Shown here piece after piece: positions 1-64,000 of a DNA stretch of 64,000 bases (its first letter is position 1; the number at the start of each line of letters is the position of its first letter). This DNA is from Stenotrophomonas maltophilia (GTDB taxonomy: Bacteria > Pseudomonadota > Gammaproteobacteria > Xanthomonadales > Xanthomonadaceae), in contig NZ_LT906480.1 of assembly GCF_900186865.1 (NCBI RefSeq), positions 4,110,001-4,174,000 on the forward strand, written 5' to 3'. The translations under genes and the position numbers were made by a program. The notes under the pieces were generated by a model, which saw only the letters and a list, made by a program, of their open reading frames with translations, searched no databases and was not told the origin of the DNA.

Positions 1-11
1 GAAGCTCCTTC

Positions 12-1589
12 ATGGTGTTTCGCGTTTCCATCGCACTGGTTCTGCTGCTGGTGCTGCTCGCCGGTATCGCCCCCGGCCCCTTCAACACCGTGGTCCAGTC
101 GATGCTGGCAGAAGTCATCCGCAGTGTCGGCTGGCTGTACCTGCTGGTGGTGTTCCTGGCGCTGGTGTTCCTGATGTACCTGGCGTTCGGCCGCTTCGGC
201 AACCTGCGCATCGGCGGCGAGGACGCCGAACCCGAGTTCTCGCGTGCCAGCTGGATGTCGATGCTGTTCGCCGCCGGCATGGGCATCGGCCTGGTGTTCT
301 GGGGTGCGGCCGAGCCCATCTCGCATTTCAGCAAGCCGCCGGAAGGCCTGGCGCCGCAAAGCCTGGATGCGGCGCGCGCATCGATGCGCTATGCGTTCTT
401 CCACTGGGGCCTGCACCCGTGGGCGATCTACGCACTGATCGGCCTGGCGATGGCCTGGTTCCAGTTCAACCGCAATGGACGCGGCCTGGTCAGCGATATG
501 CTGCAGCCGATCATCGGCCGCCACCATCGCGGCTGGATCGGTCGGGTGGTCAACATCGCCGCCGTAGTTGCCACCGCGATCGGTGTCGCCACCACGCTCG
601 GCTTCGGCACCATCCAGATTGCTGCCGGTATCGAACGCGTCTTCAGCGTGCAGGCTACCGTCGCCGTGCAGATGACCATCATTGCCGTCGCCTTCGTGCT
701 GTACATGGCCTCCACCGCCAGTGGCGTGGAGCGAGGTGTGAAGTGGCTGTCCAACTTCAATCTGGCGTTGGCTGCCCTGCTGGCAGCCATCCTGCTGGTG
801 CTGGGGCCGACCGGCTTCATCTTCGATACGTTCACCACCACGCTGGGCTCCTACCTCAACCAGCTGGTGACGATGAGCCTGCGCATGTCACCGTTCTCCG
901 GCAGCACCTGGGTGGCGGACTGGACGATCTTCTACTGGGCCTGGTGGATCTCGTGGGCACCGTTCGTGGGATCGTTCATCGCGCGCATCTCGCGCGGCCG
1001 CAGCGTGCGCGAGTTCGTGATCGGCGTCGTGCTCGCACCGACGCTGCTGGGCTTCTTCTGGTTCGCGGTGTTCGGCGGCACTGCGTTGTGGGCACAGATC
1101 TTCGGACACGCCGATCTGGTGCAGGCGCTTGGCAATGGCTACGAGACGGTGTTGTTCACACTGTTCGACAGCATGCCGCTACCGTTGTTGCTGTCGTGCA
1201 TCGCGCTGGTGCTGCTGATGATCTTCTTCGTGACCTCGGCCGATTCGGCGGTCCTGGTGCTGGCCAGCATGTCCACCGACGAGGCTGGCGACCCACCGTT
1301 GAAGCGCAAGCTGGCCTGGGGCATTGCGGTGGCACTGATCGCAGCGGCGTTGCTGCTGGCCGGAGGCCTGGACGCGCTGCAGGGCATGATCACGATCGCG
1401 GCATTGCCATTCGCGCTGCTGATGGTGCTGGTGATGGTGTCGCTGTACCGGGTGCTGGACCAGGAGTACACGCGGGAGCGGCGGCAGGCGCAGCGCCAGC
1501 GGCACATGATCGATGCGTGGATTGCACGCGAGATGGCGGCACAGGAGGAGACGCAGGCCGAGGCAGCGCGCGCGCACGATCAGGATTGA
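12..1589 (+). CDS. BCCT-family betaine/choline/carnitine transporter (5' end possibly cut by window)
   Basis: Sodium- or proton-coupled uptake of a quaternary ammonium osmolyte across the inner membrane is the known role of the BCCT family. The 525-residue product shows about twelve hydrophobic segments, the family glycine motif GMGIGLVFWG near residues 89-98, and the aromatic stretch WAWWISWAPFVG near residues 305-317 that corresponds to the BCCT signature region. The frame is open to the window edge and the first residues already look like the start of TM1, so the ATG at 12 may be internal or the true start; no clear Shine-Dalgarno is visible in the 11 bases before it. The substrate cannot be told from sequence. 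The C-terminal tail is charged (Glu/Arg/Gln rich), as in osmosensing BCCT proteins. The family is certain, the start is not. Confidence 0.9.
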   Translation: MVFRVSIALVLLLVLLAGIAPGPFNTVVQSMLAEVIRSVGWLYLLVVFLALVFLMYLAFGRFGNLRIGGEDAEPEFSRASWMSMLFAAGMGIGLVFWGAAEPISHFSKPPEGLAPQSLDAARASMRYAFFHWGLHPWAIYALIGLAMAWFQFNRNGRGLVSDMLQPIIGRHHRGWIGRVVNIAAVVATAIGVATTLGFGTIQIAAGIERVFSVQATVAVQMTIIAVAFVLYMASTASGVERGVKWLSNFNLALAALLAAILLVLGPTGFIFDTFTTTLGSYLNQLVTMSLRMSPFSGSTWVADWTIFYWAWWISWAPFVGSFIARISRGRSVREFVIGVVLAPTLLGFFWFAVFGGTALWAQIFGHADLVQALGNGYETVLFTLFDSMPLPLLLSCIALVLLMIFFVTSADSAVLVLASMSTDEAGDPPLKRKLAWGIAVALIAAALLLAGGLDALQGMITIAALPFALLMVLVMVSLYRVLDQEYTRERRQAQRQRHMIDAWIAREMAAQEETQAEAARAHDQD

Positions 1590-1599
1590 GGGTTGTTTT

Positions 1600-1624
1600 G
1601 CAGCCTGCGGCTGCACCGCTTTTT
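1600..1624 (+). terminator. Possible weak terminator after the BCCT gene
   Basis: A 6-bp stem GCAGCC/GGCTGC with a 3-nt loop is followed by five T residues at 1620-1624, ten bases after the BCCT stop. The stem is short and the T run is offset by five bases, so this is only a candidate. Confidence 0.35.
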
Positions 1625-1748
1625 CAGGCAAGGGCCAAGGTCAAATTCAAAGGCGGCTCTGGATTGCTGCTGGTTGGGTGGGGCGGTGTGGGTGGGCAGG
1701 ACACGCCGTGAACCCATCCCTGAAGTGACCCCCGAGACTTGGACGGGG

Positions 1749-2582
1749 TCAGGCGGCCGATTGGGCCCGCTCCCGGTACTCTACCGGGCTCAGACCTTTC
1801 AGTTTCAGTTTGATGCGCTCCTGGTTGTAGTACTGGATGTATTCCACCAGCCCAGCCTCCAGACTCTCGATGCTGTCAAAGCTGTTCAGGTAGAAGAACT
1901 CCGACTTCAGCGTCCCGAAGAAGCTCTCCATCGCCGCATTGTCCAGGCAGTTGCCACGCCGGGACATGCTTTGTTTCAACGAATGTTTTTCCAGCATGTG
2001 CCGGTAGTTTTCATGCTGGTACTGCCAGCCCTGGTCGGAGTGGATCATGGGGCGCTCATCCGGCGAAAGCTTCTTGATGGCCTCCTCCAGCATCTGACCT
2101 ACCAGATCGAACACGGGCTGGCGCTTGATCTGATAAGCCACGATTTCGCCGTTGTAGAGGTCCATGATCGGCGACAGGTACAGCTTCATGCCTTGTACCT
2201 TGAACTCGGTCACGTCGGTCACCCACTTCTGGTTGGGGCGCTCGGCGTGGAATTGACGATTGAGGTCATTGCCAACCACAACATTGGCGGCCCCCTTGAA
2301 GGACCGGTAGCGCTTCACCCGTACCCGTGATTTCAGGCCCATCTCCCCCATCAGGCGCTGTACCCGCTTGTGATTGGTCCGATGACCCTGATTGGCCAAT
2401 TCCAGCGTCACCGTGCGATAGCCATAGCGCCCTTGGCTTTGATCGTAGATTGCACGGATGCGCTCGCACAGGGCTGCCTCGTCCTGATCCGGATGGGCCA
2501 GGACATGGTTCTGGTAATAGAACGTACTGCGTGACAGCTCTGCCGCTTCGAGCAGAAGCGACAGCGTATGAACCTGCCTCAA
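1749..2582 (-). CDS. IS3-family transposase OrfB (DDE integrase part)
   Basis: This is the catalytic half of the transposase, acting on the IS ends. The protein (277 residues from the TTG at 2582) has an N-terminal HTH_21-type region, then an rve DDE core with WVTDVTEF (first Asp), HSDQGWQY (second Asp) and AAMESFFGTLKSE (catalytic Glu), ending in the usual YNQERIKLKLKGLSPVEYR tail. The TTG at 2582 overlaps the OrfA stop. In this family the protein is normally made as an OrfAB fusion by -1 frameshifting, and the OrfB frame is in fact open upstream through the A7 run at 2645-2651, so the TTG need not be used. Confidence 0.92.
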   Translation of the reverse strand: MRQVHTLSLLLEAAELSRSTFYYQNHVLAHPDQDEAALCERIRAIYDQSQGRYGYRTVTLELANQGHRTNHKRVQRLMGEMGLKSRVRVKRYRSFKGAANVVVGNDLNRQFHAERPNQKWVTDVTEFKVQGMKLYLSPIMDLYNGEIVAYQIKRQPVFDLVGQMLEEAIKKLSPDERPMIHSDQGWQYQHENYRHMLEKHSLKQSMSRRGNCLDNAAMESFFGTLKSEFFYLNSFDSIESLEAGLVEYIQYYNQERIKLKLKGLSPVEYRERAQSAA

Positions 2583-3100
2583 TCCTTGGATGGCTTGCGC
2601 TTTGCGTCTTGCGCCGCCTGCTCTTCCCGGATCAAGGCATCGAGTTTTTTTAGGTAGTCGGTCTCCGCACGCAGATAGGCGACTTCCTTGAGCAGCTCAT
2701 CGCGACTCATTTCCTCAGGTGGCTTGGACGACCGGGTCTTTTTCATCGGCTTTCGGGGCAGCGGCGGAGGCGGTGCCAACGCTTGGGCACCGCCTTGAGC
2801 ATACAGGCGCTGCCATCGCCCCACCGCGCCGGCATCACCAATCTGGAAGTAGGTGGTGGCCTCCCGCCCGGACATGCCGTCCTGGCTCATCTTTTCCAGG
2901 ACAGCCAGCTTGAACGGGAGGTCATAGAACCGGGCCTGGCGATGAAATCCGCGCCAACCATGCAGCCGATAGGTCGCCACCCAGCGCCTGACCGTGGAGA
3001 ACTCAAGGCCGTGGCGACGGGCAATGGCTTTGACCGATGTGGAGGTCTTGCAGGCCTCTTTGGCGACCTGCAGTTTGAAACGTGCGTCGTATCTGTTCAT
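2579..3100 (-). CDS. IS3-family transposase OrfA (HTH and leucine-zipper part)
   Basis: DNA-binding half of the transposase, 173 residues from the ATG at 3100, which has a GAGGGA ribosome site just upstream; an upstream in-frame ATG at 3130 lies near the IS end and is less likely. Two helix-turn-helix modules are visible (SVKAIARRHGLEFSTVRRWV and a second with SGREATTYFQIGDAGAVGRW), then a proline-rich linker and a C-terminal coiled coil (EEMSRDELLKEVAYLRAETDYLKKL) that would mediate multimerisation. This layout matches IS150-group OrfA. The gene ends with TGA overlapping the OrfB start. Confidence 0.92.
   Translation of the reverse strand: MNRYDARFKLQVAKEACKTSTSVKAIARRHGLEFSTVRRWVATYRLHGWRGFHRQARFYDLPFKLAVLEKMSQDGMSGREATTYFQIGDAGAVGRWQRLYAQGGAQALAPPPPLPRKPMKKTRSSKPPEEMSRDELLKEVAYLRAETDYLKKLDALIREEQAAQDAKRKPSKD
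2645..2651 (-). promoter_or_regulatory. Programmed -1 frameshift slippery site A AAA AAA
   Basis: On the minus strand OrfA reads CTA AAA AAA CTC here, so the heptamer A AAA AAA lies in the right register for a -1 slip. The -1 frame continues without a stop into OrfB. This matches the frameshift known for IS150 and relatives. Confidence 0.75.
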
Positions 3101-3280
3101 GTATCCCTCGGGGTTGGATCTGACGTCCAACTCCCGGGGGGCACTTCACCATGGGGGCTCGATGGCGCCATCCATGGCGCCAACGGTCCTGCCCACCCAC
3201 ACCACCCCACCCCCGACAGTTTCCCGGTAACGGTTGGTTTTCCACGCTGTGCGTGGAAGAGGTGTATCGGAAAACAAGAA

Positions 3281-3321
3281 GGGGTCGGATCCGTTTTCCT
3301 GCGGAAAACGGATCCGACCCC
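3281..3321. terminator. Perfect 19-bp hairpin at the centre of the convergent BCCT/ggt region
   Basis: GGGGTCGGATCCGTTTTCC is followed by the loop TGC and its exact complement. There is no long T tract directly after it, but T-rich tracts (3356-3378) lie between it and copy R1. It occupies the same central position as the palindromes at 46143-46319 and 57253-57291. The intervening stretch 3322-3407 contains a short CTGTTG tandem repeat near 3338-3357 and no gene. Confidence 0.6.
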
Positions 3322-3407
3322 AACCATCAGCACGCGGCTGTTGCTGTTGCTGTTGCTTTTGATCTTCTTCTTTCTTCCTGCGGTGGCGGCCGCAGAAAAC
3401 TGTCAGA

Positions 3408-3511
3408 GGCCGGGTGGGTGGGCTGGGCGGGGGTGTCAGCCGCATGGATGCGGCTGCCAAGCCTACAAGGACGTACTTGCGGCGTCCCCCGAACAGCCTA
3501 CCTACCCGGCC
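3408..3511 (-). repeat. Long-arm hairpin element copy R1
   Basis: Arms 3408-3433 and 3486-3511 pair over 26 positions with two G-T and two G-A mismatches, around a 52-nt loop. Read on the minus strand, the sense of ggt, the loop contains GCAAGTACGTCC and then GCCGCATCCATGCGGC, an inner hairpin with apex CATCCATG. This is the same loop family as the other five copies. Between this element and the ggt stop (3512-3572) the sequence resembles the outer inverted repeat at 46482-46517. Confidence 0.8.
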
Positions 3512-3572
3512 CAACAAGCTATTCCGCTTCTGAACCCACCGCAGAGGGGGCTCAGCCCGTTGGCCGGGAAAC

Positions 3573-5366
3573 TCAGTACCCCGCCGCCTGCCCATCCTTG
3601 CGGCTCTCCGACGCACCGTAATAAACCCCGCTCTCGGGATCACGCATGATCGCCTGGTACCCGCCATAAGGCCCATCGGCGAACACGATGCGATGCCCCT
3701 TGCGCATCAGCGCACGCACCGTCTCGTACGGGAAGCCGGTTTCCAGATTCACTTCGCCGCCATCGGTCATCGCCGTGGCCTGGCCGGTCGGCTCGGTGGA
3801 ACCTTCATGCTGGATGCGCGGCGCATCGCCGGCTTCCTGCAGGTTCATCCCGAAATCCACCAGGTTCATCACGATCTGCGCATGGCCCTGCGGCTGCATC
3901 GCGCCGCCCATCACGCCGAAGCTGGCATACGGCTTGCCGCCCTTGGTGATGAACCCCGGAATGATGGTCTGGAATGGACGCTTGCCCGGCGCGTAGCCGT
4001 TGGGATGGTTCTTCTGCAGGACGAACATCTCGCCACGGTCCTGCAGGATGAAACCCAGACCGGGCGGTGCCATGCCGCTGCCCATGCCACGGTAGTTGGA
4101 CTGGATCAGCGAAACCATCATGCCGTCGGCGTCGGCCACGGTCATGTAGATCGTGTCGCCCTCTTCCAGCTGCTTCGGCGTGCCCGGCTGCACTTCCTTC
4201 AACGCCTTGTCCATCGAAATCAGCGCGCGGCGCTGCGCGGCGTACTCCTTGGAGATCAGCTTCTGCACCGGCGCCGGCTGGAACGCCATGTCGGCGTAGA
4301 AGCGTGCGCGGTCGGCGAAGGCCAGCTTCTTCGCTTCAACGAACAGGTGCACATGCTCCGGTGAACCGAACGGGATTTTCGAGAAGTCGTAGCCTTCCAG
4401 CACATTGAGGATCTGCAGCGCGGCAATGCCCTGGCTGTTCGGCGGCAGTTCCCACACGTCGTAGCCACGGTAGTTGCTGCTGACCGGCTCGACCCATTCG
4501 CCATGATGGTCAGCCATGTCCTGGTAGCTCAGGTAGCCGCCATTGGCCTTGAAGTAGTCGCCGATGGTGCGGGCAATGTCTCCCTTGTAGAAGGCGTCGC
4601 GTCCGCCGTCGGCGATCTTCTGCAGCGTGCTGGCCAGGTTCGGGTTCTTCCACATCTCGCCCTTGCGTGGGGCGTGGCCGTTGATCGTGAACTGCTCCTT
4701 GAAGCCCGGGTACTGCGACAACTTGGGCACCGAGCGGTCCCAGTAGTAGGCGATCACTTCGGCCACCGGGTGACCCTCGCGCGCGTAGCGGATGGCCGGC
4801 GCCAGGTTGTCGGCCATCGGCTTGCGACCGAAGCGGTCGTGCAGCGCGAACCAGCCGTCGACGGCACCCGGCACCGACACCGGCAGTGGACCGGTGGCCG
4901 GGATGTCCTTCAGGCCACGGCGCTGGAACTCGGCCAGGGTGAGCGACTTCGGCGAGCGGCCCGAGCCGTTGTAGCCGTAGAGCTTCTGGGTCTTCGGGTC
5001 CCACACGATGGCGAACAGGTCGCCGCCGATGCCATTGCCGGTGGGTTCCATCAGGCCGAGCGCGGCGTTGGCGGCAATCGCCGCGTCCACTGCCGAACCG
5101 CCGCCCTTCATCACGTCCAGCGCGATCTGGGTGGCCAGTGGTTGCGAGGTCGCGGCCATCGCATGCGGGGCAATCACCTCCGAACGGGTGGCGAAGGTGT
5201 GGCCGGTGATGCGGTCGGCGGCGAAGGACAGCGCGGGTACGGCAGCCAGTACGGCGGCGGCGAGCAGGGAACGGGCAAGGCGTCGGGACACGGTCGGGTT
5301 CCGATGGACGGGTGGTTCCCCGATCTTCGCCGCTGCGGCCTTCACGCGGTATCGGACAGACGTCAT
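3573..5366 (-). CDS. ggt: Gamma-glutamyltransferase precursor
   Basis: An Ntn-hydrolase that hydrolyses or transfers the gamma-glutamyl group of glutathione and related peptides, normally periplasmic in Gram-negative bacteria. The protein is 597 residues from the ATG at 5366, which has AAGGATCA upstream; another ATG at 5396 would add ten residues. The first 50 residues hold a long basic stretch and then a hydrophobic segment ending PALSFAAD, a plausible signal peptide; a GTG near residue 26 would give a more conventional leader. The autoprocessing threonine is in GDTIYMTVAD (Thr about residue 405), the expected position. Other family motifs are GNGIGGDLFAIVWDP and the YRGMGSGMAPPGLGFILQDRG region. 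The gene is monocistronic and convergent with the BCCT gene. Confidence 0.95.
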   Translation of the reverse strand: MTSVRYRVKAAAAKIGEPPVHRNPTVSRRLARSLLAAAVLAAVPALSFAADRITGHTFATRSEVIAPHAMAATSQPLATQIALDVMKGGGSAVDAAIAANAALGLMEPTGNGIGGDLFAIVWDPKTQKLYGYNGSGRSPKSLTLAEFQRRGLKDIPATGPLPVSVPGAVDGWFALHDRFGRKPMADNLAPAIRYAREGHPVAEVIAYYWDRSVPKLSQYPGFKEQFTINGHAPRKGEMWKNPNLASTLQKIADGGRDAFYKGDIARTIGDYFKANGGYLSYQDMADHHGEWVEPVSSNYRGYDVWELPPNSQGIAALQILNVLEGYDFSKIPFGSPEHVHLFVEAKKLAFADRARFYADMAFQPAPVQKLISKEYAAQRRALISMDKALKEVQPGTPKQLEEGDTIYMTVADADGMMVSLIQSNYRGMGSGMAPPGLGFILQDRGEMFVLQKNHPNGYAPGKRPFQTIIPGFITKGGKPYASFGVMGGAMQPQGHAQIVMNLVDFGMNLQEAGDAPRIQHEGSTEPTGQATAMTDGGEVNLETGFPYETVRALMRKGHRIVFADGPYGGYQAIMRDPESGVYYGASESRKDGQAAGY

Positions 5367-5529
5367 GGACGTTGATCCTTGGGCGGAAAAATCCACCGGA
5401 TTCCGCGCAAAAACCGCCCTGAAAGGAGTGAATTCGGGTTCACCGAAACACTTTCAGCGGCAACCATCCTTGTGCCGCAAGCGATTGCGCTGGATGCAGC
5501 GGAAACCGATAGAAAATCCGTCGCGAGGG

Positions 5530-5558
5530 TTGACACCGCCGAAATGGCTGTGTTTCTC
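5530..5558 (+). promoter_or_regulatory. Candidate ilv superoperon promoter
   Basis: TTGACA at 5530-5535 is a perfect -35 hexamer. About 17 bp downstream lies a poor -10 (GTTTCT, around 5552-5557). Transcription would then start close to 5564, only a few bases before the leader-peptide ATG at 5567, which would make the leader effectively leaderless. The -10 is weak, so this is tentative. The stretch 5367-5529 shows nothing else recognisable. Confidence 0.4.
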
Positions 5559-5566
5559 TCGATCAC

Positions 5567-5695
5567 ATGTTGCATCACAACACGCCACCGCGAACCCACA
5601 TCGAAGCCGCCGACACCGGCGCCGCCTCGCTGCGTTCGATTCTTGTGCTCGTACTTATTACCCAACCAACAGGTGCGGGACGAGCCAGCGTGTAA
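5567..5695 (+). CDS. Branched-chain amino acid leader peptide (ilv attenuator)
   Basis: A 42-residue reading frame upstream of ilvC contains the run Ile-Leu-Val-Leu-Val-Leu-Ile (codons 5639-5659), followed by [11 protein letters not shown] and a TAA. Seven consecutive branched-chain codons are diagnostic of a ribosome-stalling leader. The stop is 27 bases before an intrinsic terminator (5723-5752). The segment GGTGCGGG at 5672-5679, right after the control codons, is identical to the 3' arm of the terminator and can pair with its 5' arm (CCCGCACC). Stalling at the control codons would leave 5672-5679 free to act as the antiterminator. No Shine-Dalgarno is visible before the ATG, and it is the only usable in-frame start after a TGA at 5531. 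Confidence 0.8.
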
Positions 5696-5722
5696 GCAAC
5701 ACACACACCGGAACTCTTCAAA

Positions 5723-5752
5723 AACCCGCACCCGCCCCGGTGCGGGTTTTTT
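5723..5752 (+). terminator. ilv attenuator terminator
   Basis: A perfect 10-bp stem AACCCGCACC/GGTGCGGGTT with a 6-nt loop runs into six T residues (5747-5752). It lies directly downstream of the branched-chain leader peptide and can be disrupted by pairing of 5672-5679 with its 5' arm. Confidence 0.88.
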
Positions 5753-5784
5753 CATTTCAGAACCTGGTTTCAGACGCAACCACC

Positions 5785-5883
5785 ATGACCAACGCTCATC
5801 GCACAACCCGGACCTGCACCACCACGCCTCGTGGTGGCTGCGCCTGTGCGATGCGCGGCGCCTCCTCCACCGCTTTCCCCTGA
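5785..5883 (+). CDS. Threonine-rich second leader peptide (candidate)
   Basis: A 32-residue frame begins [18 protein letters not shown]: seven of the first fourteen residues are threonine, including a Thr-Thr-Thr run at 5818-5826. It lies after the branched-chain terminator and before a second terminator-like hairpin (5885-5923), all upstream of ilvC. Threonine is the substrate of the threonine dehydratase in this operon, and Thr codons are used in the known E. coli thr leader. The Thr codons form the 5' arm of a strong hairpin (5819-5837). There is no good ribosome site before the ATG. Whether it is translated is unknown. Confidence 0.45.
5797..5853 (+). promoter_or_regulatory. Nested hairpin within the threonine-rich leader
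   Basis: The outer arms CATCGCACA (5797-5805) and TGTGCGATG (5845-5853) are exact complements, and inside them CCACCACG (5819-5826) pairs with CGTGGTGG (5830-5837) around a 3-nt loop. The inner 5' arm consists of Thr codons, so a ribosome stalled there would prevent it from forming. Confidence 0.6.
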
Positions 5884-5884
5884 C

Positions 5885-5923
5885 CGGCCGGCACGTCACC
5901 TCGACGACCGGCCGTTCTTTTTT
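5885..5923 (+). terminator. Second terminator-like hairpin before ilvC
   Basis: CGGCCGG (5885-5891) pairs with CCGGCCG (5908-5914), giving a 7-bp stem with a 16-nt loop, then TTC and six T residues (5918-5923). It lies 26 bases before the ilvC ATG and just after the threonine-rich frame. Confidence 0.5.
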
Positions 5924-5948
5924 CTTCCCACCGCAAGGAACCTCCCCC

Positions 5949-6923
5949 ATGAGCACCAACGACCTGCCCCAGACCAAGATCGCCGTCATCGGCTACGGCA
6001 GCCAGGGCCGCGCCCACGCACTGAACCTGCGCGAATCCGGCTTCGACGTGGTGGTAGGCCTGCGTCCGGGCGGCCCGACCGAAGCCAAGGCGCAGGCCGA
6101 TGGCTTCACCGTGATCGCGCCCGCCGAGGCCGTGAAGGACGCCGACCTGGTTGCCGTGCTGACCCCGGACATGGTGCAGAAGAAGCTCTACAACGACGTG
6201 CTGGCGCCGAACATGAAACAGGGGGCGTGCCTGCTGTTCGCGCATGGCCTGAACGTGCATTACGGGATGATCGAGCCGCGTGCCGACCTGGACGTGGTGC
6301 TGGTCGCGCCGAAGGGCCCCGGCGCGCTGGTGCGCCGTGAGTACGAGATCGGCCGTGGCGTGCCGTGCATCTGGGCGGTCTACCAGGACATCAGCGGCAA
6401 GGCCGCGCAGCATGCGCAGGCCTATGCGGCCGGCCTCGGCGGTGCGCGCGCCAACCTGATCCAGACCACCTTCAAGGAAGAGACCGAGACCGATCTGTTC
6501 GGTGAGCAGGCGGTGCTGTGCGGCGGTGCCTCGGCGCTGGTGCAGGCCGGATTCGAGACCTTGGTCGAAGCCGGCTACCAGCCGGAGATCGCCTATTACG
6601 AAGTGCTGCACGAACTGAAGCTGATCGTGGACCTGTTCTATGAAGGCGGTATCTCGCGCATGTTGGAGTTCATCTCCGAGACCGCGCAGTACGGCGACTA
6701 CGTCAGCGGCCCGCGCGTGATCGATGCCGGCACCAAGGAACGCATGAAGGAGGTGCTGAAGGACATCCAGGACGGCACCTTCACCAAGAACTGGGTGGCC
6801 GAGTACGAAGCGGGCCTGCCGAACTACAACAGGTTCAAGCAGGCCGACCTGGAGCACCCGATCGAGAAGGTGGGCAAGGAACTGCGCGCCAAGATGGTCT
6901 GGTTGCAAGGACAGGCCGCGTAA
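5949..6923 (+). CDS. ilvC: Ketol-acid reductoisomerase
   Basis: Class I KARI converts acetolactate or acetohydroxybutyrate to the dihydroxy acid with NADPH and Mg2+, the second shared step of Ile/Val synthesis. The protein has 324 residues, the normal class I length. The N-terminal Rossmann motif is [17 protein letters not shown] (residues about 14-30), and the metal-binding C-terminal domain contains [19 protein letters not shown] and [17 protein letters not shown]. The ATG at 5949 follows AAGGAACCTC; the frame is open far upstream but there is no other good start. It is the first structural gene of the superoperon and lies downstream of two candidate attenuators. Confidence 0.97.
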
Positions 6924-6962
6924 CCACGCGGCCCTCCCCCACCCGCTTTGCAAGGTTCCCCC

Positions 6963-8699
6963 ATGAACTCTTCGACACATCGCAGCGCGCCGCCCAACGG
7001 CGCGCGCTGGCTGACCCAGGCGCTGGAGGCCGAAGGCGTCCGCACGCTGTTCGGCTATCCCGGTGGCACCATCATGCCGTTCTACGACGCGCTGGTGGAT
7101 TCGTCGCTGAAGCACATCCTGGTACGCCATGAGCAGGGCGCGGCGCTGGCCGCCAACGGCTTCGCCCGCGCCAGCAACCAGGTGGGCGTCTGCGTGGCCA
7201 CCTCCGGCCCGGGCGCCTCGAACCTGGTGACCGGCATTGCCGATGCGATGCTGGATTCGGTACCGATGGTCTGCATCACCGGCCAGGTCGGCACGCCGCT
7301 GCTGGGCACCGACGCCTTCCAGGAACTGGATGTGTTCGGCCTGACGATGCCGATCGTCAAGCACAGCTGGCTGGTGCGCAGCGTCGATGACCTGCCACGC
7401 GTGGTGGCCGATGCGTTCCGCATTGCCCGTGAGGGTCGCCCAGGCCCGGTGCTGATCGACCTGCCCAAGGATGTGCAGCTGGCCGATGCCAGCCATCTGC
7501 CGGCGCATGTGCCCAGCAGCGTCGAACCGCCGCCGGCGCCGGCCGAGGCCGCCATCGCCGAGGCCATCGCCGCGCTGGCGGCGGCCGAGAAGCCGGTGGT
7601 CTACGCAGGTGGCGGCATCGCCCTGGGTGATGCCGTGCAGGACCTGCGCGACTTCGTCGAGGCCAGTGCCATCCCCACCGTAATGACCCTGCGCGGCCTG
7701 GGTGCACTGCCGGCCCACCATCCGCAGTCGCTGGGCATGCTGGGCATGCACGGCACCCGCGCCGCCAACATGGCGGTGCAGGAAAGCGACCTGCTGCTGG
7801 TGCTGGGTGCGCGTTTCGATGACCGCGCGACCGGCAAGCTGGCCGAGTTCGCGCCATTCGCCCGCGTCGTCCACATCGATGCGGACGCCTACGAGATCTC
7901 CAAGCTGCGCACTGCCGACATCGCCGTGCCTGGCAACGTCGGTCACGCCATCCGTGCCCTGCGTGCGGCCTTCCCCTCCCCCAGGGCCCACCAGGACGTG
8001 TGGCGCAAGCGCTGTGCGCAGCACCGCGACCGCTTCGCTGCACGCTACGACGCACCGGGCCAGCACATCTACGCCCCGGCGCTGCTGAAGCGCCTGAGCG
8101 AGCTGGCCCCGGCCGATGCGGTGATCGCCTGCGATGTCGGCCAGCACCAGATGTGGGTGGCCCAGCACTGCCGCTTCAACCACCCCCGCAACCACCTGAC
8201 CAGTGGCGCACTGGGCACGATGGGCTTCGGCCTGCCAGCGGCGATGGGTGCGCAGTTCGCCTGCCCGGAGCGCACCGTGGTACTGGTGTCCGGCGACGGC
8301 AGCTTCATGATGAACGTGCAGGAGCTGGCGACCATCGCCCGCTGCCGTCTGCCGGTGAAGATCGTGCTGCTGGACAACAGTTCGCTGGGCATGGTGCGGC
8401 AGTGGCAGGAACTGTTCTTCGCCGAGCGTTACAGCGAGATCGACCTGTCCGACAACCCGGACTTCGTAGCCCTGGCGCAGGTGTTCGGCATTGCCGGCAC
8501 CCGCATCGACAACCGCGACGACGTGGAAGGCGGCCTGGCCGCGCTGCTGGCCGAGCCCGGCCCGGCGCTGCTGCACGTGGCCATCGATGCACGCGCCAAC
8601 GTGTGGCCGCTGGTGCCACCGAACACCGCCAACAGCACGATGCTGGAAAGCAACCCCGCCCATGCCCGCCAGGAGACCCCCAATGCAATACCGGCTTGA
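6963..8699 (+). CDS. ilvG: Acetolactate synthase, large (catalytic) subunit
   Basis: ThDP enzyme making acetolactate from pyruvate or acetohydroxybutyrate from pyruvate plus 2-oxobutyrate. The protein has 578 residues. The catalytic glutamate is in HEQGAALAANGFARAS, the central FAD-binding domain spans about 200-330, and the ThDP/Mg motif is GDGSFMMNVQELATIARC near residues 445-462. The start is the ATG at 6963 with AAGGTT 9 bases upstream; a TTG five codons earlier is in frame but unlikely. It is 39 bp after ilvC and overlaps ilvM by 17 bp, which suggests translational coupling of the two subunits. Confidence 0.95.
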   Translation: MNSSTHRSAPPNGARWLTQALEAEGVRTLFGYPGGTIMPFYDALVDSSLKHILVRHEQGAALAANGFARASNQVGVCVATSGPGASNLVTGIADAMLDSVPMVCITGQVGTPLLGTDAFQELDVFGLTMPIVKHSWLVRSVDDLPRVVADAFRIAREGRPGPVLIDLPKDVQLADASHLPAHVPSSVEPPPAPAEAAIAEAIAALAAAEKPVVYAGGGIALGDAVQDLRDFVEASAIPTVMTLRGLGALPAHHPQSLGMLGMHGTRAANMAVQESDLLLVLGARFDDRATGKLAEFAPFARVVHIDADAYEISKLRTADIAVPGNVGHAIRALRAAFPSPRAHQDVWRKRCAQHRDRFAARYDAPGQHIYAPALLKRLSELAPADAVIACDVGQHQMWVAQHCRFNHPRNHLTSGALGTMGFGLPAAMGAQFACPERTVVLVSGDGSFMMNVQELATIARCRLPVKIVLLDNSSLGMVRQWQELFFAERYSEIDLSDNPDFVALAQVFGIAGTRIDNRDDVEGGLAALLAEPGPALLHVAIDARANVWPLVPPNTANSTMLESNPAHARQETPNAIPA

Positions 8700-8934
8700 C
8701 CTGGTGCTGCACCCGGCCGAGGGCGCGCTGCTGCGCGTGATCGGCATGGCCGAACGCCGCGGCTTTGCGCCGCGTGCGATCAGCGGTGCGCCGGTGGCCT
8801 CCGACGATGGCCGCTGGCACCTGCAGCTGGTCGTCGATGGCCAGCGCCCGGCGGAAACGCTGTGCCGGCAGATCGAGAAGATCTACGACTGCGTGTCCGT
8901 GCAGGTCACCGCCGTGGAAGGAGTATCGCCATGA
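8683..8934 (+). CDS. ilvM: Acetolactate synthase small subunit, ACT-domain (IlvM type)
   Basis: A short regulatory subunit of 83 residues (MQYRLDLVLHPAEGALLRVI...) consisting of a single ACT-like fold, as in IlvM. It would stabilise and activate the IlvG catalytic subunit. The ATG at 8683 is preceded by AGGAG at 8671-8675. It overlaps the 3' end of ilvG in another frame, and its TGA overlaps the ATG of the next small frame. The short length indicates the IlvM rather than the longer IlvH class. Confidence 0.88.
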   Translation: MQYRLDLVLHPAEGALLRVIGMAERRGFAPRAISGAPVASDDGRWHLQLVVDGQRPAETLCRQIEKIYDCVSVQVTAVEGVSP

Positions 8935-9044
8935 ACACCCGTACCGTAGCGACCACGGTGCCGGTACGGAGGCGTCTTCTTCGCCGCCCGTGCCCGCATG
9001 CGGCGGTCTTCCGCACCGCGCTGGTGGCCCATGCCGGCCGCTGA
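8931..9044 (+). CDS. Small ORF between ilvM and ilvA (37 aa, candidate)
   Basis: An ATG at 8931 overlaps the ilvM stop (ATGA) and has GGAAGGAG upstream, one of the better ribosome sites in the operon. It encodes a basic, Val/Thr/Arg-rich 37-residue peptide starting MNTRTVATTVPVRRRLL and ends 14 bases inside the threonine dehydratase gene. No family is recognised. It may only carry ribosomes from ilvM to ilvA, whose own ribosome site is poor. An alternative is that it is the remnant of a longer start region of ilvA. Confidence 0.45.
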   Translation: MNTRTVATTVPVRRRLLRRPCPHAAVFRTALVAHAGR

Positions 9045-10118
9045 CACCAGCCAGGAAAGCGATGTCGGCGACGTAAGCGTCGCCGACGTCCTGGCAGCGC
9101 AGGCCCGCCTGCGCCGCTTCCTGCCGCCCACCCCGCTGCACCACGCCGAACGCTTCGGTACCTGGCTGAAGCTGGAGAACCTGCAGCGCACCGGTTCCTA
9201 CAAGGTGCGCGGCGCATTGAATGCACTGCTGGCCGGCCGCGAACGCGGCGACACCCGGCCGGTGATCTGCGCCTCGGCCGGCAACCACGCCCAGGGCGTG
9301 GCCTGGGCCGCCTATCGCCTGGATGTGCCGGCCATCACTGTGATGCCGCATGGTGCACCCGCCACCAAGATCGCCGGCGTCGCCCACTGGGGCGCGACCG
9401 TGCGCCAGCACGGCAACAGCTATGACGAAGCCTACGCCTTCGCGGTCGAACTGGCACAACGCCACGGCTACCGCTTCCTGTCCGCGTTCGACGATGCCGA
9501 CGTGATCGCCGGCCAGGGCACGGTCGGCATCGAGCTGGCCGCGCACGCGCCGGACGTGGTGATCGTGCCGATCGGTGGCGGTGGCCTGGCTTCCGGCGTG
9601 GCCCTGGCGCTGAAATCACAGGGTGTGCGCGTGGTCGGCGCGCAGGTGGAAGGCGTTGATTCGATGGCACGCGCGATCCGCGGCGACGTGCGCGAGATCG
9701 CACCCGTCGCCTCGCTGGCCGACGGCGTGCGGGTGAAGATCCCCGGCTTCCTGACCCGTCGCCTATGCACCTCGCTGCTGGACGATGTGGTGATCGTGCG
9801 CGAAGCCGAACTGCGCGAAACCCTGGTCCGGCTGGCACTGGAAGAACACATCATTGCCGAGGGTGCCGGCGCGCTGGCGCTGGCCGCTGGCCGCCGCGTC
9901 GCGGGCCGCCGCAAGTGCGCGGTGGTCTCCGGCGGGAACATCGATGCCGGTGTGCTGGCCGGCCTGCTAACCGACATCCGACCGCGCCCGCCGCGCAAGC
10001 CACGGCGACGGCGCAGCGAAACACCCCGCTCGCCCGCCAAGGCCAGCGCGCCGCCCTCCCCCATGCCTTCCCCTTCCCACCTGCAAGCCGCAACGCCCGC
10101 TGTCGAGGAGATTTCCCT

Positions 10119-10122
<4 letters not shown>
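9031..10122 (+). CDS. ilvA: Threonine dehydratase, catalytic-domain-only (TdcB type)
   Basis: PLP enzyme deaminating threonine to 2-oxobutyrate, the entry to isoleucine. The PLP lysine is in [12 protein letters not shown], and the phosphate-binding glycine loop is [14 protein letters not shown]. At 363 residues it resembles TdcB and lacks the C-terminal ACT regulatory domains of classical biosynthetic IlvA. After the catalytic domain ends ([17 protein letters not shown]) there is a tail of about 50 residues very rich in Pro, Arg and Ser, with no known fold. The start at 9031 gives [11 protein letters not shown]; an upstream in-frame ATG at 8998 exists. A 10-bp perfect hairpin lies at the start of the gene near 9063-9086. 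The stop overlaps leuA. Confidence 0.9.
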
Positions 10123-11705
<1,583 letters not shown>

Positions 11706-11715
11706 GGAACCCGCC

Positions 11716-12495
11716 ATGAGCGCCTTCGACACCTTCACCCCGGCCAGCGCCGCTGGCCAGCAGTGGAACGCCCAGGACTATGCGATCGACGCCGGCTTCG
11801 TCCCGCTGCTCGGCGGCGCGGTCTCGCGCCTGCTCGACCCGCGCGCCGGTGAGCGCATCCTCGACCTGGGCTGTGGCGATGGCGTACTCAGTACCGAACT
11901 GGCGCTGGGCGGCGCACGCATCCACGGCGTGGATGCTTCGCCGGAACTGGTGGTCGCCGCCCGAGCACGCGGTGTCGACGCGCAGGTGATGGACGGCCAC
12001 GCGCTGTCGTTCGACAGCGAGTTCGATGCAGTGTTCAGCAATGCCGCACTGCATTGGATGACGACTCCGGACCGCGTGCTGGAAGGCGTGCGCCGCGCCC
12101 TGCGCCCCGGCGGCCGCTTTGTCGCCGAATTCGGTGGCCACGGCAACGTGGCCACGATCATCGCGGCGGTACAGGCCGCGCGCGTGGCCCACGGCCATGG
12201 CGCCAGCACCTTCCAGTGGTATTTCCCGACGGCCGATGCCTACGCCGACCGCCTGCGCCAGCATGGCTTCCAGGTGCAACTGATCGAGTGCACGCCGCGC
12301 CCGACCGCACTGCCGACCGGCGTGGCCGGCTGGCTGCGGGTCTTCGCCGCACCACTGCTGGACGACCTGCCGGCCGAGGCCCGCGCTACCGTGCGCGAGG
12401 CCGCCACCGCGTTGCTGGCCGAGCTGCCGCGCAATGCCGCCGGCCAGCCGCTGGCCGACTACGTGCGCCTGCGCGTGCTCGCCCGCCGTCGCTGA
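11716..12495 (+). CDS. SAM-dependent methyltransferase, trans-aconitate methyltransferase-like
   Basis: Class I methyltransferase of 259 residues. Motif I is ILDLGCGDGVLS (residues about 51-62); later SNAALHWMTTPDRVLEGVRRALRPGG is the motif shared by Tam and BioC enzymes. It lies 10 bp after leuA and 60 bp before leuC, so it is co-transcribed with leucine genes. Tam methylates trans-aconitate in E. coli, and the yeast counterpart Tmt1 also methylates 3-isopropylmalate; placement here suggests a leucine-pathway intermediate or by-product as substrate. That is inference: a BioC-like or other small-molecule role cannot be excluded. Confidence 0.8.
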   Translation: MSAFDTFTPASAAGQQWNAQDYAIDAGFVPLLGGAVSRLLDPRAGERILDLGCGDGVLSTELALGGARIHGVDASPELVVAARARGVDAQVMDGHALSFDSEFDAVFSNAALHWMTTPDRVLEGVRRALRPGGRFVAEFGGHGNVATIIAAVQAARVAHGHGASTFQWYFPTADAYADRLRQHGFQVQLIECTPRPTALPTGVAGWLRVFAAPLLDDLPAEARATVREAATALLAELPRNAAGQPLADYVRLRVLARRR

Positions 12496-12555
12496 CTTGA
12501 CCGTTCCGTTTTCTTTACTGATGTTCGCTATTTCGTACTTCTGCCAGGCATACGC

Positions 12556-13974
12556 ATGACTTCCGCACCCCGCACCCTGTACGACAAACTGTGGGACGCC
12601 CACGTGGTGGTTCCCGAAACCGACAGCGCCCCCGCCGTGCTGTACATCGACCTGCACCTGATCCACGAGGTGACCTCGCCGCAGGCGTTCACCGAACTGC
12701 GCGAGCGCGGCCTGTCGCCGCGCCGCCCGGACCGCACCAAGGCGACGATGGACCACTCCACGCCAACCCTGCCGCCTGCCGCCGACGGTACGCTGCCTTA
12801 CGCCAGCGCCGCCTCCGAAGCGCAGGTCGCCACCCTGGCACGCAACTGCGCCGAACACGGCATCGAACTGTTCGACATGGCCTCGGACAATCGCGGCATC
12901 GTCCACGTGATCGCGCCGGAACAAGGCTTCACCCAGCCCGGCATGACCATCGTCTGTGGCGACAGCCACACCTCCACCCACGGTGCGTTCGGTTCGCTGG
13001 CCTTCGGCATCGGCACCAGCGAAGTCGGCCACGTGCTGGCCACACAGTGCCTGCTGCAGCGCAAGGCGAAGACCTTCGCGATCACCGTCGATGGCCCGCT
13101 GGCGCCCGGCGTCGGCGCCAAGGACGTGGTCCTGCACATCATCGGCGTGATCGGCGTCAACGGCGGCACCGGCCACGTCATCGAGTTCCGTGGCAGCACC
13201 ATCGAAGCGATGGACATGGAACAGCGCATGACCCTGTGCAACATGTCGATCGAAGCGGGTGCGCGTGCCGGCATGGTGGCGCCGGACCAGGTTACCTTCG
13301 ACTTCGTCGCCGCTACGCCGCGCGGGCCGAAGGGCGCCGATTTCGACGCCGCCGTGGCGCGCTGGCAGCAGCTGCGCAGCGATGACGGCGCGCGCTTTGA
13401 CAGCGAAGTGCACATCGACGCCGCCGACATCCGCCCGACCCTGACCTGGGGCACCCATCCGGGCACCGCCATCGCGGTGGATGCACCGATCCCCGCCGCC
13501 AACGATGCCGCCGCACAGAAGGGCCTGGACTACATGCATTTCCAGGCCGGCAAGGCGCTGGCCGGAACGCCGGTGGACGTGGTGTTCGTCGGTTCGTGCA
13601 CCAATGGCCGCCTGAGCGACATGCGCGAAGTGGCGCAGGTGCTGCGGGGCCGTCGTGTCGCCGATCGGGTGCGCATGCTGGTGGTACCGGGCTCGGAGAT
13701 CGTCAAGCGCGAGGCCGAGGCCGAAGGCATCCACGAGATCGTGCGCGCGGCCGGTGCCGAGTGGCGCGAGCCGGGCTGCTCGATGTGCATCGCCATGAAC
13801 GGCGATCTGGTCGCGCCCGGGCAGCTGGCCGTCAGCACCAGCAACCGCAATTTCGAAGGCCGCCAAGGACCCGGTTCGCGCACGCTGCTGGCCTCACCGA
13901 TGAGCGCGGCGTGGGCCGCGGTGAACGGGCACGTCGCCGATACCCGCGAACTGTTCGCACAGGAGGTGGCGTGA
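12556..13974 (+). CDS. leuC: 3-isopropylmalate dehydratase, large subunit
   Basis: Aconitase-family [4Fe-4S] enzyme isomerising 2- to 3-isopropylmalate with LeuD. The 472-residue protein starts [12 protein letters not shown], has the DHSTPTLP and [19 protein letters not shown] motifs, and carries the three cluster cysteines in [10 protein letters not shown] and GCSMCIAMN. The start is the ATG at 12556; 60 bp separate it from the methyltransferase gene, containing a short AT-rich patch (12505-12540) but no obvious terminator. Its TGA overlaps the leuD ATG (ATGA type). Confidence 0.96.
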
Positions 13975-14552
13975 TGGCCGGTTTCCGTACCCTGACCTCG
14001 GCCAGCGTGGTGCTGCGCCAGACCAACATCGACACCGACCAGATCATTCCGGCGCGGTTCCTGTCCACCACCGAACGCGCCGGCCTGGGCCGCAACGCGT
14101 TCAATGACTGGCGCTGGCAGGCCGACGGTTCGCCGGTGGCCGACTTCGCCTTCAACCAGCCGCACAACGCCGGCCGCAGCGTCCTGCTGGCGGGCCGCAA
14201 CTTCGGCTGCGGCTCGTCGCGCGAGCATGCACCATGGGCACTGACCGATCTGGGCCTGCGTGCCATCGTCAGCAGCGAGATCGCCGACATCTTCCGCGGC
14301 AACTCGCTGAAGAACGGCCTGCTGCCGATCGTGCTGGACGAAGCCGACGTGCAGGCGCTGATGCAGCGCCCGGACGACGAGCTGACCATCGACGTGGCCG
14401 CGCGTGAGCTGCGCACGCCCGATGGGCGCGTCTATTCCTTCCCGCTGGATGGCTTCTCGCAGACCTGCCTGCTGGAAGGCGTCGACCAGTTGGGGTATCT
14501 GTTGGGCCGTGTCCCTGAAATCGAACGTTACGAGAGTGAGCATGCACGCTGA
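13974..14552 (+). CDS. leuD: 3-isopropylmalate dehydratase, small subunit
   Basis: The 192-residue swivelling subunit of isopropylmalate isomerase. Diagnostic segments are [14 protein letters not shown] and [15 protein letters not shown], which close over the substrate in the aconitase family. It is slightly shorter than the usual 200-215 residues but all motifs are present. The ATG at 13974 overlaps the leuC stop and has AGGAGGTGG upstream. Its last 11 bases overlap leuB. Confidence 0.95.
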
Positions 14553-15603
14553 AATTGTTGTCCTGCCCGGTGATGGCATCGGCCCGGAAGTGGCCGCCGC
14601 GGCAGTCGCCGTCCTGAAGGCCGTCGCCGAACGCTTCAACCACACCTTCACCTTCAGCGAGCACGACATCGGTGGCATCGCCATCGACCGCCACGGCGAG
14701 CCGCTGTCGGCCTCGACGTTGACTGCCTGCCAGGCCGCCAACGCGGTGCTGCTGGGCGCGGTCGGCGGCCCGAAGTGGTCCGATCCCAATGCCAAGGTGC
14801 GCCCGGAACAGGGCCTGCTGGCGATCCGCAAGGCGCTGGGCCTGTATGCCAACCTGCGCCCGGTGCGTACCCACGAAGCCGCACTGCACGCCTCGCCGAT
14901 CAAGGCCGAGCTGCTTCAGGGCGTGGACTTCGTGGTGGTACGCGAACTGACCGGCGGCATCTACTTCGGCGACAAGACCCGCAACGCCGACAGCGCCAGC
15001 GACCTGTGCCGCTACACCGTGGCCGAGATCGAACGCGTGCTGCGCAGTGCCTTCCGCCTGGCCCGGCAGCGCCGCGGCAAGGTCACCTCGGTGGACAAGG
15101 CCAACGTGCTGGAGACCTCGCGCCTGTGGCGTGACGTGGCCGCGCGCATCGGCCGCGAGGAATTCCCGGACGTTGCACTGGAGCACCAGCTGGTCGATTC
15201 CATGGCCATGCACCTGCTGGCCAAGCCGCGCGAGTACGACGTGATCGTGACCGAGAACATGTTCGGCGACATCCTCACCGACGAAGCCTCGATGCTGGCC
15301 GGCTCGCTCGGCCTGCTGCCGTCGGCCTCGCTGGGCGAACCCGGTGCAGTCGGCATCTACGAGCCCATCCATGGTTCGGCCCCGGACATCGCTGGCAAGG
15401 GCATCGCCAATCCGTACGCGACGATCTTCAGCGCCGCGATGCTGCTGCGCCATTCGCTGGGGTTGGAAACGGAAGCCGCTGCGGTGGAAGCCGCCGTGCA
15501 CGCCGTGCTGGACGATGGCGTGTTCACCGCCGATCTGGCCGCCAAGGGCCAGGCGGTGAGCACGGCAGCCGCCACCGACGCGGTGCTGGCCAAACTCAAC
15601 TGA
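14542..15603 (+). CDS. leuB: 3-isopropylmalate dehydrogenase
   Basis: NAD-dependent oxidative decarboxylation of 3-isopropylmalate, the last enzyme of the leucine branch encoded here. The protein has 353 residues, with the N-terminal PGDGIGPEV, the substrate motif [10 protein letters not shown], and [19 protein letters not shown] near the NAD site, all typical of LeuB. The ATG at 14542 overlaps the leuD stop, with GAGAGTGAG upstream. It closes the superoperon; the next genes are oriented differently, and a hairpin (15611-15631) and a REP pair follow. Confidence 0.96.
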
Positions 15604-15610
15604 TCCGATA

Positions 15611-15631
15611 GCGCCACGCCACGCGTGGCGC
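15611..15631 (+). terminator. Hairpin after leuB
   Basis: GCGCCACGC and GCGTGGCGC form a 9-bp stem with a 3-nt loop eight bases after the leuB stop. There is no T tract, so it may act as an mRNA-stabilising or Rho-assisted end rather than an intrinsic terminator. Confidence 0.45.
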
Positions 15632-15655
15632 CTCTCCCTTCGGACATTGCGGGCC

Positions 15656-15701
15656 GCCACCCATGGGGTGGCTCTACTGTAGAGCCACGCCATGCGTGGC
15701 T
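15656..15701. repeat. GTAG-type REP pair (SMAG-like), back to back
   Basis: GCCACCCATGGGGTGGCTCTAC and GTAGAGCCACGC...GCGTGGCT are two REP units head to head, separated by one T. The GTAG head followed by a palindrome matches the SMAG repeats described in S. maltophilia. The pair lies between leuB and the SDR pseudogene, which are convergent. Confidence 0.85.
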
Positions 15702-15704
15702 GCA

Positions 15705-16477
15705 TTATTTGGTGGTGTACCCACCATTGACCAGGATGGTCTGCCCGGTCATCCACCAGCCATCGGTGACCAGGAAGCGGATCCACGGCACGATGTCGGC
15801 GATGTCGGTCAGTCCGGTACGGGTGAACGCCGAGAGCGCGGCCGCGGTCTTGTGGTACGCCTGCGCATCGGCACTCTCGGCGGGATAGAAGAACGGCGTG
15901 TCCATCGGACCCGGGCCGATCGCGGTCACCGAGATGCCGCGCTCACCGAACTCCTTGGACGCCGCGCGGGTGAAATGCTCAACCGGTGCCTTGGTGCCGG
16001 CATAGCTGGAATAGAACGGCGTGAACGCACCCAGCAGTGAGGTGACCAGGGTGCAGATGCGGCCACCGTCGTTGACGTGGCGGCCAGCCTCCTTGAGGAA
16101 GAGAACGCGGCCTTGGCGTTGACCGCGCTCATCTCGTCGTACTCCGCTTCGCTGATCTCCAGCAGCGGCTTCTTCAGCACCTTGCCGACCGTATTGATGG
16201 CGATGTCGGGACGGCCGACTGCGGCCACGGCATCGGCGAACAAGCGCTCCATCGCTGCGGCAGACGTCAGGTTGCCCTGCAGGGCAACCGCCTTGCTGCC
16301 AGCGGCCTGCACGGCGGCGACGGTCGCCTCTGCATCGGCCTGGGTGGCGGCGCTGTTGTAGTGGATGACGATGGCTTTGGCGCCCTGGCTGGCGAAGTCG
16401 CGGGCGATCAGTCCGCCCAGGTTCTTGGCGCCACCGGCGATCAGCACGGTCTTGCCCTTGAGGGAATGGTCGGTCAT
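15705..16477 (-). pseudogene. Short-chain dehydrogenase/reductase, frameshifted
   Basis: The N-terminal part, starting at the ATG at 16477, reads MTDHSLKGKTVLIAGGAKNL, with a glycine-rich cofactor loop and INTVGK. Near 16099-16102 the frame shifts; the remainder in another frame reads FLKEAGRHVNDGGRICTLVT, then YSSYAGTKAPVEHFTRAASKE (Tyr-x3-Lys active site) and ends ILVNGGYTTK. The coding strand there reads GCGTTCTCTTCC where GCGTTCTTCTTCC would keep the frame, so one base appears to be missing. Joined, the product would be about 257 residues, a normal SDR length. It is divergent from the LysR gene, which may regulate it. Either a real recent mutation or a sequencing error. Confidence 0.85.
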
Positions 16478-16594
16478 GGCCTCGGTCTCGGAAGTGGGCT
16501 GTCCGGGGTGGCAACCCTGCCCTGACGACGATATCGTGCAGAAAATGCGGATAAAGCCCGCCGCATTGACTTAACCTTCCAGAGCCAGCGAACA

Positions 16595-17500
16595 ATGGAC
16601 CGGATCGATCGCTTCCGCATCTTCACCCGGGTGGTGGAGTGCGCCAGCTTCACCCGCGCCGCCGACCAGCTCGGCCTGCCCCGCTCCACCGTCTCGGCAG
16701 CCATTGCGGAGCTGGAGCAGCGGCTCGGTACCCGCCTGCTGCAGCGTTCGACCCGCAGGGTGTCGACCACCCACGACGGCGACGTGTTCCATGCCCGCTG
16801 CCTGCGCCTGATCGCCGAGGTTGAAGACGCCGAATCGCTGTTCCGGCAGGACGATGCGCAGCCGGTGGGTCTGCTGAAGATCGACGTGCCAAGTCGCATC
16901 GGCCGCCGCATCATCGCCCCGGCGCTGCCCGACTTCTTCGCGCGCCATCCGCAGGTGGAAGTCGACCTGGGCATGACCGACCGCGCGGTGAACCTGATCG
17001 AAGACGGCTGCGATGCGGTGCTGCGGGTCGGGCAGCTGGGCGATTCCAGCCTGGTGGCCCGCACGCTGGGCCAGCTGGACTTCGTCAACGTTGCCGCGCC
17101 GGCCTACATGCGCGAGTACGGTGTGCCGCAGCAACCTGCCGACCTGCAGCAGCACCGGGCGGTGAACTACGCGTCACCGACCACGGCGCGGGTGGAACCG
17201 TGGGAGTGGCAGGAGGGTACGCAGCTACGCACATTGCCGATGCCCGGCTGGGTGCGGGTGAACAGTGCCGAGGCATCGATTGCGTGCTGCGTGGCGGGGC
17301 TGGGGCTGCTGCAGATTCCGCGCTACGACGTACAGGCCGAACTGCAGTCAGGCGCATTGGTGGAGGTGATGCCGCAGTACGTGGCGCAGCCGTTACCGGT
17401 GACCCTGCTGCAGCCGCACCGGCAACACCGCGCGCAACGCGTGCAGGTATTCATCGAATGGCTGCTGCCAGTGCTACGGAGCGGCCTGCAGCTACAGTAG
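16595..17500 (+). CDS. LysR-family transcriptional regulator
   Basis: A 301-residue LTTR with the N-terminal winged HTH (FTRAADQLGLPRSTVSAAIAELEQRLG, residues about 19-43) and a LysR substrate-binding domain from about residue 90. It is divergently transcribed from the frameshifted SDR gene across about 117 bp, the classic LysR arrangement. The TAG stop (17498-17500) is part of the GTAG head of a downstream REP. Of the CrgA/AaeR-like group by general appearance; the ligand is unknown. Confidence 0.92.
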   Translation: MDRIDRFRIFTRVVECASFTRAADQLGLPRSTVSAAIAELEQRLGTRLLQRSTRRVSTTHDGDVFHARCLRLIAEVEDAESLFRQDDAQPVGLLKIDVPSRIGRRIIAPALPDFFARHPQVEVDLGMTDRAVNLIEDGCDAVLRVGQLGDSSLVARTLGQLDFVNVAAPAYMREYGVPQQPADLQQHRAVNYASPTTARVEPWEWQEGTQLRTLPMPGWVRVNSAEASIACCVAGLGLLQIPRYDVQAELQSGALVEVMPQYVAQPLPVTLLQPHRQHRAQRVQVFIEWLLPVLRSGLQLQ

Positions 17501-17650
17501 ATCCACGCCATGCGTGGATGCGTTCCGCAGTGCCAACCAAGGTTGGCACCTACCAGGGCAAAGACCAGCTGCTGTAGATCCACACCATGCGTGGATGCAT
17601 GCGTCAGTGCCAACCAAGGTTGGCACCTACCAGGGCGGTGGCCGCAGAAT
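17497..17650. repeat. Two tandem copies of a mixed REP pair (77-bp unit)
   Basis: Each 77-bp unit has a GTAGATCCACGCCATGCGTGGATG head (17497 and 17574; the second copy has CACACC) followed by GTGCCAACCAAGGTTGGCACCTAC (17530-17553 and 17607-17630), which is an inverted GTAG REP with an unrelated stem. The units are direct repeats, suggesting a duplication. They fill the convergent gap between the LysR gene and smeP. Confidence 0.88.
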
Positions 17651-17658
17651 CCGGGGCA

Positions 17659-20600
17659 TTACGCCCCGGATTCGTCCGGCTTCACCCGGAACCATGCCGC
17701 ATACAACGCCGGCAGGAACACCAGGGTCAGCACCGTGCCGACGATCAGGCCGCCCATGATCGAGATCGCCATCGAGCCATAGAACGCGCTGCGCGACAGC
17801 GGAATCATCGCCAGCACGGCCGCCAGCGCGGTCAGTACGATCGGGCGGAAGCGGCGCACCGTCGCATCGATGATCGAATGCCAGCGGTCATGCCCGGCAT
17901 CGATGTCCTGCTGGATCTGGTCGATCAGGATCACCGAGTTGCGCATGATCATGCCGGCCAGCGCGATCGTGCCCAGCAGTGCCACGAAGCCGAACGGCGC
18001 GCGGAACAGCAGCAGGAACAACGTCGCGCCGATGATGCCCAGCGGCGCGGTCACCAGCACCATCGCCGCACGCGAGAAGCTGCGCAGCTGCAGCATCAGC
18101 AGCGTGGCCACCACCACCAGGAACAGCGGCATGCCGGCCTTGATCGAGTTCTGGCCACGTGCCGAATCCTCCACGGTACCGCCGGTTTCCAGCAGGTAAC
18201 CGTTCGGCAGCTCGGCACGGATGCCATCCAGCGTCGGCAGGATCTGATGCACCACGTCCAGCGGCTGCATGCCATCGCTGATGTCGGCACGCACGGTCAC
18301 CGTCGGCAGGCGGTTGCGGTGCCAGATGATGCCGTCCTCGAAGCCGTACTCCATCGTCGCCACCTGCGACAGCGTGATGCTGCCGCCGTTGGCGGTCGGC
18401 ATCGACAGGCTGGACAGCAGCTCCAGCTGGTTGCGCTCATCGGCCGGGCCACGCAGCAGCATCTCGATCTGGCGGTTGCCCTCGCGGTACACGCTCACCG
18501 ACTGCCCGGCCAGCGAACTGGACAGGAACTGGCTGACCTGGGCACTGCTCACGCCCAGCGCCCGCGCACGCTCCTGGTCGATCACCAGCCGCACCACCTT
18601 GCTCGGCTCGCTCCAGTCCAGGTTGACGTTCATCACGTGCGGGTTCTCACGCACCTTGGCTTCGACCTGGCGCGCGATCGCCTGCACCTTCTCGATGTGC
18701 TCGCCGGAAATGCGCATCTGCACCGGATAGCCGACCGGCGGGCCGTTCTCCAGTCGGGTCACGCGCATCTGCACGTCCGGGAACTTCGGAATCACCTCGT
18801 GCAGCAGCCAGTCACGTGTGCTTTCGCGCGCCTTGATGTCCTTGGCCAGTACCACGAACTGGGCGAAGTTGGTGGCCGGCAGCTGCTGGTCCAGCGGCAG
18901 GTAGAAGCGCGGCGAACCGGTGCCCACGTAGGACACGTAGTTGGCGATGCCCTCGCGGCTGGACAGCAGCTTCTCCAGCTTCTCGGCCTGGGCCTGGGTC
19001 GAGCGCAGCGACGCGCCCTCGGCCAGCTCGATGTCCACCATCAGTTCCGGCCGGGTCGAATCCGGGAAGAACTGCTGCGGCACGAAGCGGAACATCATCA
19101 GCGAGAACACGAACAGGGCGATGGTCGCGGCAATCACCCACCAGCGGTGGCGCAGGCAGCCATCGAGGAAGCGACGGAAGCTGCGGTAGAACGGGCGCTG
19201 GTACGGATCGTGGTCGTGCCCGTGCTGCGGCGGCGCGATCAGGTTGGCCAGCGCCGGATAGCGGTCGGCCCACTGCTGGCGCTTGGCATGCCAGCGCGCG
19301 GACACGCTGCCCGGCTTCGGCGGCTGCGGATTGAACAGGTCCGGCAGCATCTTGTCGCCCAGGTACGGGATGAACAGCACCGCCGCGATCCACGACACCA
19401 CCAGCGCGATGGTCACCACCTGGAACAGCGAACGCGTGTACTCACCGGTGCTCGAGGCCGCCGTAGCGATGGGCAGGAAGCCGGCCGCCGTGATCAGCGT
19501 GCCGGTCAGCATCGGGAACGCGGTCGACTCCCAGGCGAAACTGGCCGCGCGCAGGCGGTCGTAACCCTGCTCCATCTTGGTGGCCATCATCTCCACCGCG
19601 ATGATCGCATCGTCCACCAGCAGGCCCAGCGCCAGCACCAGTGCACCCAGCGAAATCTTGTGCAGGCCGATGTCGAAGTAGTGCATGACGAAGAAGGTCA
19701 TCGCCAGCACCAGTGGAATGGTCACGCCCACTACGAGGCCGGTGCGCAGGCCCAGCGAGAAGAAACTGACCAGCAGCACGATCACCACCGCTTCGGTCAG
19801 CACCTGCACGAACTCGCCGACCGACTCTTCCACCGACTGCGGCTGGTCGGACACCTTGCGCAGCTGCATGCCCGCCGGCAGGGTCTTCTGCAGGCGCTCG
19901 AACTCGGCATCGAGATTGGCGCCGAGCTTGAGGATGTCACCGCCATCCTTCATCGCCACTGCCAGGCCGATGGCCTCTTCACCCATGAAGCGCATCTTCG
20001 GCGACGCCGGATCGGCGAAGCCACGCTTGACCTCGGCGATGTCGCCCAGGTGCACGGTGCGGTCACCGGCGCGGATCGGGAACTGGCGGATCGCTTCGAT
20101 GTCGTTGAACTGGCCGGTCACGCGCAGCTGCACGCGGTCGGTGGCGGTCTCGAAGAAGCTGGTGCCGGTGACCGCATTCTGGTCGGCCAGCGCCTGCTGT
20201 ACCTGCTGCATCGACACACCCAGCGTGGCCAGGCGGGTGTTGGACAGCTCGATCCACACCTTCTCGTCCTGCAGGCCGACCAGGTCGATCTTGCCGACAT
20301 CGGGCACGCGCTGCAGTTCCAGCTGGATGCGGTCGGCGTAGTCGCGCATCACCGCGTAGTCGAAGCCCTTGCCGGTCAACGCATAGATGTTGCCGTAGGT
20401 GTCGCCGAACTCATCGTTGAAGAACGGACCGACGATCTCGCGCGGCAGCGTCGCACGGATGTCGCCCACGCGCTTGCGCACCTGGTACCACAGGTCCGGG
20501 ATCTGCCTGGAACGCAGGCTGTCGCGGGCCATGAAGATGACCTGCGATTCGCCGGGGCGCGAATAGGAGCGGATGAACTCGTACTCGCCGGTGTTCATCA

Positions 20601-20820
20601 GCGCCTTCTCGATCGGCTCGGTCACCTGCCGCGAGACCTGTTCGGCGGTGGCGCCCGGCCACAGCGTGCGCACCACCATCGCCTTGAAGGTGAATGGTGG
20701 ATCCTCGGACTGGCCCAGGTGCTTGTACGACCACGCGCCGATCAGCGCGAAGGCCAGCATCGCGAACAGCACCAGCGGGCGGTTGGCCAGCGCCCACTCG
20801 GAAAGATTGAAGCGGCGCAC
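17659..20820 (-). CDS. smeP: RND multidrug efflux transporter (SmeP)
   Basis: Inner-membrane proton-driven pump of the HAE-1/AcrB type, 1053 residues. It shows the N-terminal TM1, two large periplasmic loops, a central TM bundle with the charged motif GLLVDDAIIAVEM (TM4 aspartates of the proton relay), and a second bundle with ALAGMIMRNSVILIDQI. The start is a GTG at 20820, with AAGGAGTAAGCC in front of it, 4 bp after the smeO stop. The gene order smeP-smeO, divergent TetR, pcm, tolC matches the SmeOP-TolC system of S. maltophilia, known to export several antibiotics and other toxic compounds. The symbol rests on synteny and family only. Confidence 0.9.
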   Translation of the reverse strand: MRRFNLSEWALANRPLVLFAMLAFALIGAWSYKHLGQSEDPPFTFKAMVVRTLWPGATAEQVSRQVTEPIEKALMNTGEYEFIRSYSRPGESQVIFMARDSLRSRQIPDLWYQVRKRVGDIRATLPREIVGPFFNDEFGDTYGNIYALTGKGFDYAVMRDYADRIQLELQRVPDVGKIDLVGLQDEKVWIELSNTRLATLGVSMQQVQQALADQNAVTGTSFFETATDRVQLRVTGQFNDIEAIRQFPIRAGDRTVHLGDIAEVKRGFADPASPKMRFMGEEAIGLAVAMKDGGDILKLGANLDAEFERLQKTLPAGMQLRKVSDQPQSVEESVGEFVQVLTEAVVIVLLVSFFSLGLRTGLVVGVTIPLVLAMTFFVMHYFDIGLHKISLGALVLALGLLVDDAIIAVEMMATKMEQGYDRLRAASFAWESTAFPMLTGTLITAAGFLPIATAASSTGEYTRSLFQVVTIALVVSWIAAVLFIPYLGDKMLPDLFNPQPPKPGSVSARWHAKRQQWADRYPALANLIAPPQHGHDHDPYQRPFYRSFRRFLDGCLRHRWWVIAATIALFVFSLMMFRFVPQQFFPDSTRPELMVDIELAEGASLRSTQAQAEKLEKLLSSREGIANYVSYVGTGSPRFYLPLDQQLPATNFAQFVVLAKDIKARESTRDWLLHEVIPKFPDVQMRVTRLENGPPVGYPVQMRISGEHIEKVQAIARQVEAKVRENPHVMNVNLDWSEPSKVVRLVIDQERARALGVSSAQVSQFLSSSLAGQSVSVYREGNRQIEMLLRGPADERNQLELLSSLSMPTANGGSITLSQVATMEYGFEDGIIWHRNRLPTVTVRADISDGMQPLDVVHQILPTLDGIRAELPNGYLLETGGTVEDSARGQNSIKAGMPLFLVVVATLLMLQLRSFSRAAMVLVTAPLGIIGATLFLLLFRAPFGFVALLGTIALAGMIMRNSVILIDQIQQDIDAGHDRWHSIIDATVRRFRPIVLTALAAVLAMIPLSRSAFYGSMAISIMGGLIVGTVLTLVFLPALYAAWFRVKPDESGA

Positions 20821-20824
20821 CGGC

Positions 20825-21955
20825 TTACTCCTTGGCCTTGGCGGCAGCCGCCGGCGTGGCCGGCTTCAGCACCGGGCGGTTCTGCCGGTCCACGGCGATC
20901 ACCGGCTGGCCCGCTCGCAGCAGGTGGCCACCGGCGGCAACCACCCAGTCACCCGCGTTCACGCCGGACAGCACCGGCACGGTCTCGCTGCCAAACGCAC
21001 CGGTGGTGACCGAGGCGGCCTTCAGCGTGCTGTTGGCCGGATCGACCACCCACACGCTGGCGGCACCGTTGGCACCGCGCTGCAGCGCGCCCAGCGGCAG
21101 CTGCAGGGTGCCGTGGCGACCGGCGCTGCTGTAGACGCGTGCGCTCTGGCCCAGTTCGACATCGGCCAGCGCATCGGCGGCCAGGCTGACGCGGGTGGCA
21201 TAGGTGCGTGCCTGCGGATCGGCGGCGGCGGCGATCTCGCGGATCGTACCGGGCAGGCGCTGGCCCGGGCGGTTCCACAGTTCCACCTCGACCGGCTGGC
21301 CGACCGCGTAGTCGCGGATGGTCGCCTCGGGCAGGTCGATCAGCACTTCGCGGCCGCCATCGGCGGCCAGGTTGAAGATGGTCTGGCCGGCGGACACCAC
21401 CTGCCCGGCTTCGGCCTCGCGGCTGGCGATCACGCCATCGGCCGGCGCGCGCAGCTGCGCGTAGTCAGCCTGGTTGCGCAGCACATCGAGGTTGGCGCGG
21501 GCCGCATTGGCCTGGCCCTGCGCGGCCTTGAACGCCGCGGACTGCTGGTCCAGCTGCGAGCGGCTGACCAGTTGCTGGTCGGCCAGCACCTGGTAGCGCT
21601 TCAGGTCATCGCGGGCACGCACCAGGTCGGCCTCGGCCGCAGCCAGCTGCGCCTGTGAGGCACGGGCCTGCAGCGCGAAGTCAGCCACGTCCAGTTCGGC
21701 CAGCACGTCGCCCTTCTTCACCCGCTGGCCGGCATCGACGTGGCGCTTGACCAGGTTGCCTCCGACGCGGAACGACAGCGGGCTTTCCTGACGGGCACGC
21801 ACCGTGCCCGGGAATGCCGCCGGCGCCTGTCCGGCCTGTTCGCCGGGGTGAACCACCAGTACCGGCACGGCCGCCTGCGGCGCCTGTTCCTGTCCCGAAC
21901 AGGCTGCCAGCGCAGCCACCCACACCATACCGCCCATCCAGCGCACGATCTTCAT
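20825..21955 (-). CDS. smeO: RND periplasmic adaptor lipoprotein (SmeO)
   Basis: Membrane-fusion protein of 376 residues linking SmeP to the TolC channel. The signal peptide ends in a lipobox (VAALAACSG, Cys near residue 19), so it is lipid-anchored. The barrel-sandwich/lipoyl halves flank a coiled-coil hairpin (residues about 95-175, with RARDDLKRYQVLADQQLVSRSQLDQ), and a beta-barrel follows. The ATG at 21955 has AGGA upstream. It is the first gene of the minus-strand operon and is divergent from the TetR gene with an intergenic palindrome. Confidence 0.92.
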   Translation of the reverse strand: MKIVRWMGGMVWVAALAACSGQEQAPQAAVPVLVVHPGEQAGQAPAAFPGTVRARQESPLSFRVGGNLVKRHVDAGQRVKKGDVLAELDVADFALQARASQAQLAAAEADLVRARDDLKRYQVLADQQLVSRSQLDQQSAAFKAAQGQANAARANLDVLRNQADYAQLRAPADGVIASREAEAGQVVSAGQTIFNLAADGGREVLIDLPEATIRDYAVGQPVEVELWNRPGQRLPGTIREIAAAADPQARTYATRVSLAADALADVELGQSARVYSSAGRHGTLQLPLGALQRGANGAASVWVVDPANSTLKAASVTTGAFGSETVPVLSGVNAGDWVVAAGGHLLRAGQPVIAVDRQNRPVLKPATPAAAAKAKE

Positions 21956-22009
21956 CGGTCAACGTCCTGAAAACGCAGGGTTGCAACAAGGGGGAGCCGC
22001 GACTGCCGG

Positions 22010-22055
22010 CCCAATTTAATAAACCGGCCGGTATAGTATAAATATCGAACCGCTT
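22010..22055. promoter_or_regulatory. smeO/TetR divergent promoter-operator region
   Basis: A perfect palindrome ACCGGCCGGT (22023-22032) lies in an unusually AT-rich stretch (CAATTTAATAAACCGG, then GTATAGTATAAATATCG) between smeO and the TetR gene. TetR operators are typically such dyads overlapping divergent promoters. TATAAT-like boxes occur on both sides. This is inferred from position. Confidence 0.55.
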
Positions 22056-22072
22056 GGTCTAGTATTGTTGCG

Positions 22073-22633
22073 ATGAGTTCTTCCACTTCCCGCAAGCCGT
22101 CGGCCAAGCCCGCTGCCAAGGCCGCCGGACCCGGGCGCCCCAAGGATCTGGGCAAGCGCGCGGCGATCCTTGAAGCAGCCAAGGTACTGTTCATCGAACA
22201 GGGGTATACCGGCGTGAGCATGGACGCCATTGCCGCCCAGGCCGGCGTCTCGAAGCTGACCGTGTACAGCCACTTCGGCGACAAGGAGACCCTGTTCTCC
22301 GAGGCCGTGCAGTCAAAGTGCATTGCGTTCCGGTCCTGCCTTCCAGAACAGCTCGCGCAGGCGTTCGTCGGTCTCCGGCGCCATCATCATGCGCTGGATA
22401 GAGATCGCCGCATCGGAAGTGATCAGTTCGAAGAAGGCCAGGCCGATGCCGATCAGCTGGTCGCGCAGCGGGCCGTCCGCGTCGGCCACGAACAGGGCAT
22501 CGGGCAGCATTTCAATATGATGTGCGGCATGCCACTGTCACCGGTGGAGTGCGACCCTCTTGCCCACGTGACCGCCAGCATCGACTTCTTCCTGCGCGCC
22601 TATGCGCCGCGAGGGGCCGGGACGGCTGAATAA
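22073..22633 (+). pseudogene. smeRo: TetR-family repressor of smeOP (SmeRo-like) with inverted internal segment
   Basis: The first 83 residues form a standard TetR DNA-binding domain (VSMDAIAAQAGVSKLTVYSHFGDKETLF). The last 40 (MMCGMPLSPVECDPLAHVTASIDFFLRAYAP) look like a normal TetR C-terminus. The segment between them makes no sense in this frame, but its reverse complement (about 22510-22313) reads LPDALFVADADGPLRDQLIGIG and then QRMMMAPETDERLRELFWKAGPER, exactly the kind of helix expected in the ligand domain. The frame stays open only because the inverted piece is 195 bp, a multiple of three. About 30-40 residues typical of TetR proteins also seem to be missing. The DNA-binding domain may still fold, but ligand sensing and dimerisation should be lost. 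Confidence 0.85.
22322..22516 (+). other. Micro-inversion inside the TetR repressor gene
   Basis: The boundaries are marked by a 4-bp inverted repeat, ATTG at 22322-22325 and CAAT at 22513-22516. Flipping the 195 bp restores an uninterrupted TetR-like reading from AVQSKCI into EMLPDALFVAD and through ELFWKAGPER. No recombinase or long inverted repeat is visible, so a one-off replication or repair event is more likely than a phase switch. Confidence 0.75.
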
Positions 22634-22660
22634 CCAAAACTGAACGAACCGGAGGTCGCG

Positions 22661-22780
22661 ATGACTTCCGGCACTGCGACCCCGGCCACCCGGCAGCTGA
22701 TGCTCTGGGCGCGCCGCCGGCCTCCGGCACCGGTAAAATGGCCGGCCCACTGCGCTGGATTTGAACCTCATGACGATTGA
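22661..22780 (+). CDS. Small ORF overlapping the pcm start (39 aa, candidate)
   Basis: An ATG with a strong ribosome site (GGAGGTCGCG just before it) opens a 39-residue frame starting MTSGTATPATRQLMLWARRR, which ends 8 bases inside pcm. No family is recognised. It could couple translation into pcm, whose own ribosome site is weak, or be a leader peptide. It sits between the rearranged TetR gene and pcm. Confidence 0.4.
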   Translation: MTSGTATPATRQLMLWARRRPPAPVKWPAHCAGFEPHDD

Positions 22781-23417
22781 TTACGCCCACGCCCGCGAAC
22801 TGATGGTGGAACAGCAGATCCGTCCCTGGGACGTGCTGGACATCAAGGTGCTCGACGTCCTGGCCCGCCTGCCGCGCGAGGCTTTTGTCGCCGATGCACA
22901 CCGGGCGCTGGCCTACGCCGATGTCGAACTGCCGATCGGCCACGGCCAGAAGATGATGAAGCCGGTCATCGAGGGCCGTACCCTGCAGGCACTGGATCTG
23001 CAGCCGGGTGACGAAGTGCTGGAAATCGGCACCGGCAGCGGTTTCCTGTCCGCCTGCATCGGCGCGCTGGCGCGCGACGTGCTGAGCCTGGAGATCGACC
23101 CGGAGCTGGCCACCGCCGCGCGTGCCCGCCTGGACGCCTCCGGCCTGGGCACCAACGTCCGCGTGGAAGTGGCTGACGCCCTGTCCTGGCAGACCGAACG
23201 CCGCTTTGACGTGATCTGTGTCACTGGTGCGGTCGACGTGGTGCCGTCACAGTTCGCCTCGTGGCTGCGTCCGGGTGGTCGCCTGTTCGTGATCCACGGC
23301 CGCTCGCCGGCGATGGAGGCCCTGCTGGTCAAGGCCGACGGCAGCACCGAGTCCCTGTTCGAGACCGATATCGATTACCTGCGTGGTGCCGCCCCGGCAC
23401 CCCAGTTCCACCTCTGA
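22770..23417 (+). CDS. pcm: Protein-L-isoaspartate O-methyltransferase
   Basis: Repairs isoaspartyl residues in damaged proteins by SAM-dependent methylation. The 215-residue protein starts with TIDYAHARELMVEQQIRPWDV, has the PCMT motif GHGQKMMKPVIEGR and the SAM motif VLEIGTGSGFLSACIG, a good family match. The start is the ATG at 22770; an in-frame TTG 3 codons earlier is less likely. It is followed after 16 bp by tolC, and in the SmeOP-TolC locus of S. maltophilia the same order pcm-tolC is known. Confidence 0.92.
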   Translation: MTIDYAHARELMVEQQIRPWDVLDIKVLDVLARLPREAFVADAHRALAYADVELPIGHGQKMMKPVIEGRTLQALDLQPGDEVLEIGTGSGFLSACIGALARDVLSLEIDPELATAARARLDASGLGTNVRVEVADALSWQTERRFDVICVTGAVDVVPSQFASWLRPGGRLFVIHGRSPAMEALLVKADGSTESLFETDIDYLRGAAPAPQFHL

Positions 23418-23433
23418 GTCCAAGGAAGCCGCA

Positions 23434-24792
23434 ATGATCCGCCGATCCCTCGCTGTTGCGCTGGCCACTGCCCTGCTGCCGTTGTCTGCCCATGCCGCCG
23501 ACCTGCTGCAGGTCTACGAAATGGCGCGCAACGGCGATCCGCAGCTGTCTGCCGCCGAATCGACCCGGCTGGTCGACAAGGAAGGCGCCGTGCAGGCACG
23601 CGCCGCCCTGCTGCCGCAGATCAACGGCCAGGCCACGCTGAACCGCACGCGCAGCGAGCCGAACGCCGACATCAACTCCGGCTCGTTCACCAATAAGCGC
23701 CGCAATTACACGATCGATGGCAGCCAGACGCTGTTCAACTGGACCCAGATCAACAACCTGCGTTCGCAGCGTGAGCTGAGCAAGGCGGCGGACTTCACCC
23801 TCGAATCTGCCAACGACAGCCTGATCGTGCGCACCTCGGCGGCCTACTTCAACGTGCTGGTGGCGATCGAATCGCTGAACGCCGCACAGACCAATGAAGC
23901 GGCTGCGAAGAAGCAGTTCGACTTCGCCGACAAGCGCCTGGAAGTGGGCCTGGCGCCGATCACCGACGTGCACGAAGCACGCGCCCAGTACGACCAGGCG
24001 CGTGCCAACACCATCGTTGCGCAGAACACCCTGGCCGATAACTACCAGGCCCTGACCGAACTGACCGGCCAGCCGGTGGTCAACCTGCGCGGCCTGCCGG
24101 CCGACTTCCGTCCGGAAGTGCCGGCCAACCGTGGCAACATCGATGAGCTGGTGCACCAGGCCACCACCCAGAATCCGGCGCTGAAGGCGCAGGAACTGAA
24201 GGTGAGCGCCGCCGAAGCCGGCGTGCAGGCCGCGCGTGGTGGCCACTACCCGACCCTGTCGCTGGGCGGCAGCTGGGGCAAGACCGCGACCTGGGGCGAC
24301 AGCACCGGCTCCGGCTCGCTGTCCCCCGATGCCCGCACCAACAGCATCGGCCTGACCCTGAACGTGCCGATCTTCGCCGGCGGCGCTACCCAGTCCGGCG
24401 TGCGCCAGGCACTGGCCCAGCGTGACATTGCCCAGGACGGCTACGAGCAGCAGAAGCGTGCCCTGGACCGCAACACCCGCAATGCCTACCAGACCCTGGT
24501 ACAGGGCATCAGCGAAGTGGAAGCCCGCCGCCTGGCGGTGGTCTCGGCACAGAGCGCCTATGACGCCTCGCAGGTCGGCCTGGAAGTCGGTACCCGTACC
24601 GTGCTGGACGTGATCCAGAACCAGCGCATCCTGTTCTCGGCGCAGCTGGACTACGCCCAGGCCCGTTACACCTTCCTGCAGAACCGCCTGCTGCTGAGCC
24701 AGTCGCTGGGTGCGCTGGACGTGGCCGAGCTGCAGGACGTCAACCGCCTGCTGACCCAGGACGCGGGCAACCCGGCAACCACCACGCACTGA
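23434..24792 (+). CDS. tolC: TolC-family outer membrane efflux channel
   Basis: Outer-membrane trimeric channel for RND pumps and probably type I secretion. The 452-residue precursor has a signal peptide ending SAHAAD and two OEP repeats with long alpha-helical segments. TolC-type features include DLLQVYEMARNGDPQL, LEVGLAPITDVHEARAQYD and its internal duplicate VGTRTVLDVIQNQRILFSAQLDYAQARY. The ATG at 23434 has AAGGAAGCC upstream. It is 16 bp after pcm and followed by a strong terminator, so it ends the transcript. Confidence 0.95.
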   Translation: MIRRSLAVALATALLPLSAHAADLLQVYEMARNGDPQLSAAESTRLVDKEGAVQARAALLPQINGQATLNRTRSEPNADINSGSFTNKRRNYTIDGSQTLFNWTQINNLRSQRELSKAADFTLESANDSLIVRTSAAYFNVLVAIESLNAAQTNEAAAKKQFDFADKRLEVGLAPITDVHEARAQYDQARANTIVAQNTLADNYQALTELTGQPVVNLRGLPADFRPEVPANRGNIDELVHQATTQNPALKAQELKVSAAEAGVQAARGGHYPTLSLGGSWGKTATWGDSTGSGSLSPDARTNSIGLTLNVPIFAGGATQSGVRQALAQRDIAQDGYEQQKRALDRNTRNAYQTLVQGISEVEARRLAVVSAQSAYDASQVGLEVGTRTVLDVIQNQRILFSAQLDYAQARYTFLQNRLLLSQSLGALDVAELQDVNRLLTQDAGNPATTTH

Positions 24793-24817
24793 GTCGTCAG
24801 CCTGCCGATCACGAAGA

Positions 24818-24843
24818 AGCCACCCGCGAGGGTGGCTTTTTTG
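24818..24843 (+). terminator. Intrinsic terminator after tolC
   Basis: AGCCACCC and GGGTGGCT form an 8-bp stem with a GCGA-type loop followed by six T residues. Confidence 0.9.
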
Positions 24844-24879
24844 TTGGTCGCGCGGACGGAGGCATGCACCCACCGACCG

Positions 24880-26097
24880 TCAGCCGGGCCAGACCCGCAT
24901 CCGTTCGACTGCGGCCAGCAGACACAGTGCGATGGCGACGGGAGCCAGCACCGGCAGGGCGCGTGACCGCTGTGCCCGTCCGCGCAGCACGGCCACGCAC
25001 ACGGCCCCCATCACCAACAGGGTTGCCGGACCAGGCAGTACCGGCAGGCTGCCCATGGGCGCCCACAACGCCAGCAATGCCGCCGGCAGGACGACGGCAA
25101 CCGGCACCAGTCTCTCCCGGAACTCCAGGGATCGGTCACCTGCCGTCGGCCACAGCTGCATCGCCACCTGCGCAGCCAACATCAGCAGCACCAGGATGAG
25201 CGCCACCAACCCTGCCACTCCCGCCAGCGGCAGCAAGGGCATCACCCAGTACAACTGCGGGTGATGCTGCAGGGCGACCGACAAAGGCCGCGTGCTGGCC
25301 AGGGCCGGAAATTCGACCAGGCCCGCCTGCAACGCGGCCAGTACGATCAGCAGCACCATGGCCAGCAGCACGCACGCCGGCAGCAGCGGCGGCCGTGCCC
25401 TCGCCTGCCTGCCGATGCCAGGAAATCCCAGCGCCAGGCCAACGGTGGCAAACACACCGTACAGCGGCACGCTCGCCGCCAGTACACCGCCGATCCCGAA
25501 GCGATAGGGTGCCGTTGCCGGCGGCAGCCATGGAATCCAGTACGCGTAGTGCACATGGCGGGCTGCCAGCACCAGCAACAGCAGGCCGGCGCCGACCTTC
25601 ACCGTCAGCAGCACGCAGGCAACCAGCACCACACGGTGTGGCCGCAGCAATCCGACCACTGCAAGCAACAGCAGGCTGGCAGCAGCCATCAGTTGACCCG
25701 GCATCCCGTTGCTGGCCTCGATTCCACAACCAGCCAGCAGTACATGCAGATGGTTGGCGACGGACTGCGCAACGCCAGCGGCAGTCACCACCAGTTCCAG
25801 CAGCAGCGCGCCACCGAGCAGAACGGCCGGCACGCCTCCCCAGCAGTCCCGCACCACGCCATGCAGGCCATCGGCAGCGGGCCTTTGCTGGTTCAGAACG
25901 TGCAGGCAGTACAGCAGCGGCCCTGTGCCCAGCGCGGCCAGCAGCAGGCTCAGGACGATGGCCGGGCCTGCCTGGGCTGCGGTGTGCTGGCCGACCAACG
26001 CGACCACGCCGCCTCCCAGCAGCAAGGTCAGTGCCACCACCACAAGGCGATCGCCGTACCCGGGCTCATCGATGCCGGGGCTGCTGTCGCTGTCCAT
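24880..26097 (-). CDS. APC-superfamily-like amino acid permease (divergent)
   Basis: A 405-residue very hydrophobic protein with roughly 11-12 membrane segments. The first helix region, GGGVVALVGQHTAAQAGPAIVLSLLLAALG (residues about 28-57), strongly resembles TM1-TM2 of APC/cationic amino acid transporters (GxG, then AGPAxxLSFxxxG). The rest is poorly conserved, and the substrate is unknown. The start is the ATG at 26097. It stands alone between the tolC terminator and a 215-bp gap (26098-26313) in which nothing clear is visible. Confidence 0.6.
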   Translation of the reverse strand: MDSDSSPGIDEPGYGDRLVVVALTLLLGGGVVALVGQHTAAQAGPAIVLSLLLAALGTGPLLYCLHVLNQQRPAADGLHGVVRDCWGGVPAVLLGGALLLELVVTAAGVAQSVANHLHVLLAGCGIEASNGMPGQLMAAASLLLLAVVGLLRPHRVVLVACVLLTVKVGAGLLLLVLAARHVHYAYWIPWLPPATAPYRFGIGGVLAASVPLYGVFATVGLALGFPGIGRQARARPPLLPACVLLAMVLLIVLAALQAGLVEFPALASTRPLSVALQHHPQLYWVMPLLPLAGVAGLVALILVLLMLAAQVAMQLWPTAGDRSLEFRERLVPVAVVLPAALLALWAPMGSLPVLPGPATLLVMGAVCVAVLRGRAQRSRALPVLAPVAIALCLLAAVERMRVWPG

Positions 26098-26313
26098 CGC
26101 AAGTTCCCTTGATATCCGCCCAAGCGCGGTCGACAGCAGACTGACAGCCTGTGCCGGGAGGCGGTATCGGAATACGCGCCATGCGCATCACGATGTGACG
26201 GCAGGCACGTTGGCAAGGAAGCTCACGGTCCCGCTACGACAGATTCCAGGTCGCTAAGCAGAATTGACGCGGTCTTTCACGACAGTCACGTCGCGTGCGC
26301 CGGCCCTTCGGAC

Positions 26314-27612
26314 TCAGCGGCAAGGCGGCGGCAGGTGCGGTCCGACCAGCGCCAGCGTACGCTGCAGGGCACCGCGTCCGTTGCTGATCAGCGTGCAGCC
26401 TGCCCGCGCCATGTCCTCGCGTGCCTGTGGATCTTCGAGCAGGTGCTGCAGCAGTTCGCCGACCGCCTGCACGTCTTCGCCGATCAACAGCGCGCCCGCC
26501 TCGCGCATGCGGCGGGAAATCTCCGAGAAGTTGTGCAGGTGCGGGCCCGTCACCGCAGCGGTGCCCATCGCCGCCGGCTCCAGCAGGTTGTGGCCACCGA
26601 TCGGCTGCAGGCTTCCACCGACAAACGCCACCTGCGCGCAGGCATAGAAAGGCATCAGCTCGCCCAGGGTATCGATGACGAACACATCGGTTCCAGCCTC
26701 CGGCCACTGCTTCGCGCGCCGGGTTGCCACGTTCCAGCCCTGCTCCCGCGCCAGCGCCTCCACCTTCGGGAAGCGCTCGGGATGCCGGGGCGCCCACAGC
26801 AGCAACAGGTCGGGGTGCTGCCGGCGCAGGCGCCGATGCAGATCGATCACCGCCTGTTCTTCACCATCATGGGTACTGGCGGCGATCCACACCGGCCGCC
26901 GGGCCGGCACGCGGGCATGGAACTGCTCGACGAAGCCCTGCACGTCCGGCGTAGTGATGTCGAACTTCAGGTTGCCCAGCGCCTGCACCTGCTCCGGCGC
27001 GGCACCCAGCTGCACGAAACGCTCGGCATCGTCCTGCGACTGCGCGGCCACGCAGGTGACCGTGCGCAGCGCGCGGCGGATCAACGCCGCCAGCAGCCGG
27101 TAGCCCCGCAGCGAACGTGCCGAGAGGCGCGCGTTGAGGATGTAGACCGGAATGCCACGGTCACGGCAGCCGAACAGCATGTTCGGCCACAGTTCGGTTT
27201 CCAGGATCAGCGCCAGGCTGGGCTGGAAGTGGCCGAGGAAGCGGTTGACGCTGCCGGGCACGTCATACGGCAGGTAGACGTGGTCCAGGGCGTCGCCCCA
27301 CAGCGCACGCACGCGCTCGGAGCCGGTCGGGGTGATGGTGGTGATGACCCAGCGGATGTCCGGTCGCTCCTTGCGCAGCGCGTTCACCAGCGGCGCAGCG
27401 GCATTGACTTCGCCCACCGAGACCGCGTGCAGCCAGACCCGCGGTTGGCCGGTGGGCTGGGGATAGGAGGCATAGCGCTCATCCCAGCGCCGGAAGTATT
27501 CACGGACCCGGAAGCCGCGCCAGACCAGGTGGTACACAGTGATCGGCAGCAGGATATAGAGCACGACCGAGTACAGGCCGCGCAGGATCCATTCGACAGG
27601 GTCTTTACGCAT
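26314..27612 (-). CDS. waaA: 3-deoxy-D-manno-octulosonic acid transferase
   Basis: Adds Kdo to lipid IVA at the cytoplasmic face of the inner membrane. The protein is 432 residues from the ATG at 27612, with an N-terminal membrane anchor (VLYILLPITVYHLVWRGFR), the Kdo transferase motif HAVSVGEVNAAAPLV, the acceptor region ETELWPNMLF and the C-terminal GGHNLLEPAAMG signature. The upstream frame is open, but this start fits the family length. It is divergent from the acyltransferase gene across 60 bp, so two consecutive lipid A steps share a promoter region. Confidence 0.95.
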   Translation of the reverse strand: MRKDPVEWILRGLYSVVLYILLPITVYHLVWRGFRVREYFRRWDERYASYPQPTGQPRVWLHAVSVGEVNAAAPLVNALRKERPDIRWVITTITPTGSERVRALWGDALDHVYLPYDVPGSVNRFLGHFQPSLALILETELWPNMLFGCRDRGIPVYILNARLSARSLRGYRLLAALIRRALRTVTCVAAQSQDDAERFVQLGAAPEQVQALGNLKFDITTPDVQGFVEQFHARVPARRPVWIAASTHDGEEQAVIDLHRRLRRQHPDLLLLWAPRHPERFPKVEALAREQGWNVATRRAKQWPEAGTDVFVIDTLGELMPFYACAQVAFVGGSLQPIGGHNLLEPAAMGTAAVTGPHLHNFSEISRRMREAGALLIGEDVQAVGELLQHLLEDPQAREDMARAGCTLISNGRGALQRTLALVGPHLPPPCR

Positions 27613-27672
27613 GCGGCAAGGATACGGGAGCCCCCCGGGAAAGACACGCGGCCGCCTTGGTAGAATGGGCCA

Positions 27673-28590
27673 ATGTCCGATGCCACCACCGCCGTCCGCC
27701 CGTCGCTGCGCGATCCCCGCAACTGGCCGATGTTCGCCGCCATGCTGGGCGCCTTCGCCATCGCCCGCCTGCCGTGGATGCTGCAGCGTGCGCTGGGCCG
27801 GGGCGTCGGCTGGATCACCTGGCGCCTGCTGGGCAGCCGTCGCCGCGCCGCCGAGGTCAACCTGCAGCTGTGCTTCCCCGAGAAGGACGAGGCCTGGCGC
27901 CAGCGCCTGGTGCGCGACAGCTTCGATGCCCTGGGTGTGGGCGTGTTCGAGTGCATCCGCGCCTGGTGGGGCAGCATCGACAGCATCCGCCCGCAGGTGC
28001 AGATCGAAGGACTGGAACATCTGCGGCAGATGCAGGCGGAAGGTCGTGGCGTGCTGCTGGTGTCCGGCCATTTCATGACCCTGGAAATGTGCGGGCGCCT
28101 GCTGTGCGACTACGTTGATCTTTCAGGCATGTACCGCAAGCACAAGAACCCGGTGTACGAGTGGGCGGTGAAGTTCGGCCGCCTGCGCTACGCCAAGGCA
28201 ATGTTCGCCAATGAGGACATCCGCGCTACCGTGCGCCACCTGAAGAAGGGCGGCTTCCTCTGGTACGCGCCCGACCAGGACATGCGCGGCAAGGACACCG
28301 TGTTCGTGCCGTTCTTCGGCCACACCGCTTCGACCATCACCGCCACCCACCAGCTGGCGCGGATGACCGGCTGTGCGGTGATCCCGTATTTCCATCGCCG
28401 CGAAGGCGGGAAGTACTTCCTGAAGATCGGCGCGCCACTGGAGAATTTCCCCAGCGACGACGTGGAAGCCGATACCACGCGGGTCAACCAGGCCATCGAA
28501 GAGATGGTGCGCGAGGCACCCGACCAGTACCTGTGGATCCACCGCCGCTTCAAGCGCCAGCCAGGCGGGCGGAGCGATTTCTACAAGTAG
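27673..28590 (+). CDS. Lipid A biosynthesis acyltransferase (LpxL/HtrB family)
   Basis: Late acyltransferase adding a secondary acyl chain to Kdo2-lipid IVA. The 305-residue protein has an N-terminal hydrophobic anchor (residues about 18-40), the HX4E active-site motif in SGHFMTLEMCG, and the YAPDQDMRGKDTVFVPFFG motif typical of the family. It is divergent from waaA, which supports the role. Its TAG stop (28588-28590) is contributed by the GTAG head of a REP. LpxL versus LpxM type cannot be decided. Confidence 0.92.
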   Translation: MSDATTAVRPSLRDPRNWPMFAAMLGAFAIARLPWMLQRALGRGVGWITWRLLGSRRRAAEVNLQLCFPEKDEAWRQRLVRDSFDALGVGVFECIRAWWGSIDSIRPQVQIEGLEHLRQMQAEGRGVLLVSGHFMTLEMCGRLLCDYVDLSGMYRKHKNPVYEWAVKFGRLRYAKAMFANEDIRATVRHLKKGGFLWYAPDQDMRGKDTVFVPFFGHTASTITATHQLARMTGCAVIPYFHRREGGKYFLKIGAPLENFPSDDVEADTTRVNQAIEEMVREAPDQYLWIHRRFKRQPGGRSDFYK

Positions 28591-28610
28591 ATCCACGCCA
28601 TGCGTGGATG
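28587..28610 (+). repeat. GTAG-type REP
   Basis: GTAGATCCACGCCATGCGTGGATG, identical to the copy at 17497. It overlaps the acyltransferase stop codon and forms one flank of a REP-bounded RAYT remnant. Confidence 0.9.
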
Positions 28611-28632
28611 CTTTTCGATTCCGTGCCGGGAT

Positions 28633-28997
28633 TCACAACGGCCAGCGGCACCAGGCGTACGGGTACTCCCCCACCACGCACGCCAAGCCCGCACGGACCG
28701 GATTGGCCAGGATGCACATCGCCTTCTCGTGAAGTGATTCGTCGGTCCGCACTGCATGGTCGTGATAGGCGCGCTGCCACTGCGCAGTTCCATCAGCCAG
28801 TGCAGATGGTCGGGCATCACCACCCAGGCGAGACTGTGGCGGAAGCCCCTACGCTCGACGAAGCGCAGGGTGTCGATCAGGATTGCCATGTTCGCCGCAT
28901 CGGCGAACAACGGTTCACGGCCAAGGGTTGCCGTGGTCAATGAGTACACGTTGCCGGATCGGGAATATCGACCGTAGCGGAGTCCTGGGCTGGCCAT
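28633..28997 (-). pseudogene. REP-associated tyrosine transposase (RAYT), internally deleted and frameshifted
   Basis: From the ATG at 28997 the frame reads MASPGLRYGRYSRSGNVYSL, REPLFADAANMAILIDTLRF and then VVMPDHLHWLMEL, with the HxH metal motif of Y1/TnpA_REP transposases. After this the frame is lost: the other frame gives WQRAYHDHAVRTDESLHEKA and ANPVRAGLACVVGEYPYAW before a stop at 28633-28635, the normal RAYT C-terminus with its catalytic tyrosine region. About 25 residues are missing between the halves. The gene is bracketed by REPs at 28587 and 29068 in opposite orientation, as expected for the enzymes that mobilise REPs. No longer functional here. Confidence 0.85.
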
Positions 28998-29067
28998 GCC
29001 TCAAGCGTGCGATACGCATGGAAACACAGGTAGTGGTGGGTTACCTGTGTTTGCGTCGGGAAAGCTC

Positions 29068-29091
29068 CATCCACGCATGGCGTGGATCCAC
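29068..29091 (-). repeat. GTAG-type REP, inverted (head GTGG)
   Basis: On the minus strand it reads GTGGATCCACGCCATGCGTGGATG, the same stem as the copy at 28587, in the opposite orientation and with an altered head. It closes the REP bracket around the RAYT remnant. Confidence 0.85.
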
Positions 29092-29118
29092 CACAGCAAT
29101 CTCCGTTCGGTACGTGCA

Positions 29119-29142
29119 GTAGAGCCACGCCATGCTGGATGG
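29119..29142 (+). repeat. Degenerate GTAG-type REP
   Basis: GTAGAGCCACGCCATGC followed by TGGATGG: head and left stem intact, right stem decayed. It lies just before the stop of the minus-strand ligase-like gene. Confidence 0.7.
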
Positions 29143-29146
29143 ACGA

Positions 29147-30478
29147 TCACACCGCCGTCGGCGTGTCGTCCGCGTCGCGCGCCAGCAGGCTGCCGGCGAA
29201 CAGCGCGGCCAGCAATACGGTCAGGCCACCCCAGAAGGCCGAATAGAACGCCAGATGGGTGTTCAGCGGGAACACGGTCACCGCCAGCGCCAGCATCGCC
29301 GGACGCGCGCGTTCGCGGGCCATTGCCGGCGCGTAGCGCCATGCGCGCCAAGCCTGGGCCACGGCCGCCAGCCACAGCAACAGACCAATCACTCCAGTCT
29401 CTGCGAGGATTTCCAGCACGATCTGATGGGCATGAAGCGCCGGGGCATTGCCCCACACGGCCGGCCCGTCCTCCGCCACGCAAGCGGGATAGGCATCGCG
29501 GAAACCACGTGCACCAACGCCATTGATCGGGTGCTCTTCAATCATGCAGGCGGCGGCTTCCCAGATCCGCGCGCGCCCTGACAGGGCCTCGTCGACACCA
29601 CGCTCACCCCCATCCAGGGCCATGGCCGTTCGCGCGAAGCGCTCGCGCAGCTGCGGCACGCTGGCGGTCAGCGCACCGGCGCCGAGCACCGCCACCAGCG
29701 CCAGCGCGGCCAGCCGTTTCCAGCCGAACTGGCGCACGCCGCTGTAGGCCAGCACCAGCGCGAAGGTGATCCACGAGGCGCGCGAACCGGCCAACAGCAG
29801 CACGCTGCCCAGTGCTGCCGCAGCCAGCAGCCAGCCCGTATTGCCAAAGCGCCGCGCGGCGGGCAGCAGCAGGAACGGCGACAGGCTGGCCAGCACCTGG
29901 CCGAACTTCAGGTTGCACGGTCCCAGTGCGCCACTGAGGCGATCTGCCAGTGCGGCCTCGTCGGCCGGGCACAGTGCGTGGCCACTGACCGCCAGCTTCA
30001 GGTGTTCCAGCGACCAGAACCATGGGCTGGTGCCGGCCACCGCCTGCACCAGCGCATCCAGCGTCCATGCGCCGGTGATCAGTGCCAGCCCCGCGAAGGT
30101 CAGCCGCCGCCGCTCCGGCGTAGCCACCGCGATCGCCACCAGCCACATGAAGGGCAGATAGCGCAGGCCCGCAGCAGCCTTGGTCCACGAGGCCGCCGGA
30201 TCGATCGCATCGAATGCGGAGAATGCCTGCGGCAGCCAGTAACCAAGGAACAGGATCGAAGTCAGTGCCCAGGCCGCCGTGCTCAACAGATGCGGGCGGC
30301 GCTGCAGGCGGCGCGTCACCATGCGCGCCGCCGCGTACAGCGCGCCCAGGCCCAACACGGTTTCGGCGATGCCTGGCAACGGCCACATCGCCACGTACGC
30401 CAGCACCCACCAGGGCGCCCAGCGCCCGGCGCGGTCGTCGCGCACGATGACGGCAGGGTCAGCCGGCGAGGTCGGCAT
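29147..30478 (-). CDS. O-antigen ligase / polymerase-like membrane protein (Wzy_C family)
   Basis: A 443-residue protein with about ten membrane helices and a periplasmic loop carrying GRARIWEAAACMIEEHPINGVGARGFRDAYP, the Wzy_C/RfaL motif (Arg-x3-W ... HP-x2-G-x-G) seen in O-antigen ligases and related polymerases. The ATG at 30478 overlaps the end of the glycosyltransferase gene by 20 bp, so the two are co-transcribed. Together with nearby waaA this indicates LPS core or O-chain assembly. Ligase and polymerase functions cannot be separated by sequence. Confidence 0.8.
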   Translation of the reverse strand: MPTSPADPAVIVRDDRAGRWAPWWVLAYVAMWPLPGIAETVLGLGALYAAARMVTRRLQRRPHLLSTAAWALTSILFLGYWLPQAFSAFDAIDPAASWTKAAAGLRYLPFMWLVAIAVATPERRRLTFAGLALITGAWTLDALVQAVAGTSPWFWSLEHLKLAVSGHALCPADEAALADRLSGALGPCNLKFGQVLASLSPFLLLPAARRFGNTGWLLAAAALGSVLLLAGSRASWITFALVLAYSGVRQFGWKRLAALALVAVLGAGALTASVPQLRERFARTAMALDGGERGVDEALSGRARIWEAAACMIEEHPINGVGARGFRDAYPACVAEDGPAVWGNAPALHAHQIVLEILAETGVIGLLLWLAAVAQAWRAWRYAPAMARERARPAMLALAVTVFPLNTHLAFYSAFWGGLTVLLAALFAGSLLARDADDTPTAV

Positions 30479-31574
30479 AGAGGCGGAGGGTATCGCGCTG
30501 CATGGCCTGCAGGGTAAACGGGATGCGGGTCGGCAAGGACGGGGGCTGGGCCAGCAGGGCCAGCGCACGTTCACCCAATGCCCGCGCATCGCCGAGCGGC
30601 ACGGCACCTGCGGGTTGCAGCTGCCGAAGCAGCTCACCGACGCCACCATGGTCCCAACCCAGCACCGGCCGGCCCACCGACAGCGCCTCGACCACGGTGC
30701 GGCCGAACGCTTCGGGCTTGTCCGACACCTGCAGTACCAGGTCGCTGGCCGCGTAGGCCTGGGCGATGCGTGCGGTCGGCGTGCTGATGTGCACGGCCTC
30801 GGCCACGCCGAGCGCGGCCGCCTGCCGGCGCAGGTCGGCGACGTAGGCTTCACGGCCGGGTTCATCGGTGCCCAGCATCCACAACTGTGCCGGCACGCCG
30901 GCGGCGCGCATATCCGCCAGCAGCTGCAATGCGTATGCGTGGCCCTTCAGGCGGGTGCCACGCCCCGGCAACAGCAGCAAGGGGCCTTCAACCTGCGCCA
31001 GCCATGGGTACTCTGCCGCAAGCGCCATCCGCGGACGGCGATCGGCACGCGCCACGCGCGGGAATTGGGCCACATCGACGCCACGCGGAATCACCTGCAA
31101 TGCCTGTTCGGGCACGGTCGGGTAGTGGCGCTGCACGTAATCGCGCACGGTGTTGGACACGCAGATCACGCGTTCGCCGCTGGTCATCACCGCGCTGTAG
31201 CGGCTGGGCGAGTTCAGCCCATGCACGGTGGTCACCCAGTGCGGGCGTTGCGCGGCAGGCAGGGCACGGATTGCGTACAGGCCCAGCCAGGCCGGCAGCC
31301 GCGAGCGGGCATGCACGATGTCCGCACCAACCTCGGCAAACAAGCGACGCAGGGTCGGTAAGTGGCGCAGGGTCAGCAGCGACTTGCGGCCGATGTCCAG
31401 GGTGAGGTGCTCGGCACCGCTGTCGAGCAGCGGCTGCACCAGGCGGCCACCGGCGGAAACCACCAGCGCGCGATGGCCGGCGGCGACCAGGGCCGCAGCG
31501 ATTTCCAGGGTCGAGCGCTCGACGCCGCCGGAGTGCAGCGCCGGCAGCAACTGCACCACGGTCAATCGGCGCAT
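30459..31574 (-). CDS. Glycosyltransferase family 4
   Basis: Retaining GT-B glycosyltransferase, 371 residues. The N-terminal half contains LLPALHSGGVERSTLEIA, the acceptor domain; the C-terminal half has the donor-binding EX7E-like region around SDKPEAFGRTVVEALSVGRPVLG. It is typical of LPS or capsule sugar transferases and overlaps the ligase-like gene downstream. The start at 31574 begins MRRLTVVQLLPALHSGGVE. Confidence 0.88.
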   Translation of the reverse strand: MRRLTVVQLLPALHSGGVERSTLEIAAALVAAGHRALVVSAGGRLVQPLLDSGAEHLTLDIGRKSLLTLRHLPTLRRLFAEVGADIVHARSRLPAWLGLYAIRALPAAQRPHWVTTVHGLNSPSRYSAVMTSGERVICVSNTVRDYVQRHYPTVPEQALQVIPRGVDVAQFPRVARADRRPRMALAAEYPWLAQVEGPLLLLPGRGTRLKGHAYALQLLADMRAAGVPAQLWMLGTDEPGREAYVADLRRQAAALGVAEAVHISTPTARIAQAYAASDLVLQVSDKPEAFGRTVVEALSVGRPVLGWDHGGVGELLRQLQPAGAVPLGDARALGERALALLAQPPSLPTRIPFTLQAMQRDTLRLYADLAG

Positions 31575-31589
31575 CGAAGGGGCGGCCGC

Positions 31590-31787
31590 TTAGTCGGCCA
31601 GCACGAACACGGAACCGCAGTACGGGCACTGCGCTTCGCCATTGGGCTCGTCTTCGATCGGCAGGTACACGCGCGGATGCGAGTTCCACAGCGCCATTTC
31701 CGGGGTCGGGCAGCTCAGCGGCAGATCGCTGCGGTGCACGGTGTAGCGCTTCTCGGCGTTGGCGGGCGCAGTGGCGGTATGGCTCAT
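31590..31787 (-). CDS. Zinc-finger CHCC-domain protein
   Basis: A 65-residue protein with zinc ligands in DLPLSCPTP, NSHPRVYLP and CPYCGSVF, the zf-CHCC pattern of the NDUFS6-like family. These small proteins are widespread next to LPS or glycosyltransferase genes in proteobacteria, but their function is unknown. The start is the ATG at 31787. It lies 15 bp upstream of the GT4 gene and is probably the first gene of this operon. Confidence 0.88.
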   Translation of the reverse strand: MSHTATAPANAEKRYTVHRSDLPLSCPTPEMALWNSHPRVYLPIEDEPNGEAQCPYCGSVFVLAD

Positions 31788-32208
31788 GGCGGATGTCGAT
31801 GAACGGGTTGCGAGGCCTGTGATTCTAGCATCCAGGCCGCCCCGACATTGCGCCGCAACGGGTCTTTGCGCGTACCGGGCCGATTCCCTGCGACCTTGCA
31901 TGCCACTTCGGGATGAGGTGCCGGTGGGAATTCCCGACCGATCCTGCAGATTCACCCCGGGAAACCACCGACAACGATATTTACCGCATTTGGATCGAAC
32001 TAAATGGCACTTGTCAGGTTGCCACGGCTGTTGCAGGATCGGGCCAGGTCGTGAACCGGCCTACCCCAATCCGACCCGATCGCATGGCCCGCCCCCACCG
32101 GACCGGCATCGCCTCTTCCACTGCCATCCCGGCGGGCGGAGCGATGCTGTCCGTGGTGTCCGCCGATGCGGGTTCTGCCCGCCGCCAGCCCTTCCGGGAG
32201 ACCCCTGC
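31788..32208. other. Divergent intergenic region before the GH92 gene
   Basis: About 420 bp with no convincing gene. An AT-richer island at 31970-32010 (GATATTTACCGCATTTGG, then ACTAAATGG) is the most likely promoter zone for one or both flanking genes. No repeats or strong hairpins seen. Confidence 0.4.
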
Positions 32209-35200
32209 ATGACCCTGTCCGATCCACGCCGCGCCCTGCTTCCGCTCGCCCTGGCCCTGGCCTGTGCGACTACCGCGATGCCGGTGCTGGCACAGGGACT
32301 GCAGAGCTCGTTCGAGCCGGGCCAGCCGGCTCCGGAACCGGCCGCAGGCGCATTGCAGGTCACGATCGGCAATGGCCCCGCGGCGCCCTACGCCGCCAAG
32401 CGCAATGTCGGCTACAGCGGCCTGCACGCACTGCGCTACAGCAGTGAAGGTGGCAATGCGCGGCGCGAACTGTTCAAGGCGGACGTGACCATCGAGGCGG
32501 ATACCACCCTGTCGTGGCTGGTGCTGCCGGAGATCGTCGGCAAGGACACCGTGGCTTCGACCTATGTGTCTCTGGACCTGCTGCTGGACGATGGCAGTCG
32601 GGTTTCGGCCGGCGCTGCGCGTGACCAGCATGGGGTGGCCCTCGGCGCCCGCGCGCAGGGCGACTCGAAGACGCTGTACCCGCAGCAATGGGCGCGCAAG
32701 GCGGTGCGGCTGGGCGATGTGCCCGCGCTGAAGGGCCGCCGCGTGGTGGCGATCGAACTGGAGGTGGCCAGTGCCGACGGCGCACCGGTCTCCGGCTGGA
32801 TTGATGACGTTCGCCTGGACACCGTGCCACGGCAGCAGCCAGCGCGCGTCTCCGACTGGGTGCTGACCACCCGCGGTACCCAGGCCAACGGCACCTTCTC
32901 GCGTGGCAACAATTTCCCGGCCACGGCGGTGCCGCACGGGTTCAACTTCTGGACCCCGGTCACCGATGCCGGTGCGCTGAACTGGCTGTACCGCTGGAAC
33001 GAGCAGAACGACGCGCAGAACCGTCCGCAGCTGCAGGCGCTTGCGCTGAGCCACCAACCCAGCCCGTGGATGGGCGACCGCCAGACCTTCCAGGTGATGC
33101 CCTCGGCCAGTCGTGGCGTGCCGGAGGCTGACCGCCGCAAGCGTGCCCTGTCGTTCGACCGCAGCCATGAAAGCGCCCGCCCTTACCGCTACGACGTGCG
33201 CTTCGACAACGGCGTCGCGGCATCGATCGCGCCGACCGACCATGCCGCGCTGTTCCGCTTTGACTTCCCGGAGGACGGCGACGCCAACCTGCTGTTCGAC
33301 AACGTCGATGCCCGCGGTGGCCTGACTCTGGACGCCGCCACGCAGACGCTGTCCGGCTACACCGACACGCGCAGCGGCCTGTCCAACGGTGCCAGCCGCA
33401 TGTACGTGGTGGCCAGCTTCGACAAGCCGTGGCGCAGCAGTGGGCGCCTCGACACCGGCCGACCGACCGGCTACATCAAGTTCGATGCCGGCAGCGAACG
33501 ACGGGTGACCATGCGCATCGCCACTTCGCTGATCTCGGTGGAGCAGGCACGACACAACCTGGCGCTGGAAATCGCCGCCACCGATACGCTGGAGAGCGTG
33601 GCCGGCCGTGCGCAGGATGCATGGGACGCACGCCTGGCCCGCTTCGACATCGGCGATGCCAGCGACGATCAGAAGACCACGCTGTACTCCAGCCTGTACC
33701 GGCTGTTCCTGTACCCGAATTCCGGCCATGAAAACGTGGGCAGCGCCGCCGCACCGGAGTGGCGCTACGCCAACCAGGCCAGCGCCAGCGATGACAACAC
33801 CGAGGGCAGCGCGACCCGCACCTTTGCCGCCGTGCGCGATGGCAAGGTGTTCGTCAACAATGGCTTCTGGGACACCTTCCGCACCACGTGGCCGGCCTAC
33901 GCGCTGTTCACGCCCGACGATGCCGGGCAGATGGTGCAGGGTTTCATCGAGCAGTACCGCGCTGGCGGCTGGATCGCGCGCTGGTCGTCGCCGGGCTACG
34001 CGGACCTGATGGTCGGCACCAGCTCGGACGTGGCCTTCGCCGATGTGTGGCTGAAGGGCGTCGGCGGCTTCGATCCGGGCGAGGCCTACGCCGCCGCGCT
34101 GAAGAACGCGACCGTGGTACCACCCGATCGCCATGTCGGCCGCAAGGGCATGGACCGTTCGACCTTCCGGGGCTACGCCAGCGCCGACGTGCATGAGGGC
34201 ATGTCGTGGACGATGGAAGGCGCACTCAATGACTTCGGCATCGCCAACATGGCCGATGCGCTGGCCAAGCGCGCGGCCACGCCGGCCGCACGCGAGCGCT
34301 ACAGCACCGAAGCCGACTACTTCCGCCACCGCGCTGCCAGCTACGCGACGATGTTCGACCCTGCCGCCGGCTTCTTCCAGGGCCGCAAGGCGGATGGCCG
34401 CTGGCGCGTGGACGCCAAGGACTACGACCCGCGCGTGTGGGGCCACGATTACACCGAATCCAACGGCTGGACCTTCGCCTTCACTGCCGCCCATGACGGC
34501 GAAGGCCTGGCCGCGCTGTACGGTGGCCGCGACAAGCTGGCGGCGAAGCTGGATACCTTCTTCGCCACGCCGGAAACCGCAGACCCGGCACTGGCCGGCT
34601 CCTACGGCGGCACCATCCACGAGATGACCGAAGCGCGCGACGTGCGCATGGGCATGTACGCGCACAGCAACCAGCCGGCGCACCACATCCCGTGGATGTA
34701 CCTGTATGCCGGGCAGCCGTGGAAGACCCAGCAGCACGTGCGCGAGATCCTGTCGCGGCTTTACGTCGGCAGCGAGATCGGCCAGGGCTATCCGGGCGAT
34801 GAGGACAACGGCGAAACCTCGGCATGGTACGTGCTGGCCTCGCTGGGCCTGTACCCGCTGCGCATGGGCGCCCCGGAGTACGTGATCGGCTCGCCGGCCT
34901 TCGAACATGCACGCGTGGAGCTGCAGGGTGGCGCGGTGCTGACCGTGAACGCGGCCAACAACTCGCGCGAGAACGTCTACGTGCAGTCGCTGAAGATCAA
35001 CGGCAAGCCGTGGACGAAGACCTGGGTGCCACACGACCTGATCGCCAAGGGCGCGACCCTCGACTTCGTGATGGGACCCCGTCCGTCGCGCTGGGGCAGC
35101 GGCGTGGACGATGTGCCGCGCTCGTTGACCGCGCGCGGCCAGCGCCCGCAGCTGCTGCACGACCTGCTCGGCAGCGGCGCGAAGGCGACGCTGGCCGATG

Positions 35201-35553
35201 GCCGCGCCCTGCCCGCACTGGTCGATGACGATGCGAGTACCACCGTGGGCCTGGGCGGCGGCGCAACCATCGCGCTGACCGGACTGAGCGACGGCACGCC
35301 GACGATGTACACGCTCACCAGCGGCGACGGCCGCATCCAGGGCGGCGAGTGGACGCTGGAGGCGCGCAACGGCGGCGGCAGCTGGACCGTGCTCGACCAG
35401 CGCAGCGGCGAAGACTTCGAATCCGCCCGCCAGACCCGTCCGTTCCGCATCGCCAGACCCGGCCGCTACAGCGAATACCGCCTGCGCCTGGCGGCACCGG
35501 CACGGCTGCCACTGGCGGAGATCGAACTGCTGGCGGCCGGCACCGTACAATGA
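32209..35553 (+). CDS. GH92-family alpha-mannosidase (secreted), with Gln at the usual catalytic-acid position
   Basis: A 1114-residue secreted protein: signal peptide (LALALACATTAMPVLAQG), an N-terminal beta-sandwich, then the GH92 (alpha/alpha)6 domain with NGFWDTFRTTWPAY, a HSNQPAHHIPWMYLY segment near residue 819 and GYPGDEDNGETSAWYVLASLG. GH92 enzymes are calcium-dependent exo-alpha-mannosidases. Most have HSNEPxHH, the Glu being the general acid; here it is Gln822, as reported for GH92 mannosyl-phosphate-6-mannose uncapping enzymes. The Asp pair for base catalysis is present. The C-terminal 150 residues form an extra discoidin-like region. It is followed by an overlapping protease gene. 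Confidence 0.9.
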   Translation: MTLSDPRRALLPLALALACATTAMPVLAQGLQSSFEPGQPAPEPAAGALQVTIGNGPAAPYAAKRNVGYSGLHALRYSSEGGNARRELFKADVTIEADTTLSWLVLPEIVGKDTVASTYVSLDLLLDDGSRVSAGAARDQHGVALGARAQGDSKTLYPQQWARKAVRLGDVPALKGRRVVAIELEVASADGAPVSGWIDDVRLDTVPRQQPARVSDWVLTTRGTQANGTFSRGNNFPATAVPHGFNFWTPVTDAGALNWLYRWNEQNDAQNRPQLQALALSHQPSPWMGDRQTFQVMPSASRGVPEADRRKRALSFDRSHESARPYRYDVRFDNGVAASIAPTDHAALFRFDFPEDGDANLLFDNVDARGGLTLDAATQTLSGYTDTRSGLSNGASRMYVVASFDKPWRSSGRLDTGRPTGYIKFDAGSERRVTMRIATSLISVEQARHNLALEIAATDTLESVAGRAQDAWDARLARFDIGDASDDQKTTLYSSLYRLFLYPNSGHENVGSAAAPEWRYANQASASDDNTEGSATRTFAAVRDGKVFVNNGFWDTFRTTWPAYALFTPDDAGQMVQGFIEQYRAGGWIARWSSPGYADLMVGTSSDVAFADVWLKGVGGFDPGEAYAAALKNATVVPPDRHVGRKGMDRSTFRGYASADVHEGMSWTMEGALNDFGIANMADALAKRAATPAARERYSTEADYFRHRAASYATMFDPAAGFFQGRKADGRWRVDAKDYDPRVWGHDYTESNGWTFAFTAAHDGEGLAALYGGRDKLAAKLDTFFATPETADPALAGSYGGTIHEMTEARDVRMGMYAHSNQPAHHIPWMYLYAGQPWKTQQHVREILSRLYVGSEIGQGYPGDEDNGETSAWYVLASLGLYPLRMGAPEYVIGSPAFEHARVELQGGAVLTVNAANNSRENVYVQSLKINGKPWTKTWVPHDLIAKGATLDFVMGPRPSRWGSGVDDVPRSLTARGQRPQLLHDLLGSGAKATLADGRALPALVDDDASTTVGLGGGATIALTGLSDGTPTMYTLTSGDGRIQGGEWTLEARNGGGSWTVLDQRSGEDFESARQTRPFRIARPGRYSEYRLRLAAPARLPLAEIELLAAGTVQ

Positions 35554-36293
35554 GCGGCATGCGCTACCGTCTTCTGCCTCTGGCCCTTGTTGCCCTGTCC
35601 TTCTCAAGTTTCGGCCAGACCCAGGCGTTCGATACGCAGCTGACCCGCGACGGCGTGACGCTGAACTACCAGGACGCCCGTGGCGCCCTGGCCGCGCCGC
35701 AGCGCAAGCGGGTAATCGATACGTTCTTCTTCGCCTACCTGCGCGAACGTGCGGACTTCCACCCGCCCGCGCCGGCGATGGTGCGCATCGTGATCGATCC
35801 GGCCTACACCGGCATCGCCTTCGTCGGCGACAAGGACCAGGCAGCGACGATCACCATCAACCCAGGCTGGTTGGCGCAGCACCCGAACGACATCGACCTG
35901 GTCACCCATGAGGCGATGCACATCGTGCAGGGCTATCCAGGTTACGGCGATGCACGGGTGCCGGGCTGGCTGGTGGAAGGCATCGCCGACTACGCACGCG
36001 ACCGCTACGGCATGGACAATGCCGCCGCAGGCTGGGTACTGCCGGACAAGGTCGAGAAGGGGCAGAATTTCGACAGCGGCTACCGGGTGACCGGTGCGTT
36101 CCTGAAATGGGCCGAGGCCGAGTATCCCGGCCTGGTGCTGGCGCTGGACAAGGCCCTGCGCGACGGCCGCTATACGCCGGCGCTGTGGCAGAAGCACACC
36201 GGCAAGGCACTGCCGGCGCTGTGGACGCAGTATGCCAAGCCGCGTTCGGATGCACCGCCGCCGGCACCAGCGCGCCGCGGCAAGCGGCGCTGA
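35550..36293 (+). CDS. Basic secretory protein family peptidase (secreted)
   Basis: A 247-residue exported protein with a signal peptide (LLPLALVALSFSSFGQTQA) and a zincin-like active site THEAMHIVQGYPGYGDARVPGWLVEGIADYARD, typical of the plant/bacterial basic secretory protein family (HExxH with a downstream Glu). The ATG at 35550 overlaps the GH92 stop; a second ATG at 35559 is equally good. Translational coupling with GH92 suggests joint degradation of glycoproteins. The basic C-terminus (APARRGKRR) is unusual. Confidence 0.82.
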   Translation: MSGMRYRLLPLALVALSFSSFGQTQAFDTQLTRDGVTLNYQDARGALAAPQRKRVIDTFFFAYLRERADFHPPAPAMVRIVIDPAYTGIAFVGDKDQAATITINPGWLAQHPNDIDLVTHEAMHIVQGYPGYGDARVPGWLVEGIADYARDRYGMDNAAAGWVLPDKVEKGQNFDSGYRVTGAFLKWAEAEYPGLVLALDKALRDGRYTPALWQKHTGKALPALWTQYAKPRSDAPPPAPARRGKRR

Positions 36294-36357
36294 CTGGGCG
36301 ATCAACTGGGTATTCCGGCGACTGGGTAGAGCCGACTGGGTAGAGTCGACTGTTAGT

Positions 36358-37380
36358 TGTGATCTCTCTGTACGTTGTTCATCCGGGACATCTTTGGAAA
36401 ATGGTGGTTACCACACCTCTCCAGACCCCAAAGAGCCCGGATGAACCACCATAAAAATGCCCGTTTGACCGTCTATAGTCGAGCACTTCTTATTCGCCGC
36501 ATCCTCCACGAGGGCCTGCGCCCAGAGGAAGCAGCCCAAGCATGCGGCGTAAGTGTGCGTACGGCCTACAAATGGCTGGCCCGATTCCGCCAGTTCGGGG
36601 CACCGGGGCTGGAAAACCGCAGCTCACGGCCTCACCAGACGCCGCATGCCACACCTGCTCCGGTAATCGAGCAAATCAAGGAGCACCGCCGTAAACGGCA
36701 GACCTACCTGACCATCTCCAAGGCGCTGGGGGTCGGCCACAGTACGATTTCAAGGCTGATGCGTGCCCACGGCCTCAATCGGCTGTGTCGGCTTGAACCG
36801 CCCAAGGAGGTCATCCGATACGAATACGATCAGCCCGGAGGGCTGCTGCACCTGGACATCAAGAAGCTGGGCAACTTCCAGCGGCCAGGGCACAGAACCG
36901 ATGCCAAACGTCGGGGAAACGCCGCTGGCGGTGGCTGGGGCTACGTCCACGTGGCCATCGACGATCACTCCCGGGTCGCCTTCAGCAGCGTCCACCCCAA
37001 CGAACAGGCCGAAACCGCCTGCCAGGCGCTGCTGGGCGCTCTGCAGTACTACGCCAGCCTGGGAATCACCTTCAAGCGGATCCTGACCGACAACGGTGCC
37101 TGCTATCGCTCCACCGCCTTTGCCAAGCTGCTCAAATCCCTTGGGATCAAGCACATCAGAACCAAGCCCTACACGCCGCGGACCAATGGCAAAGCCGAGC
37201 GCTTCATCCAAACCAGCCTGCGCGAATGGGCCTACGCCCGCGAATACGCCTCCTCGGACCAGCGCAATTCCGTGCTGACCCAATGGCTGCACCACTACAA
37301 CTGGCACCGCCCTCACATGGGGATCGGTGGCCAGCCACCTATTTCCAGAGTCCTGCTGAACAACGTGGTGGGTTTACACA
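36358..37380 (+). mobile_element. IS481-family insertion sequence, 1023 bp
   Basis: The ends are TGTGATCTCTCTGT...ACGTTGTTCA at the left and, on the other strand, TGTGTAAACCCACC...ACGTTGTTCA at the right, sharing TGTG and the block ACGTTGTTCA. A 6-bp duplication GTTAGT (36352-36357 and 37381-37386) flanks it. It carries one transposase gene, whose stop codon lies in the right-hand target copy. Confidence 0.92.
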
Positions 37381-37385
37381 GTTAG
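36441..37385 (+). CDS. IS481-family transposase
   Basis: DDE transposase of 314 residues from the ATG at 36441 (AAAGAGCCCGG upstream); an in-frame ATG at 36375 lies closer to the IS end and is unlikely. An N-terminal HTH (EEAAQACGVSVRTAYKWLARF) and a second HTH (TISKALGVGHSTISRLMRAHG) precede the rve core: LLHLDIKKLG (Asp), ILTDNGACY (Asp) and NGKAERFIQTSLREWAY (Glu). The last residues LHS and the TAG stop span the IS-target junction, so the stop codon is supplied by the GTTAGT target duplication. The gene is intact. Confidence 0.93.
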   Translation: MNHHKNARLTVYSRALLIRRILHEGLRPEEAAQACGVSVRTAYKWLARFRQFGAPGLENRSSRPHQTPHATPAPVIEQIKEHRRKRQTYLTISKALGVGHSTISRLMRAHGLNRLCRLEPPKEVIRYEYDQPGGLLHLDIKKLGNFQRPGHRTDAKRRGNAAGGGWGYVHVAIDDHSRVAFSSVHPNEQAETACQALLGALQYYASLGITFKRILTDNGACYRSTAFAKLLKSLGIKHIRTKPYTPRTNGKAERFIQTSLREWAYAREYASSDQRNSVLTQWLHHYNWHRPHMGIGGQPPISRVLLNNVVGLHS

Positions 37386-37473
37386 TCGACTGCCTTTCGT
37401 ACAGCCCCCGAAAACCCCGCGCTTCGCGCGATAGTCGACCAACGGTCGACTCTACCTCGCTGGCGTCTACGCC

Positions 37474-37548
37474 TCAGCGCGACTGCACGAAGCCGGCGTA
37501 CAGCGCGAACAGCTGCTGGAAGTACCGCCGCGTCACTCGATTGCGCAT
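37474..37548 (-). CDS. Very small ORF between REP pairs (24 aa, candidate)
   Basis: An ATG at 37548 with GGTGAGGG upstream opens a 24-residue frame, MRNRVTRRYFQQLFALYAGF followed by VQSR, basic and amphipathic. It lies in the 37387-37883 gap, between the split and the intact REP pairs, upstream of nothing on its strand. It may be a small protein or the leftover end of a decayed gene. Not recognised. The remainder of the gap (37549-37723) shows only GC-rich, weakly palindromic sequence. Confidence 0.3.
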   Translation of the reverse strand: MRNRVTRRYFQQLFALYAGFVQSR

Positions 37549-37723
37549 GACACCCTCACCCGTGGAAAGTTGGTCGGGCCCAGGGTGGGAAGGCCGGTCC
37601 GGTCCCTTCCCACGGCCGGGCCGCGTGGGCGTATTGGGCCGCAACGGCGTTGCAGGGACATGACCGGGTTGCGTAGCGCGTGTGGCAGCGGTGGGATCGG
37701 CGTTGGGATCGGCATCGGGACCG

Positions 37724-37811
37724 GTAGAGTCGACTGTTAGTCGACTATCGCGCGATCGCGCGGGATTTTCGGCGTCCGAATCAAGAGCAGTCGACTAACA
37801 GTCGACTCTAC
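37724..37811. repeat. Intact GTAG-type REP pair (REPIN), 88 bp
   Basis: GTAGAGTCGACTGTTAGTCGAC at the left and its inverse GTCGACTAACAGTCGACTCTAC at the right enclose a GC-rich spacer with ATCGCGCGATCGCGCG. The same stem as the copy split by the IS481 element. Confidence 0.9.
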
Positions 37812-37832
37812 CCGTTTCCGCTTTGCGGAAAC

Positions 37833-37860
37833 AGAAACGCGCCCCGTGGGGCGCGTTTCT
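37833..37860 (-). terminator. Terminator of the malic enzyme gene
   Basis: AGAAACGCGCCCC and GGGGCGCGTTTCT form a 13-bp perfect stem with a minimal loop; on the minus strand a T-rich TTTCTGTTT lies at its end. A second hairpin (GTTTCCGC/GCGGAAAC, 37814-37832) follows. It is 23 bp beyond the maeB stop. Confidence 0.8.
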
Positions 37861-37883
37861 GCAGCTGTCGCTGAAAAGAAGGC

Positions 37884-40175
37884 TTACGCCTTCTTTTCCG
37901 CTTCCAGCTGCTTGCGGATCTGCGCATCCACCGCTGCAATCGCGGTCATGTTCAGGATCCTGCGCGAGGTCGCGCTGGTGGTCAGGATGTGCACCGGCTT
38001 GTTCACGCCCATCAGGATCGGGCCGATCGCCACGCCGTCGGTGAACACACGCACCAGGTTGTAGGCGATGTTGGCCGCTTCCAGGTTCGGCAGCACGAAC
38101 AGGTTGGCGCGACCCTGCAGGGTCGAGCCCGGCAGCAGCTTCTGGCGCAGCGCTTCATCCCATGCGGTGTCGCCCTGCATTTCGCCGTCCACGTTCAGAC
38201 GCGGGTTGCGCTTGAGCAGCAGCTCGCGCACCTGGCGCATCTTCAGCGCGTCCTTGGAATCGTGGCTGCCGAAGTTGGAGTGCGACAGCAGCGCCACCTT
38301 CGGCTCGATGCCGAACAGCTTCATGCGGTAGGCCGCCTGCAGGGTCGCTTCGCATAGCTGCTCGGCGGTCGGGTCTTCCTGCACGTGGGTATCGACGAAG
38401 AAGAACACGCCCTGCTGGTTGATCACGCCGGTCATCGCAGAGGTCGAGGTGACCTTCGGCTCCAGCGGCAGCACGCTGCGCACGTAGCCCAGCTTCTTGT
38501 GGAAGCGGCCGACGATGCCGGTCAGCATCGCATCGGCTTCGCCACGGGCCACCATCACCGCCGCGATCAGGGTCGGGCGCGAACGCATCAGGTTCTTCGC
38601 CGCGGCCACGGTCACGCCGCGACGGCCGGTCAGGCCGTGGTAGTACTGCCAGTATTCGTTGAAGCGCGGGTCGTCGTTGATGTTGGTGACTTCAACGTTC
38701 TCGCCGATCTTCAGGCGCAGGCCGAGGCGTTCGATGCGTGATTCGATCACTTCCGGTCGGCCGATCAGGATCGGGTGCGCCAGGCCGTCGTCGACCACGT
38801 TCTGCACCGCCTGCAGCACCACTTCCTCTTCGCCTTCGGCGTACACCACGCGCTGCTTGTCGCTGCGCGCGCGGTCGTAGACCGGCTTCATCATCAGGCT
38901 GGTGCGGTAGACGAACTGGGCCAGCTTGTCACGGTAGGCGCCCATGTCCTCGATCGGGCGCGAGGCCACGCCCGAGTCCATCGCGGCCTGGGCCACGGCG
39001 GCCGACAGTTCCACCAGCAGGCGGCGGTCGAACGGACGCGGGATCAGGTATTCACGGCCGAAGCTCGGCGTCTCGCCACCGTAGGCCGAGCCCATGTCGG
39101 TGGCGGCACGGCGGGCCAGCGCGGCGATCGCACGCACGCACGCGATCTTCATTTCCTCGTTGATCGCAGTGGCGCCCACGTCCAGCGCGCCACGGAACAG
39201 GTACGGGAAGCACAGCACGTTGTTGACCTGGTTCGGGTAATCCGAACGGCCAGTGCCGATGATCGCGTCCGGACGCGCGGCGCGCGCCACCTCCGGCATG
39301 ATTTCCGGGGTCGGGTTGGCCAGGGCGAAGATCACCGGGTCCGGCGCCATGGTCTTGACCATGTCGGCGGTCAGGATGCCCGGCGCCGACAGGCCCAGGA
39401 AGATGTCCGCGCCGTCGACGATCTCGGCCAGGGTGCGCTTGCCGGTGTCGCGCGCATAGCGCTGCTTTTCCGGATCCAGGTCGGTACGACCGGTGTGGAT
39501 CACGCCCTCGCGGTCGAAGGCCAGGATGTTTTCCGGCTTCAGGCCCAGCTGCACCAGCATGTTCACGCAGGAAATGCCGGCTGCGCCCATGCCCGTGGTC
39601 GCCAGCTTCACGTCCTCGATCTTCTTGCCGGTGATCGCCATGGCGTTGAGCACGGCCGCACCGACGATGATCGCCGTGCCGTGCTGGTCGTCATGGAACA
39701 CCGGAATCTTCATGCGCTCGCGCAGCTTGCGCTCGACCACGAAGCACTCCGGCGCCTTGATGTCTTCCAGGTTGATGCCGCCGAAGGTCGGCTCCAGCGA
39801 GGCGATGATGTCGACCAGCTTGTCCGGGTCGGTTTCATCCACTTCGATGTCGAACACATCGATGCCGGCGAACTTCTGGAACAGCACGCCCTTGCCTTCC
39901 ATCACCGGCTTGCCGGCCAGCGCGCCGATGTTGCCCAGGCCCAGCACCGCGGTGCCATTGGAGATCACCGCCACCAGGTTGCCGCGGGCGGTCAGCTCGC
40001 TGGCCTGCTGCGGGTCGGCCTTGATCGCTTCACAGGCGTACGCCACGCCCGGCGAATACGCCAGCGACAGGTCGCGCTGGGTCAGCATGGGCTTGGTAGC
40101 GGAAACCTTGATCTTTCCCGGCGGGGACATCCGGTGGTAATCGAGGGCGGCCTGTTTGAAATCTTCGTTGGACAT
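37884..40175 (-). CDS. maeB: NADP-dependent malic enzyme with phosphotransacetylase-like domain
   Basis: Oxidative decarboxylation of malate to pyruvate, making NADPH. The 763-residue protein has an N-terminal malic enzyme domain ([45 protein letters not shown](P) site, residues 1-430) and a C-terminal phosphate acetyl/butyryltransferase-like domain (about 440-755; [24 protein letters not shown]), the MaeB architecture. The latter is normally regulatory and binds acetyl-CoA. The ATG at 40175. It neighbours dctA, fitting growth on C4-dicarboxylates. Confidence 0.95.
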
Positions 40176-40353
40176 CGATGTGGGTTACATGAATGGGCAG
40201 AAGGGACAGGGGATGATACCCCCGTTGGAGCGTCTGGACCTGTCGCTATCCTGTCGCAGGCATGCTGCGACTGCACAATTCCGTGCCGTATGCGACGGTA
40301 CCGGGATGCCAGCATCGGCGCCCCCGATGACAGCCATGGGACGCCCTGAAACG

Positions 40354-40390
40354 CCGCGGGGCCGTACCACTGTCGTGATCGGCCCCGCGG
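40354..40390 (-). terminator. Hairpin after dctA
   Basis: CCGCGGGGCC (40354-40363) and GGCCCCGCGG (40381-40390) are a perfect 10-bp stem between dctA and maeB on the minus strand. No T run, so termination efficiency is uncertain. Confidence 0.55.
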
Positions 40391-40405
40391 TACCACACAC
40401 CTGGG

Positions 40406-41749
40406 TCAGCCCTTGGCCGGCAGCGCCTCGGGCAGTGCGTCCACCGGCGGCGGCAGCTCGCTTTCGCGGCCATCCAGCGCCAGCTGCAGGCGGTTGCGGT
40501 CCAGCGCGCCTTCCCAGCGCGAAACCACCACGGTGGCCACCGCATTGCCGATGAAGTTGGTCAGCGAGCGGCATTCGCTCATGAAACGGTCCACGCCCAG
40601 GATCAGCGCCATGCCGGCCACCGGTACCTCCGGCACCACGGCAAGGGTGGCGGCCAGGGTGATGAAGCCGGCACCGGTGACGCCGGCCGCCCCCTTGGAG
40701 CTGAGCATGGCAACCAGCAGCAGGGCGATCTGGTGGCCCAGGGTCAGTTCGGTGTTGGTGGCCTGGGCAATGAACAGTGCCGCCAGGGTCATGTAGATGT
40801 TGGTGCCGTCCAGGTTGAACGAGTAGCCGGTCGGGACCACCAGGCCCACCACCGACTTGCTGCAACCGGCGCGTTCCATCTTCTCCATCAGCGACGGCAG
40901 CGCCGACTCCGACGAGGAAGTGCCCAGCACCAGCAGCAGCTCGGCCTTCAGGTAGCGCGCCAGCTTGAACACCGAGAAGCCGCACAGTCGGCAGACCACA
41001 CCGAGGATCACCGCCACGAACAGGAACGCGGTGAGGTAGAACGAGCCCACCAGCCACGCCAGGTTGACCAGCGAACCGACGCCGTATTTGCCGATGGTGA
41101 AGGCGATCGCGCCGAAGGCACCGATCGGGGCGGCCTTCATCAGGATGTGCACCAGCTTGAACACCGGGGCGACCAGCGCCTCCAGGAAGTTCAGGATCGG
41201 CTTGCCCTTCTCGCCCACCGAGGCCAGCGCGATGCCGAACAGCACCGCGATGAACAGCACCTGCAGGATGTTGCCGTCGACGAAGGCGCTCACCAGCGTC
41301 TTCGGAATGATGTCCATCAGGAAACCGACCAGGGTCAGGTCGTGCGACTTCTCGACGTAGCTGTGCACCGCGGTCTGGTCCAGCTCGGCCGGGTTGATGT
41401 TCATGCCGGCGCCGGGCTGTACCACGTGCGCCACGATCATGCCCACGATCAGTGCCAGCGTGGAGAAGAACAGGAAGTACGCCATCGCCTTGGCGAACAC
41501 CCGGCCCACCGTGCGCAGGTGGGTCATGCTGGCGATGCCGGTGACGATGGTCAGGAAGATCACCGGCGCGATGATCATCTTCACCAGGTTGATGAAGGCA
41601 TCGCCGAGCGGCTTCATCTTCTCGCCGATCAGCGGTTCGTAGTGGCCGAGGATGGCGCCCAGGACGATCGCCACGATCACCTGGAAATACAGCTGGCGAT
41701 AGATCGGCAACGGCTTTGCAGGCGCCGGGGCTGCGGTCGGGATGTGCAT
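40406..41749 (-). CDS. dctA: C4-dicarboxylate:cation symporter (DctA)
   Basis: DAACS-family uptake of succinate, fumarate and malate. The 447-residue protein from the ATG at 41749 (GGAGTCCGCC upstream) has eight membrane helices plus re-entrant loops, including [18 protein letters not shown] (serine-rich hairpin) and [16 protein letters not shown] and [19 protein letters not shown], the family motifs. DctA is favoured over the glutamate GltP by context: malic enzyme downstream and a DctB-like kinase across the divergent gap. Confidence 0.92.
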
Positions 41750-42081
41750 GGCGGACTCCGGAAGGGGCGTTTTCAGGCACGTACGGCCCCGGGACAGCAC
41801 GGGAACCGTTACCGTGGAAACTGATCGCAGGCCCTGTGCTGCATGCGCAGGAGGTGCGACCAATGGACGCCTTTGTACGCGCCGGGCACGCCGGCGCAGA
41901 TAACCTATTGGTACTAGCCCCCCGGTTCAGGTGGCGGCGATGCCTACACTGGCGCCGCACCGCCCGATCCTGGGGAGGCCGGTGGCCCGTGCTGAACGGC
42001 CGGGCGCGTCATTGCGAAAGTTTCGGCCCCTGCGGCCGTTGTTGTCCTGTCCACACGCAATCTGAGAGAGCCGCACCCAAC
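41750..42081. promoter_or_regulatory. dctA / porin divergent regulatory region
   Basis: This 332-bp gap holds an AT-rich core TAACCTATTGGTACTAG (41901-41917) in otherwise GC-rich DNA; CTA-N7-TAG inside it is a partial dyad. It is a candidate binding site for the LuxR-type regulator encoded at 46515. No sigma-54 promoter (GG-N10-GC) is obvious. Inferred from position. Confidence 0.4.
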
Positions 42082-43251
42082 ATGCGCCCGATTCCCACCT
42101 TGCTGGCCCTGTCGCTGGCCGCGCTTCCCGCCTTCGCTTCGGCTGCCGATTTCGACAACTGGCCGACCAAGTACGCCTTCGGTGACGGCACCGAGTTGGC
42201 CGCTACCGCCAACATCGCCTACGACTACAACGATTTCTCCTCGGGCAGCGGCCTGGAGGACGACGACGCCGTGCGCCGCAAGGAGTTCGGTGCGACGCTG
42301 AAGAAGAAGGGCGTCTACGACGCGATGGTCTACTACGACTTCCAGTCCGATACCTGGCTGGACGTGTTCGTGCGCTTCGAGAGCAAGGCCTTCTTCGGTC
42401 GCGACATCGGTCGCTTCCGCTTCGGCTATATGAAGACCCCGGTCGGCCTGGATGCGAACACCTCTTCGCGCGCCGGCAGCTTCCTGGAAACCGCGCTGCC
42501 CGTGCAGGCCTTCTACGAAGGCCGCCGCACCGGCGTGGAATGGGTGCTGGAGCGTCCGCAGTACCTGCTGCAGGCCGGCGCCTATGGCGGCAAGGACCTG
42601 CAGGGTGACAACCCCGGCACCACCCAGGCAGTACGTGCGGTGTGGACCCCGGTGAAGGCGCCGGGTGACGTGATCCACCTGGGCCTGGCCTACTCGCAGG
42701 AAAATCCGCGCGGTTACAGCGATGGCCGTGACGTGCACCACGAGGCCAGCGCGCGCCTTCGCGCACGCCCGGAAGCCGGCCTGACCGACATCCGCTACGT
42801 CGATTCCGGCGCCCTGGTCACCGCCGACCAGATCCGCCGCACCGGCCTGGAAGGCATCTGGATCCGCGGCCCGTTCTCGCTGCAGGCCGAAGCCCTGCGC
42901 GCCACGGTCACCCGCCATGACGGCAAGCCCGACTACACCGGCAGCGGCCAGTACGCTATGGCCAGCTGGGTGCTGACCGGCGAGTCGCGCCCGTACAACG
43001 CAGGTGCCGTGGCCAACATCAAGCCGGCGCACGACTACGGCGCGGTGGAACTGGTGGCACGTTACAGCCGCATGGACCTGGACGATGGCAGCATCCTTGG
43101 TGGCCGCCAGCACGACCTGACCCTGGGCGCGAACTGGTACCTGACCAGCCACTTCAAGTTCCAGGCCAACTACGTGAAGGTCGACGCCAGCCGTCGTGGT
43201 GTGCACAGCACGCCGGAGATCTTCGAGCTGCGCGCGCAGATGCACTTCTGA
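42082..43251 (+). CDS. Phosphate-selective porin-like (OprP/OprO family) outer membrane protein
   Basis: A 389-residue precursor with a signal peptide (LALSLAALPAFASAAD) and the beta-strand-rich repeats of OprO/OprP porins: FGATLKKKGVYDAMVYYDFQ, GYMKTPVGLDANTSSRAGSFLE, and a C-terminal Phe (ELRAQMHF) that fits BAM targeting. Placed between divergent dctA and the DctB-like kinase gene, it is more likely a route for C4-dicarboxylates than for phosphate. The ATG at 42082 is not preceded by a strong ribosome site. The paralogue at 50535 accompanies a citrate transporter. Confidence 0.88.
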   Translation: MRPIPTLLALSLAALPAFASAADFDNWPTKYAFGDGTELAATANIAYDYNDFSSGSGLEDDDAVRRKEFGATLKKKGVYDAMVYYDFQSDTWLDVFVRFESKAFFGRDIGRFRFGYMKTPVGLDANTSSRAGSFLETALPVQAFYEGRRTGVEWVLERPQYLLQAGAYGGKDLQGDNPGTTQAVRAVWTPVKAPGDVIHLGLAYSQENPRGYSDGRDVHHEASARLRARPEAGLTDIRYVDSGALVTADQIRRTGLEGIWIRGPFSLQAEALRATVTRHDGKPDYTGSGQYAMASWVLTGESRPYNAGAVANIKPAHDYGAVELVARYSRMDLDDGSILGGRQHDLTLGANWYLTSHFKFQANYVKVDASRRGVHSTPEIFELRAQMHF

Positions 43252-43270
43252 CCCCTTCCACGTCAGATCC

Positions 43271-43297
43271 CGGCGGGCGTGCACGTCACGCCCGCCG
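43271..43297 (+). terminator. Strong hairpin between porin and kinase genes
   Basis: CGGCGGGCGTG and CACGCCCGCCG form an 11-bp perfect stem with a 5-nt loop. Without a T tract it may cause partial termination or protect the porin mRNA, giving less kinase than porin. Confidence 0.55.
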
Positions 43298-43317
43298 GCC
43301 CTGCGTAGACTGCCGCC

Positions 43318-45960
43318 ATGTACTGGCTCAGCCGCCACCGGATGCTGTTGCTGACCATCCTGGTGATGGTCGGAGGCACCGTGCTTTGTGCGGTCGCCGC
43401 CGGCCACTACGCCTGGCGGCGCGCCCTCGGCGAGGAAAGCAGCCAGGTGCAACGCCAGCTGCAGCTGTACGGCCAGGGCCTGCAGCAGCGCATCGACCGC
43501 TTCGGCACGTTGCCGCAGGTACTGGCGCTGGATCCGGATCTGCTGCACGCCCTGCGTGTGCCGCCCTCGCCCACCGAACAGCAGCGGCTGAACCTCAAGC
43601 TGCAACGCGCCAATGAAGTCACCCGTGCCTCGACCCTGACCCTGGTCGGCCACGACGGGGTGGCAGTGGCGGCCAGCAACTGGGACCAGCCGACCAGCAA
43701 CGTCGGCGAGAACTACAGCTACCGCCCCTACTACCGGCAGGCACTGGCGCAGGGCCGCGGCCGCTTCTACGGCATCGGCATGACCACCGGCGTACCCGGC
43801 TACTACCTGTCGCAGGCCATCGAGGAAGACGGCAAGCGGCTCGGCGTGGTGGTGATCAAGGTCGAGCTGTCGGCGCTGGAACAGGAATGGTTGAGCAGCC
43901 CGGACGTGGTGCTGGCCAGCGACGACCATGACGTGGTGTTCCTGGCCAACCGTGACAGCTGGCGCTACCGCCTGCTGCGCCCGCTGGGCGCCGATGAGCG
44001 CCGCGAAATGCTGGACGCCCGCCAATACGCCGACCGCGCGTTGCAGCCATTGCGCGCGCGTACTGAAGACGTGCTTGCCGATGGTGGCCGCATGGTGCGC
44101 CTGCTCGATCCCGCACTGCCGCAGCCGATGCTGTGGCAAAGCCTGCCGCTGCCCGCCGAAGGCTGGAACCTGCATCTGCTGCACGACGCCAGCGCCGCCA
44201 CCGCCGCCGGTCGCGCGGCCGCCCTCACCGGCGGTGCCGCGTGGCTGGCGCTGGGCTTCCTGGTGCTGTTCGTGCAGCAGCGCCGACGCCTGGCCAAGCA
44301 TCGCCTGCGCAGCCGCCGCGAACTGGAAACCCTGCTCAAGCAGCACGCACAGGAACTGCGCACCGCACAGGATGGCCTGCTGCAGGCGGCCACCGACGCC
44401 GACAGCGGACTCAGCCGCAGCCTCGAACACCTGCCGCAGGGCGTGGTGGTGATCGACCGCGAACTGCGCCTGGTCGCGTGGAACTCGCGCTACCTGGAAC
44501 TGTTCCGTTTCCCACAGGACCTGGTTCGCGTCGGCCGGCCGATCGAGGAACTGTTCCGCTTCAACGCACGCCGTGGCCTGCTCGGTCCGGGCCCGGTCGA
44601 TGAAGCAATCGAGCGCCGCCTGAACCACCTGCGCAGCGGCCGCCCGCACATGCGCGAGAGCGAGAAGGACGACGGCACGGTGCTGGAGATCCGTGGCAAT
44701 CCGCTGCCTGACGGCGGCTTCGTCACCAGCTATGCCGACATCACCAGCTACAAGAACGCCGCGCGCGAACTGCGCTCGTTGGCCGATGCGCTGGAGCACC
44801 GCATCGCCGAGCGCACCCATGATCTGGAAGAAGCACGCCGCGAAGCCGAGCAGGCCAACCGCTACAAGACCCGTTTCGTTGCCTCGGCCGTGCACGACCT
44901 GCTGCAGCCCCTCAACGCGGCGCGCATGTTCGTCTCGGTGCTGCGCGGCAAGCTGAGTGACCCGGCGCAGCAACAGACCAGCGACCACATCGATGCTGCA
45001 TTGGCCGCGCAGGATGCGATCCTCAACAGCCTGCTGGATATCGCGCGCCTGGAATCGGGCAGCCTGCCCACGCGCGTACAGGCGTTCCGGCTCGGGCCTT
45101 TGCTGCAGACGCTGGCACGCGAGTTCGGCATCGCCGCGCAGTCACGCGGGCTGGTGGTCGACTGGGTCGATACCGCTGCGGTGGTGGTCAGCGATGAAGC
45201 GCTGCTGCGCCGCATCCTGCAGAACTTCCTGTCCAACGCATTGCGCTACAGCGAACGTGGCCGCGTGCTGCTCGGCTGCCGTCGCCGCGAAGGCCTGCTG
45301 TGGATCGAAGTTCACGACCAAGGCCCCGGCATTCCCGATGCACTGCAGGGCGAGATCTTCGAGGAGTTCCGCCGCCTGCACGACGGCCAGCAGCGCGGCG
45401 CCGGCCTTGGCCTGGCAATCGTCGACCGCATCGGTCGGCTGCTCGGCCACCCGATCCGCCTGCGCTCGCAGCTGGGCCAGGGCAGCGTGTTCGCGGTGGG
45501 CGTGCCGTTCGGCGAAGCCAGCGCGATTCCCGCTACTGCTCCTGTGCCGGTGCTGGTGCAGGAACCGGCCGCGGACAATCCGCTGCGCGGTCGCCGGGTG
45601 TGGGTGATCGACGACGATCCGCACGTCTGCGCCGCCAGCCGCGCGCTGCTGGAGCGCTGGGGCTGCGAGGTGGCGCTGGCCGACGGCCCGCAGGCGGCGC
45701 TGCAGCTGGCGGCAACAGGCGCGGTGCCGGAGCTGGTGCTGCTGGATGTGCGCATGGGCGATCACCACGGGCCGGTGCTGTACGAGACGCTGACCGAGTT
45801 GTGGCAGGCCCGTCCGCCGGTGGTGCTGGTCACCGCCGAGCGCGATGCGGGATTGCGTGAGATGGCCGCCGAGCGCGGCTGGGGAATGATGGCCAAGCCG
45901 GTGAAGCCGCCGGCGCTGCGGGCGTTGATGAGCCAGTTGTTGATCCGCCATCGCGGGTAG
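43318..45960 (+). CDS. DctB-like hybrid sensor histidine kinase
   Basis: An 880-residue membrane kinase. TM1 near residues 10-30; a periplasmic double-Cache sensor (about 40-290) with GRFYGIGMTTGVPGYYLSQAI, like the dicarboxylate sensor DctB; TM2 near 300-320; a coiled coil; a PAS domain (about 365-480); HisKA with VHDLLQPLNAARMF (His526); HATPase (NFLSNALRYSERG ... HDQGPGIPD ... GAGLGLAIV); and a C-terminal receiver with phospho-Asp810 (LLDVRMGD). It is probably the sensor for the dctA/porin module, signalling to the LuxR-type regulator at 46515. The TAG stop lies in a 36-bp inverted repeat shared with that gene's 3' end. Confidence 0.92.
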   Translation: MYWLSRHRMLLLTILVMVGGTVLCAVAAGHYAWRRALGEESSQVQRQLQLYGQGLQQRIDRFGTLPQVLALDPDLLHALRVPPSPTEQQRLNLKLQRANEVTRASTLTLVGHDGVAVAASNWDQPTSNVGENYSYRPYYRQALAQGRGRFYGIGMTTGVPGYYLSQAIEEDGKRLGVVVIKVELSALEQEWLSSPDVVLASDDHDVVFLANRDSWRYRLLRPLGADERREMLDARQYADRALQPLRARTEDVLADGGRMVRLLDPALPQPMLWQSLPLPAEGWNLHLLHDASAATAAGRAAALTGGAAWLALGFLVLFVQQRRRLAKHRLRSRRELETLLKQHAQELRTAQDGLLQAATDADSGLSRSLEHLPQGVVVIDRELRLVAWNSRYLELFRFPQDLVRVGRPIEELFRFNARRGLLGPGPVDEAIERRLNHLRSGRPHMRESEKDDGTVLEIRGNPLPDGGFVTSYADITSYKNAARELRSLADALEHRIAERTHDLEEARREAEQANRYKTRFVASAVHDLLQPLNAARMFVSVLRGKLSDPAQQQTSDHIDAALAAQDAILNSLLDIARLESGSLPTRVQAFRLGPLLQTLAREFGIAAQSRGLVVDWVDTAAVVVSDEALLRRILQNFLSNALRYSERGRVLLGCRRREGLLWIEVHDQGPGIPDALQGEIFEEFRRLHDGQQRGAGLGLAIVDRIGRLLGHPIRLRSQLGQGSVFAVGVPFGEASAIPATAPVPVLVQEPAADNPLRGRRVWVIDDDPHVCAASRALLERWGCEVALADGPQAALQLAATGAVPELVLLDVRMGDHHGPVLYETLTELWQARPPVVLVTAERDAGLREMAAERGWGMMAKPVKPPALRALMSQLLIRHRG

Positions 45961-46017
45961 TTTCCAGCCAACGGCGCAGCCCCTCGTGGGTGGTCGCACA
46001 AAGCAGTTCATCGGTGG

Positions 46018-46121
46018 GGCCGGGCAGATGGGCTGCACAGGGGCCGCTGCAAGTACGTCCCTGTAAGCTCGGTCGCCGCATCCATGCGGCTCACGCCCCT
46101 GTGCAGCCCATCTGCCCGGCC
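46018..46121 (+). repeat. Long-arm hairpin element copy L2
   Basis: Perfect 27-bp arms (46018-46044 and 46095-46121) around a 50-nt loop. The loop contains GCAAGTACGTCCCTGTAAGC and GCCGCATCCATGCGGC, matching copy R1 read on the minus strand. It is in the sense orientation of the upstream kinase gene. Confidence 0.9.
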
Positions 46122-46142
46122 ACGGACACGTTCCGTGCGCGT

Positions 46143-46319
46143 CCACCCTCGGAGAAGAAAAAAGATCAAAAGCGGGTCGCGCGCTGCGCTTGCTCGTGTA
46201 GAGCCGAGCCCATGCTCTTGCTTTCCGGCCGGTCCGCGAAGCCGAGCGTGGGCGCGGCTCTACAAAAGGCGGCCTGACAGCCTGCTTTGCTTTTGATCTT
46301 TTTTCTTCTCCGTGGGTGG
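46143..46319. terminator. Bidirectional terminator-like inverted repeat
   Basis: The 31-bp arms (46143-46173, 46289-46319) are complementary except for one base and contain a purine run (GGAGAAGAAAAAAGATC) on one side and a T-rich run (GATCTTTTTTCTTCTCC) on the other, so a poly-U tract is present in both directions. A REP pair occupies the loop. Confidence 0.75.
46198..46263. repeat. REP pair inside the bidirectional terminator
   Basis: GTAGAGCCGAGCCCATGCTC at the left and GAGCGTGGGCGCGGCTCTAC at the right are GTAG-headed inverted units with a GAGC stem variant, separated by about 26 bp. Confidence 0.8.
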
Positions 46320-46341
46320 CAGGCCACCGAAATCTGTCAGA

Positions 46342-46445
46342 GGCCGGTCGGGTTGGGTGCGCGGGGGTGTCAGCCGCATGGATGCGGCTGCCAAGCCTCC
46401 AGGGACGGATTCACGGCGTCCCCCGCGCACCCAACCCGACCGGCC
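46342..46445 (-). repeat. Long-arm hairpin element copy R2
   Basis: Perfect 26-bp arms (46342-46367 and 46420-46445) around a 52-nt loop. Read in the sense of the minus-strand regulator gene, the loop has GCCGTGAATCCGTCCCTGG and GCCGCATCCATGCGGC. The arm sequence is unrelated to those of the other five copies. Confidence 0.9.
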
Positions 46446-46514
46446 CGCTCGCAGCTTCTGCTTTCAGCGACCAACCCAAACCCACCCACGAGGGGCTGCG
46501 CTGTTGGCTGGAAA

Positions 46515-47165
46515 CTACAACCCGATGCCGGCGTCGCCCTCGGGCTCCAGCGCCTTCACCAGCACCGCTGCCTGCGTGCGGCTATGGCATTCGAGCTTCT
46601 TCAGGATCGCAGTGACATGTACCTTCACCGTGTTCTCGGCCAACCCCAGCGTGTAGGCGATCTGCTTGTTGAGCAGGCCATCGGCCAGGCACAGCAGTAC
46701 CCGGAACTGCTGCGGGGTCAGCTGGGCCAAGCGGCTGGCCAGCAGTGCGTCGGCCTCGGAGCGTTCGGCGGCCATCGCCGGGAACCACAGGCCACCATCG
46801 AGCACCGCCTGCACCGCCTCGCCGATGGTCTCGGCCGGGGCGGACTTCGGGATGAAGCCAGCGGCGCCAAACTGCTGAGCACGACGGATCACCCGCGGAT
46901 GGTCGTTGGACGAGAGGATCACCACCGGAATGTCCGGATGCGAGCCGCGCACGTGCAGCAGCGCGGAAAAACCGTGCGCGCCGGGCATGGTCAGGTCCAG
47001 CAGCACCAGGTCCACATTCGGGTGGGCATCCAGCGCTTCGGCCAATGCCTCGGCGCTGGCGACCTCGCGCACCTGCGCCAGCGGCAGGCTCTGCCGCAAT
47101 GACTGCACCACCGCCGAACGCAGCAGCGGGTGGTCATCGGCGATCAGGATGGTGTATTCGCTCAT
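46515..47165 (-). CDS. LuxR/NarL-family response regulator
   Basis: A 216-residue regulator: receiver domain (ADDHPLLR acidic pair, phospho-Asp57 in LLDLTMPG) and a C-terminal LuxR HTH (LTPQQFRVLLCLADGLLNKQIAYTLGLAENTVKVHVTAILKKL, split about residues 150-195). It is convergent with the DctB-like hybrid kinase and probably its partner, controlling dctA and the porin gene. The ATG at 47165. The 29 bp upstream separate it from the substrate-binding protein gene on the same strand. Confidence 0.92.
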   Translation of the reverse strand: MSEYTILIADDHPLLRSAVVQSLRQSLPLAQVREVASAEALAEALDAHPNVDLVLLDLTMPGAHGFSALLHVRGSHPDIPVVILSSNDHPRVIRRAQQFGAAGFIPKSAPAETIGEAVQAVLDGGLWFPAMAAERSEADALLASRLAQLTPQQFRVLLCLADGLLNKQIAYTLGLAENTVKVHVTAILKKLECHSRTQAAVLVKALEPEGDAGIGL

Positions 47166-47193
47166 GCCGCCATTGTACGGGCAGGCCGGAGCC

Positions 47194-48249
47194 TCAGCGC
47201 CCTGCCGGCTCCACGCTGCTGCGCCAGGCATCCAGGAACTGGCGGCGCTTGAGCGCGTCCAGGTACACCAGCAGGCCTGGGCCGAGCTGGATCGGACGGC
47301 GGCTGCGGCCGGGCGCATCGTCGCCACGTGCGTTGCCGGTCACGATCGGCATCAGCCGTGCCTCGCGCGACAGCACCTGCTGGCCACGCGGTGACAACAG
47401 GTAGTCGAGGAAGCGCCGGGCTTCTTCCGGGTGTGGGCCGGTACGTGGAATCACCGCGGTACGCAGCACCACCAGCGTGTAGTCCTCGGGCTCCACGATC
47501 GCCAGCGGCGCACCCGCGTCGATGCGCGCCTGCGCGTAGGAGCCGAGCACGTTGTAGACCAGCGACAGCTGTCCGCTGGCGACCTTGTCCAGCAGCACGC
47601 CGGTGCGCTCCTCGCGCACCACGTCGTTGTCGCCCAGCGCGCCCAGCAACGCGCCGGCGATGCTGCCACGCTGCGCATCCTGGGTAGACAACAGGTAGCC
47701 GACACTGCTGCGCTCGATGTCATAGGTACCGACCCTGCCGCGCAGCGGTGCCCCCTCCGCGCGCAACCGGTCCAGCAGTTGCCGACGCGTGTGCGGCACC
47801 TTCGCAGCCGGCAGTGCGCGGGTGTTGTAGACCATCACCACCGGCTCGTAGCTGATGCCGAAGGCCTCGTTGCGCCACTGCGCCCAGGCCGGTAGCGCAG
47901 CGGTCTGCGCCGAACGATGCGGCAGCGCGTGGCCGTCGTTGACCAGCTTGGTCTGCAGGTCCATGCCGCTGGAGATCAGCAGGTCCGGCGATGCCGGTCC
48001 GCCGCGGTCGTGCAGGTACCGCGCGTACAGGTCCTGGGTGATGATGTCCTCGTACACCACCTCAGTGCCGGGGTGCAGCCGCTGGTAGTCGGCAATCACT
48101 ACCGCGAACACTTCGATGTCGGTGGTGCCGTGGATGCGCAGCTGCGCAGTGGCCTTTGCCTGGGCCGGGAAGCGGCGCACGTCGCCCGGTGCTGCAAGCA
48201 CCGGCAGGGCCAGCAGCAAGGCAACGGCAGCAGCGAACAGGCGGATCAT
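47194..48249 (-). CDS. Periplasmic solute-binding protein linked to the TctDE-like system
   Basis: A 351-residue exported protein (signal peptide AVALLLALPVLAAPGD) with the fold of iron/sulfate-type extracellular solute-binding proteins: LRIHGTTDIEVFAVVIADYQ, SPDLLISSGMDLQTKLVNDG, and a C-terminal FLDYLLSPRGQQVLSREARLMP. No permease or ATPase genes are adjacent, so it is unlikely to serve an ABC transporter here; instead it may present a ligand to the kinase. The ATG at 48249 overlaps the kinase stop (ATGA). Confidence 0.82.
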   Translation of the reverse strand: MIRLFAAAVALLLALPVLAAPGDVRRFPAQAKATAQLRIHGTTDIEVFAVVIADYQRLHPGTEVVYEDIITQDLYARYLHDRGGPASPDLLISSGMDLQTKLVNDGHALPHRSAQTAALPAWAQWRNEAFGISYEPVVMVYNTRALPAAKVPHTRRQLLDRLRAEGAPLRGRVGTYDIERSSVGYLLSTQDAQRGSIAGALLGALGDNDVVREERTGVLLDKVASGQLSLVYNVLGSYAQARIDAGAPLAIVEPEDYTLVVLRTAVIPRTGPHPEEARRFLDYLLSPRGQQVLSREARLMPIVTGNARGDDAPGRSRRPIQLGPGLLVYLDALKRRQFLDAWRSSVEPAGR

Positions 48250-49637
48250 GGACTGCTCCGGGGCAGGCGGATGGTGGCGACCAGCCCGCCCTGCGGACGG
48301 TTGCTGAGGTCGATGCGACCGCCATGGCTGTCGACCACGCGCTTGACGATGGCCAGGCCAAGCCCGGCGCCGCCGGACGGCGCGCCTTCGCCACGGGCGA
48401 AGCGCTCGAACACGCGTTCGGCATCGGCGGCGGCAATGCCGGCACCGTGGTCGGCGATGGTCAGCACGGCCTGCCCGCCTTCCACGGTCAACGCGATCTG
48501 CAACGGGCCGTCACCGCCGTACTTGAGGGCGTTGTCGACCAGGTTCTTGATCGCCTCGCGCAGCAGCAGCGCATCACCGTGCACCTGCACGGGTTCGGCG
48601 GTCATCGCCAGTTGTACGCGCGGTGCCGGCCCTGCCTGCGGCAGTGCCTCATGCAGGGCCTGGTGCACGGCCTCGGCCAGGTCCACCGCTGCAAAGCGCT
48701 GCAGATGCGAGCGATGGATCACGCTGGCATCGCTGAGCAGCTGGTTCAGCAACCGGCTCATGTGGGTGGCATTGCGTTCGATCGCCTGCAGGCTGCGCCG
48801 CATGTCCTCGGGGTCGTCGTCATCCAGCGCCAGCTGTGCCTGCGCGCGCAGGGCAGCCAACGGCGTACGCATCTGGTGCGCGGCCTCGGCCATGAACGCG
48901 CGCAAGGTCTCGTTGCTGCTGGACAGTCGTTCCATGAAGCGGTTCAACGCTGCCACCATCTGGTCCATCTCGCGCGGCACGCGCGCATCCAGCGGTTTCA
49001 GATCGGACGGCTCGCGGCGCGACAGCTCGCGTTCCACCCGCACCAATGGCCGGAACGCGCGATGCACGCCAAAGGCCACCAGCGCCAGCAGCAGCCCGGA
49101 CAGCACACCGATCGCCAGCAATGCACGGTTGACCATGTCCTGCGCAACCGCTTCACGTGCACGCCGGGTCTGGCCGACCTGCACCTGCACCTCGCCCTGC
49201 GCCGACGCGGCGGCGAAACTGCGGCCGACGACCACGAAGCGCACGGTCTCGCCGCTGTACGCCGCATCAAACAGCTGCGGTTGCGGGCCTGGCCGGCGCG
49301 GTGGCGCCGGCAGGTCGCCGTAGCCGGTGATCAGGTTGCCGCGACTGTCGGCGACCCGATAGAACACACGGTCTTCCGGAGCCATCGCCAGCAGGTCCAG
49401 CGCGGCATAGGGAAGATCGACCTGCCATTGGCCATCGACCAGGGCCACCGAATCGGCAATGGACAACGCCGAGGACACCAGCAGGTGATCGTAGGAACGG
49501 TTGGCGGCGCGCTGGCCATAGCCGCGCGCGGCAAACAGCAGGGCCACCGCGAACACCGCCAGCAACGCGCCGAGATAGAGCAGCAGCGTGCGCCGCAGCG
49601 AGCCCGGTGCGGCATTCGCGGTACGCGCGTCAGCCAT
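48246..49637 (-). CDS. TctE-like sensor histidine kinase
   Basis: A 463-residue kinase with two membrane helices flanking a periplasmic 2CSK_N domain (residues about 40-170, RSYDHLLVSSALSIADSVAL), a HAMP segment, HisKA with AEAAHQMRTPLAALRAQ (His254) and an HATPase (DNALKYGG, IADHGAGIAAAD, GGAGLGLAIVKRV). This is the tricarboxylate-sensor TctE architecture. It overlaps the regulator gene upstream by 8 bp and the binding-protein gene downstream by 4 bp, so the three are one operon. Confidence 0.92.
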   Translation of the reverse strand: MADARTANAAPGSLRRTLLLYLGALLAVFAVALLFAARGYGQRAANRSYDHLLVSSALSIADSVALVDGQWQVDLPYAALDLLAMAPEDRVFYRVADSRGNLITGYGDLPAPPRRPGPQPQLFDAAYSGETVRFVVVGRSFAAASAQGEVQVQVGQTRRAREAVAQDMVNRALLAIGVLSGLLLALVAFGVHRAFRPLVRVERELSRREPSDLKPLDARVPREMDQMVAALNRFMERLSSSNETLRAFMAEAAHQMRTPLAALRAQAQLALDDDDPEDMRRSLQAIERNATHMSRLLNQLLSDASVIHRSHLQRFAAVDLAEAVHQALHEALPQAGPAPRVQLAMTAEPVQVHGDALLLREAIKNLVDNALKYGGDGPLQIALTVEGGQAVLTIADHGAGIAAADAERVFERFARGEGAPSGGAGLGLAIVKRVVDSHGGRIDLSNRPQGGLVATIRLPRSSP

Positions 49638-50319
49638 CGGCGTCGGCGCTGCCGTCACTGGCTTCCAGCAGGTAGCCAACGCCGCGCACCGTGGTGATGC
49701 GCAGCGGTGCGCCTGCCAGCTTCTTTCTCAGGCGACCCACATACAGTTCGATGGCATTCGGACCGGCTTCGTCGTCGAAGCCGAACAGGCCGTTGCCGAT
49801 TTCGTCCTTGCCGACCACCTGGCCGAGGCGGCCGACCAGGATCTCCAGCAGCCGGTATTCGCGGTTGGGCAGCTCGATCGGTTCGCCGTCGAGGCTGACC
49901 CGGTGCGCGGCGTTATCGAACTGGAAGCCGCCGATCTGCACCACTTCGCTGGCCTGCCCACGCGCACGCCGCAGCAGCACGCGGCAGCGTGCTTCGAACT
50001 CGCGGAAATCGAATGGTTTGCCCAGGTAGTCATCGGCGCCGACATCCAGCGCCTGCACGCGGTCTTCGATGCTATCGCGCGCGGTCAGCATCAGCACCGG
50101 CGTGCTGTCGCCGCGCTCGCGCATGCCGGCCAGCACGCGCAGGCCATCGAGCTTGGGCAGGCCGATATCCAGCACCACCAGGTCGAAGCTCTGGTAGCGC
50201 AGCACGCTGGCCGCCGCCAGGCCATCGGCCTGCCAGTCCACGGCATGCCCACTGCGGCGCATGCGGCGGATGATCGCATCGGCCAGATCCGGGTTGTCTT
50301 CGACCAGCAGCAGGCGCAT
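49630..50319 (-). CDS. TctD-like OmpR-family response regulator
   Basis: A 229-residue regulator: receiver (phospho-Asp51 in VLDIGLPKLDG) and a winged-helix OmpR DNA-binding domain (LPNREYRLLEILVGRLGQVV ... NAIELYVGRLRKKL ... VRGVGYLLEA). The ATG at 50319; a GTG two codons upstream is possible. It is the first gene of the operon, divergent from the porin and citrate transporter it probably activates in response to tricarboxylates. Confidence 0.92.
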   Translation of the reverse strand: MRLLLVEDNPDLADAIIRRMRRSGHAVDWQADGLAAASVLRYQSFDLVVLDIGLPKLDGLRVLAGMRERGDSTPVLMLTARDSIEDRVQALDVGADDYLGKPFDFREFEARCRVLLRRARGQASEVVQIGGFQFDNAAHRVSLDGEPIELPNREYRLLEILVGRLGQVVGKDEIGNGLFGFDDEAGPNAIELYVGRLRKKLAGAPLRITTVRGVGYLLEASDGSADADG

Positions 50320-50534
50320 GGGCACGGGGGTGGGAAGGGAAACGAATGCTACCGCATGCCGCTGCCGCGCTCGCCGCGCCCCGCCCGGAGGCGGCAGCGG
50401 GCCGCTTTACGCTGCACCGCACAATCCGTTGACAGGACGATGACAGCTTGCCCGACCCAGACTGCGGCCGCGCACCGTCCGGTGCCCACGATTGCCGCGC
50501 GCCTGGCGCGCACCTGGGAGGGTTTGTGGAATTC

Positions 50535-51701
50535 ATGTTTGCCTGGCGGCGCCCTGCCGCCATGGTGGCGCTGGCTGCCCTGTCGGCGCCGGCCATTGCC
50601 GCCGAAGACGACCGTCCGGTCACCGCCACCCTGGGTGGTCGCCTGCACCTGGACTTCGCCACCTTCGACAACGACAACCGGGGCACCCCGAACAAGGACG
50701 ACACCGAAATCCGCCGTGCGTGGGTTGACGTGTCCGGCAAGTTCTTCGTGGTCGACTACAAGCTGGAAGCCGATTTCTCCGGCGACCGCGTCGAGGCCAA
50801 GGACGTGTACCTGGCACGCAGCTTCGGCAAGGCCGGCAAGCTGACCGTGGGCCAGTTCAAGCAGTACTTCTCGCTGGATGACCGCACCAGCTCCAACTAC
50901 GGCAGCTTCCTGGAACGTGGCAACGCCGGCACCACGCTGGCGCCGCTGTACCGCCTGGGTGCGTCCTGGCAGGCCAACCCCGGTGACTTCACCTGGGCGG
51001 CCAGCCTCTACAGCCTGGAGAGCATCGACGCCTGGCAGGTGAAGGGTCGCGCCGCCGGTGGCCGCGTCACCTGGGCGCCCTCGCCCAGCGATGGCGACGT
51101 GCTGCACCTGGGCCTGTCGCTGGCCCGCGAGGCCTACGACAACCCCGGCGCCAACGGCGTGCCCGGCCTGCGCATCCGCCCGCGCCCGGCCGGCCATCTG
51201 TCCGACAACAGCCGCCTGACCCTGGTCGACTTCTCCGCCGGCCGCGATACCGACGTCAACAAGTGGTCGCTGGAATACGCGCAGGTGCGCGGCCCGCTGT
51301 CGTGGCAGGGCGAGTTCAGTGGCGCCACCTTCGACGACGGCGCGCAGCGCGGCGATGTAATGGCGGCCTACGGCATGCTCAGCTGGTTCGTCACCGGCGA
51401 AAGCCGTGCCTACGACCGCAAGACCGGTCGATTCGCGCGGGTGAAGGACATCCGGCACAAGGCCGGCGCCTTCGAAGTGGCGCTGCGCTACGACCAGATG
51501 TGGGGCGCGCAGCATCTCGACGGTGCGCCGGACCTGCGTCGCGGCAGCACCGAAGCCTGGACGCTGGGTGGCAACTGGTACCTGCGCGACAACCTGCGCT
51601 TCATGCTCAACGTGATCGAAAGCCGCAACCGTGATCGCCTGGCCGGGGTGACGGTGGACCGCACGCGCGCGGTCACCGGCCGCCTGCAGTACGACTTCTA
51701 G
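50535..51701 (+). CDS. OprP/OprO-family porin (citrate locus)
   Basis: A 388-residue precursor, signal peptide (MVALAALSAPAIAAED), and porin features GRLHLDFATFDNDNRGTPNK, AWVDVSGKFFVVDYKLEADFSGD and a C-terminal YDF. It is divergent from the TctD-like regulator gene and 71 bp upstream of citM, so probably admits citrate across the outer membrane, like OpdH next to TctDE in Pseudomonas although from another porin family. The start is the ATG at 50535; a GTG at 50526 has better spacing to GGAGGG and is also possible. Confidence 0.87.
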   Translation: MFAWRRPAAMVALAALSAPAIAAEDDRPVTATLGGRLHLDFATFDNDNRGTPNKDDTEIRRAWVDVSGKFFVVDYKLEADFSGDRVEAKDVYLARSFGKAGKLTVGQFKQYFSLDDRTSSNYGSFLERGNAGTTLAPLYRLGASWQANPGDFTWAASLYSLESIDAWQVKGRAAGGRVTWAPSPSDGDVLHLGLSLAREAYDNPGANGVPGLRIRPRPAGHLSDNSRLTLVDFSAGRDTDVNKWSLEYAQVRGPLSWQGEFSGATFDDGAQRGDVMAAYGMLSWFVTGESRAYDRKTGRFARVKDIRHKAGAFEVALRYDQMWGAQHLDGAPDLRRGSTEAWTLGGNWYLRDNLRFMLNVIESRNRDRLAGVTVDRTRAVTGRLQYDF

Positions 51702-51772
51702 GCCCGACATTCCGGGCATTCCGCCCGGGCCCCTTCCACTCCCCACGTCCTGTTTTCGCAAGGAGTCCGCAG

Positions 51773-53104
51773 ATGATGCTGAGCATCCTCGGCTTTGGCA
51801 TGGTCATTACGTTCATGTACTTGATCATGAGCAAACGCCTGTCGCCGCTCGTCGCCCTGATCACCATCCCCATCCTGTTCGCGCTGATCGGTGGCTTCGG
51901 TGCCGGCATCGACGAGATGATGCTGGAGGGCATCAAGAAGATCGCGCCGACCGGCGTGATGCTGATGTTCGCCATCCTCTACTTCGGGGTGATGATCGAC
52001 GCCGGCCTGTTCGATCCGCTGGTGCGGGTGATCCTGCGTTTCGTCAAGGGCGACCCGATGAAGATCGTGCTTGGCACTGCAGTGCTGGCGATGCTGATCT
52101 CGCTCGATGGCGATGGCTCGACCACCTACATGATCACCGTCTCGGCGATGCTTCCGCTGTACCAGCGGCTGGGCATGAACGCGCTGAACATGACGTGCGT
52201 GACCATCCTCGCCGGCGGCGTGATGAACCTGACCCCGTGGGGCGGCCCGACCGCACGCGCGGCCACCGCGCTGCACGTGGACCCGGCCGACGTGTTCGTG
52301 CCGCTGATCCCGTCGATGGTGATCGCCTGTGCCGGCGTGCTGCTGCTGGCCTGGTACCTGGGCCTGAAGGAACGCCGACGCCTCGGCGTGGTGACCCTGC
52401 CCAAGGGCGGCAGCTGGATGGACAACAGCGTGTCCGATGACAGCAACCCGCTGCCGACCGTGGAAGACGCCGAAGACATCAAGCGCCCGAAGCTGCTGTG
52501 GGTGAACCTGGCGCTGACCGTGGCACTGATGACCGCGCTGATCATCGGCGTGCTGCCGATGCCGGTGCTGTTCATGGTCGGCTTCGCCATCGCCCTGGTG
52601 ATCAACTACCCGAACCTGGCCGAGCAGCGCCGCCGCGTGGTCAACCATGCCGGCAATGTGCTGTCGGTGGTGTCGCTGATCTTCGCCGCAGGCATCTTCA
52701 CCGGCATCCTCAACAACACCGGCATGGTCGAAGCGATGTCGCACAGCTTCCTGGCGGTGATTCCGGAATCGTGGGGCCCGTACCTGGCGGTGATCACCGC
52801 GGTGGCGTCGATGCCGTTCACCTTCTTCATGTCCAACGACGCGTTCTACTTCGGCGTGCTGCCGATCCTGTCCGAGGCCGCTGGCAACTACGGCATCACC
52901 CCGGTGGAAATGGCGCGCGCCTCGCTGGCCGGCCAGCCGGTGCACCTGCTCAGCCCGCTGGTGCCGTCCACCTACCTGCTGGTGGGCCTGGCCAAGGTCG
53001 AATTCGCCGACCACCAGAAGTTCACCCTGAAGTGGGCCATCGCCATCTCGATGCTGCTGATGATCGGCAGCCTGCTGTTCGGCCTGTATCCCCTCGCCGC
53101 CTGA
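51773..53104 (+). CDS. CitMHS-family citrate-metal:proton symporter
   Basis: A 443-residue transporter with about eleven membrane segments. The family pattern is visible in LISLDGDGSTTYMITVSAMLPLY, NLTPWGGPTARAATAL and FTFFMSNDAFYFGVLPIL. CitM-type carriers take up citrate complexed with divalent metal. The ATG at 51773 has AAGGAGTCC in front of it. It is preceded by the porin and followed after 24 bp by the SDR gene, and is probably controlled by the TctDE-like system. Confidence 0.93.
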   Translation: MMLSILGFGMVITFMYLIMSKRLSPLVALITIPILFALIGGFGAGIDEMMLEGIKKIAPTGVMLMFAILYFGVMIDAGLFDPLVRVILRFVKGDPMKIVLGTAVLAMLISLDGDGSTTYMITVSAMLPLYQRLGMNALNMTCVTILAGGVMNLTPWGGPTARAATALHVDPADVFVPLIPSMVIACAGVLLLAWYLGLKERRRLGVVTLPKGGSWMDNSVSDDSNPLPTVEDAEDIKRPKLLWVNLALTVALMTALIIGVLPMPVLFMVGFAIALVINYPNLAEQRRRVVNHAGNVLSVVSLIFAAGIFTGILNNTGMVEAMSHSFLAVIPESWGPYLAVITAVASMPFTFFMSNDAFYFGVLPILSEAAGNYGITPVEMARASLAGQPVHLLSPLVPSTYLLVGLAKVEFADHQKFTLKWAIAISMLLMIGSLLFGLYPLAA

Positions 53105-53128
53105 CCCTTTGCCAAGGAGCCTTCTGCA

Positions 53129-53869
53129 ATGACGCTTCGAATCGCTTACGTCACCAGTGGAATGGGCAGTGTCGGCACTGCCATCTGCCAGAGCCTGGCC
53201 CGCAGCGGCCACACCGTGGTTGCCGGCTGCGCGCCGAACTCGCCGCGCAAGGCCAACTGGCTGCGCGAGCAGCGCGAACAGGGCTTCGACTTCATCGCCT
53301 CCGAAGGCAACGCGACGGACTGGGCCTCGACCAGCGCCGCGTTCGCCAAGGTGCGCGCCGAAGTCGGTGAAGTGGACGTGCTGGTCAACAACTCCGGCGG
53401 CAGCCGCGACCTGCTGTTCCGGCAGATGGCGGTGGAGGACTGGAACGCGGTGATCGCGTCCAACCTCAACGCGCTGTTCAACCTGACCAAGCAGGTGGTG
53501 GACGGCATGGCCACGCGGGGCTGGGGCCGCATCATCAACATCGGTTCGGTCAGTGCCCACAAGGGACAGATCGGACAGGTGAACTACGCCACCGCCAAGG
53601 CCGCGATGCATGGCTTCAGCCGTGCGCTGGCTGCCGAAGTTGCGTCGCGCGGGGTCACCGTCAACACGCTGTCGCCGGGCTACATCGCCAGCCAGGCGAT
53701 CAGCAGCTTCCCGCCGGATGTGCTGGACCGGCTGGCCGCCTCGGTACCAGTGCGCCGCCTGGGCCGCCCCGAGGAAGTGGCCGGCCTGTGCGCGTGGCTG
53801 GCGTCGGATGAAGCCTCGTATGTGACCGGTGCCGACTATCCGGTCAACGGTGGCCTGTACATGGGTTGA
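53129..53869 (+). CDS. Acetoacetyl-CoA reductase-like SDR (PhaB type)
   Basis: A 246-residue short-chain dehydrogenase: TSGMGSVGTAICQSLARSG cofactor loop, NNSGGSRD, Ser and Tyr-x3-Lys in GSVSAHKGQIGQVNYATAKAA, and the C-terminal VTGADYPVNGGLYMG. The overall pattern, starting MTLRIAYVTSGMGSVG, resembles PhaB. No PHA synthase is nearby, so the role might be acyl-CoA or another hydroxyacid reduction. AAGGAGCC precedes the ATG; it follows citM closely and is followed by a strong terminator. Confidence 0.85.
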   Translation: MTLRIAYVTSGMGSVGTAICQSLARSGHTVVAGCAPNSPRKANWLREQREQGFDFIASEGNATDWASTSAAFAKVRAEVGEVDVLVNNSGGSRDLLFRQMAVEDWNAVIASNLNALFNLTKQVVDGMATRGWGRIINIGSVSAHKGQIGQVNYATAKAAMHGFSRALAAEVASRGVTVNTLSPGYIASQAISSFPPDVLDRLAASVPVRRLGRPEEVAGLCAWLASDEASYVTGADYPVNGGLYMG

Positions 53870-53915
53870 GCCCGTCTCCACGCAACGCGTGGACCGCCTC
53901 CCCCACGGAGTGCGC

Positions 53916-53961
53916 GGGGCCGGTGAACCTTCGCTTGCTAGGGGGATCCGGCCCCTTTTTT
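53916..53961 (+). terminator. Intrinsic terminator after the SDR gene
   Basis: GGGGCCGG (53916-53923) pairs with CCGGCCCC (53948-53955), followed by six T residues. It closes the porin-citM-SDR unit. A small upstream hairpin TCCACGC/GCGTGGA (53877-53893) has a REP-like stem but no GTAG head. Confidence 0.9.
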
Positions 53962-54077
53962 GTTTCTGCATTTTCGGGACGTATTGCCCGATACATCGGC
54001 AGAACCGGTGCTATACCTGCCAACGCTCGCTGAGCCCGATGGATGAACGGCCGGAATCGCGGATCAAGGAGGTTGGC

Positions 54078-54602
54078 ATGCGTGCATTGCTGATTGCGCT
54101 TCTTGTGGTCGCCACCCCGCCACTGGCGGCCACGCCACCTGCTGCCACTGCGGATGAGGCGGATGCAACATGGCGGCTCGTGGAACGCTGGTCCCTGCAG
54201 CTGGCACGCTCTGACCTTGTCGCGCAGCTATCGCCACTGGCTCCGGCCGGCTCGCGTTCGGAAGCAAGAAGGGGCCGGGGCGACAGCGCCACCATCGATC
54301 TGGGGCCATTCGTGGTCGCCGGGAGGATCAAGGGGCCTTCTGGCCAGATCCACACCGATGCGTCGGGGCGAATCATCAAAGGCATTACGCTGTCGCTGGG
54401 CGGCGCCTGCATCTCGCGAAAGCAGATGGGTCGTCGCTACCCCGACTTCAATGTCCTTTCCGTCCCGTCAGGACATAGCCTGGACGAGTCGACGGTGTTC
54501 GGCACGGTAGAGAACGGCATCCAGATCGGGTTCTCATTCTCCGAACATGACCGTGACTGCATGAACCAGCTCAAGTTGAGCTGGCCAGGGGAGCGCTTCT
54601 GA
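54078..54602 (+). CDS. Exported protein of unknown function
   Basis: A 174-residue protein with a clean signal peptide (MRALLIALLVVATPPLAATP). The mature part has ATIDLGPFVVAGRIKGPSGQIHTDASGRI-like beta pattern in its middle and two conserved-looking cysteines (GACISR, RDCMNQL) that could form a disulfide. The ATG at 54078 has AAGGAGG in front of it; an upstream in-frame ATG at 54039 would bury the signal. No family is recognised. It stands alone between a terminator and the TonB receptor. Confidence 0.75.
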   Translation: MRALLIALLVVATPPLAATPPAATADEADATWRLVERWSLQLARSDLVAQLSPLAPAGSRSEARRGRGDSATIDLGPFVVAGRIKGPSGQIHTDASGRIIKGITLSLGGACISRKQMGRRYPDFNVLSVPSGHSLDESTVFGTVENGIQIGFSFSEHDRDCMNQLKLSWPGERF

Positions 54603-54762
54603 TTCCCACCGGCCTACCACCATGACGAACATGTTGCAGGACGCGCACCACTGCCCTGCACCCTTCGTTGGTTTTTCGTAAAGAAGGTTTCATGTTCCGT
54701 TCGCATAGTGGCCATGCACCGCGCACGCGTGCCGGTGACCACCCCCAATGCAACGGACCACC

Positions 54763-57060
54763 ATGCAGACCCGACACCTGACGATCGCCGTGGCGATCGC
54801 GCTCTCCGCCGCCGCCAGCGCCCATGCCGCCACCGCCGCCGATACCGGCGCCAGCACCGATGCCGCGCTGAGCGCGCAGACGCTGGATACCGTCTCCGTG
54901 ATCGGCCAGGGCGAGACCCGCCAGGTGCAGCGCATCACCACCGTCGACAAGCAGGTCCTGCCGCCGGGCACCAGCGGCCAGAAGGTCCTCGACCGCCTGC
55001 CGGGCGTGTCGGTGCAGTCCAACGATGCCTTCGGCGCCAACGAAGAATCGCAGACCATCAGCCTGCGCGGCTTCGACAAGAGCCGCCTCGGCTACACGCT
55101 GGACGGCATCCCGCTGGGCGACAACAGCTACGGCAACTACAACGGCCTGAGCATCGCCCGCGCGATCATCGCCGAGAACCTGGCCGGTGCCGAGCTGTCG
55201 CAGGGCATCGGTTCGCTGGGCGTGGCCTCGACCAGCAACCTGGGCGGCACCATCCAGTACTTCTCGATGGACCCGTCCACCGAGTTCGGTGGCCGCGCCA
55301 GCGTCACCGTCGGCGACAACAGCCAGCGCCGTGGCTACCTGCGCGTGGATACCGGTGACATCAACGGCTTCTCGGCCTATGTGTCCGGCGTGCACCAGGA
55401 CCAGGACATGTGGGCCGCGCCCTACCAGAACCAGACCACCCGCCAGTTCAACGCCAAGGCAGTGTGGAATGTCGGCGACCACCGCTTCGGTGCGTTCGTG
55501 GCCACCTCGCGCGCCAGCCAGGCCAACTACGCCTACCTGTCCAAGGACATGCTGGCGCGTGGCCTGGGCTGGGATTGGAACATCTACGCGCCGGACTGGG
55601 ATCGCGCCGTCGCCGCTGCGTACTGCGCGCCGGGCACCTACAACAAGGCACGCTGCAAGTTCAGCGGCGGCGTCAACAGCATCGACGATGCCTACTACCA
55701 GAGCCGCGCATTGCGCGACGACAATCTCTATTCGGTCGATGCCGACCTGCGCCTGGGCGAGCAGGGCCGCCTGAAGCTGCTGGCCTACCACCACGACAAC
55801 CGTGGCCAGGGCCACTGGTGGGCACCGGGCCAGCCGTCCTACCCGGGCACCGACAGGATGCTGCCGATCTCGATCCGCAGCACCAACTACACGATCAACC
55901 GCGACGGCCTGACCGCCGCGCTGTCGTGGACGGTGGGCATCCACGAACTGGAAGCCGGCCTGTGGTATGAGCAGAACGACCACAACGTCTCGCGCAACTT
56001 CTACTACATCAGTGGCCCGTTCCTGGACGACCTGTACCTGAAGAACCCGGACCGCCTGCTGTTCAACCAGGACTTCGACATCCGCACGCGCCAGTTCTAC
56101 GTACAGGACCGCATGCGCTTCCTGGACCAGCGCCTGACCGTGGACGTGGGCATCAAGAGCCCGAACACCCGCATGCGTGCCACCGCCCAGCCGGGCGTGG
56201 AAACCAGCATCGCCTCGGGCACGCTGACCGCCAAGGAATCGGTGCTGCCGCAGGTGGGCCTGGGCTTCAAGCTCAACGCCAACAACGAGCTGTTCGCCTC
56301 GTACGCCGAAAACATCGCCGCCTTCGTCGGCGGTGGCAGCGGCGGCCCGCTGCAGGTGTCGCCGGAATCGTTCGCGGCCAGCGCCGGCCTGGAGCCGGAG
56401 AAGTCCAAGAGCCTGGAAGCCGGCTTCCGTACCTTCGGCGAGAAGTACCAGGCATCGATCGCGGGTTACAACGTGAAGTTCGACAACCGCCTGCTGTCGT
56501 TGAACCCGTGCTCGAGCATCGAAGTCGGCACGCGTCCGGAGTGCGTGACGCGCTTCATCAACGTCGGTTCGGTGAAGAGCTACGGCGCGGAACTGACCTT
56601 CATCCTCAAGCCGATCGACGGCCTGCAGTGGTACAACGCGCTGTCCTGGAACAAGACCACCTACGAGGATGACTACACCTCGGGCGGCGCCATCGTTCCG
56701 GTGGCCGGCAAGATCACGGTGGATACGCCGCAGCGCATGGCCTCCAGTGAGATCAGCTGGAACCGCGATGGCTTCTTCGCCAGCCTGCGTGCCAAGTACA
56801 CCGGCAAGCGCTACTACACCTACACCAACGACCAGTCGGTACCGGGCGTGACCACCTTCGACGCCGGCGCGGGCTACGACTTCGGCCCCGGCCTGGGCCT
56901 GCGCAACGTGCGGGTGTCGTTGAATGCGACCAACCTGACCAACAAGCGCTATGCCGGCCAGCTGAGTTCGTTCGCACCGACTGATCCGAAGGGCACGCGT
57001 TATGCGATCCATGCGAGCGCACCGCGGCAGTTGTTCATGACGGTGGCGGCAGAGTTCTAA
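54763..57060 (+). CDS. TonB-dependent outer membrane receptor
   Basis: A 765-residue receptor: signal peptide (TIAVAIALSAAASAHAAT), a plug domain with LDTVSVIGQGETRQV (TonB-box region) and SGQKVLDRLPGVSVQ, and a 22-strand barrel ending with Phe (TVAAEF). Ligand unknown; no siderophore or sugar genes adjoin. The ATG at 54763 is preferred over 54748, which would add five residues before the signal. It is convergent with the QEGLA protein gene across a paired-hairpin region. The upstream 160 bp (54603-54762) show a T-rich GGTTTTTCG but nothing decisive. Confidence 0.92.
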   Translation: MQTRHLTIAVAIALSAAASAHAATAADTGASTDAALSAQTLDTVSVIGQGETRQVQRITTVDKQVLPPGTSGQKVLDRLPGVSVQSNDAFGANEESQTISLRGFDKSRLGYTLDGIPLGDNSYGNYNGLSIARAIIAENLAGAELSQGIGSLGVASTSNLGGTIQYFSMDPSTEFGGRASVTVGDNSQRRGYLRVDTGDINGFSAYVSGVHQDQDMWAAPYQNQTTRQFNAKAVWNVGDHRFGAFVATSRASQANYAYLSKDMLARGLGWDWNIYAPDWDRAVAAAYCAPGTYNKARCKFSGGVNSIDDAYYQSRALRDDNLYSVDADLRLGEQGRLKLLAYHHDNRGQGHWWAPGQPSYPGTDRMLPISIRSTNYTINRDGLTAALSWTVGIHELEAGLWYEQNDHNVSRNFYYISGPFLDDLYLKNPDRLLFNQDFDIRTRQFYVQDRMRFLDQRLTVDVGIKSPNTRMRATAQPGVETSIASGTLTAKESVLPQVGLGFKLNANNELFASYAENIAAFVGGGSGGPLQVSPESFAASAGLEPEKSKSLEAGFRTFGEKYQASIAGYNVKFDNRLLSLNPCSSIEVGTRPECVTRFINVGSVKSYGAELTFILKPIDGLQWYNALSWNKTTYEDDYTSGGAIVPVAGKITVDTPQRMASSEISWNRDGFFASLRAKYTGKRYYTYTNDQSVPGVTTFDAGAGYDFGPGLGLRNVRVSLNATNLTNKRYAGQLSSFAPTDPKGTRYAIHASAPRQLFMTVAAEF

Positions 57061-57102
57061 GTCGAAAGCGTTGCCCCGCGGCGTCTTGATTATCGTCGCG
57101 GG

Positions 57103-57208
57103 GCAGGGCCGGATGGGCCGGCGCAGGACACGCCGTAAACCCATCCATGGGGGCTCGATGGCGCCATCCATGGCGCCAACGGTCCTGCGCCGGCCCATCC
57201 GACCCTGC
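57103..57208 (+). repeat. Long-arm hairpin element copy L3
   Basis: 27-bp arms (57103-57129 and 57182-57208) with one mismatch around a 52-nt loop: ACGCCGTAAACCCATCCATG, then GGGGCTCGATGGCGCCATCC and ATGGCGCCAACG. Two small inner hairpins have the apex CATCCATG. The sense of the TonB gene. It is the uninterrupted twin of copy L1. Confidence 0.9.
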
Positions 57209-57252
57209 TCGACGGTTTCCCGCGCCACGGTGCGGAAGGCAAAGAAGAGCAA

Positions 57253-57291
57253 AAAGCAAAGAGCCGGGCATTGCCCGGCTCTTTGCTTTTC
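57253..57291. terminator. Bidirectional terminator between TonB receptor and QEGLA genes
   Basis: AAAAGCAAAGAGCCGGGC and GCCCGGCTCTTTGCTTTT form an 18-bp perfect stem with a 3-nt loop; a U-rich end exists in both directions. Confidence 0.88.
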
Positions 57292-57345
57292 AAGCGCAAT
57301 CCCTTCGGCGCGGTGATGTGCTGCCCCCCGCGCGGGAAACTGTCT

Positions 57346-57453
57346 GGCGGCGGTGGGGCACCCTGGCCAGGACCGTGAGGCGCATGGATGCGCCGATCGA
57401 GCCCCCATGGATGGGTTTACGGCGTGTCCTGGCCAGGGTGCCCCACCGCCGCC
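57346..57453 (-). repeat. Long-arm hairpin element copy R3
   Basis: Perfect 28-bp arms (57346-57373 and 57426-57453) around a 52-nt loop. On the minus strand the loop reads ACGCCGTAAACCCATCCATG and then GGCGCATCCATGCGCC. The loop is close to L3 but the arms are unrelated. Confidence 0.9.
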
Positions 57454-57499
57454 CAGCGACATCAATCGAGGCGCCAGCGCATCATCCCGCCAACGCATT

Positions 57500-58753
57500 T
57501 CATTCCGGCGCCAGCTGGTCCATCCGTATCCGGTTGGCAAACAGCGAGAACGCCAGCATCCCGGCCAGGCCATTCGCCCGGCTCACCCAGTGCGGCAGCC
57601 AGCGCGGAGGCTTCAGCACCCCCGCCTCGAACAACGGCGCGAACGCGATCGCATCGGTCAGGCTCATCTTGCCGGCGAACAACCAGCGACAGACCTGCAA
57701 GCGGTCCTCGGCCAGCATGTGGCGGAAGAAGGTGTGCACCGACACCAGGCCGCGCAGGTACACCGTGTCCTTGGTGAAGGCCAGGCCGCCACTCGGCGGC
57801 ACGCCGCGGAACACGCGCTGTGCCGAGGCGAAACTCTCCTCTGCGTTCTGCCCCGCATCGCAGAAATAGCGGAACACTTCGATGAAATCGGCGCCTTCGC
57901 GTGCCATCGCAATCGCTTCGGTACGCAGGCTGATGCGCTTCAGGCGCTCGATGTCGATGCTGCCAGTGATCTGCTCGGCGAACGTGGCCAGGCCTTCCTG
58001 TGTCGCGGTCACCCGCGGCGAAGACAATGCCAGGCTCGGCAGCACCGGCTGTTCGCGGCCATTCAATGCGGTCAGCGAATGCACCAGCGCTTCGTGGTGG
58101 AACAGCTGCGCGCGGTCGTAGGCACTGAAGCGCGCACTGGTGCGCAGGCGGATGCGGGTCGGGCCGGCAGCTGCTTTGGACACCAGTTCCGGGTCGAGCT
58201 GTACCTGGATGATGCGCGATTCGAAGAAGGCATCCAGGTCGTTCTGCAGCTGCAGCTGCAGGGCGATGGCCGACACTGGCACCTGCTCTTCCGGCGCCAG
58301 CAGTTCGTGGTCCAGTTCGGCGGCAATCTGGATGAAGTGGCGCGCTGCTTCGCGCGTGCTCGGGCCATTGCCCGGCAGCGGCTGCTCGGGTGCGCCGAAC
58401 AGCTGCACCGAACAGGTATCGACCGCCGCGGTGCCCAGCCCTTCCAGCAGCTGCGCGGCCAGGTCCCAGCTCTGCGCCGACTGTCGCACGTAGTGGCCCA
58501 GTGGGTGGCTGTCGTCGCAGTCGGCGGCGATCGCGGCCAGCGCGCGACGTTCTTCGCTGAAGTCCAGCCGTGGGTAATCCACCTTCGGCAGCACCGGCTG
58601 ACCACGTGCCACGCTATCCAGGAACGGTGCCTGCACCGTTGCCGGCCAACTGGTCAGGCCCAGCAGGCGGATGCCTCCCACGGCCTCGACCAGGCGCGCA
58701 TCGAGCGCTGCATGGTGGGCCACGTCACGGTCCAGCGTCGCAGTCGGTTCCAT
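57500..58753 (-). CDS. DUF1704 / QEGLA-motif zincin-like protein
   Basis: A 417-residue cytosolic protein with TQEGLATFAEQITG, the QEGLA motif of proteins annotated as flavohemoglobin expression-modulating, and an HHEALVHSLTALNG segment near residue 217. HE-x3-H is the zinc motif of the DUF1704 fold, which in animals is the MATCAP tubulin tyrosine carboxypeptidase; a peptidase role in bacteria is inference. The ATG at 58753. A long upstream open frame is probably not coding. The gene is convergent with the TonB receptor gene. Confidence 0.82.
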   Translation of the reverse strand: MEPTATLDRDVAHHAALDARLVEAVGGIRLLGLTSWPATVQAPFLDSVARGQPVLPKVDYPRLDFSEERRALAAIAADCDDSHPLGHYVRQSAQSWDLAAQLLEGLGTAAVDTCSVQLFGAPEQPLPGNGPSTREAARHFIQIAAELDHELLAPEEQVPVSAIALQLQLQNDLDAFFESRIIQVQLDPELVSKAAAGPTRIRLRTSARFSAYDRAQLFHHEALVHSLTALNGREQPVLPSLALSSPRVTATQEGLATFAEQITGSIDIERLKRISLRTEAIAMAREGADFIEVFRYFCDAGQNAEESFASAQRVFRGVPPSGGLAFTKDTVYLRGLVSVHTFFRHMLAEDRLQVCRWLFAGKMSLTDAIAFAPLFEAGVLKPPRWLPHWVSRANGLAGMLAFSLFANRIRMDQLAPE

Positions 58754-58784
58754 GCGCGGACTATAGCGCCCTGCCCTTGCTTTG

Positions 58785-58860
58785 GTAGGTGCCAACGTTG
58801 GTTGGCATCCGCCGACGGCGGGCTTCGGACACACCCGTGCCAACCAGGGTTGGCACCTGT
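58785..58860. repeat. GTAG-type REP pair with GTGCCAACC stem
   Basis: GTAGGTGCCAACGTTGGTTGGCAT at the left and GTGCCAACCAGGGTTGGCACCTGTC at the right, in inverted orientation; the second head has decayed (CTGTC for CTAC). Same stem family as the units at 17530 and 17607. It lies between the QEGLA gene start and the rsgA end. Confidence 0.85.
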
Positions 58861-58923
58861 CAGGAGCGGGCAGTTGGCATCCGCCCGAAGCAGACAGAGG
58901 CGGGTTCATTGCAGGGGTCAGCG

Positions 58924-58942
58924 CCCATTGCGGTGCAATGGG
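58924..58942 (-). terminator. Hairpin after rsgA
   Basis: CCCATTGC and GCAATGGG form an 8-bp perfect stem with a 3-nt loop, 20 bp past the rsgA stop. No T tract. Confidence 0.45.
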
Positions 58943-58962
58943 ATCCGCCCCCGCGGTACCGA

Positions 58963-60063
58963 TCAGCGCCTACGCGGCTTGCCGGCCGGGCGGAACTGCT
59001 GGCCCTTGCCCTTCTTGCCGCCACGCTCCTGCGCGGTCTCGGCCTGGCGGACCGCCAGCTTGGCGGCGGCGGCGGCCACTTCTTCCTTCAGCTTGAAGTA
59101 GTTGAGCAGCCGGCTCTCTTCGATCTCACCTGCTTCGATCGCTGCGCGTACGGCACAGCCCGGTTCCTGCTGGTGCTTGCAGTCGTTGAAACGGCACTGT
59201 GCGGCCAGGGCTTCGATATCGGCGAAGCCGCCTTCGGACAGCGTCTCTTCACCGGTCGGCTTCAGCTCGCGCATGCCGGGGGTGTCGATCAGGCAGGCGC
59301 CGGTCGGCAGCGGCATCAGCGCGCGGTGCGTGGTGGTGTGGCGTCCACGTGAATCGTTGGCGCGCACCGCGTTGGTCTTCATCCGCTGCTCGCCGAGCAG
59401 GGTGTTGGTCAGCGTGGATTTGCCGGCACCGGACGAGCCCACCAGCACCACCGTGCGGCCCGGGCCCAGCCACGGTTGCAGCACCGCCACGCTGTCGGCA
59501 TCCAGGCCATTGATCGCATGCAGGGCGATACCCTGCATCTCCAGCTCTTCCAGCACCGCCAGCGCGTCTTCGCTGTACTCGGTCTGGTCGGCCTTGGTCA
59601 GCACCACCACCGGTTCGGCACCACCACCGCCGACCAGCAGTAGGTAGCGTTCGATGCGCCTCGGATTGAAGTCGGCATCCAGGCCGCAGACGATGAACAC
59701 CGTATCGATGTTGGCCGCGATCACCTGCTGGTGGTAATGCTCGCCGGCAGCACCACGCTTGATCGCGGTACGACGCGGCAGCAGGGCGACGATGCGGATG
59801 CCATCGAGCAGCACCCAGTCACCCACCGCCGGCCGTTCATGGCTGGGGAAGCGCGGGCGCTGCCATTCCGGCAGCGACTCGGCCTTGATCGACGCATCCG
59901 GGCCATCGGCCACCACGTAGTGGGTGCGGTGCTGTTCGATCACCCGTGCCGGGCGGGCCTGCGGATGTGCGGCCATCGCGGCCTGCCAGTCGGCCTGCTG
60001 CGCCGGGCCCGGCCAGGGCCAGCCAATGGTCTGCAGGGCGATGAAATCGGGGGTCTGGGTCAT
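58963..60063 (-). CDS. rsgA: Ribosome small subunit GTPase RsgA
   Basis: Late 30S maturation GTPase. The 366-residue protein shows the circularly permuted order of G motifs: VVVLTKADQ (G4), then GSSGAGKSTLTN (G1), then DTPGMRE (G3). An N-terminal OB-fold region (GDWVLLDG) precedes and a zinc domain with CRFNDCKHQQEPGC follows. The basic tail (GGKKGKGQQFRPAGKPRRR) probably binds rRNA. The start may be 60063 or the ATG at 60072, which adds MAA; neither has an ideal ribosome site. Confidence 0.95.
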   Translation of the reverse strand: MTQTPDFIALQTIGWPWPGPAQQADWQAAMAAHPQARPARVIEQHRTHYVVADGPDASIKAESLPEWQRPRFPSHERPAVGDWVLLDGIRIVALLPRRTAIKRGAAGEHYHQQVIAANIDTVFIVCGLDADFNPRRIERYLLLVGGGGAEPVVVLTKADQTEYSEDALAVLEELEMQGIALHAINGLDADSVAVLQPWLGPGRTVVLVGSSGAGKSTLTNTLLGEQRMKTNAVRANDSRGRHTTTHRALMPLPTGACLIDTPGMRELKPTGEETLSEGGFADIEALAAQCRFNDCKHQQEPGCAVRAAIEAGEIEESRLLNYFKLKEEVAAAAAKLAVRQAETAQERGGKKGKGQQFRPAGKPRRR

Positions 60064-60162
60064 CGCCGCCATTCTACCTGTGCCGACGCCCTGCCAGCCC
60101 AGCAATGACGGGCCCGGCGCCCTTGCCATGCATTGCAGCAATTCCGGTAGGATGGAAGCCCC

Positions 60163-61461
60163 ATGCCTTTTGACGGCCCAGCTCCCATGTCCACCAACTC
60201 GCCCAAGCCCCTGGCCATCCGCGAGCGCCTTTCCGAAGTGCGCTACGAAATCCGCGGAGAACTGGCGCGGCGAGCCCGGGAGCTGGAGGCGCAGGGCCGC
60301 AAGCTGATCAAGCTCAACATCGGCAATCCGGGCGCTTTCGGCTTCCGTGCGCCGGAGCACCTGCAGCGTGCGATCGCTGACGACATGGGCCGCACCGACC
60401 CGTACACGCACCAGCAGGGCCTGCCGGTGGCACGTGAAGCCATCGCCAGCTACTACGCCCGCCGTGGCGCGCCCGATGCGCACCCGGACCGCGTCTTCCT
60501 CGGCAACGGCGTCAGCGAACTGATCGACCTGTCGCTGCGTGCGCTGCTCAACCCGGGCGATGAAGTGCTGGTGCCCTCGCCCGACTACCCGCTGTGGTCG
60601 GCCTCGACCATCCTCAACGATGGCCGTCCGGTGTACTACCGCTGCGCACCGGAGAACGGCTTCCAGCCGGACCCGAGCGAGATCGAGACGCTGGTGTCCT
60701 CGCGCACCCGCGCCATCGTGCTGATCAATCCGAACAACCCCAGCGGCGCCAGCTACCCGCGCGAACTGCTGGAGCGCGTGGTCGAGATCGCACGCCGCCA
60801 CAACCTGTTGCTGCTGGTCGACGAGATCTACGACCAGATCCTGTACGACGACGCGGTGTTCCAGCCGGTCGCGCCGCTGGCCGGTGATCATCCGTGCCTG
60901 ACCTTCAGCGGCCTGAGCAAGGTGCACCGCGCCTGCGGCTGGCGCGTGGGCTGGGCCCACCTCAGCGGCGACGATGCCCGCCTGGGTGACTTCCGCGCGG
61001 CACTGGACCTGTTGGGCGCGCTGCGCCTGTGCGCCAACGTGCCGGGCCAGTACGCCATCGAGGCCGCGGTGAACGGTCCGGACACCATTTCCGAACTGTG
61101 CACGCCGGGCGGCCGCCTGTATGAAACCCGCCGCGCGGTCATCGAGGCCTGCGAAGCCAGCGAGCACCTGTCGCTGGTCGCACCGGCCGGCGCGCTGTAC
61201 GCGTTCCCGGCCGTGGTCGGCGCCGCTGCGAAGGGCTTCGACGACCACAACTTCGCGCTGGACCTGATGAACAACGAAGGCGTGCTGGTGGTGCCGGGCT
61301 CGAGCTTCAACGTGCCCTACCGCCATCATTTCCGCGTGACCCTGATGCCGGAGGCCTCGGTGATGCGCGATGTGTTCGCGCGCATCGACCGCGTGCTGGC
61401 GCGGCGTGCCGAGGACGCGACCAAGGTCGTGCCGCTGAAGCCTCGCCGCTCGGTGGCCTGA
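60163..61461 (+). CDS. alaA: Alanine-type pyridoxal phosphate aminotransferase (AlaA-like)
   Basis: Class I/II aminotransferase, 432 residues from the ATG at 60163, or 424 from the ATG at 60187, which better matches E. coli AlaA (405). Motifs: LNIGNPGAFGFRAPEHL, YTHQQGLPVAREAIA, INPNNPSGASYP and the PLP lysine in SGLSKVHRACGWRVGW. Pyruvate-glutamate transamination is the likely reaction. The downstream SGNH gene starts 4 bp after its stop, so they are co-transcribed. Confidence 0.88.
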   Translation: MPFDGPAPMSTNSPKPLAIRERLSEVRYEIRGELARRARELEAQGRKLIKLNIGNPGAFGFRAPEHLQRAIADDMGRTDPYTHQQGLPVAREAIASYYARRGAPDAHPDRVFLGNGVSELIDLSLRALLNPGDEVLVPSPDYPLWSASTILNDGRPVYYRCAPENGFQPDPSEIETLVSSRTRAIVLINPNNPSGASYPRELLERVVEIARRHNLLLLVDEIYDQILYDDAVFQPVAPLAGDHPCLTFSGLSKVHRACGWRVGWAHLSGDDARLGDFRAALDLLGALRLCANVPGQYAIEAAVNGPDTISELCTPGGRLYETRRAVIEACEASEHLSLVAPAGALYAFPAVVGAAAKGFDDHNFALDLMNNEGVLVVPGSSFNVPYRHHFRVTLMPEASVMRDVFARIDRVLARRAEDATKVVPLKPRRSVA

Positions 61462-61464
61462 GCC

Positions 61465-62082
61465 GTGGCGCTGTCCTACCTGGCGCTGGGCGATTCGTAC
61501 ACCATCGGTGAAGCGGTTGCAGTCGAAGGCCGTTGGCCACACCAGCTGGCCGCCGCGCTGCGCGCGCAGGACGTGGCGCTGGCCGACCCGCAGACCATTG
61601 CGACCACCGGCTGGACGACCGACGAGCTCGATGCGGGTATCGACGCGGCTGCACCGCAGGGCCCGTTCGATTTCGTCAGCCTGCTGATCGGCGTCAACAA
61701 CCAGTACCGCGGGCGTCCGCTGGACGAGTACCGCAGCCAGTTCCAGGCCCTGCTGCAGCGGGCGATCGGCTTCGCCGGCGGTGATGCCGGCCGCGTGCTG
61801 GTGCTGTCCTTCCCCGATTGGGGCGCCACCCCGTTCGGTGTCGGCAGTGGCCGCGACCTGGCCGCGATCGAGATCGAGACCGACGAATTCAATGCCGCCG
61901 CCGAGGTGATCAGTACCCGGCACGGCGCAGCCTTCGTCGACATCACCGACATCAGCCGCGCGCAGGGCGAAGACCCGACGATGATCGCCGAGGACGGCCT
62001 GCATCCTTCAGCGCGGATGTACGCCCTGTGGAGCGCGCGCGCGCTGCCGGTTGCCGCGCATCTGCTTGGCGGCACGGACTGA
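61465..62082 (+). CDS. SGNH/GDSL-family hydrolase
   Basis: A 205-residue esterase-like protein: GDSYTIGEAV (block I Ser), IGVNNQYRGRP (block III Asn), and DGLHPSARMYALW (block V Asp-x2-His). No signal peptide, so cytosolic. GTG start at 61465, 4 bp after alaA. Acyl-ester hydrolysis, substrate unknown. It overlaps no neighbour; the methyltransferase follows after 4 bp. Confidence 0.88.
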   Translation: MALSYLALGDSYTIGEAVAVEGRWPHQLAAALRAQDVALADPQTIATTGWTTDELDAGIDAAAPQGPFDFVSLLIGVNNQYRGRPLDEYRSQFQALLQRAIGFAGGDAGRVLVLSFPDWGATPFGVGSGRDLAAIEIETDEFNAAAEVISTRHGAAFVDITDISRAQGEDPTMIAEDGLHPSARMYALWSARALPVAAHLLGGTD

Positions 62083-62086
62083 GGCG

Positions 62087-62803
62087 ATGGACGGCACGCC
62101 ACGGAACGGCCCGCCCCTGCCCTGTGCTCCCCTGACGGCCCCGCAGGCCCGCTTGATCGCCGAAGCGTTCCGCCCGGCGCAGGCCTGGGGCAGCCGCCGC
62201 GACTACTACTACACCCGCGGCAAGCTCGGCAGCGATCCGCTGTACGACGGCGTGCTGCAGCATCTGCCTGACGACGGGCAGCCGGTGCTGGACCTCGGCT
62301 GCGGGCTGGGCCTGTTCGCCCATGTACTGCGCCAGCGCGGCGGCACCCAGCGCTACCTGGGCGTGGACGTGGATGCGGGCAAGATCGCCCGCGCGCAACG
62401 TGCCGCCGTCGAGCTGCATGACGTGCGCTTCGACTGCGTGGACGTGCAGGCGCCACTGCCGGCGCAGGCCGGGCACGTCCTGCTGCTGGACGTGCTGCAG
62501 TACCTGGACGCGGACCCACAGCAGGCACTGCTGCGCGCGGCCAGTGCACGGGTGGCCCCCGGCGGCTGCCTGCTGCTGCGCACGCCGCTGGCCACCGGCG
62601 ATGGCCGCGACCGCACCACGCGGGTGGCGGATCGGCTGGCCTGGCTGGTCGGCTGGATGGGCACGCGGCCGCGCCACTATCCTGACCCGCAGGTCCTGCA
62701 GGCGACACTGACCGAAGCGGGATTGCAGGTGGCCGCCCCCCGGCCACTGCATGGGCGTACGCCGTTCAACAGCTGGCTGCTGGTAGCGCGGCGGAACCGG
62801 TAG
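62087..62803 (+). CDS. Class I SAM-dependent methyltransferase
   Basis: A 238-residue methyltransferase with VLDLGCGLGLFAHVL (motif I) and LLLDVLQYLDADPQQALLRA. ATG at 62087 with GAGG before it. Substrate unknown; last gene of the alaA-SGNH unit. The TAG stop (62801-62803) is inside the GTAG head of a downstream REP, the third such case in the window. Confidence 0.85.
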   Translation: MDGTPRNGPPLPCAPLTAPQARLIAEAFRPAQAWGSRRDYYYTRGKLGSDPLYDGVLQHLPDDGQPVLDLGCGLGLFAHVLRQRGGTQRYLGVDVDAGKIARAQRAAVELHDVRFDCVDVQAPLPAQAGHVLLLDVLQYLDADPQQALLRAASARVAPGGCLLLRTPLATGDGRDRTTRVADRLAWLVGWMGTRPRHYPDPQVLQATLTEAGLQVAAPRPLHGRTPFNSWLLVARRNR

Positions 62804-62868
62804 CGCCGGGCCATGCCCGGCGAGCGCAGCGGCGCCCGTGGAACCCACCGGGCATCGCCCGGCGCTAC
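62800..62868. repeat. GTAG-type REP pair with GCGCCGGGC stem
   Basis: GTAGCGCCGGGCCATGCCCGG at the left and CCGGGCATCGCCCGGCGCTAC at the right, inverted, enclosing about 28 bp. It fills the convergent gap to the deacetylase gene. Confidence 0.88.
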
Positions 62869-62878
62869 TGCATCCGTG

Positions 62879-63658
62879 TCAGCTGACCGGCAGCCGCGCC
62901 TTCAGGCCGCGCTCGTCCAGCGCCTGCAGCACGCGCTCGATGATCGCCAGATTGTGGCCGTGGGCGGCGCCCTCGTGCAGCAGCACGATGGCCCCTGGGC
63001 GCAGGTCCGGCAGCAACCGCGCCAGCACGCCCTCCGGCGTGCAGCTGACGCGGTCGTAACCGCGGGCACTCCAGCCCACGCGCACCAGGCCCAGCGCCTT
63101 CAACACCGGCGCCACGAACGGGTTGGTCATGCCCACCACCGAGCGATACCAGCGCACCGGATGCCCGCTCAGCGCCTGCAGCGCATGCTGGCAGCCTTCG
63201 ATCTCGGCCCGCATCGCCGCTGGGCCCAGGCGCCAGAAGCGGGCCTGCGGGTGGCTGAGACTGTGATTGCCGAGATCGTGGCCACGGCGCAGGATCTCGG
63301 CCACCAGTTCCGGCTGCGCCAGTGCACGGTCCCCCACCAGGAAGAAGGTCGCACGCGCCTGGTGGCGGTCCAGGAGGTCGAGCACGGCACGGGTTTCCGG
63401 GCCGGGTCCGTCATCGATCGTCAGCCAGACACTGTTGCCAGCGTCCGGCACCCGGCTCAATACCGGCGCGTAGAAACGGCTGTTGGGCAGGAATATCGGC
63501 ACCATGAACAGCGCGTGACTGGCCACCATCAGCGGCAGGGCCCAGTGCCAGCCTGCCAGTACCCATACCAGGATCACGGCCAACTGCGACGCCACCAGCC
63601 AGGGCAGCCAGCGCCAGGGCCGGGTCGGGATGCGATGCAATGTTCCTGCGTTGCTCAT
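62879..63658 (-). CDS. Membrane-anchored polysaccharide deacetylase (NodB domain)
   Basis: A 259-residue protein with two N-terminal membrane helices (residues about 17-55) and a NodB domain: TIDDGPGPET (catalytic/metal Asp pair) and GNHSLSHPQARFW (metal His pair). CE4 enzymes deacetylate GlcNAc-type polymers; the target here is unknown. The ATG at 63658 with GGGG upstream is preferred over 63673. Divergent from the glutaredoxin gene. Confidence 0.87.
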   Translation of the reverse strand: MSNAGTLHRIPTRPWRWLPWLVASQLAVILVWVLAGWHWALPLMVASHALFMVPIFLPNSRFYAPVLSRVPDAGNSVWLTIDDGPGPETRAVLDLLDRHQARATFFLVGDRALAQPELVAEILRRGHDLGNHSLSHPQARFWRLGPAAMRAEIEGCQHALQALSGHPVRWYRSVVGMTNPFVAPVLKALGLVRVGWSARGYDRVSCTPEGVLARLLPDLRPGAIVLLHEGAAHGHNLAIIERVLQALDERGLKARLPVS

Positions 63659-63717
63659 CCCCCATGATGCCATGGGGGGTAGAATTGATGATTCGAATTC
63701 CCGGAACCCCGACGTCC

Positions 63718-64000
63718 ATGTCCCTCGATCCCGCCCTGCGTTCGCGCATCGAATCCATCCTCAACGCCAACCGCGTCGTGCTGTTCATGAAGGGCCAGCC
63801 GTCGATGCCGCAGTGTGGCTTCTCGGCCAAGGCCGTGGGCGCGCTGCAGGACCTCGGTGTCGAGTTCGCCCACGTCAACGTGCTGGCCGACCAGGAAATC
63901 CGTGAAGGCATCAAGGCCTACGGCGACTGGCCGACCATCCCGCAGCTGTACATCGACGGCGAACTGGTCGGCGGCAGCGACATCGTGCTGCAGATGGCCG
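63718..64000 (+). CDS. grxD: Monothiol glutaredoxin Grx4 type (3' end beyond window)
   Basis: The first 94 residues of a CGFS glutaredoxin: MSLDPALRSRIESILNANRV, MPQCGFSAKAV (active site) and WPTIPQLYIDGELVGGSDI (glutathione and cluster site). It carries [2Fe-2S] clusters with BolA or glutathione. Usual length about 105-110, so only the last residues are missing. Clear ATG; ribosome site not obvious. Confidence 0.93.
   Translation, partial: MSLDPALRSRIESILNANRVVLFMKGQPSMPQCGFSAKAVGALQDLGVEFAHVNVLADQEIREGIKAYGDWPTIPQLYIDGELVGGSDIVLQMA

Follow-up and report, generated by a model that had tools for sequence, protein, structure and literature searches.

A class-wide intergenic hairpin repeat in Stenotrophomonas maltophilia and a proposed docking role of its RNA for RsmA/CsrA

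The window analysed here, a stretch of 64,000 nucleotides from the genome of Stenotrophomonas maltophilia (contig NZ_LT906480.1, positions 4,110,001 to 4,174,000), carries six copies of a long intergenic hairpin. They probably represent a class-wide, YPAL-like intergenic repeat, formerly or still mobile, whose RNA, read from the strand with the GGA motifs (the GGA strand), would form a three-way junction and present two C[ANGGAN]G loops to one RsmA/CsrA dimer, a reading to which we assign a probability of about 0.62. At the level of sequence, the comparisons below establish the predicted fold, its covariation, the strand, the loop consensus, the spacing, the copy number, the spread, and the independence from gene sense. 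What is proposed as new is a molecular partner, RsmA/CsrA, for a YPAL-like repeat. To our knowledge, intergenic palindromic repeats have been known for decades and have no agreed function.

Six hairpins in the window

An earlier, sequence-only reading of the window had described six hairpins (L1, R1, L2, R2, L3, and R3), and all six were found at the positions given in Table 1. The hairpin is 104–108 bp long, with arms often perfect over 25–30 bp. The near-perfect pairing reported for the window was confirmed, with 26/27 positions paired on the GGA strand in L1, 22/26 in R1, 27/27 in L2, 26/26 in R2, 26/27 in L3, and 28/28 in R3; the six departures comprise four G·T and two G·A, and none is A·C. 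The claim that the arms are unrelated between copies did not extend to the whole genome, in which 85 copies carry 73 different 5' arms, some recurring up to five times. A scan of the whole window for inverted repeats with perfect arms of at least 14 bases and gaps of up to 700 returned 16 repeats, and only L2, R2, L3, and R3 among them had arms of at least 20 around a gap of 50–52; the perfect-arm rule misses L1, which is split by an insertion sequence (IS), and R1, which is mismatched. Eight strands (both strands of L2, R2, and R3, one strand each of L3 and R1) were folded and compared with 200 dinucleotide shuffles, giving z values of −7.9 to −10.7, and none of the 200 shuffles folded equally well. 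The minimum-free-energy fold of R2 contains both hairpins and the GCC/GGC stem.

Table 1. Hairpin copies and associated features in the window (strand of hairpin copies and hexaloops, GGA strand; mismatches as read on the GGA strand)
Feature	Position	Strand	Description
L1	1676..3212	−	arms 1676–1702/3186–3212, one T·G wobble; loop split by IS
IS inside L1 loop	1721..3148	−	ends TGAAGTG.../...CACTTCA; limits judged by eye
R1	3408..3511	+	arms 26 bp, two G·T and two G·A
Outermost inverted repeat, left arm	45957..45993	+	37 bp, 97% complementary to 46482–46518; encloses L2–R2 pair
L2	46018..46121	−	arms 27 bp, perfect
L2 hexaloops	46085–46080; 46062–46057	−	ATGGAT; AGGGAC
Centre of L2–R2 gap	46131..46331	.	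inverted arms 46131–46173/46289–46331, A- and T-rich part
Inner hairpin in centre of L2–R2 gap	46197–46217/46244–46264
R2	46342..46445	+	arms 46342–46367/46420–46445, 26 bp, perfect
R2 hexaloops	46378–46383; 46401–46406	+	ATGGAT; AGGGAC
Outermost inverted repeat, right arm	46482..46518	−
L3	57103..57208	−	arms 27 bp, single T·G wobble
R3	57346..57453	+	arms 28 bp, perfect; both hexaloops ATGGAT

The three pairs are each flanked by convergent genes, namely those for a BCCT transporter and a gamma-glutamyltranspeptidase (L1/R1), a hybrid sensor kinase and a LuxR-type response regulator (L2/R2), and a TonB-dependent receptor and a MATCAP-family protein (L3/R3). The two reading frames of the IS in the loop of L1 encode an integrase core and a transposase helix-turn-helix domain. 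Another copy in the same genome (G000:C1:246115) holds GGGGGTCACTTCA in its loop, resembling the end of this IS, and the two cases suggest that the hairpin loop has repeatedly been used as an IS target. The L2–R2 locus reads as outermost inverted repeat, hairpin, centre, mirror hairpin, and outermost inverted repeat. At least one element was detected by scanning in 19 of 30 fetched L2–R2 loci (own locus included), and several of the other 11 represent a different gene neighbourhood or contig ends. The outermost 37-bp repeats (window 45957–46518; L202–L231) are kept at the gene ends in many relatives, where what they enclose has been inverted, shortened, or replaced. The hairpin order is reversed in five relatives (L211, L213, L215, L223, and L224), as if the whole segment between the outermost repeats had been inverted.

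Predicted fold and compensatory changes

On the GGA strand, the loop is predicted to form a three-way junction of the outer arms and two hairpins capped by C[ANGGAN]G hexaloops. The inner stem had been recognised earlier, and its apex CATCCATG reads C[ATGGAT]G on the GGA strand, but the second hairpin, NNC[ANGGAN]GNN, had been overlooked. This second hairpin is closed by GCY/RGC across a five-base bulge and varies both in its loop (AGGGAC, ATGGAC, AAGGAC, ACGGAC, AGGGAT, and ATGGAT) and in its stem (CCC/GGG, TCC/GGA, and TAC/GTA). Folding of 32 S. maltophilia copies with no structure imposed gave the same junction together with two extra pairs (columns 21–22/45–46), one of which covaries, being C-G in 16 rows and U-A in 16. 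In these 32 copies, 97.9% of the cells were paired, a value reached by none of 500 shuffles. For 110 distinct class-wide rows, 97.0% were paired, with a covariation score of 0.902 against 0.184 after shuffling, and a second set of 32 distinct rows gave 95.1%.

Selection on a folded nucleic acid, argued earlier from the covarying stems, was borne out by orthologous copies. Orthologous flanks were found for 82 of 143 elements from other genomes, and 36 of these 82 were left out because their arms were unlike; the resulting 46 element comparisons between the S. maltophilia genome and other Stenotrophomonas contained 44 distinct two-sided changes that kept Watson-Crick pairing, against about 2 expected if the two sides were independent. 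Drift of the arms without compensation, which the sequence-only reading had named as evidence against structural selection, is therefore contradicted.

Loop consensus and spacing

Among 111 class-wide matches, 98 first loops and 104 second loops have six bases, and all of these are ANGGAN with all four bases present at both N positions; the remaining 13 first and seven second loops, not six bases as aligned, reflect deletions, shifts, or wrong-strand matches. The closing pair of the hexaloops is C-G in 107/107 and 106/107 scored class-wide rows. A second, separately fetched set of 33 matches gave ANGGAN in 31/32 six-base first loops, the lone exception being AAAGAT, and in 29/29 six-base second loops, and four Pseudomonas-type second hairpins in this set are longer and retain AGGGAT. 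The covariance model used in the searches (R1) leans to GGA because it was trained on ATGGAT first loops, and it accepted every base at the N positions.

It is reported that a high-affinity RsmE/CsrA site is an ANGGAX hexaloop seated immediately on a stem that is closed by a C-G pair, and that N and X are looped out and variable (PMC4005645, excerpt). The SELEX consensus is RUACARGGAUGU, the ligands mostly have at most 4 base pairs, and one dimer bridges sites 10–63 nt apart, best beyond 18 (PMC7652899, excerpt). As sequences, the ANGGAN hexaloops correspond to this published high-affinity RsmA/CsrA consensus. The first hairpin of the repeat has six or seven base pairs, compared with the at most four of most SELEX ligands. 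The two GGA sites start 23 nt apart in 82/85 S. maltophilia copies and 71/82 others, inside the published bridging range, as counted with a search pattern limited to a range of spacings. Of the 82 non-redundant copies outside Stenotrophomonas, 51 contain the string ACANGGANGT, as do 23/85 S. maltophilia copies. A single csrA/rsmA gene is present in the genome, and the first 52 residues of its RsmA match solved CsrA chains full-length, with L4, T5, R6, Q29, and R44 kept (positions counted by hand). L4, too, is a residue with a role in this family. Contacts of T5 and Q29 are described in the CsrA/RsmE family (PMC4005645, excerpt), as is a contact of R44 (PMC7652899, excerpt).

Strand of the putative RNA

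The strand chosen by the sequence-only reading, that in the sense of the upstream gene, has to be reversed, since arm mismatches and tandem G·A both point to the GGA strand. Outside Stenotrophomonas, 82 non-redundant copies of 115 (33 redundant ones dropped), with all departures scored alike, contain 74 G·T against 9 A·C on the GGA strand, and 45 purine-purine against 10 pyrimidine-pyrimidine mismatches. Of the one-sided changes in orthologous Stenotrophomonas copies, 33 created or removed a G·T, 6 did so for A·C, and 20 were of other kinds; 2 further changes fell in none of these groups. In 9 of the 32 S. maltophilia rows, pairs give way to tandem G·A/A·G, which on the opposite strand corresponds to C·T/T·C. 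Distinct arm pairs gave 51 G·T against 7 A·C under a scoring that favours G·T; the S. maltophilia copies plus those of named genomes, scored alike, gave 81 against 24 after removal of shared contexts, a bias owed partly to more change in the 3' arm.

The bias recurs whatever the direction of the adjacent genes. Outside Stenotrophomonas (81 copies placed, redundancy kept), G·T and A·C number 19 and 3 where both neighbours oppose the GGA strand, 14 and 1 where both agree with it, and 29 and 3 or 14 and 3 in the mixed cases. For the 85 S. maltophilia copies, scored alike, the four neighbour arrangements gave 15/4, 10/5, 18/1, and 4/1, the bias being weaker where both neighbours are codirectional (10 G·T against 5 A·C). 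Neighbouring gene sense was thus ruled out as the determinant of the strand bias, which is present in all four arrangements, and a sense 3'-UTR element is therefore unsupported.

Copies and gene arrangement in the S. maltophilia genome

The genome is a single contig of 5.0 Mb. In 1.656 Mb of it, of which 944 kb is contiguous and unbiased and the remainder was picked for the presence of the loop motif, 85 copies with paired arms were found among 91 motif matches. Covariance model R1, built from 32 copies of this genome, detected 119 matches in the whole genome at E ≤0.001 from 150 scored candidates, the last two matches being weak. The 944-kb block, in which genes were called simply by codon usage, holds 42 copies in 26 gaps, as 16 pairs and 10 singles. 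In all 16 pairs the GGA strands point outward, with apices 208–293 bp apart, in codirectional and convergent gaps alike, which does not support a 3'-UTR element of fixed sense.

Among the gaps of at least 350 bp in the block, 10/24 convergent, 16/52 codirectional, and 0/23 divergent ones are occupied. The convergent setting noted earlier holds for all three window loci but not genome-wide. No copy was found in the 130 divergent gaps of the block or inside a called gene (0/42). Since divergent gaps and genes are avoided, copies in the block lie downstream of at least one gene, and to that extent the expectation that they occur only 3' of genes holds. Six divergent-gap cases (three pairs and three singles) were seen elsewhere, on 20-kb pieces in which genes had been called only roughly.

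In 68/85 copies, the GGA strand has CTGTC immediately ahead of the 5' arm, with the exact string GGAAACTGTC in 25, and this motif was not seen in the flanks examined from other genera. The same gaps also contain SMAG-like repeats. Short reading frames, probably spurious, run through the repeat at L149, L151, L116, and L112, and such frames may get annotated as hypothetical proteins.

Transcription signals and a candidate sRNA locus

In 79 non-redundant copies, sigma-70-like signals were not enriched upstream of the GGA strand (score of 7.15, compared with 7.11, 7.19, and 6.95 in three controls), and no enrichment of a T-tract was observed after the GGA-strand hairpin. An autonomous sRNA transcribed from divergent promoters between paired copies was rejected because the GGA-strand sigma-70-like scores equal those of the controls.

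CsrB and RsmZ gave no match over their cut-offs in the S. maltophilia genome. A stretch of 366 bases (G000:C1:1181350–1181715; L312:350–715, +) has coinciding sub-threshold matches to CsrB (21.7 of the 71 bits required) and RsmZ (14.8 of 44). It contains GGA 18 times, compared with a mean of 11.6 and a maximum of 20 in shuffled sequences, and TCC once, and a hairpin comes after it. Judged by these features, it is a possible conventional RsmA-sequestering sRNA. Because the host thus seems to have a conventional GGA-rich sRNA locus, the repeat would not be needed to fill a gap.

Spread and mobility

A covariance-model search of related genomes, as proposed by the sequence-only reading, gave matches in 68/369 Gammaproteobacteria genomes representing 60/271 genera. 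With covariance model R1, matches were found in 32/61 relatives, 38/149 genomes of the family (16/54 genera), and 18/299 genomes of the phylum, all 18 in the same class. These genome counts include the S. maltophilia genome each time and were obtained with stricter filters than the search within that genome, and the per-genome copy numbers are lower bounds. Among the matches listed from a pattern scan of named genomes are Stenotrophomonas, Marinobacter, Idiomarina, Aliidiomarina, Pseudidiomarina, Saccharospirillum, Ectothiorhodospira, Parahaliea, Porticoccus, Methylocucumis, and several MAGs; one matching contig is labelled Rickettsia, a label that may be wrong. The copies of the genome analysed here resemble those in named S. 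maltophilia records. The distribution among genomes is patchy. Phages and E. coli genomes gave no match, and plasmids gave one record (80% over 48% of the query). Outward pairs recur elsewhere (e.g., L237, L264, two in L177, L116, L255, L270, L086, and L099), unlike the inward neighbours of L112.

One genome (G140) contains at least 12 copies with an identical 52-base core (chosen for equal scores), and their 28-bp arms are identical save for one compensated pair (L272) and one T·G wobble (L273), which shows a recent multiplication of the repeat. By eye, partial copies adjoin near-identical copies in G140, and in another genome (G313) the core lies within a longer inverted repeat in both orientations. 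For Stenotrophomonas, 46 of 48 comparisons with other genomes of the genus were usable, and the matching gap of the S. maltophilia genome holds an element in 40 of them, so most sites in this genus are not recent insertions. In the other six, that gap holds no element and still measures 65–223 bp, and for this reason the search of these comparisons for empty sites with target duplications found no clean empty site.

Proposed mechanism and alternative explanations

In the proposed mechanism, the conserved core would act as an RNA three-way junction that offers its two C[ANGGAN]G hexaloops to a single RsmA/CsrA dimer, and the long arms would serve as a clamp. Chiefly pairing would count in this clamp, so the arms may drift by compensatory change. 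The GGA strand is presumed to be transcribed, and read-through or antisense transcription is its likely source because neither a promoter nor a terminator of its own was found. Whichever way a transcript runs across the gap, an outward pair would provide it with one copy in GGA sense. RsmA would bind the GGA-strand RNA, and the effect may be titration of RsmA and/or its recruitment to the carrying transcript. Descent from a mobile ancestor could account for part of the core conservation.

The repeat might instead be purely selfish DNA that forms a single-stranded hairpin for an unknown transposase, its likeness to RsmA sites being incidental. The target duplications and strain differences of YPAL/RU-2 (PMC2229807, excerpt) would fit such an element, as would the identical cores and near-identical arms of the G140 copies and the patchy distribution. 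However, the strand-specific tolerance of G·T and G·A, together with the tandem G·A/A·G, and the agreement with the RsmA/CsrA loop rule, both free positions included, argue against it, and the arms are compensated even though most of the Stenotrophomonas sites, with an element in 40 of the 46 matching gaps, are not recent insertions; this explanation appears rather unlikely. We also consider it unlikely that the repeat is a 3'-UTR or terminator-proximal hairpin in the sense of the upstream gene (the UCC strand), which would protect mRNA 3' ends or separate convergent genes, for instance. The position of all six window copies in convergent gaps, the vacancy of all 130 divergent gaps in the block, the greater number of T residues that follow the hairpin on the UCC strand (4.0 against 1.4 per 12 nt in 85 S. 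maltophilia copies), and the fact that Ysr224 reads the UCC strand are consistent with such a hairpin. Nevertheless, the arm mismatches favour the GGA strand, in orthologous copies (33 G·T against 6 A·C) as well as in every arrangement of neighbouring genes, pairs in codirectional gaps point both ways, and no known feature of the UCC strand accounts for ANGGAN with free N positions.

Template switching in quasi-palindromes, which copies one arm onto the other without selection, is disfavoured and seems highly improbable. It would produce arms like those here, often perfect over 25–30 bp, but it predicts as many G·T as A·C, where 74 and 9 were observed outside Stenotrophomonas, and it predicts neither the conserved loop nor the covariation in the 3-bp loop stems, both of which were observed. 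An integron-like or retron-like reading of the long variable arms was dropped in view of the loop rule.

If the repeat does carry a docking site for an RsmA/CsrA dimer, a repeat with about 119 copies in this genome would gain a concrete, testable molecular partner, and three separate database and literature entries (YPAL/RU-2, Ysr224, and TwoAYGGAY) would be united. The size of the CsrA/RsmA target pool would then differ greatly between related species, and the variable arms would make sense as a clamp selected for pairing. A wider proposal is more tentative and, in our estimate, falls clearly short of even odds: YPAL-like repeats, Ysr224, TwoAYGGAY, and the elements described here may follow one gammaproteobacterial plan, a mobile RNA module that brings a docking site for a CsrA/RsmA dimer into intergenic regions. 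Under this proposal, 100 or more copies would form a distributed buffer with more than 200 predicted high-affinity loops, able to wire adjoining genes into the Csr/Rsm network. Since the strand bias is independent of neighbouring genes, the RNA may also help the element itself to spread, a process in which CsrA would be an unwitting partner.

Comparison with known systems

The sequence-only reading knew of no description of the repeat, which is in part incorrect: no match reached the Rfam cut-offs in the window, and comparison identified YPAL/RU-2, Ysr224, and TwoAYGGAY as relatives. YPAL/RU-2 is a mobile repeat of 167–168 bp with target-site duplications of 3–26 bp and, like the S. maltophilia repeat, is a multi-copy, intergenic, long hairpin. 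In the printed Y. pestis sequence, the GGA strand carries the core of the S. maltophilia repeat, and its two loops read AAGGAT and ATGGAT (PMC2759123, excerpt). Local alignment of RU-2 with an S. maltophilia copy scored 68, compared with a maximum of 33 in 300 shuffles and 25 for the opposite strand. YPAL/RU-2 is reported to make target duplications and to differ between strains (PMC2229807, excerpt), and a link to mRNA stability has been suggested (PMC2759123, PMC2229807, excerpts). The excerpts list it for Yersinia and Erwinia carotovora and give no CsrA role, strand, or three-way junction. The S. maltophilia hairpin by itself, counted from arm to arm, measures 104–108 bp, and its arms differ from those of RU-2, being GC-rich, often perfect, and largely copy-specific; its copies often stand in outward pairs within larger inverted repeats. 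One copy in another genome (G814, L323:2615–2705) has inner flanks, TAAAGCGTC...GTCTTTACGATCT, that closely resemble YPAL/RU-2, suggesting a YPAL-type subfamily in that genome too.

TwoAYGGAY (RF01731), annotated as cis-regulatory in Rfam, similarly has two AYGGAY-loop hairpins above an outer stem, whereas the loops described here have any second base. Its tandem-GA feature (PMC4333381, excerpt) is shared by the S. maltophilia repeat in only 9/32 rows. Matches of TwoAYGGAY to the repeat lie on the GGA strand and keep its register (e.g., L306 and L300), but they stay below the cut-off of 43 bits, the best scores being 20.6 bits in the S. maltophilia genome and 38.8 in congeners. Matches over the cut-off were found in 3/41 relatives (G052, G042, and G039), and G052 and G042 also carry copies matched by covariance model R1. 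The over-cut-off copies in order-mates scored at most 31 bits with covariance model R1, one being unmatched, and these low scores mark them as a separate type of the same plan. In the order-mates G042 and G052 (L296, L292–L295), several over-cut-off copies occur per genome, so TwoAYGGAY is a multi-copy repeat itself there. TwoAYGGAY has been proposed as a CsrA-sequestering RNA, and the RMfam authors suggested that TwoAYGGAY binds CsrA, as would Bacillaceae-1 when reverse-complemented (PMC4333381, excerpt), which by analogy offers a precedent for the function as well as for the ambiguity of strand.

Ysr224 (RF02770, Yersinia sRNA 224), listed as a temperature-responsive Yersinia sRNA, has a consensus that includes the core's complement, and its matches fall on the UCC strand. 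It thus differs in strand, and its scores are 21.4 bits in the window and 31.9 at best elsewhere, with a cut-off of 70. A link of YPAL or Ysr224 to CsrA, or of CsrA/RsmA to intergenic or miniature inverted repeats, is unstated in the literature searched, which consisted partly of excerpts and left most subscription papers outside. CsrB and RsmX-Y-Z, which are dedicated sRNA genes with several GGA motifs, share with the repeat ANGGA hairpins spaced for one dimer; the repeat differs in having two motifs per copy, about 119 copies, and no promoter or terminator found. SMAG (Stenotrophomonas GTAG repeats) and other REPs are likewise intergenic and palindromic, but they measure 20–40 bp with a GTAG or CGTC end (PMC3733652, excerpt), whereas the present repeat has a variable stem and a loop conserved over 52 nt. 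In P. putida, the intergenic targets of all three Rsm proteins are regions adjacent to ISPpu8 or its potential insertion sites, and one of them, downstream of PP_3547 in KT2440, is given as a "long palindromic region" (PMC7937890, excerpt). The IS in the loop of L1 is a parallel case of an insertion at such a site in the S. maltophilia window. One copy of the repeat (L316) lies next to lapG-lapD-like genes in a genome that is taken as a Pseudomonas, and it is plausible that the long palindrome of P. putida is the same element.
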